DNA of 40,729 nt from Ignavibacteria bacterium. Its GTDB lineage: Bacteria; Bacteroidota; Ignavibacteria; Kapaibacteriales; Kapaibacteriaceae. The translations under genes and the position numbers were made by a program. How positions within the stretch are numbered: the first letter of the stretch is position 1; each line of letters begins with the position of its first letter. Location: contig CANHFG010000013.1 of assembly GCA_947459875.1 (NCBI GenBank), positions 1 through 40,729 on the forward strand, written 5' to 3'. The notes under the pieces were generated by a model that saw nothing but the letters and a program-made list of their open reading frames with translations, searched no databases and was not told where the DNA came from. Below, piece after piece: positions 1 to 40,729 of this stretch.

Positions 1-176
1 CACTACCCTTCGGTATCCTGAAGTTTCTGGGTCGCCTTTCCAAGCGCTTCAACTACGTGGCCCATATCGTCGAGGCCCTGAATAACTACCCGGAAAAGTT
101 CGCCGGCAAGCGCGCATGGCAGGAGCTGGGCGAGCCGCAGATCAGTCTCATGGACTACATCAGACGCATTGAGTGA
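1..176 (+). CDS. C-terminal fragment of an unidentified protein (5' truncated by window edge)
   Basis: An open frame enters from the window start (codons begin at base 3) and ends at TGA 174-176, giving about 57 residues. The tail is basic and aromatic-rich, containing KFLGRLSKRFNYVAHIVEAL and ending in DYIRRIE. Codon use matches the neighbouring genes, so I take it as a genuine gene end. I do not recognise the family, and no catalytic motif is visible in this short piece. It converges with the dtxR-like gene, whose stop lies 9 bases further on, and no stem-loop terminator is visible in that gap. Confidence 0.6.
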   Translation, partial: LPFGILKFLGRLSKRFNYVAHIVEALNNYPEKFAGKRAWQELGEPQISLMDYIRRIE

Positions 177-185
177 CAAGTGACG

Positions 186-848
186 TCAGATCTGGTCGAC
201 AAACAAGCGCTGGACGATCGCGTTCGGAAGGCGAACGGTCTTGTGCGTAGAGGACACGTCGATCATGATGTAGGATGATGCGGTCTTTAGCACTGTGCAG
301 GTTGTGCCGATCGTGATACCTTTCGACGAGAGAAAGACCAAGGCGTCGCGCTGTGAACTGTCCACTCGGCGGATCGTGACGGTGGCTGGGGCAGGAACGT
401 CCAACAGGCACGGCCAAGGGGTGGGCGGCAGAACGCCATCCCGACCCGGAATCGGGTCGCCATGCGGATCATACAGAGGGTTTCCCAGCATCGATGCTAT
501 ACGGTCCTCGAACTCTTCGCTGATGTAATGCTCAAGCCGATCGGCCTCCTCATGTACATCTGCCCAGTCGTATCCGAGTGCCGTTGAAAGGTAGGTCTCA
601 AGAAGTCGATGATGACGGATCATTTCAAGCGCCGCAGTGCGCCCGCTTTCTGTCAGGGCAACGCCATGGTAGGACTGATGATCTACCAGATGACAGTCGG
701 CGAGCTTCTTGATCATGGATGTCACGGAAGCCGGCTGAACATTGAGCGTCTGCGCGATCCGGGTTGTTGGTACACGCGTATGATCAGCCGTAAGCATGAA
801 GATGGTCTTCAGGTAGTCTTGCATTGAATGTGTCAGGTTCACTGCCAT
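186..848 (-). CDS. DtxR/MntR-family metal-dependent transcriptional repressor
   Basis: The 220-residue protein has the DtxR family layout. A winged helix-turn-helix (about residues 5-65; VQPASVTSMIKKL is the recognition helix region) is followed by a metal-binding/dimerisation domain and a C-terminal FeoA-like SH3 domain (about 145-220). Likely metal ligands are D11, H79/H80, E106 and H107, and the family signature GNPLYDPHGDPIP is present near residue 121. Such proteins bind Fe(II) or Mn(II) and repress uptake genes. The ATG lies inside the end of the TonB receptor gene (10-base overlap), so the two are translationally coupled. With feoAB nearby, iron is the most likely effector, but Mn cannot be excluded: the position equivalent to MntR Glu11 is K14, unlike classical MntR. 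Confidence 0.9.
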   Translation of the reverse strand: MAVNLTHSMQDYLKTIFMLTADHTRVPTTRIAQTLNVQPASVTSMIKKLADCHLVDHQSYHGVALTESGRTAALEMIRHHRLLETYLSTALGYDWADVHEEADRLEHYISEEFEDRIASMLGNPLYDPHGDPIPGRDGVLPPTPWPCLLDVPAPATVTIRRVDSSQRDALVFLSSKGITIGTTCTVLKTASSYIMIDVSSTHKTVRLPNAIVQRLFVDQI

Positions 849-3154
849 GTCACCCCCATTGAGCAGGAAACGGTGCGTGGACGCAGGGGACCGTAGAAGT
901 ACGCGGCATCGCGCTGCGACCCGCGCTCGAGATCACGCTGGTAAGCATTAAGGATGTTTACGATGCCCAGCCCCAATGTCACGCCCACGGTGCCGAGTCG
1001 AGTAGCATAGGTTCCCTGTATTCCAAGGTCGGCAAACCAGGGCGTACGTATACGTTCGATCAGACGCTCGTTGACCACCCACATGGGGCCCGTCAGTACG
1101 CACGAAGCATCGAAGGTTAGGGCACTTGTAGGCGTCCACGTGGCAATGGCGGATGCGTACACGTCCGGTGTGCGAAGAATGCTCTGCGTTGTTACCACAG
1201 CCCCCTGGTCTGATTCAGCCATAACCTGTGCGGTTGTGTACCTGGCGTATTGCAGGGTGAGCGATGTTGTGAGCTCAAAGGTCCGAGCAAACGCATAGCG
1301 CAATTCCAGATTTGTGCCCGCCACGTATGATGCGTCGCCATTGGTCTTGCGAGCGATCGAGGCATTGCTGCCCGGCAGTGAGTCCGACGTCAGAGCGGTG
1401 ACGAATGGCGACGTCAGCATCGTTGCAAACAGGTCCGCTGTGATACCCAATGCCGTCGTTGGTGTGGCCATCGTTCCATCCATTGACAGTGTGATGCTGT
1501 GCGATAGTTCTGGCCGAAGGCCGGGATCAAGGCGGATAAGTCTGGCAGCCCCCTGCAAGGTGGAGATATGCAGATCTTCATCAAATGCCTGCGGTCCGCG
1601 AAAGCCCGAAGCATAGGTCGTGCGTAGCTGCCAGTCATCATTGATACGTCCGATGACGGAGATCCGGGGATTCAGAACGAAGAACGACGTGTTGACCGAT
1701 TCACTGCTGAGACTGTCGAACCTGTACCGACCGTCGATGCGAAGAGCATCGGCTCGCAGCCCCAGTGCAACGGAAATGCTCGAGCCGGGTGCGATCTGAA
1801 CCTGCGCATAGGATCCGACATCGTTGATGCGCTGTTCGATGCGCCGTGCGTACCCGGGCATGGCGTCGTCAACATCCGCATGCTGGACCTCAATGCCTCC
1901 GATAACGAGAAGGGGAATCGTGCCGAGGGACCATGACCGGGTGGTTACCTGCACGCCGGCTACGCCGATCTCATCGTCGGTGGTGCCAAAGAAGCGTGCT
2001 GCCTCGGATGCCATTGCGGGATCTCCACCAGTGCCACCGTAGTAGCTTGCACGCCGGGTCGATCGGGCCGACACATACAGATGAAGTCGCGACGCCCGAT
2101 CGTCGAATGCATGTTCATAGGAGACGGCACCACCGGCGATGGCATGATCGATCTGCTCTGCGATGTCGGCCTCATAGGGAGGTCTGTCAAAGAGATTCCC
2201 ACCTCTGCGGAACTCGCGGATCCAGTGCGCATCAAGCGTCAGCCGATCACGCTCGGAGAACTCGTGCACAGCACGCATTCCGCCGGATGTTGTCCTGGTC
2301 AGCGGCACCTCACTATAGGTGTCCCCATTGTGATCGTACGCCGAGCGGCTACGAGTAACGCCAAAGACGGAGACGCCGGTGCTCAGATCGGCCGATGCCC
2401 AGGTGCCACGCAGCGACGTCATCGCGTCGGGAGTCCGACCGTTCAGCCACGAGCCGGTGGATGAGGCAGATAGCGACGTGGTCGTCGGATCACGCGGAAT
2501 CACATTGACGGTTCCGGCCACAGCTCCTGCGCCATACAGTGCACTGCCCGCGCCACGCACCACCTCGATCCGGTCGATCATTTCAATCGGGATGTGCTCA
2601 AGACCATATACGCCGGCAAGCGACGAGAATACCGGTCGCGAGTCGATGAGGATCTGTGTGTACGGACCCTGCAGACCGTTGAGGCGCACCTGCGTGAAGC
2701 CGCAGTTCTGACAGTTGTTCTCCAGACGCAGGCCCGGCTGGAAGGACAGACCCTCGGCCATGGACAGCGCCTGGACGGCGCGAAGTGCGTCACGATCGGT
2801 CAGCGACACCAGTATCGGTGATTCGTCACGGGGCTGGGCAGTTCGCGCTCCCGTGACCGTGATCTGCGCCGCATCGAACGAACGCGGTTCAAGGTACAGC
2901 GTCAGCGTGTCACCAACGCTCCCGATGACAACGGTGTCCACCCGAGGATCGTACCCCGCCATTGTGGTTCTAACAACAACGGTATCAGTGCATTCTCTCA
3001 AGATTGCCACACCACGGAAATCCGTGATCGCCCCGCTCGTGACATTTCGCACGGTTGCGCCTCGAATGGTACGGCGCGTATCGGCGTCTCGAACCGTTAT
3101 CGGAAGGTCCGTCAGTAAGCCCACATACATAAGGCCAATGATGATCATGTGCAT
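839..3154 (-). CDS. TonB-dependent outer-membrane receptor, probably for an iron or other metal chelate
   Basis: The protein is about 771 residues. A short hydrophobic N-terminus is followed by a carboxypeptidase-regulatory-like beta domain (about 18-95), a plug domain (about 105-225) and a 22-strand-type barrel to the C-terminus. The plug carries the pattern IDRIEVVRGAGSALYGAGAV typical of ferric-siderophore/cobalamin receptors, preceded by an NNCQNCGFTQ motif with two cysteines. It would import a substrate across the outer membrane using TonB-ExbBD energy. I chose ATG 3152-3154; a TTG at 3158-3160 and an ATG at 3146-3148 are alternatives. A TAnnTTTG promoter element and a palindromic operator candidate sit directly before the start. 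It is co-transcribed with the downstream DtxR-like repressor, consistent with autoregulated metal uptake. The exact ligand cannot be read from sequence. Confidence 0.9.
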   Translation of the reverse strand: MHMIIIGLMYVGLLTDLPITVRDADTRRTIRGATVRNVTSGAITDFRGVAILRECTDTVVVRTTMAGYDPRVDTVVIGSVGDTLTLYLEPRSFDAAQITVTGARTAQPRDESPILVSLTDRDALRAVQALSMAEGLSFQPGLRLENNCQNCGFTQVRLNGLQGPYTQILIDSRPVFSSLAGVYGLEHIPIEMIDRIEVVRGAGSALYGAGAVAGTVNVIPRDPTTTSLSASSTGSWLNGRTPDAMTSLRGTWASADLSTGVSVFGVTRSRSAYDHNGDTYSEVPLTRTTSGGMRAVHEFSERDRLTLDAHWIREFRRGGNLFDRPPYEADIAEQIDHAIAGGAVSYEHAFDDRASRLHLYVSARSTRRASYYGGTGGDPAMASEAARFFGTTDDEIGVAGVQVTTRSWSLGTIPLLVIGGIEVQHADVDDAMPGYARRIEQRINDVGSYAQVQIAPGSSISVALGLRADALRIDGRYRFDSLSSESVNTSFFVLNPRISVIGRINDDWQLRTTYASGFRGPQAFDEDLHISTLQGAARLIRLDPGLRPELSHSITLSMDGTMATPTTALGITADLFATMLTSPFVTALTSDSLPGSNASIARKTNGDASYVAGTNLELRYAFARTFELTTSLTLQYARYTTAQVMAESDQGAVVTTQSILRTPDVYASAIATWTPTSALTFDASCVLTGPMWVVNERLIERIRTPWFADLGIQGTYATRLGTVGVTLGLGIVNILNAYQRDLERGSQRDAAYFYGPLRPRTVSCSMGVTWQ

Positions 3155-3157
3155 GCA

Positions 3158-3180
3158 CAAATTTAGGTATCTCTAAAACT
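3158..3180 (-). promoter_or_regulatory. Receptor promoter with overlapping DtxR-type operator candidate
   Basis: On the minus strand TAAATTTG (3165-3158) matches the TAnnTTTG -7 element of Bacteroidota and ends 3 nt before ATG 3154. Overlapping it, bases 3161-3176 form the inverted repeat TTTAG-N6-CTAAA, which resembles DtxR/MntR-family operators. A repressor bound here would block both polymerase and translation start. The regulator encoded by the second gene of the operon is the obvious candidate, which is inference. Confidence 0.55.
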
Positions 3181-3191
3181 GTGCCGCCGGC

Positions 3192-3219
3192 CACACCTCA
3201 CACTTCACACCTCACATCA
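3192..3219. repeat. Heptad tandem repeat, CACACCT type, 4 units
   Basis: Four in-phase 7-bp units read CACACCT, CACACTT, CACACCT, CACATCA. The array covers the stop codon (TGA on the minus strand, 3217-3219) of the anti-sigma-like gene and fills the spacer before the receptor promoter. The same unit recurs at 5542-5569, on the other side of the sigma-factor operon. Confidence 0.75.
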
Positions 3220-4215
3220 ACGCACAACATAGATGAAGCGCTCCATGCTGCCATCCTTTCGGGTGATACGCACGTCGTACGTTGCAGTGCGTACATTGCT
3301 GATCCGCAGTTCGGTTGTGCCGTCCTGATGCGATACCCATTGTCTGGCTGCATCGATAGGTTTACCATCAGCTGTGTGAATGGAAACGTTCTGCCATGGA
3401 CTGTTGCCGCTGGAAAGGTCGACGACAGCCGTTCTGTCCGGCTGCAGCCACGAGGACTGAACGGGGAGGATGGTAGACGGATACCCATCAACAGGAAGCT
3501 TCTGGAGGAGGATGCTGTCGGCATCGTACCAGAGCAGTATGTTGCCCCGACTTGAGCTAACGCGGATTGCAATCAAAGCGTTGCTTGGCCTTCGGCCATC
3601 GACGCGCTCAACGTCGTACAGTAGCTCACCGTCAGCCTTTGTAACGCGAACAGGCGAAGGTGAAGGGGCGGTGCAGACAATATTGCGCAGGTCCCCGCCA
3701 GCACACGTGATCGATAGGCATGTCTCGGTTTTACCGGCACTATCGGCTGACACCACGCGATCACCCGAGCCGATGATCGAAAGAATGGTTTCAATGGCAT
3801 TTATGTCGATTGCGAGTCGCTGCTGCACCTCCCGACTAGCAATGACGACTGGAAGCGGCATGAAGGAGGACGGCATGCTGGCAGTGAAGCGTCGTTTGAT
3901 CGCTGACGCGGCGACGGTCCGATGCGGCGTGGCGAGTTTGGCCACGGTTACAGACGCGTGGGCATCGGCCAGCCGGGCATTCGCAGATGTAGACGGCACA
4001 TACGAGTGATCATGCGACGGCGGTTCGGTATGCATGTACGTGCGGACCAGTATCGCAATGGTCATGGCCGACAACAGACCCAGCGCAAGCATCGTGCGGC
4101 GTGCTTTGCTATTGCGCGTTTCGAGCGCATCTGCTCGAAGCAGAGACTGTTCCAGCGAAATGTCGACCTTTTCATTGCGTAATGAACGAAGTAGATCCAA
4201 GTGCTCGCTACTCAT
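3217..4215 (-). CDS. Membrane anti-sigma-like protein with a T9SS-like C-terminal domain
   Basis: The 332-residue protein is encoded directly after an ECF sigma factor, with an 8-base overlap. The N-terminus (1-42) is charged and cytoplasmic in character. One membrane helix spans about 40-60 (LALGLLSAMTIAILV), followed by a long extracytoplasmic region. The last ~80 residues look like a type A T9SS sorting/beta-sandwich domain: a DLSSG strand, a GKPID turn, a LRISNVRTATYDVRI strand and an FIYVVR end. The topology and gene order fit a membrane-bound regulator of the sigma factor, but I see no canonical zinc anti-sigma motif. A sorting-like domain on a protein with an uncleaved internal helix is odd; it may simply be a folded sensor domain. 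Function inferred from context. Confidence 0.65.
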   Translation of the reverse strand: MSSEHLDLLRSLRNEKVDISLEQSLLRADALETRNSKARRTMLALGLLSAMTIAILVRTYMHTEPPSHDHSYVPSTSANARLADAHASVTVAKLATPHRTVAASAIKRRFTASMPSSFMPLPVVIASREVQQRLAIDINAIETILSIIGSGDRVVSADSAGKTETCLSITCAGGDLRNIVCTAPSPSPVRVTKADGELLYDVERVDGRRPSNALIAIRVSSSRGNILLWYDADSILLQKLPVDGYPSTILPVQSSWLQPDRTAVVDLSSGNSPWQNVSIHTADGKPIDAARQWVSHQDGTTELRISNVRTATYDVRITRKDGSMERFIYVVR

Positions 4216-4711
4216 GTTGACCTCGCATTGCTTCTTTGCGTAGCGCCTCTCTGGCGCGCAGTAGACGGGCTTTCAGGCCGCCAACGGTTCCCCCGTGAAT
4301 CTCAACAACCTCGGCAGGTGTCCACCCCAGCACGTCAATCATGACAAGGCACTCACGGTATTGCGCCGGTAGCCGCTGCAGCATAGCCCGCACCAGAGAT
4401 GCATCCGTATGCACATCGGGCTGTGGATCCGATGCTACAATGTCCAAATCCTTTGGCCACGGATGGAAGAGTCGTCGGCGCAGCTGCTGGCGCATATACA
4501 CTCGGTGTGCGGTACGGAACAGGTACGTACGGAATGCCTGGGGATCACGCACCGAGTTCCATGACTCGAGAGTCTTCAAGATGGTCTCCGCGACGAGGTC
4601 CTGAGCATCGTCACGTGATCGCGTTAGCGATCGCGCAAAGCGAGCAAGGTCGTCGTGGTGCAGCGACAGTGCTTCGAGAAACGCCGGGTCATCGCGGAGA
4701 CCGATCTTCAT
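4208..4711 (-). CDS. ECF-family RNA polymerase sigma factor
   Basis: The 167-residue protein has sigma region 2 at about residues 15-85, including DDAQDLVAETILKTL and FRTYLFRTAHRVY, and region 4 at about 105-160, where LPAQYRECLVMIDVLGWTPAE is followed by a helix-turn-helix. Length and order are typical of extracytoplasmic-function sigma factors. It starts 7 bases after the DUF1573 gene stop and its 3' end overlaps the anti-sigma-like gene, giving a three-gene operon. It probably redirects transcription in response to an envelope signal sensed by the downstream membrane protein. Its regulon is unknown; the adjacent receptor gene is a possible target. Confidence 0.93.
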   Translation of the reverse strand: MKIGLRDDPAFLEALSLHHDDLARFARSLTRSRDDAQDLVAETILKTLESWNSVRDPQAFRTYLFRTAHRVYMRQQLRRRLFHPWPKDLDIVASDPQPDVHTDASLVRAMLQRLPAQYRECLVMIDVLGWTPAEVVEIHGGTVGGLKARLLRAREALRKEAMRGQHE

Positions 4712-4718
4712 TGATACG

Positions 4719-5432
4719 TCAGTTTAGAGCTGTGCCGTAGGTTGGAATCTCAATATCATCAGATTCCTTACCATCGCTTGAAGTGAATCGCAACATACTC
4801 TGAAAGCGCCCGGATTTCGTTGGAGTATAGACAAGCGTTACCTGGCGCTGCTCCTTCGGTGCAAGGACGATCGCCTCGGGGATATCCACCGTCATGCCAT
4901 CGTCCGCACGAACATTCGAAACGGCTACCGGCACCATACCCGGGTTCACAATCGTAATGGTGGTCTTGGCCGGCGATCCAACCCTGGCGTCGTTGATCGC
5001 AGCAAAACCGGCAGGCGCGATCGACACCAGGCGCTGAATGTCAACCTTGAGCGTAACGCTCTGCTGGGATGTATCCGAACCATGCACGCTGCGCACGGCA
5101 ACATTGCGCTGCAACGGTCCATTCTGGGAAGCGTTGATGTTTAGCTTCACACGAACCACAGTTTCCTCACCGGGAGCAAGAACCTTCTGTCCGAGTTCGG
5201 CCGTCGTGCAGCCGCATCCGGGCTTGACATCCAAGATCTCCAGTGGGCCCTGCTCAGCCCCATTCCTGAATCGTATCTCGGCCGTGAGATAGCCGCTTTT
5301 GGGTGCACGAACCGTGCCCCAGTCATACACTTCCGTTAGCTCAAGGGCAGGACGCGTCCCACCCGTCGTCATCGCCGGAGACTGCAGTGCCAGCCCCGTT
5401 ATCAGAATGCTTGCGCAGATGAATCGAATCAT
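4719..5432 (-). CDS. Exported DUF1573-family protein
   Basis: The 237-residue protein has an N-terminal signal peptide (ICASILITGLALQSPA) followed by two Ig-like/ASH-type beta domains. The first contains the hallmark DUF1573 cysteine motif KPGCGCTTAE (C73, C75) and a GEETVVRVKLN strand; the second repeats the pattern at about 140-235. DUF1573 proteins are common exported proteins of unknown role in Bacteroidota. It heads the operon with the ECF sigma factor, so it may be sensed by or feed into that pathway (inference). A TATCTTTT sequence on the minus strand at 5512-5505, 73 nt before the ATG, is a weak promoter candidate. Confidence 0.85.
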   Translation of the reverse strand: MIRFICASILITGLALQSPAMTTGGTRPALELTEVYDWGTVRAPKSGYLTAEIRFRNGAEQGPLEILDVKPGCGCTTAELGQKVLAPGEETVVRVKLNINASQNGPLQRNVAVRSVHGSDTSQQSVTLKVDIQRLVSIAPAGFAAINDARVGSPAKTTITIVNPGMVPVAVSNVRADDGMTVDIPEAIVLAPKEQRQVTLVYTPTKSGRFQSMLRFTSSDGKESDDIEIPTYGTALN

Positions 5433-5541
5433 TGTTGCGCCTTTCTCGTTGGTGAAAAAACTGGCACATTAGTGCCCATGGGAGAAAGGAGACACGAGGC
5501 CGAAAAAAGATACGGTAGGAAGCTAGGAGGGATGACGGCAC

Positions 5542-5569
5542 CACACCCCACACCTCAAACCTCACACCC
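5542..5569. repeat. Heptad tandem repeat, CACACCT type, 4 units
   Basis: Four in-phase units read CACACCC, CACACCT, CAAACCT, CACACCC. They lie between the divergently transcribed DUF1573 and feoA genes, just before the feoA promoter. Unit and strand are the same as at 3192-3219, so the sigma operon is bracketed by this family. The rest of the 172-base divergent spacer holds only promoter-like sequences. Confidence 0.75.
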
Positions 5570-5576
5570 ATTTCCG

Positions 5577-5597
5577 TATCTTTGGAATCAGTCCAAA
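5577..5597 (+). promoter_or_regulatory. feoA promoter with overlapping palindrome
   Basis: TATCTTTG at 5577-5584 matches the TAnnTTTG -7 element and lies 20 nt before the feoA ATG. Bases 5581-5597 form the perfect inverted repeat TTTGGA-N5-TCCAAA, overlapping the -7 element and transcription start. Its position suits a metal-responsive repressor site. Its half-site resembles but is not identical to the palindrome at the receptor promoter, so binding by the same regulator is only a hypothesis. Confidence 0.55.
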
Positions 5598-5604
5598 TAA
5601 GCAC

Positions 5605-5886
5605 ATGAAGCAGCTAGATACATGTCCCGTCGGGACGCGGTGCAGGATCCTTGCCGTAGCAGGCGAGGAGTCGTGTGTGCGGCGTGCAAGGGAGCTGGGA
5701 CTGGTCGAAGGGGTGTGCTGCTCTGTGGAACGGAAAGCCCCTTTCCATGGACCCGTAGAGATCTCCACAGGACAGTCGCGGCTGGGCGTACGGCTCGGAA
5801 AAGAGCTGTCAATCATCGTCGAGGTGATCGATGCGGCACATCAGCAGCTGATGGGGCGGACGCCACACGGTGTACATGCCGGCTGA
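5605..5886 (+). CDS. feoA: Ferrous iron transport protein A
   Basis: The 93-residue protein is a single FeoA (SH3-like) domain: an N-terminal LDTCPVGTRCRILAV strand pair, RRARELGLVEG for the conserved RLxxLGlxxG motif, and a C-terminal SRLGVRLGKELS strand. FeoA is a small cytoplasmic partner of FeoB needed for Fe(II) uptake. The gene overlaps the start of feoB by 11 bases, so the two are translationally coupled. Length is slightly above the usual 75-85 residues because of a short C-terminal tail. Confidence 0.9.
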   Translation: MKQLDTCPVGTRCRILAVAGEESCVRRARELGLVEGVCCSVERKAPFHGPVEISTGQSRLGVRLGKELSIIVEVIDAAHQQLMGRTPHGVHAG

Positions 5887-7726
5887 GGCGGGGATGCGCG
5901 TAGCGGTTGTCGGGACGCCCAACGTCGGCAAGTCGACGTTGTTCAATGAGCTCACCGGGCTGGCCCAGCGTGTGGGCAACTTCCCGGGCGTGACGGTTGA
6001 GCCCCTTCTCGGACGCATATCTGACGGCACTGCAACGGTCGAATTGATCGATCTGCCGGGTATCTATGGCATGTCTGCGGCATCGGAAGACGAACGCATG
6101 ACGATCGATGTGCTTGCCGGACGCCATCCGGCGATCCCCGCACCCGATGCAATTCTGCTGGTGATCAATGCCTCGGCGCCCGATAAGTGTCTGGTGCTTT
6201 TTAGTCAACTGGCTGAGCTCGGCCTGCCGATGCTCATCGCCGCAACGATGGTCGATTCGGTCAAGGGGCGAGGTGGTGTCTTCGACGATATCGCCCTCGG
6301 GCATGCGCTTGGCGTGCCTGTGCATGGCGTTGTGGGACGCAAAGGCATCGGCATTGGTGACCTGCGCGATGGGCTGATGTGCGCCGAATGGCAGGTTCCC
6401 AAGGCCGCTGTGGACCCTGCCGCTGACATCAGCGCGCGCTTTGCGTGGTCGCGGTCGGTGTCCGAATCTGTTCTTACCGAGGGCGCTGCCGATGTTGTCA
6501 GCACCCGCCTTGATGCCGTGCTTCTGCATCCGGTGTGGGGCACACTGTCGTTCCTCATCGTCATGGGGCTCTTTTTCCAGTCGATCTTTACCTGGGCCCA
6601 GCCACTGATGGATCTCATCGACGGGGGAGTGGGCGCTCTGCAGGCAGTGGCCGAGCAGTGGATCACGAATCCGCTCCTGGCCTCGTTCGTAACAAAGGGT
6701 ATTATCGGTGGTGTTGGGTCGGTGGTGGTCTTTCTTCCGCAGATCCTGCTTCTGAACCTACTGGTGACGTTTCTGGAAGAGTGTGGTTACCTGGCGAGGG
6801 CGGCATTTCTGGTGGATCGTGCCATGGGGCTGTTCGGACTGCAGGGACGGTCCTTCATTCCACTGCTGGGATCGTTTGCCTGTGCCATCCCGGGCATCAT
6901 GTCGGCCCGCATCATTCCATCCTATCGCGATCGTATGGCAACCATCATGGCCACACCGCTCATGACGTGCTCGGCGCGTCTGCCGGTGTATCTGCTGCTG
7001 ATCGGCGCCATGATCCCGGCCACAACGGTACTGGGAGTCTTCTCGCTGCAGGCCGTGGTGATGGCTGCGCTTTATGCGGCAGGTGCGCTCAGTGGACTGC
7101 TCATAGCGCTCCTACTCAAGCGGACGATGTTCCGTGGCGGCGTAGTGCCGTTTCTGATCGAGTTCCCGCCATACCGTCTGCCGTCGGCCAAGAGTCTCGG
7201 GGTGACGATGGTCAACCGCAGCAAGGATTTTCTGAAGACTGCCGGTACTGTCATCCTTGGCTTCAGCATTGCCCTATGGATCCTTACCGAACTGCCGCGC
7301 GCCGATGTGTCGGGTGCGGCATCGCCCGTGGAAGCATCCCGCATCCAGATCGAGCAGTCGTATGCGGCCGACCTTGGCCGAGCTATCCAGCCGGTGTTTG
7401 AGCCCCTTGGCTTTGACTGGCGCGTCACTCTTGGTATCATCAGTTCGTACGCTGCACGAGAGACCTTTGTTGCCGCCATGGGGCAGATCTACGCCGCCGA
7501 TGTTCAGGAAAATGATGTGCAGCTGCGCGACGTGCTGAGCTCGCGATATTCGCTATCGGTTGGTCTCTCCCTTCTGGCCTTCTATGTGTTTGCACTGCAG
7601 TGCATCAGTACCATGGCAATCATGAAGCGCGAGACCGGTTCATGGAAATGGCCCGCTCTGGCCTTTGTCATCACGTTCGTTTTGGCCTATGTTTCGGCCT
7701 GGATCGTTGGCATCCTGAGTCGATAA
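5876..7726 (+). CDS. feoB: Ferrous iron transporter B (GTPase-permease)
   Basis: The 616-residue protein imports Fe(II) across the inner membrane. The N-terminal G domain has G1 GTPNVGKST (13-21), a switch I region with NFPGVTVEP, G3 DLPG (59-62) and a G5-like GVVGRKGIG. The membrane part (about 225-616) has the Gate-type repeats with EECGYLARAAFLVDR, GLQGRSFIPLLGSFACAIPG and a second half with TCSARLPVYLLLIGA. The G4 motif, normally NxxD, reads TMVD (124-127), an uncommon change that could weaken guanine specificity. It is at the short end for FeoB. ATG 5876 was chosen over GTG 5870. It lies downstream of feoA and near a DtxR-type regulator. Confidence 0.94.
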   Translation: MPAEAGMRVAVVGTPNVGKSTLFNELTGLAQRVGNFPGVTVEPLLGRISDGTATVELIDLPGIYGMSAASEDERMTIDVLAGRHPAIPAPDAILLVINASAPDKCLVLFSQLAELGLPMLIAATMVDSVKGRGGVFDDIALGHALGVPVHGVVGRKGIGIGDLRDGLMCAEWQVPKAAVDPAADISARFAWSRSVSESVLTEGAADVVSTRLDAVLLHPVWGTLSFLIVMGLFFQSIFTWAQPLMDLIDGGVGALQAVAEQWITNPLLASFVTKGIIGGVGSVVVFLPQILLLNLLVTFLEECGYLARAAFLVDRAMGLFGLQGRSFIPLLGSFACAIPGIMSARIIPSYRDRMATIMATPLMTCSARLPVYLLLIGAMIPATTVLGVFSLQAVVMAALYAAGALSGLLIALLLKRTMFRGGVVPFLIEFPPYRLPSAKSLGVTMVNRSKDFLKTAGTVILGFSIALWILTELPRADVSGAASPVEASRIQIEQSYAADLGRAIQPVFEPLGFDWRVTLGIISSYAARETFVAAMGQIYAADVQENDVQLRDVLSSRYSLSVGLSLLAFYVFALQCISTMAIMKRETGSWKWPALAFVITFVLAYVSAWIVGILSR

Positions 7727-7744
7727 CTCTGCATAGGTTCGACC

Positions 7745-8344
7745 ATGCGTACAGACAGACCAAATCTTGATCGAGCACGCGAGGTTACCCGTCGCGTCGG
7801 CCCCGTGTCCATGGCCACCGGCGTCGTTACCATCGCGCTTTCTTTGGCTGTTCTCGGCACGCCGCTGGCACATGCTCAGCCCCTTGCCCTTGGTCTTGTG
7901 ATGGTCCTCTTCGGATGGGCCGCCTATGCGCGTACGGAGAGTCCTGCGGGACGTCTTGCCCAGTGGGGTGTGACGCTGACCTTCGCCTCAGGGGGCGTGT
8001 GGAGTCTGCTGCAATGGGTGCCCATCATCTGGGGCTCGCATCATGCCAGCGCGGGAGATAACCTGCAGCTGATCGCGATCTGGCTGACCATGGGGCCGGC
8101 TCTGTTCGTGCCCGGCTTGCTGGCCGCCATCCGACCCGGGTGGACGCCGCTGATCGTGATCCCAGCGATCGTTTCACTGGCCTTCGCCGCTACAGCCGGT
8201 TTTGCCCTGGCAGCCATCGGAGGTCTGCCGGGCGTTGGACCCTTCAGCACGGTAGAAACGATCATCGCCGCCAGCCTGTCGGCCGTCCATGGCGCGTTTC
8301 TGGCTACAGCAGCACGCCACGCAAGAGCAGCGTGGCAATCGTAA
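7745..8344 (+). CDS. Multi-pass membrane protein of unknown function
   Basis: The 199-residue protein has an N-terminal charged segment (about 1-18) and roughly six hydrophobic stretches (about 22-40, 46-62, 75-95, 108-128, 133-160 and 168-190), so it is probably an inner-membrane protein. I do not recognise a family or any catalytic motif. It starts 18 bases after feoB on the same strand and is likely co-transcribed with it, which hints at but does not prove a link to iron uptake. Its 3' end overlaps that of mgtE by 41 bases on the opposite strand. Confidence 0.75.
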   Translation: MRTDRPNLDRAREVTRRVGPVSMATGVVTIALSLAVLGTPLAHAQPLALGLVMVLFGWAAYARTESPAGRLAQWGVTLTFASGGVWSLLQWVPIIWGSHHASAGDNLQLIAIWLTMGPALFVPGLLAAIRPGWTPLIVIPAIVSLAFAATAGFALAAIGGLPGVGPFSTVETIIAASLSAVHGAFLATAARHARAAWQS

Positions 8345-9683
8345 AGTAAATGATGATCCCCGTCACGTCACTGAACGTGGCAACGAACGGCGCGCTCGAT
8401 GCTGCAGGGTCAAAACCAAGACGTTTCATCAGCAGTGGAAGCATCGAGCCGGCCAGCGTACCGGCCATGACGATGCCCACGAGGGAGATGGCGATCACCG
8501 TAGCGATAAGGGGCGTGGTGGACGGGTTGTACGTGCCATCCATAGACTGACCGATCATGATCCGGGCAAAGCCAAGTACGCCTAGGATCACACCCAGAAC
8601 GAACCCTGCCGCAAGCTCACGACGCATGATCTGCCACCAGTCAGAGAGTGTCACCTCGCCGAGCGCCAGAGCACGCACAATAAGCGTAGCGGCCTGAGAA
8701 CCGGAGTTGCCGCCGGAGGAGATGATAAGAGGCAGAAACAGCGCGAGGATCACGGCACTGTCGATGGTCGACTCAAAGGCCGACATCGCCGTGGCGGTAA
8801 GGAAGCCCCCTACAAAGAGCACGACAAGCCACGTGGCGCGCTTGCGGATGAGTTCGCCCAGAGGCACGTCGATGTAGGTGTCATCAAGCGCCTGCACGGC
8901 ACCGAACTTCTGCATCTCTTCCGTGGCCTGCTCTTCGGCAATATCCAGAACGTCGTCAAGCGTCACAATGCCGAGCAGCTTGTTGTCGATGTCCACTACG
9001 GGCAGCGCAAAGCGGTCCGTACGCTTGAACTCCGTCACGGCCGACTCCTGATCGTCCGTTGCCAGGAGCGACTCAAACCGATGGTCCATGATCTCGGCGA
9101 TCTTCCTATCGGCCGGAGCCAGCAGCACTTCACGGATGTGAATGTCGTCGAGCAGTGTTCCGTGCTCGGTCACATAGACGTAGTTGAGCGTCTCGGAATC
9201 CTTGCCGTAGTTGCGGATGTGATCAAGTGCCTGCTGCACGGACCAGTGCTTTTTTACGATCACGTAATCCGGCGTCATCAGACGTCCGACAGAGTCCTCG
9301 GGCCAGTTCAGCAGCGCCAGTGCAACGGCACGCTCCTCAACGCTCAGCGAGTTGATGAGCTCCGACACGACGTTGCCCGGCAGGTCTTCGAAGAGCTGTG
9401 TTCGGTCGTCGGGCGACATTTCATTGAGCAGCGCGCCGACTTCTTCGCGGGCCATATCATGCAGCAGTTCCTGCTGCGTATCGAAATCGCAATAGGAGAA
9501 GGTCTCGGCCGCTACGTGCTTGGGCAGCAGGCGGAACACCACCACGCGACTTTCCTCGCGTAGCCCCGCGACAAGGTCAGCAAGTTCAACCGCATCCCAC
9601 TCGATGCACACCTCGCGAATGGTCGCAAAATCGCGCGCGGCCACAAGCTGTTCTATCTCGGGTGCAAGGAGTGTACCAACCAT
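8304..9683 (-). CDS. mgtE: MgtE-family magnesium channel/transporter
   Basis: The 459-residue protein has the full MgtE architecture. A superhelical N domain (about 1-125; repeats such as MSPDDRTQLFEDLPGNVVSELI) is followed by two CBS domains (about 130-260, with LMTPDYVIV and GIVTLDDVLDIAEEQATEEMQ) and a five-helix channel domain (about 285-459, with LPLIISSGGNSGSQAATLIVRALALGE, the Mg-pore signature, and a final helix region containing DPAASSAPFVATFSDVTG). It imports Mg(II), gated by cytosolic Mg(II). It starts 24 bases after the last gene of the ABC exporter run on the same strand, so read-through is likely. No Mg riboswitch is visible in that gap. Confidence 0.95.
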   Translation of the reverse strand: MVGTLLAPEIEQLVAARDFATIREVCIEWDAVELADLVAGLREESRVVVFRLLPKHVAAETFSYCDFDTQQELLHDMAREEVGALLNEMSPDDRTQLFEDLPGNVVSELINSLSVEERAVALALLNWPEDSVGRLMTPDYVIVKKHWSVQQALDHIRNYGKDSETLNYVYVTEHGTLLDDIHIREVLLAPADRKIAEIMDHRFESLLATDDQESAVTEFKRTDRFALPVVDIDNKLLGIVTLDDVLDIAEEQATEEMQKFGAVQALDDTYIDVPLGELIRKRATWLVVLFVGGFLTATAMSAFESTIDSAVILALFLPLIISSGGNSGSQAATLIVRALALGEVTLSDWWQIMRRELAAGFVLGVILGVLGFARIMIGQSMDGTYNPSTTPLIATVIAISLVGIVMAGTLAGSMLPLLMKRLGFDPAASSAPFVATFSDVTGIIIYFTIATLLLRGVLL

Positions 9684-9707
9684 GCGGCAAGTTACGAGTG
9701 CCGCCTC

Positions 9708-10952
9708 TTACTCGTACCGCAGCGCCTCGATAGGGTCGAGATTTGCTGCACGCCACGCCGGATAGGTCCCGAAGGCCAGACCGATTACGGTGCAGATAAT
9801 GACGCTGAAGATCACCGTCGTGGTCGGGAACACGTACGCTATAGCCGGGCTGCTGGCACGCAGAAGCTCGGTTACGCCCCATGATGCGGCCAGGCCGCCA
9901 AGCACGCCGATGATGCCACCGAATTGACAGAGTGTAATGCTCTCAATCAGGAATTGGCGAATGATCCAGCGCCTACGCGCTCCGAGTGCCTTGCGCACGC
10001 CGATCTCACGCGTGCGTTCCTTCACGCTAACAAGCATCATGTTCATGATGCCGATGCCGGCCGCGATCAATGCTCCAAGGCCACTGATCCAGGCCACGAC
10101 GAGCAGCGCGGTGGAGAACCCTGAAAACTGTCCCGTGAGAGCATCGTTGGCATCGATCTCAAAGTTGTTCTGCTCCCACGGCTTTACACCTCGCAGGGCG
10201 CGCATGATGCCGGTGGCCTCATCCATGGTCTCGGCCAGCATGGGCTTGTTGATGGCCTTCACCGAGATGTCGACGCTGGCGTCCCACTCCCACGTGTAAT
10301 ACTTGTTAAAGACGCTGATCGGGATCAGCACACGGTTGTCCTGACTCTGTCCCATGACGCCCCCTTTACGTGTCAGGACACCGATGACCTGAAAGGTCTG
10401 GTTCTTGAGCGTGATCAGCTTGCCGACGGGGTTGCCCCTTGGAAAGAGCGAACCAACAACGTCTTCTCCGATGATGGCCACGGGACGGGAGGTGGCGACC
10501 TCTGACTCCGTGATGGGACGTCCGGAGGATACCGAGACAGCGTTGACTGTGAAATACATGTCGTCGATGCCAATGAGCGTCACGTCGGGATTGGTCGATT
10601 GCTCGCCAGCCTTGACTGTGAAGCCGGGATTCTCGTTGCTGATGGTGATCATATGCGTTGTGGCCATCCGCTCCCGAAACTCCTTGGCCTGCATGTACGT
10701 GATGTTCTTGCGTCGACGCATCTTCGCCCAGTTCGTACCGAAGTTTATCGAAGGCGTCCGCTGAATAAGCAGGGAGTTCTCTCCGAGGTCGGCCAGCTGA
10801 CTCGTCACGGCGCGCTCGAGCGTTTGCATGATCGAGGTTGCCGCAATGATGGCAAACACCCCGATGGCGATACTCAGCAGCGTCAGCCCTGATCGCAACT
10901 TCTGAGAGCGGACGGCATCAACGGCAATGGAGACCGATTCAAGGGCGTTCAT
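9708..10952 (-). CDS. MacB/FtsX-type ABC exporter permease (second copy of pair)
   Basis: The 414-residue protein has an N-terminal helix (about 20-45), a large periplasmic MacB_PCD domain (about 45-270, with GENSLLIQRTPS and PVAIIGEDVVGSLFPRGNPVGK) and three C-terminal FtsX helices (about 285-405), ending LDPIEALRYE as in MacB/LolC-type permeases. It has no ATPase domain; the ATPase is the separate protein encoded upstream. It overlaps the paralogous permease gene by 4 bases (ATGA). The pair probably forms a heterodimer working with the MacA-like adaptor and TolC, as a mechanotransmission exporter of lipophilic or peptide substrates (inferred). Confidence 0.9.
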   Translation of the reverse strand: MNALESVSIAVDAVRSQKLRSGLTLLSIAIGVFAIIAATSIMQTLERAVTSQLADLGENSLLIQRTPSINFGTNWAKMRRRKNITYMQAKEFRERMATTHMITISNENPGFTVKAGEQSTNPDVTLIGIDDMYFTVNAVSVSSGRPITESEVATSRPVAIIGEDVVGSLFPRGNPVGKLITLKNQTFQVIGVLTRKGGVMGQSQDNRVLIPISVFNKYYTWEWDASVDISVKAINKPMLAETMDEATGIMRALRGVKPWEQNNFEIDANDALTGQFSGFSTALLVVAWISGLGALIAAGIGIMNMMLVSVKERTREIGVRKALGARRRWIIRQFLIESITLCQFGGIIGVLGGLAASWGVTELLRASSPAIAYVFPTTTVIFSVIICTVIGLAFGTYPAWRAANLDPIEALRYE

Positions 10953-12211
10953 TGCTCGTACCTCAAGGCTTCGACAGGGTCGAGTCGCGAGGCCTTGATC
11001 GCCGGAAGCAGGCCGGCCAGCAGACCAACAACGATCGACACGCCGACGGCGATCATCAGCAGATCAAGCGGGATCAGGGGGCTGACCACCGACGCCCAGT
11101 CCTGCTCAAGCAGGTCCACGGCAATGTAGCGTGCTGAGCCGACGATCAGCTGGGCAAACGGAAAGGCGATCAGTGCGCCGATGACACACAGCAGCGACGA
11201 CTCGATGAGGAACTGCAACAGGATAGAGTTGCGACGAGCGCCGATGGCCTTGCGCACGCCGATCTCCTTCGTGCGTTCGGTAACCGACACATACATGATG
11301 TTCATGATGCCGATCGAGCCCACGATAAAGGCCAGGATCGTAAGACCCATTCCAACGATCCAGATGCCGATACGGATGTTCTTTACCTGCTCGTCAAAGG
11401 CCTGAGTTTCATTGATCGAAAAATCATCGACCGCCCCGGGAGGCACGCTACGGATGGCGCGCATGTGTCCAATGGCCTCCGTGCGGACAATGTCGAGCAT
11501 GCGCTCGCTCCCGGACTTGATTCCCACCGAAACGCTGCGTTCGAAAAGTCCCACCGTGGAGCGAAACGACTCCAGCGGGATGACCACCTGATTATCGACA
11601 AAGTCCATGAACAGAAACCCGCGCTTGGCGATCACGCCAATGATGCGATAGGGTTCAGAGATGATCTTGATGGTCTGTCCGATAGGATCTTCACCGGGGA
11701 AAAGCCCCTTTGCGACGCCCTCTCCCAGCACGACAACCTTGGCGCCATGGTAATCTTCGATCGATGTGAAGAAGCGTCCACTGCTGAGCTCGGCCGAAGA
11801 GGTCTGACCGTACTCGTTGGTGGTACCCAGGATGCCGCAGCGCAGACTTGTGTTGTTACGTACCACGGAACCACTCCAGAGACGCACCACGGGCATGACG
11901 CATTCGGCAGACTCCATGCGTGAAGCCAGTAGCTGCGCCTGCTGCAGGGTAATATCCTTGCGGGCTTCCATCAGCCGCCAGTTGCCGCCGCCGCTCCAGC
12001 TCCACTTGTCTATGTAGAGCATGTCCTTACCCATGATCGAGATCGCCTGCTCCCACACAGCGTCCAGTCCACCAATGGTCCAGCCCATCACAACAACAAG
12101 CACGACACCGACGACCACTCCGGATGTCGTCAGGATGGAGCGCAGAAGGTTCATGCGCAGCGACTCAATGGCGATGCGGATCGATTCGGCGATCTCCGTA
12201 GACCTACGCAT
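10949..12211 (-). CDS. MacB/FtsX-type ABC exporter permease (first copy of pair)
   Basis: The 420-residue protein is paralogous to the next permease. It has one N-terminal membrane helix (about 22-46, [20 protein letters not shown]), a MacB_PCD periplasmic domain with [20 protein letters not shown], and three C-terminal FtsX helices including [20 protein letters not shown] and ending [10 protein letters not shown]. It is encoded between the ATPase gene (8-base overlap) and the second permease (4-base overlap). Two distinct permeases instead of one MacB suggest a heterodimeric channel. Substrate unknown. The motif AGGGGGCTGACC falls within it at 11076-11087. Confidence 0.9.
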
Positions 12212-12899
12212 CAGGGTTCACCGTGTCGGATTCAATACGTCCGTCGCGCAGCCGGATGATGCGCCTGGCGTGACGCGCGACATCCTCTTCGTGCGTAACG
12301 AGGATCACCGTGTTTCCTGCTTCCCAGAGATGCCGGAACAGCGCCATGATGTCGTGTCCGGTCTTCGTATCCAGATTACCGGTTGGCTCATCGGCAAGGA
12401 TAATGGAGGGGGCTGTGACGATCGCGCGCGCAATCGCTACGCGCTGACGCTGTCCGCCCGAGAGTTCGTTGGGCTTATGCGTCATACGATCGGTCAGATT
12501 CACCTGTTCGAGTGCGCGTGTTGCGCGATCATGACGTTCAGTTTTGCTCACACCACTGTAGACAAGCGGTAACTCCACGTTCTGCAGAGCTGTTGCACGA
12601 GGCAGGAGATTAAAGGTCTGAAACACAAAACCGATCTCGCGATTGCGGATCTCAGCCAGATCGTCATCGGTCATCTCACGCACGTCTTCGCCGTTGAAGT
12701 AGTAGGTGCCGGAGGTTGGCGTATCAAGACATCCCAGCATATTCATCAGCGTCGACTTACCCGAACCGCTCGGCCCCATGATCGCTACGTACTCATTCGA
12801 CCCGATCGTGACCGACACATCGCGAAGTGCGTACACTTCCTCGCCACCCATCTCATAGCACTTTACGAGGTTGGATATCTCGATAATGGGGTGACTCAT
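12204..12899 (-). CDS. LolD/MacB-type ABC transporter ATP-binding protein
   Basis: The 231-residue protein is a single nucleotide-binding domain with Walker [10 protein letters not shown] (42-50), Q-loop FQTFNLL (about 94), signature LSGGQ (146-150), Walker B ILADEP (ending D170-E171) and the H-loop histidine in VTHEED (H203). The family (LolCDE, MacB, FtsE) powers type VII ABC exporters on the cytoplasmic face. Its start overlaps the adaptor gene end by 4 bases and its end overlaps the first permease by 8, fixing it in this operon. It would serve both permeases. Confidence 0.95.
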
Positions 12900-14188
12900 T
12901 GATCCTGCCTCATCGAGCGGTAGCGCTCACGTCGTGCTGCAGGATCTTCGACCGTGACCTTGGCGCCCGGCGTGAGGATCTTGCTGATTGCCTCGTAAGG
13001 GCTGCTTACGACGCGGTCGCCAACCTTCAGTCCGTCGATGACCTCAATGTACCCTTCATCGCTGATGCCCGTCGTAACGGTGCGGGCCGCTACCGTGCCG
13101 CCATTCACCACCCAGACGATGCTCTGTGGACGCTTGGACTTTGCAGCAACCGGCTTACGCTCGGTCTTGCGATAGTCCTCCTCGGCAGGCGCGGCCGTCA
13201 TGGCATCCTGCTGCATCGTCACCGATTGGATCGGCACGGCCATCACATTCGTTTTCGTATCGGTCTCAATGTCCACCGAACAGGACATGCCCGGACGCAT
13301 CCGATGCTCCGGGTCGATGATGCGGATTCGTACCTGGAAGTTGACGACTTCTTCCTGCGTGCCTTGACCCGATACAAGCGGCGAGTGAGAGATCTCATAG
13401 ACAAGGCCGCGAAGCTCGATGTTTGGAAGCGCGTCGACCTTGATCCGTGCCGTATCGCCGATCTTGATCTGTGCCACGTCGTTCTCGTCGACCTGGACCC
13501 AGGCATTCATCGTTGACAGATCGGCGATGCGCAGGATCTCTGTACCCTGCATCTGGGCCGTGCCGACGACCTTTTCGCCGAGTTCGACGCCCAGATACGT
13601 AACAATGCCAGACATCGGAGCCGTGATCGTGGTGCGTTCGACGTTGACCTGTGTTTCCCGCAGAGCCCCCTTGGCGCGCTCGTAATCGGCCTGCGTCTGC
13701 GCCAGACGTCCTGCAGCGGTCTGAAATGCGGCACTGGCTCGGTCAAAGTCTTCGCGTGACGAGAATTGTTTCTTGTAAAGTTCGGTGATGCGCTTAAGAT
13801 CGGCCTCCGAACGGTCATACTCGGCCTTTGCCATGGTAATGGCCATGCGGGATGCTTCGGCTGCGGCACGCGTCTGCACGAGCATGGACTGCATCATGTC
13901 CGGTCGGATGCGCACAAGGACCTGGCCGTTCCTGACGGTGTCGCCATCACGTACGCCGAGATAGACGATCTCGCCACTGGCCTCAGAGGACATCTTCACC
14001 ATGACCTCGGGCTGCAGTTTGCCGATGGCGCTGACGCTTTGCGTGATCGAGCGCGTGGCCACCGGTTCGACGCTGACGAGCGTTGGATCCTCCGTGCGGT
14101 TGGAGATCGTCCAGACCATCGCACCGATGAAGGCCAGCAGAATGATGATGATGACGATGAGCAGACGTCTGCGGGATTTCTTGGCCAT
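12896..14188 (-). CDS. MacA/HlyD-type periplasmic adaptor protein
   Basis: The 430-residue protein is anchored by an N-terminal helix (about 7-26, [18 protein letters not shown]). It has a lipoyl/barrel-sandwich half motif ([22 protein letters not shown]), an alpha-hairpin coiled coil (about 100-190, ending with [19 protein letters not shown] and repeats), the second lipoyl half ([21 protein letters not shown]), a beta barrel and a membrane-proximal domain. It would bridge the inner-membrane ABC permeases and the TolC channel. AGGAGG lies 9 nt before ATG 14188, favouring it over GTG 14194, which would overlap the tolC stop. This clear Shine-Dalgarno shows that leadered genes in this genome can use one. 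Confidence 0.93.
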
Positions 14189-14190
14189 GG

Positions 14191-15558
14191 TCACTTTCCT
14201 CCTGACGTGCCGGTTGCAAACTCGACGGCTGCAACGGCGGAATGATAGGCGTACACGGACGTAACGCGGTTGATCTGTGCCGTGATAAGCTGGTTGTTGG
14301 CGTTTTGCATTTCGATGAGTGTTGCCGCGCCCGCGTTAAATCGGTCGCGAGCGGCGTTGGCATTGTTGGTGGCAAACTTCACGGCCCTCGACGAAATGTC
14401 GACGCCTCGTTCGGCAAGCTCCAGCTGCGCAAATGCATTGCGCATATCCGTGCGGATCTGGTTTCGTACGCGCTCGGTCTCTAGCTCGTTCTGCGCTCGG
14501 GCCAGCTCGGCATCCGCCACTCGTGCCTGCGTCACAAACCTGTCGAAGAGCGGTACCTGAATGAAGAGTCCGGCAAAGACCTGACCCTGGCGGTCGAAGT
14601 CAGCGATCACGAAGTTTCTCCAGGTATATCCGCCGGATGCCGAGATCGTCGGGTAGTACCCCGAGCGCGCTCCGATGATCCCCTCGGCTGCGGCACGGGT
14701 ACGCTCAATGGCCGACTGAAGATCGGCACGACGTGACATGGTAGCCTCGGCAAGGTCCGACTCGGAGCCAAGCCTACGGCGGTACCCGGCAATGTCCGAC
14801 TCTGAAACATCGGATGGAACCGATGATTCCTCGATATCGATCTCCTGCATAGCGTCGATATTCATCACATTCAGCAGCTGTGCGCGTCCTGCGATGACGT
14901 CGTTCTCGGCCTGTACCAGAGCCACGTCAATGTTGCTGAGTTCGGTTTCCTGCGAGGTCACATCCTGCGAGCGCCCCACACCGACGTCAAAAAGTGCCCG
15001 CACTCGTTCGAGGGTGGCGGCGGCCATGGCACGGCTTTCGCGACGTGCATTCAGGATCTGCTTGCGGCGCAGCAGTTCGATGTACTGCCGGGTGATGGAA
15101 AAACGCGTCGCTGCCTTACTGAAGGTAATGTCGCTGGCCGTAGCATTCATCGTCAGCTTTGCTGCATCGAAGTCCGCCTCGCGCTGGAAGCCGTTGAACA
15201 GCGTCATGTTCATCGAGCCATTCAGTCCGTAGGTGTTGGGAAGGGGCTGTCCGGTCACAGGAACACCGTTGACGATCGAGAACTGCGGACGCAGGTTCGT
15301 TAGCTGGCGGTTGTAGTTCGCGTTCACGTCAACCGCAGGCAGGTATGCCCCGAAGGCAGCCGTGAGGCGCGATGCTGCCTGACTGGCAGAGGCCTGGGCA
15401 CGCCGGACGTCGATACTGCGTTCCAGGCCGATCTCGATGCACTCCTGCAGCGTCAGACGTCGCCCCGTGCTCATTCCCTGTGCCACGAGTGCGGCATGCA
15501 AAGACGCCAGAATGACAAGCACGGCGGCAGTTCGACAAAACAGACGATAGTATTTCAT
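14191..15558 (-). CDS. TolC-family outer-membrane efflux channel (first)
   Basis: The protein is 455 residues from ATG 15558 (GTG 15588 is an upstream alternative). A signal peptide ends near HAALVAQG, followed by two repeats of the outer-membrane efflux protein domain: long helices plus short strands, beginning LTLQECIEIGLERSIDVRRA and, in the second half, SESDLAEATMSRRADLQSAIER. It would form the trimeric outer-membrane duct for the MacA-ABC complex encoded directly after it; its stop is 2 bases before the adaptor ATG. A second TolC at the end of the window belongs to the RND system, so each pump carries its own channel. Confidence 0.93.
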   Translation of the reverse strand: MKYYRLFCRTAAVLVILASLHAALVAQGMSTGRRLTLQECIEIGLERSIDVRRAQASASQAASRLTAAFGAYLPAVDVNANYNRQLTNLRPQFSIVNGVPVTGQPLPNTYGLNGSMNMTLFNGFQREADFDAAKLTMNATASDITFSKAATRFSITRQYIELLRRKQILNARRESRAMAAATLERVRALFDVGVGRSQDVTSQETELSNIDVALVQAENDVIAGRAQLLNVMNIDAMQEIDIEESSVPSDVSESDIAGYRRRLGSESDLAEATMSRRADLQSAIERTRAAAEGIIGARSGYYPTISASGGYTWRNFVIADFDRQGQVFAGLFIQVPLFDRFVTQARVADAELARAQNELETERVRNQIRTDMRNAFAQLELAERGVDISSRAVKFATNNANAARDRFNAGAATLIEMQNANNQLITAQINRVTSVYAYHSAVAAVEFATGTSGGK

Positions 15559-15631
15559 GGGCAGACCAGGGTGATCAATGGCGAACACGACGGTTTTGAC
15601 ACGGGAAAGAGATTAGGGTTTCACCGTGCGG

Positions 15632-16597
15632 TCAGCGATTCCTTGGTCGTGCGCTCTTTTTCTTCTTGAGAGGGGGCGTGCTTACCGGCTCGGTACTCGC
15701 GGCAAGGCGCCAGCGCCGTGCGGGTTCCGGCGAGCGGAGCTCCAGCAGACTCATCGTCGACGTGACGTGATGTCGGCCTTCGGTGTTGCGGGACTGACCC
15801 GATTGGAGCCGGAAACGAACCTGCTGGATGACCGAACTCGAAAGGGGAATCTCCAGCCCCCTGTCCATAACAAGTCGACCATACTCAGCGATCGAGCCAA
15901 CGCTGGTAACGTTCAGGGTGGTATCTGGCACGTCCACACCACCAAATCCGGTAAGTGTATACTGGATCCATGAGGCCTTGCGTCCAAGCGTATCAAGCAG
16001 ATCGCCCACGCGCCACAATGCATGCTGTCGGATCTCCGGAGCCGGAATGCCGTTCTCCGGAACCACGATCGTATCATTCGATATCCAGCTCTGCTGCTGG
16101 CGTCCACACGACGTGTCGATGATCGGCAACCGAAGCGCCTGGTAGAGGCCGCCCGGACTGGCCATGGCCCGCGACGCGTCATCGATGCGGGCCGAAAGGC
16201 GTCTGCCGAGACTATCGATACTCAGCCGCATGACCCTGCGCATCCATGGGTGCGATGTCCGCTCTGACGAGTCGGTGCCACGCCATTGACGTTCACGGAA
16301 TGCTTCGATACGAAGCGTAAGATGATAGATGTCTCCGCTGACCGAGTCACAGACTATGCGCAGACCCTCAATGCGCCACTTCTCCATCGGATCGAAGCCG
16401 GGCACGATAATACTGTCGCGCGATTCGATCCGATACAGGAGCGTATCTGCCGCGGCAAACCGATATCGGTAGCAGATCGTGTCCTTGCCCAGGATGATCG
16501 GCTTACCACCCGGGCGAATCTGCATTTGCCCCTTGAGGCCGATGAGCGAGCCCGCCAGCAGGATCAGCACAAGAACGAATCGTTGCATGGTCATCAT
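15632..16597 (-). CDS. Exported protein of unknown function
   Basis: The 321-residue protein has a signal peptide (about 5-24, RFVLVLILLAGSLIGLKG) and a mostly beta-rich body with no recognised motif; three cysteines are spread through it. The C-terminus (about 295-321) is very basic and proline-rich (PLKKKKSARPRNR), unusual for a folded envelope protein. It follows another exported protein with a 4-base overlap and precedes the tolC gene by 73 bases, so it may be part of the same exporter operon. Both proteins share a general layout of soluble beta-rich exported proteins with Thr/Ser/Asp-rich strands. Function unknown. Confidence 0.7.
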   Translation of the reverse strand: MMTMQRFVLVLILLAGSLIGLKGQMQIRPGGKPIILGKDTICYRYRFAAADTLLYRIESRDSIIVPGFDPMEKWRIEGLRIVCDSVSGDIYHLTLRIEAFRERQWRGTDSSERTSHPWMRRVMRLSIDSLGRRLSARIDDASRAMASPGGLYQALRLPIIDTSCGRQQQSWISNDTIVVPENGIPAPEIRQHALWRVGDLLDTLGRKASWIQYTLTGFGGVDVPDTTLNVTSVGSIAEYGRLVMDRGLEIPLSSSVIQQVRFRLQSGQSRNTEGRHHVTSTMSLLELRSPEPARRWRLAASTEPVSTPPLKKKKSARPRNR

Positions 16598-17469
16598 CGC
16601 CGTGGTCGTTGCATGATGACAACTCGCATCCGGGCGTTGCTCGGCACCGCCAGTTCATCGGGGCCTCCGGCTGCTCTGAGGATCATCGAGTTGTGGAGTT
16701 CCACCTCGCTGCGAACCGGAAGGCCGGTCCGCGAATCGATCAACGCTCGGGTCTTCATGGTTCCATCGCCGGAGACGTCGATGTTCATTCCCGACACAGC
16801 AAGGCCGCCGCGAATGCGCATCGAAGATGACGTCCCTTCGACAACCCAGCATGAGTAACCAAGCGAGTCGACGATCGACATGAAGCGTTCTTCGAGTTCT
16901 ATTGTCGTAACGATCGATCCTTCGCCCTGCGGAGCCGGCATCGTATCGATCATCTCCGAGATCCATCGGTCACCGGGCCGCACGCGCTCCTTCGGAAACT
17001 GCATCACAATGCGGTCGAACACGCGCATGCCGCTGAGAATGGCAAGGTCGGCACCGTCGTTTCTATCGGAGAAGTTCAGTACCCTACCCGTTGGATCGCA
17101 GGTGACGGTAACGGTGAGCCCCTTGCCGGCGTTGCTGCGAAGAGCCGAATCCATGATCGGCATTCGCTCGTCCTGCCGCGTGGACGTACGTAGTCCACCA
17201 TTTTCCGAGGTGAATCGCAACGTGCTGCGTCCCAGGGTAACGTCCGTCACGGCGATGGACAGATCAAGGTCGCTCTTCACGGAGTTCGTCGACGTGCCGC
17301 CACCGACATCAACATCCTGTTCAAGGATGGAGCTGACGCTGTAGCGGTAGGTAGAGTTCGGTTTCAGCGACAGTCTCATCAGAACGTCATCATCCTGCAC
17401 CGCGGCCTGAAGTCCAAGCAGGGGGCCGGCACAGACAAAAACGATGATCGTGGGAACGATGACGTGCAT
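16594..17469 (-). CDS. Exported DUF6263-like protein of unknown function
   Basis: The protein is 291 residues from ATG 17469 (GTG 17475 abuts the bipA stop and is an alternative). A signal peptide (IVPTIIVFVCAGPLLGLQA) is followed by a beta-rich body. It opens with LSLKPNSTYRYSVSSILEQD, a pattern of large exported DUF6263-like proteins in Bacteroidota, and contains FPKERVRPGDRW and ALIDSRTGLPVRSEVEL later. I cannot assign a biochemical role. It lies immediately downstream of bipA and overlaps the next exported-protein gene by 4 bases, so the run from bipA to the exporter is probably one transcript. Confidence 0.7.
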   Translation of the reverse strand: MHVIVPTIIVFVCAGPLLGLQAAVQDDDVLMRLSLKPNSTYRYSVSSILEQDVDVGGGTSTNSVKSDLDLSIAVTDVTLGRSTLRFTSENGGLRTSTRQDERMPIMDSALRSNAGKGLTVTVTCDPTGRVLNFSDRNDGADLAILSGMRVFDRIVMQFPKERVRPGDRWISEMIDTMPAPQGEGSIVTTIELEERFMSIVDSLGYSCWVVEGTSSSMRIRGGLAVSGMNIDVSGDGTMKTRALIDSRTGLPVRSEVELHNSMILRAAGGPDELAVPSNARMRVVIMQRPRR

Positions 17470-17475
17470 AAGCAC

Positions 17476-19314
17476 TTACTCTAACGATGCTGCTTCGCGT
17501 TTCTTGGCTCGTTGACGCATTGTTGTGTCGAGAATCTTCTTTCTCAGTCGCACCGAGACCGGTGTGCACTCCAGAAGCTCGTCATCCTCGAGGAACTCGA
17601 TGCACTGCTCCAGGGAAAGCTGACGCGGGGCTTCCAGGCGGACAAGACCATCGGAGCCGCTCGAACGCATGTTGGTCAGATGCTTCATGCGGCAGGCGTT
17701 GACGCTGAGATCTTCCTCGCGGGCGTTCTCACCGATGATCATCCCTTCATAGACGGGCTGTCCGGGTTCGATAAAGAGCACGCCGCGCTCCTGCACCATT
17801 TCCAGGGCATAGGCCGTGGACTGGCCGGTCTCCATCGACACGAGGGCGCCACGAAGACGTCCGGCAATTGCCCCCTTGTAAGACTGATAGGAATCAAACG
17901 TATGGTGAATGATGCCCTGGCCGCGGGTTGACGTCAGAAACTCCGTTCGAAAGCCGATGAGCCCCCTGGCAGGAACCAGAAACTCACATCGCACGCTGTC
18001 GTTGCTCGGTGTCATGGCCGTCATTTCGCCCTTGCGTCGCCCCAGACTTTCGATCACCGTGCCGACGTGATCCTGCGGAACATCAACGGTTACGTGCTCG
18101 ATCGGCTCGAGCATTTTGCCCTCGGCATCGCGGCGGAAGAGCACTTCCGGACGTGATGCGGCAAACTCATAGCCCTCGCGGCGCATGGTCTCAATAAGGA
18201 TCGCCAGCTGGAGTTCGCCCCGACCCGACACCTTGAACACATCCGGCGAGTCCGTGTCTTCCACACGCAGTGATACGTTGTTGCGCAGCTCTCGGTAGAG
18301 ACGTTCGCGGATCTTTGGCGTCGTGACGAACTTTCCTTCACGTCCGGCAAGGGGCGAGGTGTTGACCATGAAATACATGGCAATGGTCGGCTCTTCGATA
18401 TTCACGTACGACAGCGGCTCGGTACGGGAGCTGTGCGCGATCGTCTCGCCGATATAAACATTCTCAAAGCCCGACAGAGCAATGATCTCTCCGGCCGAAG
18501 CAGTTGTCGTTTCGTTGCGAGCGATACCCTCATGCACATACATCTTTGTGATGCGTGATGACTCACGCGCTCCATCAGGCTTGATGAGGTTGACGTTGTC
18601 GCCAACGCTCAGGGACCCTTCGATGATCCGCCCGATGGCGATTCGACCAACGTAGTCGGACCAGTCAAGGGCCGAGATGACCATTGCAAAGGGCGTTTCA
18701 ACGTCAACCGTCGGCGGCGGGATATGCTTGATGACAGCATCAAAGAGCGCTTCGAGCGAATCAGCCTCCTCCGTCAGCGAGTTCTTGGCAATCCCCTGCT
18801 TTCCGATCGCATACACGATCGGGAAATCGAGCTGCTCGTACGAGGCACCGAGGTTAATGAAGAGCTCCATCACCTCATCCAGCACCTCCTGAGGGCGCGC
18901 ATCACCGCGGTCGATCTTATTGATCACCACGATCGGCTTGATGCCCATGTCCAGGGCCTTCCGCAGTACGAACCGCGTCTGCGGCAGGGGGCCTTCGGCT
19001 GCATCCACAAGAAGCAGAACACCGTCAACCATCGACAGAACGCGTTCTACCTCGCCACCGAAATCGGAGTGGCCCGGCGTGTCGACGATGTTGATCTTGA
19101 CGTCCTTCCACCGCACGGCGGCGTTCTTGGCCATGATCGTGATGCCGCGCTCGCGCTCAAGGTCGTTTGAGTCCATGACCCGGTCTGCAACGACCTGGTT
19201 CTCCCGGAACATCCCGCTTTGCCGCAGCATGTGGTCTACCAGGGTGGTTTTGCCATGGTCAACGTGGGCAATGATGGCGATGTTGCGGAAATCTGAGCGC
19301 TGCTGAAGGGCCAT
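17476..19314 (-). CDS. typA: Translational GTPase BipA/TypA
   Basis: The 612-residue protein is an EF-G-like ribosome-associated GTPase involved in 50S assembly and stress or low-temperature growth. Motifs: G1 AHVDHGKTT (16-24), RGITI in switch I, G3 [13 protein letters not shown]4 NKID, then the domain II, III and V regions and the BipA-specific C-terminal domain (about 480-600, [17 protein letters not shown] and [12 protein letters not shown]). The open frame extends 49 codons upstream through a heptad array; conserved homology begins at [13 protein letters not shown], so ATG 19314 is chosen. A TAGCTTTG promoter lies 29 nt upstream. Length is normal. Confidence 0.97.
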
Positions 19315-19343
19315 GAAGCGGTTTCTTGGATTTTGGATAGCTA

Positions 19344-19351
19344 CAAAGCTA
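19344..19351 (-). promoter_or_regulatory. TAnnTTTG promoter element of typA
   Basis: Read on the minus strand this is TAGCTTTG, matching the Bacteroidota -7 consensus, 29 nt before the typA ATG. The heptad array at 19356-19397 sits immediately upstream, where the -33 element would be; no TTG is visible there. Confidence 0.5.
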
Positions 19352-19355
19352 CGCA

Positions 19356-19397
19356 GGTTTCGGGTTTCAGGTTTCGGGTTTCGGGTTTCAGGTTTCA
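19356..19397. repeat. Heptad tandem repeat GGTTTC[A/G], 6 units
   Basis: Six uninterrupted 7-bp units end in the order G,A,G,G,A,A after GGTTTC. The array lies upstream of typA and is in inverted orientation to the array at 19512-19574. Read as protein it gives the spurious KPETRNPKPETRN extension of typA. The same unit recurs at 34350-34384. Confidence 0.85.
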
Positions 19398-19511
19398 GAT
19401 CAAGCGGCCCATCATTGTGCGCGCCTTCTGATGTGCTGGTAGCAATGATGAGGCGGTCCAAATAATAGTCATTAGGCCAAGTGAGTTACATGCTCGCCCG
19501 TCATGCCTCAC

Positions 19512-19574
19512 GAAACCTGAAACCCGAAACCCGAAACCTGAAACCTGAAACCTGAAACCCGAAACCTAAAACCT
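19512..19574. repeat. Heptad tandem repeat GAAACC[T/C], 9 units, inverted partner of 19356-19397
   Basis: Nine in-phase units; on the minus strand they read GGTTTTA then GGTTTC[G/A]. The array begins at the stop codon (TAG, 19575-19573) of the lipoprotein gene. With the array at 19356-19397 it could form a stem of up to about 40 bp around a 114-base loop in a minus-strand transcript. The 257-base spacer between the two genes contains little else recognisable. Confidence 0.85.
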
Positions 19575-20109
19575 AGAAATAATTCGATTCATCTCTCCAG
19601 CGCACGATCTTCCAGGGGTCGGAGATGGTGGGGCGTTCGACGAGGAGGTTCACGCGACCCTGAGCGCGGAGGACATCGGCGGGGTTGAACGTGATGGTGA
19701 GGTTAAAGCCGCGGGAGATGTTCTTCGTAAGACTGTCTCCGTCGGCAAGGATGACGTCGTTCCAGACCAGGTCGAGCTGCTGGGCGGCCATGAAGAGACC
19801 GTTGGTGGCGAGCATGTCTTCGTCCCGACCCCAAGTGACATCGACGCCCTGGTCGTAGTTGCGGTAGACGAAGGTGAAGTTGCGTGCCAGAAGCCGTCCG
19901 TACGTAAGTGTATCGCGGAACAGGTAGGCGTATCGAAAGTTCTGGAATAGCCCTTCTATTGTGCGCTGGTCCCCGAGAACGTTATCGCCCCCTGACTCAT
20001 CGAGAGAGGGGGCGAAGGGGTTAACGCAGGATGTGCCGATAACAATAAGCACGGTCATCATCGCTGCCACGACGAGAGCTCGTGACGAAGATGAGAGGTG
20101 CCGCATCAT
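19573..20109 (-). CDS. Lipoprotein of unknown function, NTF2-like (paralogue A)
   Basis: The 178-residue protein has a signal peptide ending in the lipobox VIGTSC (lipid-modified C28). The body contains a FQNFRYAYLFRDTLTYGRLL helix and ends in NLLVERPTISDPWKIVRWRDE. This layout of an N-terminal helix around a cone-like sheet with a terminal WxIxRWRD strand resembles NTF2/SnoaL-like small domains. The protein at 20593-21177 has the same ending and layout, so the two look like paralogues. It is probably anchored to the outer or inner membrane and its function is unknown. Confidence 0.75.
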   Translation of the reverse strand: MMRHLSSSSRALVVAAMMTVLIVIGTSCVNPFAPSLDESGGDNVLGDQRTIEGLFQNFRYAYLFRDTLTYGRLLARNFTFVYRNYDQGVDVTWGRDEDMLATNGLFMAAQQLDLVWNDVILADGDSLTKNISRGFNLTITFNPADVLRAQGRVNLLVERPTISDPWKIVRWRDESNYF

Positions 20110-20130
20110 ACGTATGGCCAGTACGTCGAC

Positions 20131-20442
20131 TTAGAACAGTCGCAGTCCGAGGAACATCAGGATGCTCGTGAAGAAGGCAATGCCGCCGGCCCAGCCGAGA
20201 ATGGCAGCGCCGGACGGACGGCGCACGCTTGTGCCGAGAGCGCCAAAGAACATGCCGAGGAAGCCCGTGATGATCCCGCCCACCACATCGTGCCATCCCA
20301 TGGCGCGCTGCAGAGAGACGGAAACGAGCACCACAAGCACGCCCACGGCTATGCCCATGAGTCGCGTTGGCAGCGTGTCGTTAACGTGATCGGGCTCGTG
20401 GACGTGATCGTGATCGTGTCCGTGTGTTGCGTCGTGTGACAT
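20131..20442 (-). CDS. Small His-rich membrane protein
   Basis: The 103-residue protein starts at ATG 20442, giving MSHDATHGHDHDHVHEPDHV, a cytoplasmic or periplasmic tail with seven histidines and six aspartates in about 20 residues, which would bind divalent metal. Two to three hydrophobic helices follow (about 30-50, 56-73 and 80-100). No family was recognised. An in-frame upstream ATG at 20493 is less likely. It starts 38 nt after a TATCTTCG promoter-like sequence (minus strand, 20488-20481) and lies 21 bases before the lipoprotein gene. A metal-handling role is only a guess from the tail. Confidence 0.7.
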   Translation of the reverse strand: MSHDATHGHDHDHVHEPDHVNDTLPTRLMGIAVGVLVVLVSVSLQRAMGWHDVVGGIITGFLGMFFGALGTSVRRPSGAAILGWAGGIAFFTSILMFLGLRLF

Positions 20443-20592
20443 GGTCGTACTCCGAATGAACTCATTGACGTGCAATGGTGCGAAGATACTCACCAGGAAT
20501 GCAATTCATGTGACTCTTACCGAAGACATCTCGCGTCAGGACACGCATGGTAGATAGCGCATCGAAAGGGGCACATCTTCATAGCCGTGGGG

Positions 20593-21177
20593 TCAGTTAG
20601 AGAGCTGACCTTTCAGAAGCGACCAGGTCGACTCGACGGTGTCACCTGGTCGTTTCGCATCGCGCCAGCGAGAGATGCTCCAGAGTCCGCTCTTTTCCGG
20701 CGTCACGGTGAGCGCCATTGTACCGGTAAGCAGAGATGGCAGAGCAGTTATGTTCAGGCGCACCGTCAGCTCGTAATCGCTTACCCACACAAGCGAGTCG
20801 GGCGATGAGAAGGCCACCTGTGTATTTGCAAACACCAGCGTTGGACGCTGATCGACTGGCAACCTGCTGATCATGCTCAGAAAACTCTGCCGCTCGCGGT
20901 CGACGCTCCATGATGCGAACACAGCCTGGTAACGGGCACCGACCTCGGCCGAGGGCTCGAAGGCATAGGTAGTGCTGCTGCGCGAAGGATCGGCAAGGCA
21001 GAGCGTAAAGTTCTGCGTGTTCTTTTCAATGACGGCATTGCGAAGATTGTCGACAACGATCTGGGGGCTTGTCGGAGGCTCATACGTGCCGCGATCGCCC
21101 GAGGGTTCTTCCGGTGTGCGTGTTGCGCAGCCCCCTAACAAGGCTGTCAGCAGCAAGAGCAGCAGTGCCGTCCGCAT
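20593..21177 (-). CDS. Lipoprotein of unknown function, NTF2-like (paralogue B)
   Basis: The 194-residue protein has a signal peptide with lipobox LLGGC (C17), a Pro/Glu-rich linker (TRTPEEPSGDRGTYEPPTSP) and an NTF2-like body ending in SGLWSISRWRDAKRPGD, the same terminal WxIxRWRD strand as the lipoprotein at 19573-20109. Its ATG overlaps the methyltransferase stop by one base (TAATG), so it is translationally coupled downstream of recR and the methyltransferase. Function unknown. About 150 bases separate it from the His-rich protein and contain only a candidate promoter. Confidence 0.75.
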   Translation of the reverse strand: MRTALLLLLLTALLGGCATRTPEEPSGDRGTYEPPTSPQIVVDNLRNAVIEKNTQNFTLCLADPSRSSTTYAFEPSAEVGARYQAVFASWSVDRERQSFLSMISRLPVDQRPTLVFANTQVAFSSPDSLVWVSDYELTVRLNITALPSLLTGTMALTVTPEKSGLWSISRWRDAKRPGDTVESTWSLLKGQLSN

Positions 21178-21941
21178 TACGACGAGACCTTTTCGGCGAT
21201 GAGAATGACACGTTCGGAGTTCTCCGGCTCGAAAGGCTCACCGTGATACGAACCGAAGGCCCGCACAACGCGCAGTCCACTTTCGTGCATCATGACGCGC
21301 AGATCCTCCGGAGAGTAAAGCCAGACGCGCTCCTCGAATGTGTGCTCGGCCGAGCATGGATCGTTGATGGTGATCCTCTTGCGCACATAGGGTTCTTCTA
21401 TCCATCGCTCCTGGATGACGCTGGTCTGACCGATCATGGTCATCGACTCGGGAACGAGCGTTCGACGCAGCCTGTCGGCGTTAAAGAAGTCCATCACAAA
21501 ACGTCCATCATGCGCCAAGTGGTCATGCACGGCCCTGAGTGCGGCCAGATGCTCTTCATGCCTGTCGAAGTATCCGAAACTTGTAAACAGGTTGGCGATC
21601 AGAGCATAGGACGTCGAAGGGTACGGGCCTCGGATGTCACCTACGACGTAACGAGCGTTTTCATGCGCATTGTACCTGCGCGCATGGTCGATCAGATAGG
21701 TCGAGTAATCCAGTCCTGTAGTGAGATAGCCCCGCTCGGCAAGGGCAACCGTATGACGTCCGAAGCCGCAGCACAGGTCAAGAATCTGCGAGCCGTGCGG
21801 AATGTGCAGGGTGTGATCGATCAGCTGCACCACCAGACGTGCTTCCTTGTCACCGCGGTGACGGTATAGTTCCATGTACCATGGCGATTCAAACCACGTG
21901 GCATACCAAGGGGAGGTTGATTTTTCGGCTGCAGGGATCAT
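21177..21941 (-). CDS. Class I SAM-dependent methyltransferase
   Basis: The 254-residue Rossmann-fold methyltransferase has motif I ILDLCCGFGRHTVALAERG beginning at about residue 53, then GLDYSTYLIDHAR (motif II), VGDIRGPYP (motif III) and a motif IV-like ALIANLFTSFGYF. The C-terminal half (WIEEPYVRKRITIN and following strands) is of the kind seen in small-molecule methyltransferases. Substrate unknown. Overlaps recR by 4 bases and the next lipoprotein by 1 base. Confidence 0.88.
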   Translation of the reverse strand: MIPAAEKSTSPWYATWFESPWYMELYRHRGDKEARLVVQLIDHTLHIPHGSQILDLCCGFGRHTVALAERGYLTTGLDYSTYLIDHARRYNAHENARYVVGDIRGPYPSTSYALIANLFTSFGYFDRHEEHLAALRAVHDHLAHDGRFVMDFFNADRLRRTLVPESMTMIGQTSVIQERWIEEPYVRKRITINDPCSAEHTFEERVWLYSPEDLRVMMHESGLRVVRAFGSYHGEPFEPENSERVILIAEKVSS

Positions 21942-22531
21942 ACCGGCGTACGCCCCTCAAATGCGCGGGCAAGCGTGGCGTCATCGGCAAACTCAAGGTC
22001 CGATCCCATGGGAACGCCACGGGCAATGCGCGTGACGCGAATGGAAAGGGGCGAGGCCAGCTTGGCGATATACTGTGTTGTGACCTCACCTTCGACCGTC
22101 GGGTTGAGGGCGAGAATGAGCTCGTCGACCTCAGCGCCGAGGCGGGCAATGAGCTCCTTCAGGCGCAGGTCTTCCGGACCAATTCCGTCGAGCGGACTGA
22201 GCGTACCGTGCAGCACATGATAGCGCCCACGAAAGTCGCCCGTGCGCTCGATGGCCATTACGTCCGAGGGTTGCTCGACAACGCAGATGACCGACGGCGA
22301 GCGCTTTTCCGAGGCGCAGATGCCGCACAGCTCCGTGTCGGTGAACGTGTGGCACTGCGCACACTCGCGCACGCGCAAGCGCATCTCCACAAGGGCCGCA
22401 GCAAAACTGTCGACGTCATTCGCAGACTGACGAAGAAGATGAAAGGCCAGCCGGCGAGCCGTCTTCTTACCGATGGTGGGCAGGGAGGCGAAGAGTTCGA
22501 CGACGCGTTCAATCGATTCTGACGGGAGCAT
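21938..22531 (-). CDS. recR: Recombination mediator RecR
   Basis: The 197-residue protein works with RecFO to load RecA at gaps. It has an N-terminal HhH region (LFASLPTIGKKTARRLAFHLL), a zinc finger C57-C60-C69-C72 and a Toprim domain (VVEQPSDVMAIERTG, then LILALNPTVEGEVTTQYIA), followed by the RecR C-terminal GVPMGSDLEFADDATLARAFEGR. Length is standard. ATG 22531 is chosen because family homology starts at MLPSESIERVVEL; upstream codons to 22585 do not look like RecR. The -7 element TATTTTTG ends only 4 nt before this ATG, suggesting a leaderless transcript. Confidence 0.96.
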   Translation of the reverse strand: MLPSESIERVVELFASLPTIGKKTARRLAFHLLRQSANDVDSFAAALVEMRLRVRECAQCHTFTDTELCGICASEKRSPSVICVVEQPSDVMAIERTGDFRGRYHVLHGTLSPLDGIGPEDLRLKELIARLGAEVDELILALNPTVEGEVTTQYIAKLASPLSIRVTRIARGVPMGSDLEFADDATLARAFEGRTPV

Positions 22532-22535
22532 GATG

Positions 22536-22543
22536 CAAAAATA
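22536..22543 (-). promoter_or_regulatory. TAnnTTTG promoter element immediately before recR
   Basis: TATTTTTG on the minus strand, followed by CATC and then the recR ATG. The spacing leaves essentially no 5' untranslated region. Confidence 0.5.
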
Positions 22544-22586
22544 CCATCGGGTCAGCCCCCTGACTGCCGTAATTTCGCGAAACAAA

Positions 22587-22615
22587 ACGCGGCGTCGACC
22601 GTCCGAACGCCGCGT
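22587..22615 (+). other. GC-rich stem-loop upstream of pspA
   Basis: ACGCGGCG (587-594) pairs with CGCCGCGT (608-615), with an additional TCG/CGA pairing inside the loop. It lies between the divergent recR and pspA starts, about 30 bases before the pspA ATG, so it may be in the pspA leader or be an operator. No U-tract follows, so it is not a typical terminator. Confidence 0.5.
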
Positions 22616-22644
22616 ATAACAGCTGACTCACGCTAGGACTTCTC

Positions 22645-23328
22645 ATGGGAATCTTTTCTCGTATCGCCGACCTGTTCCGCGCAGGTGCTAATGACGCTCT
22701 GGACCGTGCCGAGGATCCGGAGAAGATGCTCAAGCAGGCCGTGCTGGACATGGAGGAATCGGTCAACAAGACGACGCTCGCCGTTGCCAATGCGATCGCC
22801 AATGAGCGCAGCCTCGAAAAGCGGATAACTGCGCAGAAGGCTGAAAGCGCGAGCTGGCAGGAGAAGGCCATGCAGGCACTGAATGCCGGACGGGAAGACC
22901 TGGCTCGTGCAGCGCTGGAAAAGAAGGCTATTGCCGACAAGAACGTGGCCGAGCTGATGCCGACGCACGAGCAGGCCCGGGTGACCACGGCGAAGATCCG
23001 AGAGCAGCTCGACGGCATCAAGCGGAAGCTCGATGAAGCACGTTCGCGTCAGAGCACGCTCATAGCCCGCTCCCAAGCCGCCAAGGCTCAGGCACAGATC
23101 GCAAAGTCGGCAGCCGGCATCGGACAGGATGCCTTCGGCAAGTTTGACAAGTACGAGGCTAAGATCGAAAAGCTCGAAGCCGAGGCTTCCGCATTCGAGC
23201 AGCTTGCCGGCGAGAACACGCAGCTCGACGAAGAATTCCGCAAGCTTTCCTCTTCCGGCAAGGTTGATCAGGATCTGCTCGAGCTCAAACGTCAGATGGG
23301 ACTTCTCGAGCCTCCGAAAGAGGGCTGA
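22645..23328 (+). CDS. pspA: PspA/IM30-family membrane stress protein
   Basis: The 227-residue protein is almost entirely alpha-helical coiled coil, opening with MGIFSRIADLFRAGANDALD (the amphipathic membrane-binding helix) and DPEKMLKQAVLDMEES, both hallmarks of PspA/Vipp1. The family forms ESCRT-III-like rods that protect or remodel the inner membrane under envelope stress. No pspF, pspB or pspC neighbours are present. AGGA precedes the ATG. Its TGA is immediately adjacent to the stop of the convergent OmpA gene, with no bases between and no terminator. Confidence 0.92.
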   Translation: MGIFSRIADLFRAGANDALDRAEDPEKMLKQAVLDMEESVNKTTLAVANAIANERSLEKRITAQKAESASWQEKAMQALNAGREDLARAALEKKAIADKNVAELMPTHEQARVTTAKIREQLDGIKRKLDEARSRQSTLIARSQAAKAQAQIAKSAAGIGQDAFGKFDKYEAKIEKLEAEASAFEQLAGENTQLDEEFRKLSSSGKVDQDLLELKRQMGLLEPPKEG

Positions 23329-25272
23329 TCACTTCACGCGAATGCGGATGCTCCGATTCAGGAAGCGTCCCTGCGGAGTGTCATCGCTAAATGGCGACGC
23401 CAGAGAGGTGGTCGCAAACGTGAACTTCTTGGTCGACACCGAGCGGATGTAGGACTCCGTATTTGCCGCTCGGCTGTTCGAGAGCTGCCGGTTGCGCTCC
23501 TGGGAGCCGAGAATATCTGCGCTGCCTTCGATCACGATGGTCGCACCTTCCGGAAGCTGTTCAGTTAGCTGGCGCAGGAGTGTCTTGACGTCATCCAGAA
23601 GCTCTGCACTGTTATAGTCAAACCGAAGCACGGCCTCAAAGCCATCGGTGCTCAGGGCGATGCGCCGACGTGTGAGCTTCTCCGTCGGGACCGTGAGCTT
23701 CATCTCTGCATACTGGCCACCGGCCGAAGAAGACGTTTCCATGCTGGCAGGGGGCTGACCGGAGTTATCGAGTCGCACCGTGATCGGCGTTGTGACGGTC
23801 GCATCAAGTGAGGCAATGACCGTGTCGCGTCCATTGATCGTGATGGTCTGTTCTGCCGGCTGAGACTCGAGCGGACCACCCTGAAAGCGCGAGCTGACCG
23901 AGGCAATGCCGCGCAGCTCGGCAAACTCTTCTGTCAAGACAAACCTCTGCAGGGGCGCATTCTGCACGATAATGTCCACCCGGCGGTTCTCTGCACGTCC
24001 ACCCGGCAGGTCCGCATTCGAGGCAATTCGCGGCGTGACCAACGGATTGATCCCGATCGACGATGACGGCACACCCAGAGCGACGAGCGCGCTGCGCACA
24101 GCCTCGGCGCGGCGACGGGCCAGCGCAGACCCTTCCGGTTCCGTGGACGGACCGCTGGTAGCCCCTTCGAGAACGATACGTGCCGACGGGTTCGCCGCGA
24201 CGATCGCCGCAATGCGTGGCAGGATCCAGTCGTGAGCCGCAACGGCGTCGCCGCTCATCGTGCCGAGGTTGGCTGTCTGCCGGTACGACGCCGGTACGTC
24301 AGCGCGCGAACTGTCAAAGAAAACGGCATTGACGATCGGCGTGAGTGCACGCAGTTGATTGCCTGTGACGATCTCGCCGGTGAACGATCGCGGTTGAAGC
24401 TCGAGACGCGGCGGAGCAAACGTCGGCTGAGGCATGGGCTGTTCGACGACGATCGCCGGAGGTGGGGGCGGAGCGAACTGCGGCGCACGTGTCAGCGAGA
24501 GTCGCAGTGCCACATCAAGCCGTATGGTAAGGGGCTTCCAGGGCGCATCGGTAAGCACGTCATTCAGTGCGTAGTCGAGGCTGACGCGGGGCACAAGGCT
24601 GAGGCGCTCAGACAATGGGACAAAGGACTCAAGGGCCGACGAGAACATCACCAGCAGTGATGAACGAGTCTGCAAAGCCCCCTGCCGGATAACGCGTTCC
24701 TGAACCGGAATGCCGTTTTCGATGAAGACGGCCGTTTCGGGACTCACAACCGATTCGCGCTGAACATACGAGGCGGTCATCGGCAGGGCAAGGCGCGGAC
24801 CAATGCTGAGTCCAAGAGTGCGCTTAGTGAGTGTTCCAATAAGCGGCAGTTGCAGCTGGGCCGAAATGTCAAGATTTGACAGCGTCGTGCTTAGCTGATA
24901 ATCTGTGGTCATCGTCACCTCAGCGCCCGTGGCACTGTCACGTAGAGGATAGGTGTTTGTGCGCGAGAAGTCACCGCTGCGATTGCTCAGGCCCACTTCA
25001 AGACCGAATGCGCCCCATGAGGTCATGGGAATCTCCATGGCAAGGTAGCCGCCCGGCCCCATCCCGCTGCCAGAGGTGAGCAGTCCACAGTCGACGATGC
25101 CGCCGGCATTGCTCAGGGTTGCAGAGTGTGTGGTGCTGGCAAAGCCACCACCAAGACGCACGGCGAGGGTCTCGATGCGCTGATACTGCGCATGCAGAAC
25201 GGACGTTCCGATCAGAAGCCCGACGGCGATCAGGTGAAGCATGGGCAAAGATAGGGGGCGCTGTTTTACCAT
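23329..25272 (-). CDS. OmpA-family outer-membrane protein with two OmpA-like domains
   Basis: The 647-residue protein has a signal peptide (LIAVGLLIGTSVLHAQ), an N-terminal beta-barrel-like region (about 30-275), a proline-rich linker (PPPPPAIVVEQPMPQP) and then two OmpA_C-like segments. The first (about 305-435) has AVFFDSSRADVP and GGRAENRRVDIIVQN; the second (about 545-647) has LRFDYNSAELLDDVKTLL and GSADILGSQERNRQLSNSRA. Between them lies a Thr/Ser-rich linker. It would link the outer membrane to peptidoglycan. ATG 25272 overlaps the DUF5683 stop by 7 bases. An internal ATG 25242 has a TATCTTTG element 3 nt upstream and is an alternative start. Duplicate OmpA domains are unusual but occur in Bacteroidota. 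Confidence 0.88.
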   Translation of the reverse strand: MVKQRPLSLPMLHLIAVGLLIGTSVLHAQYQRIETLAVRLGGGFASTTHSATLSNAGGIVDCGLLTSGSGMGPGGYLAMEIPMTSWGAFGLEVGLSNRSGDFSRTNTYPLRDSATGAEVTMTTDYQLSTTLSNLDISAQLQLPLIGTLTKRTLGLSIGPRLALPMTASYVQRESVVSPETAVFIENGIPVQERVIRQGALQTRSSLLVMFSSALESFVPLSERLSLVPRVSLDYALNDVLTDAPWKPLTIRLDVALRLSLTRAPQFAPPPPPAIVVEQPMPQPTFAPPRLELQPRSFTGEIVTGNQLRALTPIVNAVFFDSSRADVPASYRQTANLGTMSGDAVAAHDWILPRIAAIVAANPSARIVLEGATSGPSTEPEGSALARRRAEAVRSALVALGVPSSSIGINPLVTPRIASNADLPGGRAENRRVDIIVQNAPLQRFVLTEEFAELRGIASVSSRFQGGPLESQPAEQTITINGRDTVIASLDATVTTPITVRLDNSGQPPASMETSSSAGGQYAEMKLTVPTEKLTRRRIALSTDGFEAVLRFDYNSAELLDDVKTLLRQLTEQLPEGATIVIEGSADILGSQERNRQLSNSRAANTESYIRSVSTKKFTFATTSLASPFSDDTPQGRFLNRSIRIRVK

Positions 25273-25793
25273 GTCATTGTAAGCCCGAGGGCGATCTGCT
25301 GCGAGCGCGTCGGGCCCAGATTCAGGCTGAGTTTTTCGCCAGTATCGAAGGAGTAAAGTTCCGCGCCGACGTAGGCGTCCACCGCTGCCAGTGCATAGGT
25401 GATCAGAAACACCACGGCCGACAGATCGCGGTTATCACGAAACACCTCACGCCGCCTCAGTAACAGGTTCACCGTGGCGGCGCTTGAACCGTCTTTCAGC
25501 GCCGTATCGTAAGCATCCGATGCAGTTGAGAACTCGGCGTTGTTGCGAAAGAACATCACGGCCGAAACAGCCGCAGTGCCGGCAAACAGTGGTACCTTCC
25601 AGTAGTTCTCGGTGTAGACCTGACCCGCCCCCGGAAAGATCAGCGAGTACATGATGGCCGTCGAGGTGGATTTCGTCGCACGCGGATCATTCGCTTCGTC
25701 GCTTTTCAACGAATCAAGGGTCATGCCGGCCACCGACGCGGTCGCCGCAGCCATGACGAGAAGGATAACTGCGCCGTGCGTCAGGGAACGCAT
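25266..25793 (-). CDS. DUF5683-like exported/membrane protein
   Basis: The 175-residue protein has an N-terminal signal (AVILLVMAAATASVAGM) and then the DUF5683 core AIMYSLIFPGAGQVYTENYWKVPLFAG, with further helices at about 105-135 (LSAVVFLITYALAAVDAYVGAEL) and a final beta strand. DUF5683 proteins are small membrane proteins of unknown role found widely in Bacteroidota. It overlaps the RidA-like gene by 13 bases and the OmpA gene by 7, so these are an operon of envelope genes. Confidence 0.82.
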   Translation of the reverse strand: MRSLTHGAVILLVMAAATASVAGMTLDSLKSDEANDPRATKSTSTAIMYSLIFPGAGQVYTENYWKVPLFAGTAAVSAVMFFRNNAEFSTASDAYDTALKDGSSAATVNLLLRRREVFRDNRDLSAVVFLITYALAAVDAYVGAELYSFDTGEKLSLNLGPTRSQQIALGLTMTW

Positions 25794-26251
25794 GCGATGA
25801 CCTCGATCTCCACACGGGCGTCCTTGGGAAGACGCGCCACTTCCACCGCAGAACGTGCCGGGCGGTGCTGACCCATCTGTTCGGCATACACAGCGTTCAT
25901 CTCGGCAAAGTCACCCATGTTCTTCAGGAACACCGTCGTCTTGACGATCGACGAAACATCAGCCCCCTGAGAGGCAAGGATGGTGCGAATGTTCTCAAAG
26001 ACCTGATGCGTCTCTTCGGTGATCGTGCCGGAGACCATGCTGCCATCGGCGCGAAGCGGAATCTGCCCGCTGAGAAAAAGCATCCGGCCCTGGCACTCAA
26101 CGCCGTGTGAGTACGGTCCGATAGGAGGGGCGGCCTGCGCTGCGCTAAAGGGGCGAACAGTTGTTGTCTTCATGGTGGTACAGGAGATGATGAAAAAAGT
26201 GCAAATGCCCGACAGTCCGAGCATCGCGAGCAGACGGGCGCTGCGCGTCAT
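25781..26251 (-). CDS. RidA/YjgF-family protein with a lipoprotein signal peptide
   Basis: The 156-residue protein has the C-terminal ~125 residues of a canonical RidA (reactive enamine/imine deaminase): AAPPIGPYSHGVECQGRMLF, FENIRTILASQGADVSSIVK and PARSAVEVARLPKDARVEIE, including the conserved arginine. RidA is normally cytosolic. Here a preceding segment (MTRSARLLAMLGLSGICTFF followed by IISC) looks like a signal peptide with lipobox IISC (C24). This start makes the 4-base ATGA overlap with ftsB, which supports it. A shorter start at ATG 26173 would give an ordinary cytosolic RidA; no strong Shine-Dalgarno decides between them. Confidence 0.85.
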   Translation of the reverse strand: MTRSARLLAMLGLSGICTFFIISCTTMKTTTVRPFSAAQAAPPIGPYSHGVECQGRMLFLSGQIPLRADGSMVSGTITEETHQVFENIRTILASQGADVSSIVKTTVFLKNMGDFAEMNAVYAEQMGQHRPARSAVEVARLPKDARVEIEVIACVP

Positions 26252-26580
26252 GGCGTTGCCGAATCGCGATTGATGATGAACACTTCTTCGTTGGGCCGGA
26301 TGTAACCGTAGCGCTCGCGGGCAAGACGTTCGATCTCCGTACTGTCGGTCTCTAAAATGCGGATCTGCCGCCGCAGGCTGTCGGATGTGGATCGCAGAAG
26401 ACCAAGGTGACCTTCCAGTTCCTGGGTCTCGGACATGAGCGTTAGCCGTGTCATCAGGCCGTAGTTGGAAAACAGCGCAAACGCCAGAACGCCTGCCGAG
26501 AGGAGGACTATCGTGATGAGGCGCTTGCGCGTCATCAAACTCTTCTGCAGCGTGTTTGCCTTTGAGGTTGTCTTTGCCAT
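26248..26580 (-). CDS. FtsB/DivIC-family septum formation initiator
   Basis: The 110-residue single-pass protein has a basic N-terminus, a membrane helix (about 21-42, LITIVLLSAGVLAFALFSNYG), a periplasmic coiled coil (about 48-85, LEGHLGLLRSTSDSLRRQI) and the conserved IERLARERYGYIRPNEEV motif at about 85-100. FtsB/DivIC bridges FtsL and FtsQ in the divisome. It is the first of the FtsB-RidA-DUF5683-OmpA run and begins 21 bases after the T9SS-sorted gene. Confidence 0.92.
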   Translation of the reverse strand: MAKTTSKANTLQKSLMTRKRLITIVLLSAGVLAFALFSNYGLMTRLTLMSETQELEGHLGLLRSTSDSLRRQIRILETDSTEIERLARERYGYIRPNEEVFIINRDSATP

Positions 26581-26601
26581 CAGGATCTCAAGCGTTGACC
26601 A

Positions 26602-27870
26602 TCAGCGAAGGATCAGTCGCCGCTTTACGGTAGCATCGGCGCGATGACCGATCAGGACATAGAGTCCGGATTGGAATCCGGACATATCAAGTTCAAGGGG
26701 GCGAGCCTGAGCGTCGTTGATGCTCATAAGCCGACGTCCGTGCGCATCGAAGAGCTCCGCGCCGATGATGTCACGTCCGAGGTCGATGCGTGCGCCGTCT
26801 CCGGAGATGAACAGTCCACCGTGCTGGTCGTCACCCGATGAAGATTCATCCACTGCGGTCAGATCGTTCAGGTCGAACGCATAGATACCGGACGTATCCT
26901 TCCTGCCCTGAGTGATGTTCAGCGCCGCAACAGCCCATCCCGACTCAATGGCCATGATGGAGTGGCTGGCCGATGCCTGCTGACAGGGCAGTGGCAGACC
27001 CCACCGTACCCACGTGTTGTCTGCTCGATCAAGACGGAACATGCGATACGATGAGTCAGCCGTGACGGCATAGAGCTGGCCCACGTGCGAGTCGACATCG
27101 AGCGTGGCAGGGGGCTGACCAGATGCCACATCCCAGTTGCCGACCTGCTCGAGCTTGCCGTCAGAAACATTGAGGCTGGCGATGCCCCTGCCGGTGGAGG
27201 CATAAACCTGGTCATTCATCACATGCAGTTGTCCGAGACCTTCAGCTGGGAGTGTGGACCATGAAGCCCCCTTGTCCGTTGAGAAGGCCATAGCTCGGCC
27301 GGCAACATTCGCCACCATGGCAGTGGAGGTCAGGACAAGCTGGCGGATCGGTTCGCTGGATGGTCCTTTGATGATCGTGGTCGTCTCACCGATACGATGG
27401 ATAACCGATCCGTTCTCACTTGCCATGTACCAGTCGAATCCCGAGGCCACGCCTGAGGTTGGCCGGGCCACGTCAAGGATTGAGTCGACCTTCGACCAAG
27501 AACTGCCCCCTTGTGAGAAGAATACCTTGGCCTTGCGTTCCGAGGACTCGTAGGTGATGGCAAAGCTGATGCCCTGCGAAAAATCGAAGAAGTCGCACGG
27601 CTCGCCCTCAAGGTCGCGGATGGAGTCAAGCGTCGCCCCGTGATCGATCGATCTCCACGCAGTCTTGTCGAAGATCATCAGCGCACCGGCAGCGGCAGTG
27701 ACCTTCGGCGTGCTGCCGGGAAGTCGTGAATTCCGATAGCTCCACGGCCGGTTCTGCGCAACGGCACAGAATGAGCTGGCCAGCAGCATTATCGTCACGA
27801 CGCAGACCCACAAGCCAGTCTGGCCATTCCGTGATGTTCGACGAGGTGTACGTGCGGCGCTAATCATCAT
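26602..27870 (-). CDS. Secreted protein with T9SS-type sorting domain
   Basis: The 422-residue protein has a signal peptide (VCVVTIMLLASSFCAVAQ), a central region with BNR/sialidase-like aspartate-box repeats (FSTDKGASWSTLP and SQGGSSWSKVD, suggesting a beta-propeller) and a C-terminal ~75 residues resembling a type A T9SS sorting signal: ELFDAHGRRLMSI, LDMSGFQSGLYVLI and final RRLILR. T9SS substrates cross the outer membrane and are attached or released. The biochemical role is not identifiable. The gene is close to ftsB but shows no functional link. The 54-base gap to hrpB carries no obvious feature. Confidence 0.83.
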   Translation of the reverse strand: MMISAARTPRRTSRNGQTGLWVCVVTIMLLASSFCAVAQNRPWSYRNSRLPGSTPKVTAAAGALMIFDKTAWRSIDHGATLDSIRDLEGEPCDFFDFSQGISFAITYESSERKAKVFFSQGGSSWSKVDSILDVARPTSGVASGFDWYMASENGSVIHRIGETTTIIKGPSSEPIRQLVLTSTAMVANVAGRAMAFSTDKGASWSTLPAEGLGQLHVMNDQVYASTGRGIASLNVSDGKLEQVGNWDVASGQPPATLDVDSHVGQLYAVTADSSYRMFRLDRADNTWVRWGLPLPCQQASASHSIMAIESGWAVAALNITQGRKDTSGIYAFDLNDLTAVDESSSGDDQHGGLFISGDGARIDLGRDIIGAELFDAHGRRLMSINDAQARPLELDMSGFQSGLYVLIGHRADATVKRRLILR

Positions 27871-27924
27871 ATCCTAAGGTCCTCAGTAGCCATTGGCAGG
27901 GCGGACAATCTACGGACTTGCAGA

Positions 27925-30366
27925 TTAAGGATTTTCGGGCCAATCGTGCTTTGGATAGCGACCTTTCATCTCTTTTCGTACCGCTTGGTATGATCCGCTC
28001 CAGAATCCGGCAAGATCGCGGGTCTTCTGAATGGGCCTTTCGGCCGGGGAGAGCAGCTCGATGGTGAGCGGAACATTCCCATTGGCTACCGTCGGCGTTC
28101 GCTTCACGCCGAGCATGAACTGCAGGCGTACGGCGGCAAGGGGCTGATCGGGATTGGAGTAATCGATGACAACTTCGCGTCCTTTGGGTGGCTTGTACAG
28201 CTCGGGTGCGCACCGATCGACAAGGGTCTTCTGCTCCCGTGAGAGCATCTCCCTCAAGGGACGCATCAGGTCCAGCTTCTGCAGGTCGGCCAGTGAGCGC
28301 AGTCCCACGAGGTGGGGCGCAAGCCACTCCTCAACGGTATTTGAGAGTAATTCGTCGGAAAGATCGGGGAGCTCGGCGCCCGTATGCTGACGTGTGAAGG
28401 TCACCCGATTGCGCAGGCGCTCAGCCCCCTCACTCCAGGGCAGATTCTCAATACCGCGCCGGGCAAGCTCCCGGGCAAAGGCGGCAGCCAGTTCCCGCGG
28501 ATCTGCATTGGCATTGGCCTTTGTGTCAATGACAATGGATCCGAGCATGGTTGCCGTACGCGCTACGATGCGTCCGTCCCGGTCGTTCCAGCCGGTCTCC
28601 ACAAGCGACGTAAGATCACTGGCAAAGACAATGCGCACACTTGCCAGGCTGACCGGCGCGGCGATGGCGATGCGTGGCTCGGAGGCAGATCCGTCCAGGT
28701 CGGCCACGGCAAGCCACTCGGAGCGGGCCAGTGGGTCGGCCTGCATGATCGACACCGTGCGTCCGTTGCGCAGCAGGTAGCGTCCATCACCCTTGCTCCG
28801 TGCAAGGCGCTCGGGGTAGGCAAGGGCGATGAGAACTCCCTCGACATCTTCATCGGAGATGGTGTGTCCTACGCTGGATGCGTCATGGGGCTTGCGCAGC
28901 GCCTGCTGACGTTTGCGCGCATGCATGATGGCCGCTCGGTCGGCATGCGGATCACTCGCCCCCTGCAAGGCATCAAGACGCCGGCGCACATCACTCATGC
29001 GCTCGCCTTTGAGCAGGTCTCGCTCGCCAATGATGGCCGCAATACCCGATGCGCGATTCCAGTCGATGCCAAACTCTCTCGAGCGCACAAGCATGTGAGC
29101 GATGCGCGGATGTGTACCATAGCGCAGCAGCTCGCGTCCGTGGCGGGTGATGCTGTTCGTTGCATCAAGTGCTCCGAGCTGACGCAGAAGTTCACGTCCC
29201 TGAGCAACATTGCCGGCGGGGGGCTGCTCCAGCCACGGCAGATCTGCGACGTCCACGCCAAAGCTGGCCACCTCAAGGATGAGACTTGAGCAGTCGGCCA
29301 CGAGGATCTCGCTGGTACGACGCTCCGGCAGCTGAGCATGTTCTTTTTCGGTCCATAGCCGGATGCAGCGTCCGGGTGCGGTACGTCCGGCCCGCCCCCT
29401 TCGTTGCTCGGCAGCATCCTTTGAAACGCTCACCGTCGTCAGATGCGTCATACCCGATCGTGGGTCGAAACGGGGCTCCCTGGAACGTCCACCGTCGACG
29501 ACCGTCCGCACGCCGTCGATCGTGAGCGACGTTTCGGCGATGGCCGTCGAAAGGATAACGCGGCGCACACGCGACGCCGGACGCAGCACCGCGTCCTGCG
29601 CATCGGCCGCAAGCTCACCATGCAGGATCATCACTTCAGCGCCATCAAGCGCATCGGACCTGGCAAGCAGCGCCTCCTGCGTGCGGCGGATCTCGGCCTG
29701 ACCCGGCAGGAAGCAGAGAATGTCGCCCAGGTCGTCGCGGATCGCATCACGTACAGCCGCCGCCATGAGCTCGGGAAGGGGCTTGTCGGACACGCTACGC
29801 AGGTAGGTTGTCTCCACCGGAAACGTACTGCCCTGACTGGCAACGCGCTCAGCATCGGGCATGATCGTAGAAAAGTTTAGCGACCCGATCGTGGCCGACA
29901 TTACCAAAACACGCAGTTCGTTTCGGAGCAGTGCGCGCGACGTAAGCGTCAATGCAAGCCCCGTATCGGCATTCAGCGACCTCTCGTGAAACTCATCGAA
30001 GATCACTAGCCCCACACCGCTCAGCTCCGGGTCGCGCGCAAGCTGCCGCGTGAGCACACCCTCGGTCACCACTTCAATGCGTGTTGCCTCACTTACCGCC
30101 GACTCCATTCGCATGCGGTATCCGACGGTCTGTCCGACCTGTTCTCCCAGCAGCGTCGCCATCCTCCGTGCCGCGGCCTTGGCCGCCAGACGGCGCGGCT
30201 CGAGCATCACGATCTTCTTCCCTGCAAGCCACGGCTCATTTACTAGCGCCAGCGGCACCATCGTCGTCTTGCCCGCCCCAGGGGGCGCCTCAAGAATACA
30301 CGGCACGTTCCGCGATAGCACACCGCAGATGTCGGGCAGAACAGAGGTGATCGGGAGGGAGAGCAT
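27925..30366 (-). CDS. hrpB: ATP-dependent helicase HrpB
   Basis: The 813-residue DEAH-box helicase has Walker A APPGAGKTT (27-35), DEFHER in motif II, SAT in motif III, the second RecA domain with QRRGRAGRTAPGRCIRLWTE, then the HrpB-specific C-terminal region ending in WPENP. Length matches HrpB. The frame continues 36 codons upstream through a heptad array, giving a repetitive VPSTQYPVP stretch not present in homologues, so the start is ATG 30366, the first codon after the array. HrpB is of unclear physiological function in bacteria. Because the array ends at the start codon, the leader would be repeat sequence. Confidence 0.95.
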   Translation of the reverse strand: MLSLPITSVLPDICGVLSRNVPCILEAPPGAGKTTMVPLALVNEPWLAGKKIVMLEPRRLAAKAAARRMATLLGEQVGQTVGYRMRMESAVSEATRIEVVTEGVLTRQLARDPELSGVGLVIFDEFHERSLNADTGLALTLTSRALLRNELRVLVMSATIGSLNFSTIMPDAERVASQGSTFPVETTYLRSVSDKPLPELMAAAVRDAIRDDLGDILCFLPGQAEIRRTQEALLARSDALDGAEVMILHGELAADAQDAVLRPASRVRRVILSTAIAETSLTIDGVRTVVDGGRSREPRFDPRSGMTHLTTVSVSKDAAEQRRGRAGRTAPGRCIRLWTEKEHAQLPERRTSEILVADCSSLILEVASFGVDVADLPWLEQPPAGNVAQGRELLRQLGALDATNSITRHGRELLRYGTHPRIAHMLVRSREFGIDWNRASGIAAIIGERDLLKGERMSDVRRRLDALQGASDPHADRAAIMHARKRQQALRKPHDASSVGHTISDEDVEGVLIALAYPERLARSKGDGRYLLRNGRTVSIMQADPLARSEWLAVADLDGSASEPRIAIAAPVSLASVRIVFASDLTSLVETGWNDRDGRIVARTATMLGSIVIDTKANANADPRELAAAFARELARRGIENLPWSEGAERLRNRVTFTRQHTGAELPDLSDELLSNTVEEWLAPHLVGLRSLADLQKLDLMRPLREMLSREQKTLVDRCAPELYKPPKGREVVIDYSNPDQPLAAVRLQFMLGVKRTPTVANGNVPLTIELLSPAERPIQKTRDLAGFWSGSYQAVRKEMKGRYPKHDWPENP

Positions 30367-30369
30367 GGG

Positions 30370-30446
30370 CACTGGGTACTGGGGACTGGGTACTGGGTAC
30401 TGGGTACTGGGGACTGGGTACTGGGTACTGGGTACTGGGGACTGAC
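30370..30446. repeat. Heptad tandem repeat [T/G]ACTGGG, 11 units (G-quadruplex-capable)
   Basis: Eleven in-phase units of 7 bp; first bases in order are C,T,G,T,T,T,G,T,T,T,G and the last unit ends GAC. Regular GGG tracts separated by 4-nt or shorter loops satisfy the usual G-quadruplex pattern on the plus strand, the template strand for hrpB. The array starts 3 bases before the hrpB ATG and is the inverted partner of the array at 30583-30613. Confidence 0.85.
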
Positions 30447-30574
30447 CGTCATCCCTGCGAAGGTAGGAATCCACGTCTCATCCGATCGTAGGGTCGCAGC
30501 ATGCTGCGACCCTCCCTTCGGATGGGGCGGAATCTCTGTCTGATTGCGTCATTGTTGCTTTCGCGGGAATGACG
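30447..30574. mobile_element. MITE-like nested palindromic element (128 bp)
   Basis: Terminal inverted repeats CGTCATCCCTGCGAAGG (left) and, reverse-complemented, CGTCATTCCCGCGAAAG (right) flank a core holding CATCCGA (479-485) paired with TCGGATG (518-524) and, inside, the perfect 24-base palindrome at 30490-30513 (half-site AGGGTCGCAGCA). The ends resemble the ATTCCCGCGAAAGCGGGAAT type of repeat found dispersed in many bacteria. No transposase is present. It is inserted between the two inverted [T/G]ACTGGG arrays. Confidence 0.55.
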
Positions 30575-30582
30575 ATAACGTC

Positions 30583-30613
30583 CCCAGTACCCAGTACCCA
30601 GTACCCAGTACCC
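30583..30613. repeat. Heptad tandem repeat CCCAGTA, 4.4 units, inverted partner of 30370-30446
   Basis: Four exact CCCAGTA units plus a final CCC. The array is reverse-complementary to the TACTGGG array on the other side of the MITE-like element and directly abuts the degraded gcvP 3' copy. The 312-base spacer from hrpB to the DUF1569 gene consists of these arrays, the palindromic element and the gcvP fragment. Confidence 0.85.
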
Positions 30614-30614
30614 G

Positions 30615-30668
30615 AATTCAAACATATTCTTCAACCAACGTGCACGTCGCGGTCTCCGTGGGCGTTGC
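30615..30668 (-). pseudogene. Degraded duplicate of the gcvP 3' end
   Basis: Compared with gcvP 31472-31537, this stretch matches closely from the stop-codon region back into the gene. They share CGCGGTCTCCGTGGGCGTT and the last codons (encoding VEEYV and TGA), but this copy lacks 11 bases (the region corresponding to 31505-31516), which shifts the frame. It is too short to encode anything. It lies 10 bases beyond the DUF1569 gene stop. A remnant of an insertion or duplication event is the likely explanation. Confidence 0.8.
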
Positions 30669-30678
30669 CGCAGGCGCA

Positions 30679-31128
30679 TTACACCCTGAACTGACGCAGG
30701 TGATGGTCGACATGCTTGTACATCATGTTGTTCCATTCGTCGCTGGTTAGTGGTCCAAGCCCGTAGTGACGTCGGCCTTCGAAGAAGAGACGCCCCTTTG
30801 CTGAAAACTGATGAATGAGTTCTTTGAGGCGTTCCCTGTTGGGCTCAAACATGCTATCAGGGGGCATGATCATGGCGCGCACGGTCAGAAGGCCCTGTTT
30901 GTAGGGCACATCATTTGTCATCCTGCGCTTGTAGAATAGCAACATGATGACACGTAAGTAAATGGGTGCCCGAGCAGTGCCCGATCCCAATGCCTGTACG
31001 TAGGGTATACAACAGTGTCCCAGCATCTGGGCGACATTCATTTTCCCCCACAAGGGCTGTGCGTCGGGTGTGAGCAAGTCGATCCTCGCACAGAGTGCAT
31101 CAGCAGTCTTTTCGTCCCAGATGTCCAT
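30679..31128 (-). CDS. DUF1569-family protein
   Basis: The protein is 149 residues from ATG 31128 (MDIWDEKTADALCARIDLL); an upstream ATG 31179 lies in repeat sequence and is less likely. It carries the DUF1569/DinB-like features PLWGKMNVAQMLGHCC (the N-terminal helix with a histidine), FYKRRM and the conserved C-terminal GPLTSDEWNNMMYKHVDHHL, a histidine-rich end typical of the family. DinB-like proteins are four-helix metal-binding domains, many of unknown activity. The gene is bounded by the gcvP end and its degraded copy. Confidence 0.85.
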   Translation of the reverse strand: MDIWDEKTADALCARIDLLTPDAQPLWGKMNVAQMLGHCCIPYVQALGSGTARAPIYLRVIMLLFYKRRMTNDVPYKQGLLTVRAMIMPPDSMFEPNRERLKELIHQFSAKGRLFFEGRRHYGLGPLTSDEWNNMMYKHVDHHLRQFRV

Positions 31129-31173
31129 ACTGTTTCCAAATGAAAGAGTTGTTGGGTTGCGGTGACATGTAAT

Positions 31174-31208
31174 CGTCATCGATTATCCGTCATCAATCAT
31201 CTGTCATC
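31174..31208. repeat. Heptad tandem repeat [N3]CATC type, 5 units
   Basis: Five in-phase units read CGTCATC, GATTATC, CGTCATC, AATCATC, TGTCATC. They lie upstream of the DUF1569 gene. The following 31218-31259 also has 7/14-bp periodicity (GCGGGCG, GGACTGC, TCGGGCG, AGACGAA, GCGGGCG, AGACTAC). Confidence 0.65.
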
Positions 31209-31217
31209 AGGTACTAA

Positions 31218-31259
31218 GCGGGCGGGACTGCTCGGGCGAGACGAAGCGGGCGAGACTAC
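31218..31259. repeat. Degenerate 14-bp (2 x 7) tandem repeat, 3 units
   Basis: Three 14-base units built from [G/T]CGGGCG followed by a 7-mer related to AGACTAC. It is continuous in spacing with the CATC-type array before it and the 8-bp array after it. Confidence 0.6.
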
Positions 31260-31262
31260 ACG

Positions 31263-31470
31263 TCCTTCCGTCCTTCCGTCCTTCCGTCCTTCCGTCCTTC
31301 CGTCCTTCCGTCCTTCCGTCCTTCCGTCCTTCCGTAATTCCGTAATTCCGTAATTCCGTCCTTCCGTAATTCCGTAATTCCGTAATTCCGTAATTCCGTA
31401 ATTCCGTAATTCCGTAATTCCGTAATTCCGTCCTTCCGTAATTCCGTCCTTCCGTAATTCCGTAATCCCG
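31263..31470. repeat. Tandem repeat T[CC/AA]TTCCG, 8-bp unit, 26 units in two variants
   Basis: Twenty-six units of exactly 8 bp, either TCCTTCCG or TAATTCCG (one reads TAATCCCG). Order from low to high coordinate: nine CC, three AA, one CC, eight AA, one CC, one AA, one CC, two AA. A further degenerate unit, TAATTCTC, runs into the gcvP stop codon (31477-31479). No indels break phase. The 348-base spacer between the DUF1569 ATG and gcvP is almost entirely repeats. Confidence 0.92.
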
Positions 31471-31476
31471 TAATTC

Positions 31477-34335
31477 TCAAACGTATTCTTCTACCGACGG
31501 GCACGTGCAGATGAGCACGCGGTCTCCGTGGGCGTTGTCCACGCGGCCAATCGATGGCCAGAACTTGCGGTCGCGCACCCATGGGAGCGGGAAGGCAGCG
31601 ACCTGACGGGAGTAGGTGTGTTCCCACGTATCGGCGGTGACGACGAACATCGTGTGCGGGGCGTTCTTCAGCGGATTGTCCTTGGCATCGATGGCGCCGG
31701 TGCAGACATTCTCGATTTCGGTACGGATCGAGAGCAGCATCTCGATGAACCTGTCCAGCTCGGCCTTGCTTTCGCTTTCGGTCGGCTCGATCATGATGGT
31801 GCCCGGAACCGGGAAGCTGAGCGTCGGTGCATGGTAGCCGTAATCCATCATGCGCTTAGCAACATCTTCGGCCTCGATGCCGCCACGCTGCTTGAACTCA
31901 CGCAGGTCCACGATCATCTCGTGAGCGCAGCGTCCGTTGGTGCCGGAATAGAGGATCGGATAATGCTTTTCGATGCGACTCTTGATGTAGTTCGCATTCA
32001 GGATCGCGCGCTTGGTGGCATTGGTGAGCCCCGTGCCGCCCATCATGCGGATGTATGCCCAGGAGATGAGCAGGATGGATGCCGAGCCCCATGGAGCTGC
32101 GGAAACAGGGCCAACATGGTTGACGTCGATCGGGTTGATGACAGGATGAGACGGCAGGTAGGGGGCGAGCTCCGCCGTGCAGCAGATCGGACCCATTCCC
32201 GGACCGCCCCCTCCGTGGGGGATGCAGAACGTCTTGTGCAGATTCAGGTGACAGACGTCAGCGCCGATGGCACGCGGTGAGGTCAGGCCCACCTGGGCAT
32301 TCATGTTCGCACCATCCATGTAGACGCGTCCACCATGCTCGTGCACAATGGCGCAGATGTCCTTGATGGCTTCTTCGAACACGCCGTGGGTTGATGGGTA
32401 GGTGACCATCAGGGCGGCAAGGTTTGCCGAGTTGGCTTCTGCCTGCGCGCGCAGATCGGCTACGTCAACGTGACCATGGGCATCGCTCTTAACGACGACG
32501 ACCTTCATGCCGGCCATGACGGCCGAGGCGGGGTTCGTGCCGTGGGCAGAGGATGGGATGAGCACTACATTGCGGTGCTGCTCGCCCCGTGCATGATGGA
32601 AGCCGCGGATGGCAAGGAGTCCGGCATACTCGCCCTGCGCACCGGCATTGGGCTGCAGCGAACAGGCATCAAAGCCGGTGATCTCGTTCAGCCACGTGCT
32701 GAGTTCGGAGAAGATGCGCTGGTAGCCCTGCGTCTGCGATGTTGGTGCAAACGGGTGAATACGGTTGAACTCCGGCCATGTGATCGGGATCATCTCTGCT
32801 GTGGCGTTGAGCTTCATCGTGCACGAACCGAGCGAGATCATCGAATGCGTCAGCGACAGGTCCTTGTTCTCCAGACGCTTCATGTAGCGAAGCATCTCGT
32901 GCTCTGTGTGGTAGCTGTTGAACACCGGATGCGTCAGGTAGCTCGACGTGCGGGCAAGCGAAGCAGGCAGTCCGCTCGTGGCCGTGTGAATGAGCTCTAC
33001 CGCAGATGGCGCAGAAGCCCCCTTCACCGAAGCAAAAGCGTTGAGAATATCCTGCACGTCGGCAACGGTCGTCGTCTCATCAAGCGATACGCCAACACAG
33101 GCGCCGTCGCCTCGATAGCGCAGATTGATGGCAAGGGGCTCGCAGGCCGCACGCACCGCTTGCTGATCGGCATTGACGCAGAGCGTGTCGAACCAGGTGT
33201 CGTTGCACATGGTGTAGCCAAGCGACGCCAAACCCGATGCAAGGGCCGAGGTGAGCGTGTGAATGCGATGGGCAATGCCGCGCAGACCCTCGGGTCCGTG
33301 ATACACGGCGTACATCGCCGAGACGTTGGCAAGCAGCGCCTGGGCGGTGCAGATGTTTGATGTGGCCTTATCGCGTCGGATGTGCTGCTCACGCGTCTGC
33401 AGGGCCATGCGCAGAGCAAGGTTGCCCTGGGCATCCACGCTCACGCCGATGATACGTCCGGGGAGAATGCGCTTGTAGGCCTCGCGCGTCGCGAGGAAGC
33501 CGGCATGAGGTCCGCCGTAACCGAGCGGCACGCCAAGACGTTGTGCCGTACCAACGGCTACATCGGCACCCCATTCGCCCGGAGGCGTCAGGTGCGTAAG
33601 GGCCATGAGGTCCGTGCCGACCGTTACCAGAGCGCCCCCTGCATGAGCACGCTCGCAGAATTCCGTGTAATCGCGCACCGAGCCATCGCCGGCAGGGTAT
33701 TGAACGTATGCACCGAAGATCGACCCGTCAAATGATACCGTTTTCCAGTCTCCAACAACCACGTCGATGCCCAGAGGCGTCGCCCGCGTGCGGATAACCT
33801 CAAGCGTCTGCGGGTACACGTTCGCATCCACGAACATCGTCGTGGCTGCCTTTACTGCCGCCGCGCGCGAAGCATACATCATATGCATTGCCTCGGCAGC
33901 TGCCGTTGCTTCATCCAGCAACGACGCGCCGGCAATGTCCATCTTCGTAAGATCTGTCACGAGCGTCTGGAAGTTCAACAGACTCTCGAGTCGACCCTGG
34001 GCGATCTCCGCCTGGTAGGGCGTGTACTGGGTGTACCATCCCGGATTCTCGATCAGGTTACGCAGGATCACCGGCGGCGTGACGGTGTCGTAGTACCCCA
34101 TGCCGATATACGAGCGAGCAATCGTGTTCTTCGCAGCGATCGTCTTCAGCTCTGCCAGCATCTCTATCTCCGTCAGCGGCGATGGCAGGTCAAGGGGCTT
34201 CTCAAGACGAATCTGCGCTGGCACCGTCTGCTGCACCAACTGGTCAATGCTCGAGGCATCAACCGCTGCCAGCATGGCCTGAATGTCAGATTGGGAAAGT
34301 CCGTGGTGTCTGTTCTCGAAGATGTCGTGGTGCAT
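31477..34335 (-). CDS. gcvP: Glycine dehydrogenase (decarboxylating), glycine cleavage P-protein
   Basis: The 952-residue single-chain P-protein decarboxylates glycine with pyridoxal phosphate and transfers aminomethyl to lipoyl-H-protein. The catalytic PLP lysine is K701 in [18 protein letters not shown]. Other hallmarks are [17 protein letters not shown] near residue 78, [38 protein letters not shown] and HGTNPASA in the second half. It is the fused N- and C-half form, so the length is normal. It is flanked on both sides by tandem-repeat arrays, and its 3' end is duplicated about 0.86 kb downstream. gcvT, gcvH and lpd are not in this window. Confidence 0.97.
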
Positions 34336-34349
34336 TGAGCAGGTGTTAG

Positions 34350-34384
34350 GTTTTAGGTTTTAGGTTTCAGGTTTCAGGTTTCAG
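34350..34384. repeat. Heptad tandem repeat GGTTT[T/C]A, 5 units
   Basis: Units read GGTTTTA twice, then GGTTTCA three times, directly before the CACT[C/T]GT array and just upstream of the gcvP start. This is the same unit family as at 19356-19397 and 19512-19574, 15 kb away. Confidence 0.8.
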
Positions 34385-34387
34385 GTT

Positions 34388-34695
34388 CACTCGTCACTCG
34401 TCACTTGTCACTTGTCACTCGTCACTTGTCACTCGTCACTCGTCACTCGTCACTCGTCACTCGTCACTTGTCACTCGTCACTCGCCACTTGTCTCTTGTC
34501 ACTCGTCACTTGTCATTCGTCACTTGTCACTTGTCACTCGTCACTTGTCACTTGTCACTCGTCACTTGTCACTTGTCACTCGTCACTCGTCACTCGTCAC
34601 TCGTCACTCGTCACTTGTCACTTGTCACTCGTCACTTGTCACTCGTCACTTGTCACTTGTCACTCGTCACTCGTTACTTGTCACTCGTCACTCAT
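34388..34695. repeat. Heptad tandem repeat CACT[C/T]GT, 44 units
   Basis: Forty-four in-phase 7-bp units, nearly all CACTCGT or CACTTGT, with a few variants (CACTCGC, CTCTTGT, CATTCGT, CGTTACTT-like) and a final CACTCAT. There is no indel across 308 bp. The unit variants differ by a C/T transition at the CpG. The array ends inside the stop codon region of the heavy-metal-associated gene (TGA on minus strand, 34690-34688). All three plus-strand frames are open because three units make seven codons. This fills the 352-base gene-free stretch 34336-34687. Confidence 0.95.
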
Positions 34696-35023
34696 GCTCT
34701 CTATCCCGATACCGGCAGCAGTCGGGGAGCTTGCTGTATGCTTCGTCGTTGCCTTTGACGTCCTCGGTATCGTAGCCGGCGGCGGCAATGGCCTTTTTGA
34801 CATCTGCTGGTTTGACCTTGGCATCGTCGTAGACGGCTGTGAAGACCTTCGTCTTCTTGTCCCATGCAGCATCGCTGACGCCGTCGATTGATTCCGCAGC
34901 TTTGACAATACGTTTTTTGCAGGAGCCACAGTTCCCGGCGACCTTCAGTGTGAGTTTTTGCTCGGCGGCAAACAGTGCCACGGGAAGCATGAGCAGGGCG
35001 CAGAGCCGGAGGAGTATATTCAT
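34688..35023 (-). CDS. Exported heavy-metal-associated (HMA) domain protein
   Basis: The 111-residue protein has a signal peptide (LLRLCALLMLPVALFAAEQ) and one HMA/MerP-like domain with the metal-binding motif GNCGSCKKRI (C32, C35), ferredoxin-like strands, and a C-terminal CC pair in LPDCCRYRD. It probably binds Cu(I) or another soft metal in the periplasm. ATG 35023 is chosen because it gives the signal peptide; the upstream frame is unlike a gene. TATTTTTG (minus strand, 35100-35093) is a promoter candidate 70 nt upstream. It is divergent from the RND operon. The gene ends in the CACT[C/T]GT array. Confidence 0.85.
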   Translation of the reverse strand: MNILLRLCALLMLPVALFAAEQKLTLKVAGNCGSCKKRIVKAAESIDGVSDAAWDKKTKVFTAVYDDAKVKPADVKKAIAAAGYDTEDVKGNDEAYSKLPDCCRYRDREHE

Positions 35024-35092
35024 GGTCGTTGTATATGGGTTGGATGGTGAAAAATGCACCGCCGCAGTGCGCCGCCTATGACGGATAAGGCG

Positions 35093-35100
35093 CAAAAATA
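35093..35100 (-). promoter_or_regulatory. TAnnTTTG promoter element of the HMA gene
   Basis: TATTTTTG on the minus strand, in the divergent spacer between the HMA gene and the RND adaptor gene and 70 nt before the HMA ATG. Confidence 0.45.
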
Positions 35101-35129
35101 GCATGGGAAAAATTGTCGAAGTTTGCCGA

Positions 35130-36209
35130 ATGAATACTCGCAAAATTGCCCTGCTGGCAGGTCTGGTTCTGCTGGTGGCCGTTGGGGTCTGGAAGTGGCT
35201 CTCCGGAGCCGCCAGCACAGGGCCGGAGGCCAAGGGCCCGGCAGCCCCCGGGGTCGGTCCGGCAGCCATGTCGGTACCTGTGGTAGAGGCAATGGTTGTT
35301 GTCCCTCAGGCCTTTACGGACGAGGTGAAGCTTACCGGACAGATCACGGCCGATGAGGCGATCGACGTGCGCACGGAGGTCTCCGGACGCGTCAAAGCCA
35401 TCAGCTTCCGTGAAGGGGGCGATGTGCGCGCCGGGCAGATTCTGGTGAAACTCGTCGACGATGACCTTGTGGCTCGACGCTCGAAACTTCAGCAGCAGCT
35501 TCAGCTGGAGGTCAAGCGTGCCGAGCGCCTGAAAGCCCTGAAATCGGTCGACGGAGTGTCGCTCGAAGAGCTCGAGACCGCCCAGGCGCAGGCCGCGATG
35601 CGTGCGGCCGAGATCGCCGAGCTCGACGCACAGATCGCCAAGACGGAGGTGCGAGCCCCCTTCAGCGGACGTGTCGGGCTGCGCCAGATCAGCCTCGGGG
35701 CGATCGTTAATCCGTCGACACCGATCACTACACTGACGTCGCTGGGTGCGCTGAACGTCGATGTGGCAGTGCCTGAGCGCTACATCGGCACGGTGGGCGT
35801 GGGCAGCCAGCTGCGTCTGCGCCTGCGCGGCGCCGATACATCCACGCGCGCAGCCACGGTCTCGGCCGTTGAGCCCGTCCTGGATGACCGTACGCGCACC
35901 CAGCGGGTACGTGCGCGGCTGGCTGCCACAGCAGGGGTGTCGTCGGGAATGTTTGCCGACGTGCAGCTGCGGCGCGCCACGGTCAGCGATGCGATCCTCG
36001 TTCCGTCAGAGTCGGTTGTTCAGGATATGAACGGGGCTACGGTCTATCGCGTCAGCAGGGGGCGTGCAGAGGCGTGCCTGGTCACTGTGGGTGCACGTAC
36101 GATGACGCAGGTGCAGGTGCTGTCAGGACTGAACGTCGGCGACACGATCGTTACATCCGGCATTCTGTTCGTCAAGCCCGGCAAGCCGGTCAAGGCAACG
36201 CTGCGATGA
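35130..36209 (+). CDS. RND efflux periplasmic adaptor (HlyD/AcrA type)
   Basis: The protein is 359 residues from ATG 35130 (ATG 35103 is an alternative adding MGKIVEVCR). One N-terminal helix (IALLAGLVLLVAVGVWKWL) anchors it. A lipoyl half ITADEAIDVRTEVSGRVKAI, a hairpin (QLQLEVKRAERLKALKSV through AQAAMRAAEIAELDAQIAK) and the second lipoyl half TEVRAPFSGRVGLRQISLG are followed by beta-barrel and membrane-proximal domains. It connects the RND pump to the TolC-like channel. It overlaps the pump gene by 4 bases (ATGA). GAAGTTTG, a one-mismatch -7 element, ends 5 nt before this ATG. Confidence 0.93.
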   Translation: MNTRKIALLAGLVLLVAVGVWKWLSGAASTGPEAKGPAAPGVGPAAMSVPVVEAMVVVPQAFTDEVKLTGQITADEAIDVRTEVSGRVKAISFREGGDVRAGQILVKLVDDDLVARRSKLQQQLQLEVKRAERLKALKSVDGVSLEELETAQAQAAMRAAEIAELDAQIAKTEVRAPFSGRVGLRQISLGAIVNPSTPITTLTSLGALNVDVAVPERYIGTVGVGSQLRLRLRGADTSTRAATVSAVEPVLDDRTRTQRVRARLAATAGVSSGMFADVQLRRATVSDAILVPSESVVQDMNGATVYRVSRGRAEACLVTVGARTMTQVQVLSGLNVGDTIVTSGILFVKPGKPVKATLR

Positions 36210-39200
36210 ACATCAGTGTTTTCTCGATCCAGCGTCCGGTAACGGCCGTGGTCATCAGCATCCTGCTGGTGGTCATGGGTGTTGTCGGTGCATCCTTCCT
36301 CGGAATCCGGCAGTTCCCGAACGTCGATCCACCCAACATCAGCGTCACCACCACCTACGCCGGCGCCAATGCCGACGTGGTGGAGTCACAGATCACCGAG
36401 CCCCTTGAAGAGTCGATCAACGGGATCGACGGGATACGGTCGCTGACGTCGACCAGTGCCGACGGACGTTCGACGATCACGGTGGAGTTTGAGCTGGAGC
36501 GCGACCTTGAGCAGGCCGCCAACGACGTCCGTGACCGCGTAGAGCGGTCCAAACGCCAGCTCCCGGCCGATGTGGACCCGCCGGTGGTTGCCAAATCAGA
36601 GTCGAACAGCAATAACGTTGTCGTGATGACCGTGCAGAGTCGCGACCGGTCCCTGAACGACCTCAGCGCCTATGCCGCCAACGTCCTGAAAGAACGTCTG
36701 CAGACCATCACCGGCGTCGGGTCGATCGTGATCTGGGGCGAGCGCAAGTACGCCATGCGCATCGTTATGGATCCGCAGCGCCTGGCCTCGTATGGTCTGA
36801 CGCCGTCGGACGTGCGCACGGTACTCACACGCGAGAACGTCGAGCTTCCATCAGGACGCCTTGAAGGTGCGACGATGGAGCTTTCGCTGCGCACGCTCGG
36901 ACGTCTTTCCACCGCCGAAGAGTTTCTCAACCTCATCCTGCGCGATGAGCAAGGGGGCGTGGTGCGCCTCGGCGATGTGGCCCGCGTATACCTTGGCGCC
37001 GAGAACGAGCGCACGGTTCTCAAGCGCGACGGGGTGCCGATGGTGGCGCTGGCCATTTCGCCGCAGCCGGGAGCCAATCAGATCGAGATCGCCGATGAAT
37101 TTTACCGCCGCTACGATCAGCTGCTGGCCTCCAAGCCCGCCGGCATAGAGCTGAAGATCGCCTTCGACAATACACGCTTCATCCGCGGTGCGATCTCGGA
37201 AGTGCAAGAGACCCTGGTGATCGCCTTCGGTCTGGTTGTGCTGATCATCTTCCTCTTCCTGCGCACCTGGCGGGCCACCATCATTCCGGTCGTAGCCATT
37301 CCGGTGTCGCTGATCGCGTCGTTCTTCTTTGTCTGGCTTGCCGGTTTCTCCATCAACCTGCTGACGCTGCTGGGAATCGTGCTGGCCACGGGACTGGTGG
37401 TGGACGACGCCATCGTGATGATGGAGAACATCTTCAAGCGCATCGAAAACGGCGAAGACCCGCGCTCGGCCGGTGAGAAAGGGGCGAGCGAGATCACCTT
37501 TGCGATCATCTCCACGACCATCACGCTGGCAATGGTGTTTCTGCCGGTGATCTTTCTGCAGGGAATCACCGGACGCCTCTTTCGGGAGTTCGGTCTGGTC
37601 GTTGCCTCGTCCGTACTGATCTCGGCACTTGTATCACTCACGCTCACGCCCATGATGAGCACGGTCATCCTGCGTCATACACCCGATCAGAGCTGGCTGG
37701 TGCGCGTCACGGAGCCGTTCTTTGTGTGGCTCACCGGGTCGTACTCGCGTAGCGTAGAGCGGATGGTGCGAAGCCCCCTGGCCGCTGCATTACTCATGCT
37801 TGTAGCCATCGGCGCGCTCTTCGGCATCGGCAGTCTGATCAAAACCGAGCTTGCGCCGCTGGAGGATCGCAGTGTGCTGACGATGAATCTGACCGCGCCC
37901 GAGGGAACGACGTATGATCGTATGAACGTGATCATCGATTCGTTGCAGCAGCGCGTGCAGCGTGCGGTCCCGGAGAAGAAACTTCTCATCACCGTAACGT
38001 CGCCGTTCTTCCTCTCCGGCGGCAGTAATGCGGGATTTGCGCGACTCATTCTTGTGGACCCCGAGGACCGCAAACGCTCGCAGATGGCCATTGCGGCCAT
38101 GCTGACGAAGATGATGCGCGATGCCACGGAAGTGCGCACGGTGGTGATCCAGGAGCAGACGATCTCCACCGGACAGCGCGCCGGTCTGCCGGTGCAGGTG
38201 GTGATCATGGCTCCGGATATCGAGTCCTTGCGCGGGGCGCTGCCCGATCTGCTTGAGAAAGCACAGCAGAATCCGGCCTTCAGCGTGGTGGATGTGAACT
38301 TGAAGTTCACCAAGCCGGAGGTCAACGTCCAGGTCGACCGGGACAAGGCACGCGCACTTGGCGTGAACCTGGCCGACATTGCCTCGGTCATTCAGTCCGG
38401 CTTCTCGGGTCAGCGCTACGGCTACATCGTGCGTGACGGAAAGCAGTATCAGGTGATCGGTGAGCTCGAGCGCACTTCGCGCTCAACCCCCGACGACGTG
38501 GGCAACGTACAACTTCGTACCGCTACCGGGGCTATGGTGCCGCTGGTGGACCTCATCACGGTGCGTGAGCGCAGTGTGCCGCCGCAGCTGTATCGCTACA
38601 ACCGCTCAGTGAGTGCCACGATCAGCGCGGGCCTCGCGCCGGGCGCAACGATCGCCGACGGCATCAAGGCCATGCAGGAGGTGGCTGCCTCCACGCTGGA
38701 CGAGCGATTCTCAACGGCCCTTACCGGCGCCTCGCGCGACTTTGCTGAAAGCTCATCGTCACTTCTGTTTGCCTTCATGCTGGCCCTTGCGCTGGTCTAT
38801 CTGATCCTTGCTGCGCAGTTCGAGAGCTGGATCGATCCGCTCACGATCATGCTCACCGTGCCCCTTGCTCTTTCAGGAGCCGTGATCTCACTGTGGGTCA
38901 CGGGTGACACGCTGAACATCTTCTCGCAGATCGGCTGCATCGTGCTCATCGGTCTGGTCACCAAGAACGGCATCCTCATCGTGGAGTTTGCCAATCAGCG
39001 ATTTGAGCAGGGGGCTGACCGGCTCCAGGCAGCGCTTGACGCTGCGTCGCTGCGCTTCCGTCCGATCCTTATGACGTCGCTGGCCACCATCCTCGGCGCG
39101 CTTCCCATTGCATTGTCGCTCGGTGCCGCCTCGGAAAGCCGCGTCGGCATGGGCGTTGTTGTGGTGGGAGGGATGACGATCTCGACGCTTTTGACGCTGT

Positions 39201-39268
39201 ACGTGATCCCGTCGCTCTACGTCGTGATGTCGCGTCTGAAAAAGTCCAAGGCGGTGTCCCATGCGTGA
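36206..39268 (+). CDS. HAE1-type RND efflux permease (AcrB-like)
   Basis: The 1020-residue proton-driven pump has the full RND layout: MNISVFSIQRPVTAVVISIL as helix 1, a large periplasmic pore domain, helices 2-6 with the proton-relay signature GLVVDDAIVMMENI (two aspartates; HAE1 class rather than heavy-metal HME class), a second periplasmic domain and helices 7-12 (ALALVYLILAAQFESWIDP; GLVTKNGILIVEFANQ). Substrates are probably amphiphilic toxins or drugs. The start at ATG 36206 overlaps the adaptor stop, and its end overlaps the TolC gene by 8. An AGGGGGCTGACC site lies within it at 39009-39020. Confidence 0.96.
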   Translation: MNISVFSIQRPVTAVVISILLVVMGVVGASFLGIRQFPNVDPPNISVTTTYAGANADVVESQITEPLEESINGIDGIRSLTSTSADGRSTITVEFELERDLEQAANDVRDRVERSKRQLPADVDPPVVAKSESNSNNVVVMTVQSRDRSLNDLSAYAANVLKERLQTITGVGSIVIWGERKYAMRIVMDPQRLASYGLTPSDVRTVLTRENVELPSGRLEGATMELSLRTLGRLSTAEEFLNLILRDEQGGVVRLGDVARVYLGAENERTVLKRDGVPMVALAISPQPGANQIEIADEFYRRYDQLLASKPAGIELKIAFDNTRFIRGAISEVQETLVIAFGLVVLIIFLFLRTWRATIIPVVAIPVSLIASFFFVWLAGFSINLLTLLGIVLATGLVVDDAIVMMENIFKRIENGEDPRSAGEKGASEITFAIISTTITLAMVFLPVIFLQGITGRLFREFGLVVASSVLISALVSLTLTPMMSTVILRHTPDQSWLVRVTEPFFVWLTGSYSRSVERMVRSPLAAALLMLVAIGALFGIGSLIKTELAPLEDRSVLTMNLTAPEGTTYDRMNVIIDSLQQRVQRAVPEKKLLITVTSPFFLSGGSNAGFARLILVDPEDRKRSQMAIAAMLTKMMRDATEVRTVVIQEQTISTGQRAGLPVQVVIMAPDIESLRGALPDLLEKAQQNPAFSVVDVNLKFTKPEVNVQVDRDKARALGVNLADIASVIQSGFSGQRYGYIVRDGKQYQVIGELERTSRSTPDDVGNVQLRTATGAMVPLVDLITVRERSVPPQLYRYNRSVSATISAGLAPGATIADGIKAMQEVAASTLDERFSTALTGASRDFAESSSSLLFAFMLALALVYLILAAQFESWIDPLTIMLTVPLALSGAVISLWVTGDTLNIFSQIGCIVLIGLVTKNGILIVEFANQRFEQGADRLQAALDAASLRFRPILMTSLATILGALPIALSLGAASESRVGMGVVVVGGMTISTLLTLYVIPSLYVVMSRLKKSKAVSHA

Positions 39269-40577
39269 TCAGCTGCAACGTCTGCTTGGCGTTCTGATGC
39301 TCATGGGGCTTCTGCAAGCCCCCTTGCTGATGGCGCAGCGTCTGTCGCTGGCTGATGCACTCGATGAGGCCATTCGCAAGAACTTCCGGCTCACGATAGC
39401 CCGACTCGATTCGGCATCGGCCAACGCCATGGAGCGTGCCGGCAAGGCGGGATACTATCCGAGCATCGATGCTGCGGCAAATGGTGTCACGGGAGAGAAT
39501 AACATATCCCAGCGCACCGCCAGCGGCGTGAATATCGACCGTGCCGGTGCGGGCTTTACCAACATCAACGCCAATGCGACCATGCAGTGGACGCTGTTCG
39601 ATGGCTTTCGCATGATGGCCGTTGATGATCAGATGTCGAACCTTGCCGATGCCGAACGCGAGCGGGCACGGGGCTCCTACGCCCGCGTGATCGGCGATGT
39701 GATGACGCGCTATGCAGGTGTGGTTGCCGCCGAGCGGGCTCTTGCCGGCGCACGTGCAGCTCTGGAGCTGGCAGAGCGTCGACTGGAGATCGCAACGGCA
39801 CGCAAGGCACAGGGTCAGGCCTCGGCTACGGTCGTATCGCAGGCCGAAATCGATCGTAACAACGTCCGCGTGCAGGTCGAGCGGCTCCGAACCGCGCTCT
39901 TGCTCTCGCGGGCCGGACTCAATACGCTCATCGTGCGCCAGACGCGCGACTCGTTTGCCGTCGACACTGCACTGTCCATGCCGACGCTTCCGCCGGCGTC
40001 CGAACTCGAGTCGGCCATGCTGGAGCGCAACCCCGAGATCCTAGCCGCCGAGCGCCAGGTGCAGGCCGCAACGGCTTCCGAGCGTGAGGTCGCTTCGGCG
40101 CTCTGGCCACGCATCGACGCGGTAGGGGGCCTGCAGCTGACAAATAACATCACCGAAGCAGGCTTCATTCTCGAGAACCGCACAACGGGCTGGAGTGCCG
40201 GACTTCAGATGCGCTACAACATCTTCCGCGGTGCGGCCGATGCGCAGGCTGCCGAGCTGGCACGTGTAGAGACGTTGCGCCGACGCGCCGAAATCGACGA
40301 TCTGCGCGCGCAGATGCGCCTGCAGCTTGCCGGGGCCATTGAGCGCTACGAGCAGGGAAGGCGTGTGCTGCAGACCGAGCGCCGCACACTCACGGCGGCC
40401 GAGCGAAATGCCGAGATCACGCTCGTGGCATACCGTCAGGGCCTTGTCGACGATATGGACGTGCGCCAGTCGCAGCAGTCCCTTGTCGAGATCCTCACGC
40501 GTCTGGCCCAGACCGAGTCCGAGACATATGCGGCAGCGATCGAAGCTCTGCGTCTGAGCGGTCGTCTCGTCTGGTAA
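39261..40577 (+). CDS. TolC-family outer-membrane efflux channel (second)
   Basis: The 438-residue protein has a signal peptide (LLGVLMLMGLLQAPLLMAQ) and the two OEP repeats: LSLADALDEAIRKNFRLTIA and, mid-protein, a coil segment with LEIATARKAQGQASATVVSQ, then SELESAMLERNPEILAAERQ starting the second repeat and QGLVDDMDVRQSQQSLVEIL near the C-terminus. It completes the adaptor-pump-channel operon. It is distinct in sequence from the TolC at 14191-15558. Confidence 0.94.
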   Translation: MRDQLQRLLGVLMLMGLLQAPLLMAQRLSLADALDEAIRKNFRLTIARLDSASANAMERAGKAGYYPSIDAAANGVTGENNISQRTASGVNIDRAGAGFTNINANATMQWTLFDGFRMMAVDDQMSNLADAERERARGSYARVIGDVMTRYAGVVAAERALAGARAALELAERRLEIATARKAQGQASATVVSQAEIDRNNVRVQVERLRTALLLSRAGLNTLIVRQTRDSFAVDTALSMPTLPPASELESAMLERNPEILAAERQVQAATASEREVASALWPRIDAVGGLQLTNNITEAGFILENRTTGWSAGLQMRYNIFRGAADAQAAELARVETLRRRAEIDDLRAQMRLQLAGAIERYEQGRRVLQTERRTLTAAERNAEITLVAYRQGLVDDMDVRQSQQSLVEILTRLAQTESETYAAAIEALRLSGRLVW

Positions 40578-40588
40578 GCCCCTTGCCG

Positions 40589-40618
40589 TATTTTTGCCCG
40601 CGCTCGGCAGCGCGGGCC
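40589..40618 (+). promoter_or_regulatory. Promoter element and stem-loop between tolC-like gene and fumarase-family gene
   Basis: TATTTTTG (40589-40596) fits the TAnnTTTG element and would start transcription before the fumarase-family ATG at 40656. It is directly followed by the inverted repeat GCCCGCGC-TCGGCA-GCGCGGGC (40597-40618). The stem is not followed by a T-tract, so it is more likely a leader hairpin than a classical terminator for the upstream operon, though either is possible. Confidence 0.45.
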
Positions 40619-40655
40619 TGACATTGCATCATTCACGAATCAGCACCTTACGATC

Positions 40656-40729
40656 ATGAGTACACGCATTGAACGCGACACGATGGGCGAGATCAGCGTC
40701 CCGTCAACAGCCTATTACGGAGCCCAGAC
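40656..40729 (+). CDS. N-terminus of a class II fumarase/aspartase-superfamily enzyme (truncated by window end)
   Basis: Only 24 codons are present, starting MSTRIERDTMGEISVPSTAY and continuing YGAQ. The pattern R-x-E-x-D-x-(L/M)-G-x-x-x-V-P-x-x-x-x-Y-G-A-Q is the N-terminal signature shared by class II fumarase (fumC) and aspartate ammonia-lyase; DTMGE favours fumarase. The catalytic region lies outside the window, so the symbol is left empty. Confidence 0.85.
   Translation, partial: MSTRIERDTMGEISVPSTAYYGAQ

Follow-up and report, generated by a model that had tools for sequence, protein, structure and literature searches.

Dispersed heptanucleotide repeat arrays in the gene spacers of a Kapabacteria genome and its relatives

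Background

Bacterial heptamer repeats have long been known, but they have no accepted origin or role. Long simple sequence repeats (LSSRs) with units of 5-11 nt, as the work of Mrazek et al. 2007 is summarized in later papers (PMC4679880, PMC4692102), have heptamers as their commonest long unit, are mostly intergenic, occur sporadically among relatives and have been proposed to arise by slippage. The heptamers GGGGA(C/T)T and GGGAATC of cyanobacteria and xanthomonads are intergenic, lie near the 3' ends of genes and are scarce between divergent genes (PMC4692102). TAACTGA repeats are found in Beggiatoaceae, cyanobacteria and Bacteroidetes, and reach up to 43 copies in some members of the latter two groups (PMC4679880). 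Dispersed palindromes of the REP/BIME type, which are associated with RAYT (Y1) transposases, form another class of intergenic repeats.

The stretch of DNA analyzed here, called the window below, is an entire contig of 40,729 nt (C13) from a 2.40-Mb, 150-contig Kapabacteria genome of the Candidatus Kapaibacterium type (G000). Four main families of repeat units are found in this genome: F1 (CACTYGT), F2 (GGTTTYR/GGTGTGA), F3 (GTACCCA/GTCCCCA) and the octamers of F4 (CCGTAATT/CCGTACTT/CCGTCCTT). The arrays resemble LSSRs, as these are summarized in the papers cited above, in being heptameric, mostly intergenic and patchy among relatives. They differ from that summary in that this uncultured lineage has approximately 35-48 heptad arrays per Mb, with up to 44 units, in a genome of 2.4 Mb, and in that period 8 is also common.

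With the cyanobacterial and xanthomonad heptamers, including the STRR of Calothrix, the Kapabacteria arrays share a dispersed, intergenic distribution and a preference for gene 3' ends. The F3 variant CAGTCCC is even the same heptad as the Nostoc unit GGGGACT (PMC4692102). However, F1 lacks G-tracts, has only average self-structure and comes from another phylum, and many of the arrays are far longer than the four units that are typical there. Judged as members of the GGGGAYT class of cyanobacterial STRR, F1 and F2 fall outside and only the F3 variant GTCCCCA matches. TAACTGA repeats are likewise heptad arrays that fill spacers, are missing from close relatives and leave contigs ending in arrays (PMC4679880). 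Their unit is different, and those of the one Beggiatoaceae genome studied mostly sit just before start codons (PMC4679880), whereas the Kapabacteria arrays often adjoin stop codons or occupy convergent spacers.

The kind of repeat is already known, and what is new here is the lineage and a set of unusually informative relatives. The earlier note on this DNA knew of no description for the lineage, and our literature search also found no previous account of such repeats in Kapabacteria. Within the genus, closely related species either have or lack arrays, empty sites can be read, an array stands in place of a spacer that bears a promoter motif in relatives, and an edge recurs at stop codons; these features make array origin testable. 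The arrays, although of a known kind of simple repeat, are an unusually clear case of rapid and extensive spread.

A spacer filled with repeats upstream of gcvP

The F1 array (34388-34695, plus strand) consists of 44 CACTYGT heptads, which read as RAGTGAC units on the transcribed strand. All are in a single phase with zero indels, and TRF describes the same tract as 43.9 copies of period 7 with 0% indels (34387-34693, score 453). The unbroken run reported in the earlier note therefore stands, but its restriction to two variants does not: 39 of the 44 units are exactly CACTCGT or CACTTGT, and five carry one substitution (CACTCGC, CTCTTGT, CATTCGT, TACTTGT and CACTCAT). Matches to three F1 units with at most three mismatches number 42 in the window compared to 0.01 expected from shuffles, and the head-to-tail 7-bp units extend well beyond chance length, as in LSSRs. 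The GGTTTTA and GGTTTCA units that had been noticed before the array are also present as F2 heptads (34345-34387, plus strand; TRF 34340-34387), which separate the F1 array from the start codon of gcvP.

Transcription of this region on the minus strand proceeds from an HMA-domain protein gene through the array to gcvP. The upstream gene (34688-35023, minus strand; Pfam HMA 5.2e-8) has its stop codon inside the final repeat units. The downstream gene, encoding glycine dehydrogenase (31477-34335, minus strand; Pfam GDC-P 1.9e-189 and GcvP2_C), has its start 9 bp away from the repeats, which fill the whole spacer. Shuffled versions of the array RNA fold less well than the array itself (z -4.5). 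It folds into a series of two-base-pair stacks with an open centroid, and no functional fold is therefore claimed.

Other arrays are distributed along the window. An F4 octamer array of TTCCGTAA/TTCCGTCC units (31266-31476, plus strand) abuts the gcvP stop codon. Upstream of hrpB there is an F3 array of TGGGTAC heptads (30366-30444, plus strand) and a second F3 array in inverted orientation (30583-30613, minus strand). Units related to those next to the F1 array recur upstream of typA as an F2 array of GGTTTC[A/G] (19354-19398, plus strand) with an inverted partner (19512-19579, minus strand), and a short F2-like array of the GGTGTGA type is found at 3192-3216 (minus strand). The window thus has two inverted pairs of same-family heptad arrays, at 19354-19579 and 30366-30613, whose members are separated by approximately 115-140 bp.

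The gcvP and hrpB genes are adjacent in several relatives. In the window they flank an inserted gene (30679-31179), which we take to carry the DUF1569 label, and this gene is bracketed by arrays and a copy of the gcvP tail. The copy corresponds to the last ~70 bp of gcvP (31477-31545) and lies at 30618-30676, with the DUF1569-like gene on one side and the F3 array that precedes hrpB on the other; its local score is 62, compared to a shuffled maximum of 29. Inspection by eye of the corresponding region of a congener, G001, shows the gene in reversed orientation with repeat arrays on both sides (L189 1-1500).

Unit variation and order

The earlier note had offered two explanations for the CG/TG difference between F1 units, deamination of methylated cytosine and a coded arrangement. 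Symmetric deamination of methylated CpG predicts TG and CA alike, but at this site in G000 there are 55 TG units and a single CA unit. F1 units from other phyla display a similar bias (257 TG versus 6 CA), although that set was collected with a pattern allowing TG but not CA in its core, which makes the within-genome count the fairer one. Families F3 and F4 vary between A and C, away from CpG (GTACCCA/GTCCCCA and CCGTAATT/CCGTACTT). Deamination of this kind was rejected.

A coded arrangement fares no better. The longest repeated run of C/T variants in the window array is 10 units, close to the shuffle mean of 8.6 (p 0.25), so the two variants alternate only in a loose sense and their order is near random. 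Most other arrays do not have the same unit order. Array length, order and composition also vary between species at orthologous spacers; in two such spacers from related species, one array consists almost entirely of the CG variant and its counterpart is mixed. A higher-order repeat of 14 bp in the array at the end of contig C17 (p 0.0065) points to local duplication of blocks.

Families and positions of arrays across the genome

A census was conducted on a 687-kb sample of G000 comprising 14 contigs, four of which were chosen for carrying F1, as was the window itself. It contains 33 period-7 and 17 period-8 arrays, and 32 of the 33 heptad arrays belong to three families. When only contigs C1-C9 are considered, which were not selected for F1, there are 20 heptad arrays in 566 kb, or about 35 per Mb by our count. 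In contrast, 1,593 kb of the congener G010 yielded one period-7 array. The same G010 sample contains 15 period-8 arrays, and the favored period varies by species.

The earlier note had made its reading depend on period-7 arrays being present elsewhere in the genome. Three consecutive F1 units have 243 matches across G000, compared to none for a reversed control pattern. The reading of the window array as one of the STRR/LSSR heptameric short tandem repeats is correct, and period-7 arrays occur throughout the genome.

The positions of arrays follow simple rules. Almost all (49 of 50) lie outside coding sequence supported by homology, in agreement with the mainly extragenic location of LSSRs. 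Arrays often abut stop codons, and of the 38 edges that face a gene 3' end, 22 are no more than 15 bp from it. Half of the junctions with arrays are convergent (8 of 16 versus 32 of 273 others, p 0.0004), and one in 16 is divergent (versus 44 of 273, p 0.48). We also considered whether arrays mark hot spots of rearrangement. Synteny with G010 is broken at 3 of 16 array junctions and at 35 of 346 others (p 0.23), and this explanation was set aside on what is a small sample.

Arrays in related genomes

F1 is present in four of the 11 genomes of the same genus (G000, G001, G008 and G009). Of two genomes from a further genus in the family, G012 has F1 and its congener G017 does not. F1 is thus sporadic among close relatives, as is characteristic of LSSRs. 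F3 is confined to G000 and G008 among 22 relatives. Identities between gcvP sequences (94, 90 and at most 85 percent) point to a single clade of array-bearing members, in which case array gain may have been a single event.

Comparisons of orthologous spacers reveal changes of family and of orientation. At one spacer, G000 has an F4 array and ZLKRG19 (Candidatus Kapaibacterium) an F1 array. In another member of Candidatus Kapaibacterium, ZLKRG33, an F1 array (L102 5370-5530) is inverted relative to G000 at a spacer that matches the ends of contigs C17 and C61, which are taken to be joined in G000 on the basis of the ZLKRG33 sequence.

Repeats have evidently disturbed the assembly, as 7 of 28 sampled contig ends fall in arrays, approximately ten times the expectation in a sample that includes contigs chosen for F1. 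The exact number of units may be compressed, since contigs of this assembly end in arrays. That the array itself is an assembly artefact is extremely improbable. An F1 array occupies the same spacer between the HMA gene and gcvP in G001, a congener that was assembled separately, and the genes on both sides are conserved.

Replacement of the HMA-gcvP spacer

A full-length gcvP orthologue is present in 12 of 13 relatives searched within the genus or family, and none was found in G008. In all 12 of these relatives the HMA gene adjoins gcvP, and in ten of them the two genes are separated by an ordinary spacer of 61-189 bp. Nine of the ten ordinary spacers contain TATTTTTG or TAATTTTG at positions -51 to -66 relative to the gcvP start. 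The tenth spacer, that of G012, holds no array and has no exact TAnnTTTG match either. The spacers of G000 (355 bp), G001 (315 bp) and G009 (163 bp) are largely repeat, and no TAnnTTTG was found in any of the three.

TAnnTTTG is the -7 element of Bacteroidota promoters, which fits its roughly 11-fold enrichment upstream of genes compared to the G000 genome at large. On the evidence of this motif, gcvP appears to have lost its own promoter. A copy of TATTTTTG remains upstream of the HMA gene (35093-35100, minus strand), where it is likely to be the surviving promoter for both genes. Since the motif is missing from the spacer and retained by the HMA gene, transcription of gcvP probably begins at the HMA promoter and reads through the repeat.

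Such an arrangement raises the possibility that the array is a contingency switch, in which the number of units tunes gcvP expression by phase variation. Its location between the HMA stop and the gcvP start, in place of a promoter region, and the variable length of this spacer among congeners would suit such a role. However, the neighboring genes in the window (gcvP, typA and hrpB) have housekeeping or metabolic functions, arrays favor convergent spacers away from promoters, and the families differ between species. Neither a sigma-70-like site nor TAnnTTTG was found within the window array. As judged from sequence, a switch is very doubtful.

Ancestrally, the HMA gene ended in CACGAGTAA or a similar sequence, which is already close to an F1 unit. 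Local seeding is therefore indistinguishable at this spacer from arrival by copying.

A recurrent edge past stop codons

Octamer arrays frequently begin with a common leader. Of the 17 octamer arrays, 8 have RGAAGA at their 5' edge, compared to 0.015 expected per edge (p 5e-11), although two of the eight are looser matches and one of these lies within the coding end of gcvP. Among gene 3' ends, the leader is present at 6 of the 28 that have an array and at 1 of the 388 that do not (p 4e-7). Five of the six GAAGAGAATTAC sites in G000 follow a long frame, 0-1 nt past its stop codon (TGA, TAA or TAG). GAAGAG directly follows stop codons at octamer array edges on contigs C1, C3, C37 and C61 of G000 (L312, L314, L316, L318 and L319), and the edge of one F3 heptad array, TGA-GAAGAA, is similar. 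These figures apply to a motif that was noticed in the same data before it was tested, and some GAAGAG loci are orthologous between G000 and G008, such that not all represent independent events.

The GAAGAG edge and the inverted F1 array suggest an insertion more specific than plain slippage, and both are a better fit to insertion or copying than to purely local growth. Arrays might spread as discrete elements that insert specifically, with a GAAGAG edge placed directly past a stop codon and a tract whose far end is variable. The leader statistics and the occurrence of F1 in opposite orientations in the same spacer of two species are in line with this idea. However, the leader is missing from the F1 array of the window and from most F1 and F2 arrays, and no common far end or target duplication of arrays was seen. 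No reverse transcriptase was found in array-bearing genomes, Y1 transposases do not track arrays, and the motif is post hoc, with some of its loci shared by descent between G000 and G008. Overall, we regard discrete elements as rather unlikely. A related conjecture, which we judge to be unlikely as well and a shade more so, is that an undescribed process deposits the GAAGAG leader after the stop codons of unrelated genes and then adds a tract of heptamer or octamer repeats belonging to one of a few fixed families. This process would replace the old spacer in either orientation, and would have acted recently enough to vary within the genus.

Growth and spread of the arrays

The window array is probably a non-coding heptanucleotide long simple sequence repeat, similar to STRR, that has grown by slippage, spread between spacers and been tolerated rather than selected. 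Growth would occur through the duplication of whole units, singly or in blocks, by a slipped-strand or unequal mechanism. Unit families would be copied from spacer to spacer within a genome by ectopic recombination or template switching, and arrays would be kept where loss of the spacer is tolerable, with no coded function. In these data no donor-recipient pair of arrays could be demonstrated, nor could a general unit order common to arrays.

Horizontal acquisition of the heptad family from other phyla, with a common generator, would provide a different source of arrays. A 34-bp F1 pattern has more than 100 matching stretches in many phyla, including exact arrays, and 34 of 80 hold both CG and TG variants. 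However, a search of 395 genomes of the phylum found F1 in seven and a reversed heptad of the same composition in six. With this control, cross-phylum sharing was discarded as evidence of transfer. There are only 1,170 heptad classes in total, and the equally wide occurrence of the reversed heptad means that independent recurrence is expected and shared origin is not needed. Furthermore, the consensus units of F2 and F3 are not among the other arrays that accompany F1 at those loci. Foreign acquisition is very improbable. Where F1 does thrive, however, it is much more numerous, with up to 213 matches per genome compared to at most 19 for the control.

Several specific generators were considered and rejected. 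No RVT_1 match was found in G000, G001, G009 or G012, which disfavors a telomerase-like or other reverse-transcriptase generator. Loss of mismatch repair is not supported for the array-bearing G000, G001, G008 and G009, which possess MutS and MutL (the only breaks in MutS of G000 are contig ends). Expansion driven by structure was dismissed, as the heptads of G000 fold no better than heptads of equal G+C content, and heptads of other genomes show just a slight gain in stability (mean percentile 0.41). A RAYT/Y1 transposase is not a convincing driver, as Y1 genes are also present in array-free congeners.

REP-like palindromes do accompany the arrays to some extent. Both types of repeat are dispersed, intergenic and carried by the same genomes, sometimes side by side. 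However, the heptad arrays lack palindromes and were not regularly found beside the Y1 genes that were examined. By the palindromic-unit definition of REP/RAYT elements the arrays fall outside this class, with no palindrome in their units and approximately median folding among heptads of equal G+C content. The REP-like palindrome CCCCGGGCCWWGGCCCGGGG was found only in G000, G001, G008 and G009, the same-genus genomes that have F1, and this co-occurrence may simply reflect one clade. A Y1 transposase gene on contig C60 of G008 (L301) has the REP-like palindrome CCCCGGGCCTTGGCCCGGGG 63 bp downstream, and another on contig C98 of G000 (L299) is surrounded by the REP-like CCCACGGCTGAAGCCGTGGG. These two genes and their flanking palindromes are likely to be RAYT-REP units. 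A further palindrome, GGGCGAGAC..GTCTCGCCC, has 24 copies in the 687-kb sample and none in G010, and seven copies lie within 150 bp of an array, compared to 2.7 expected.
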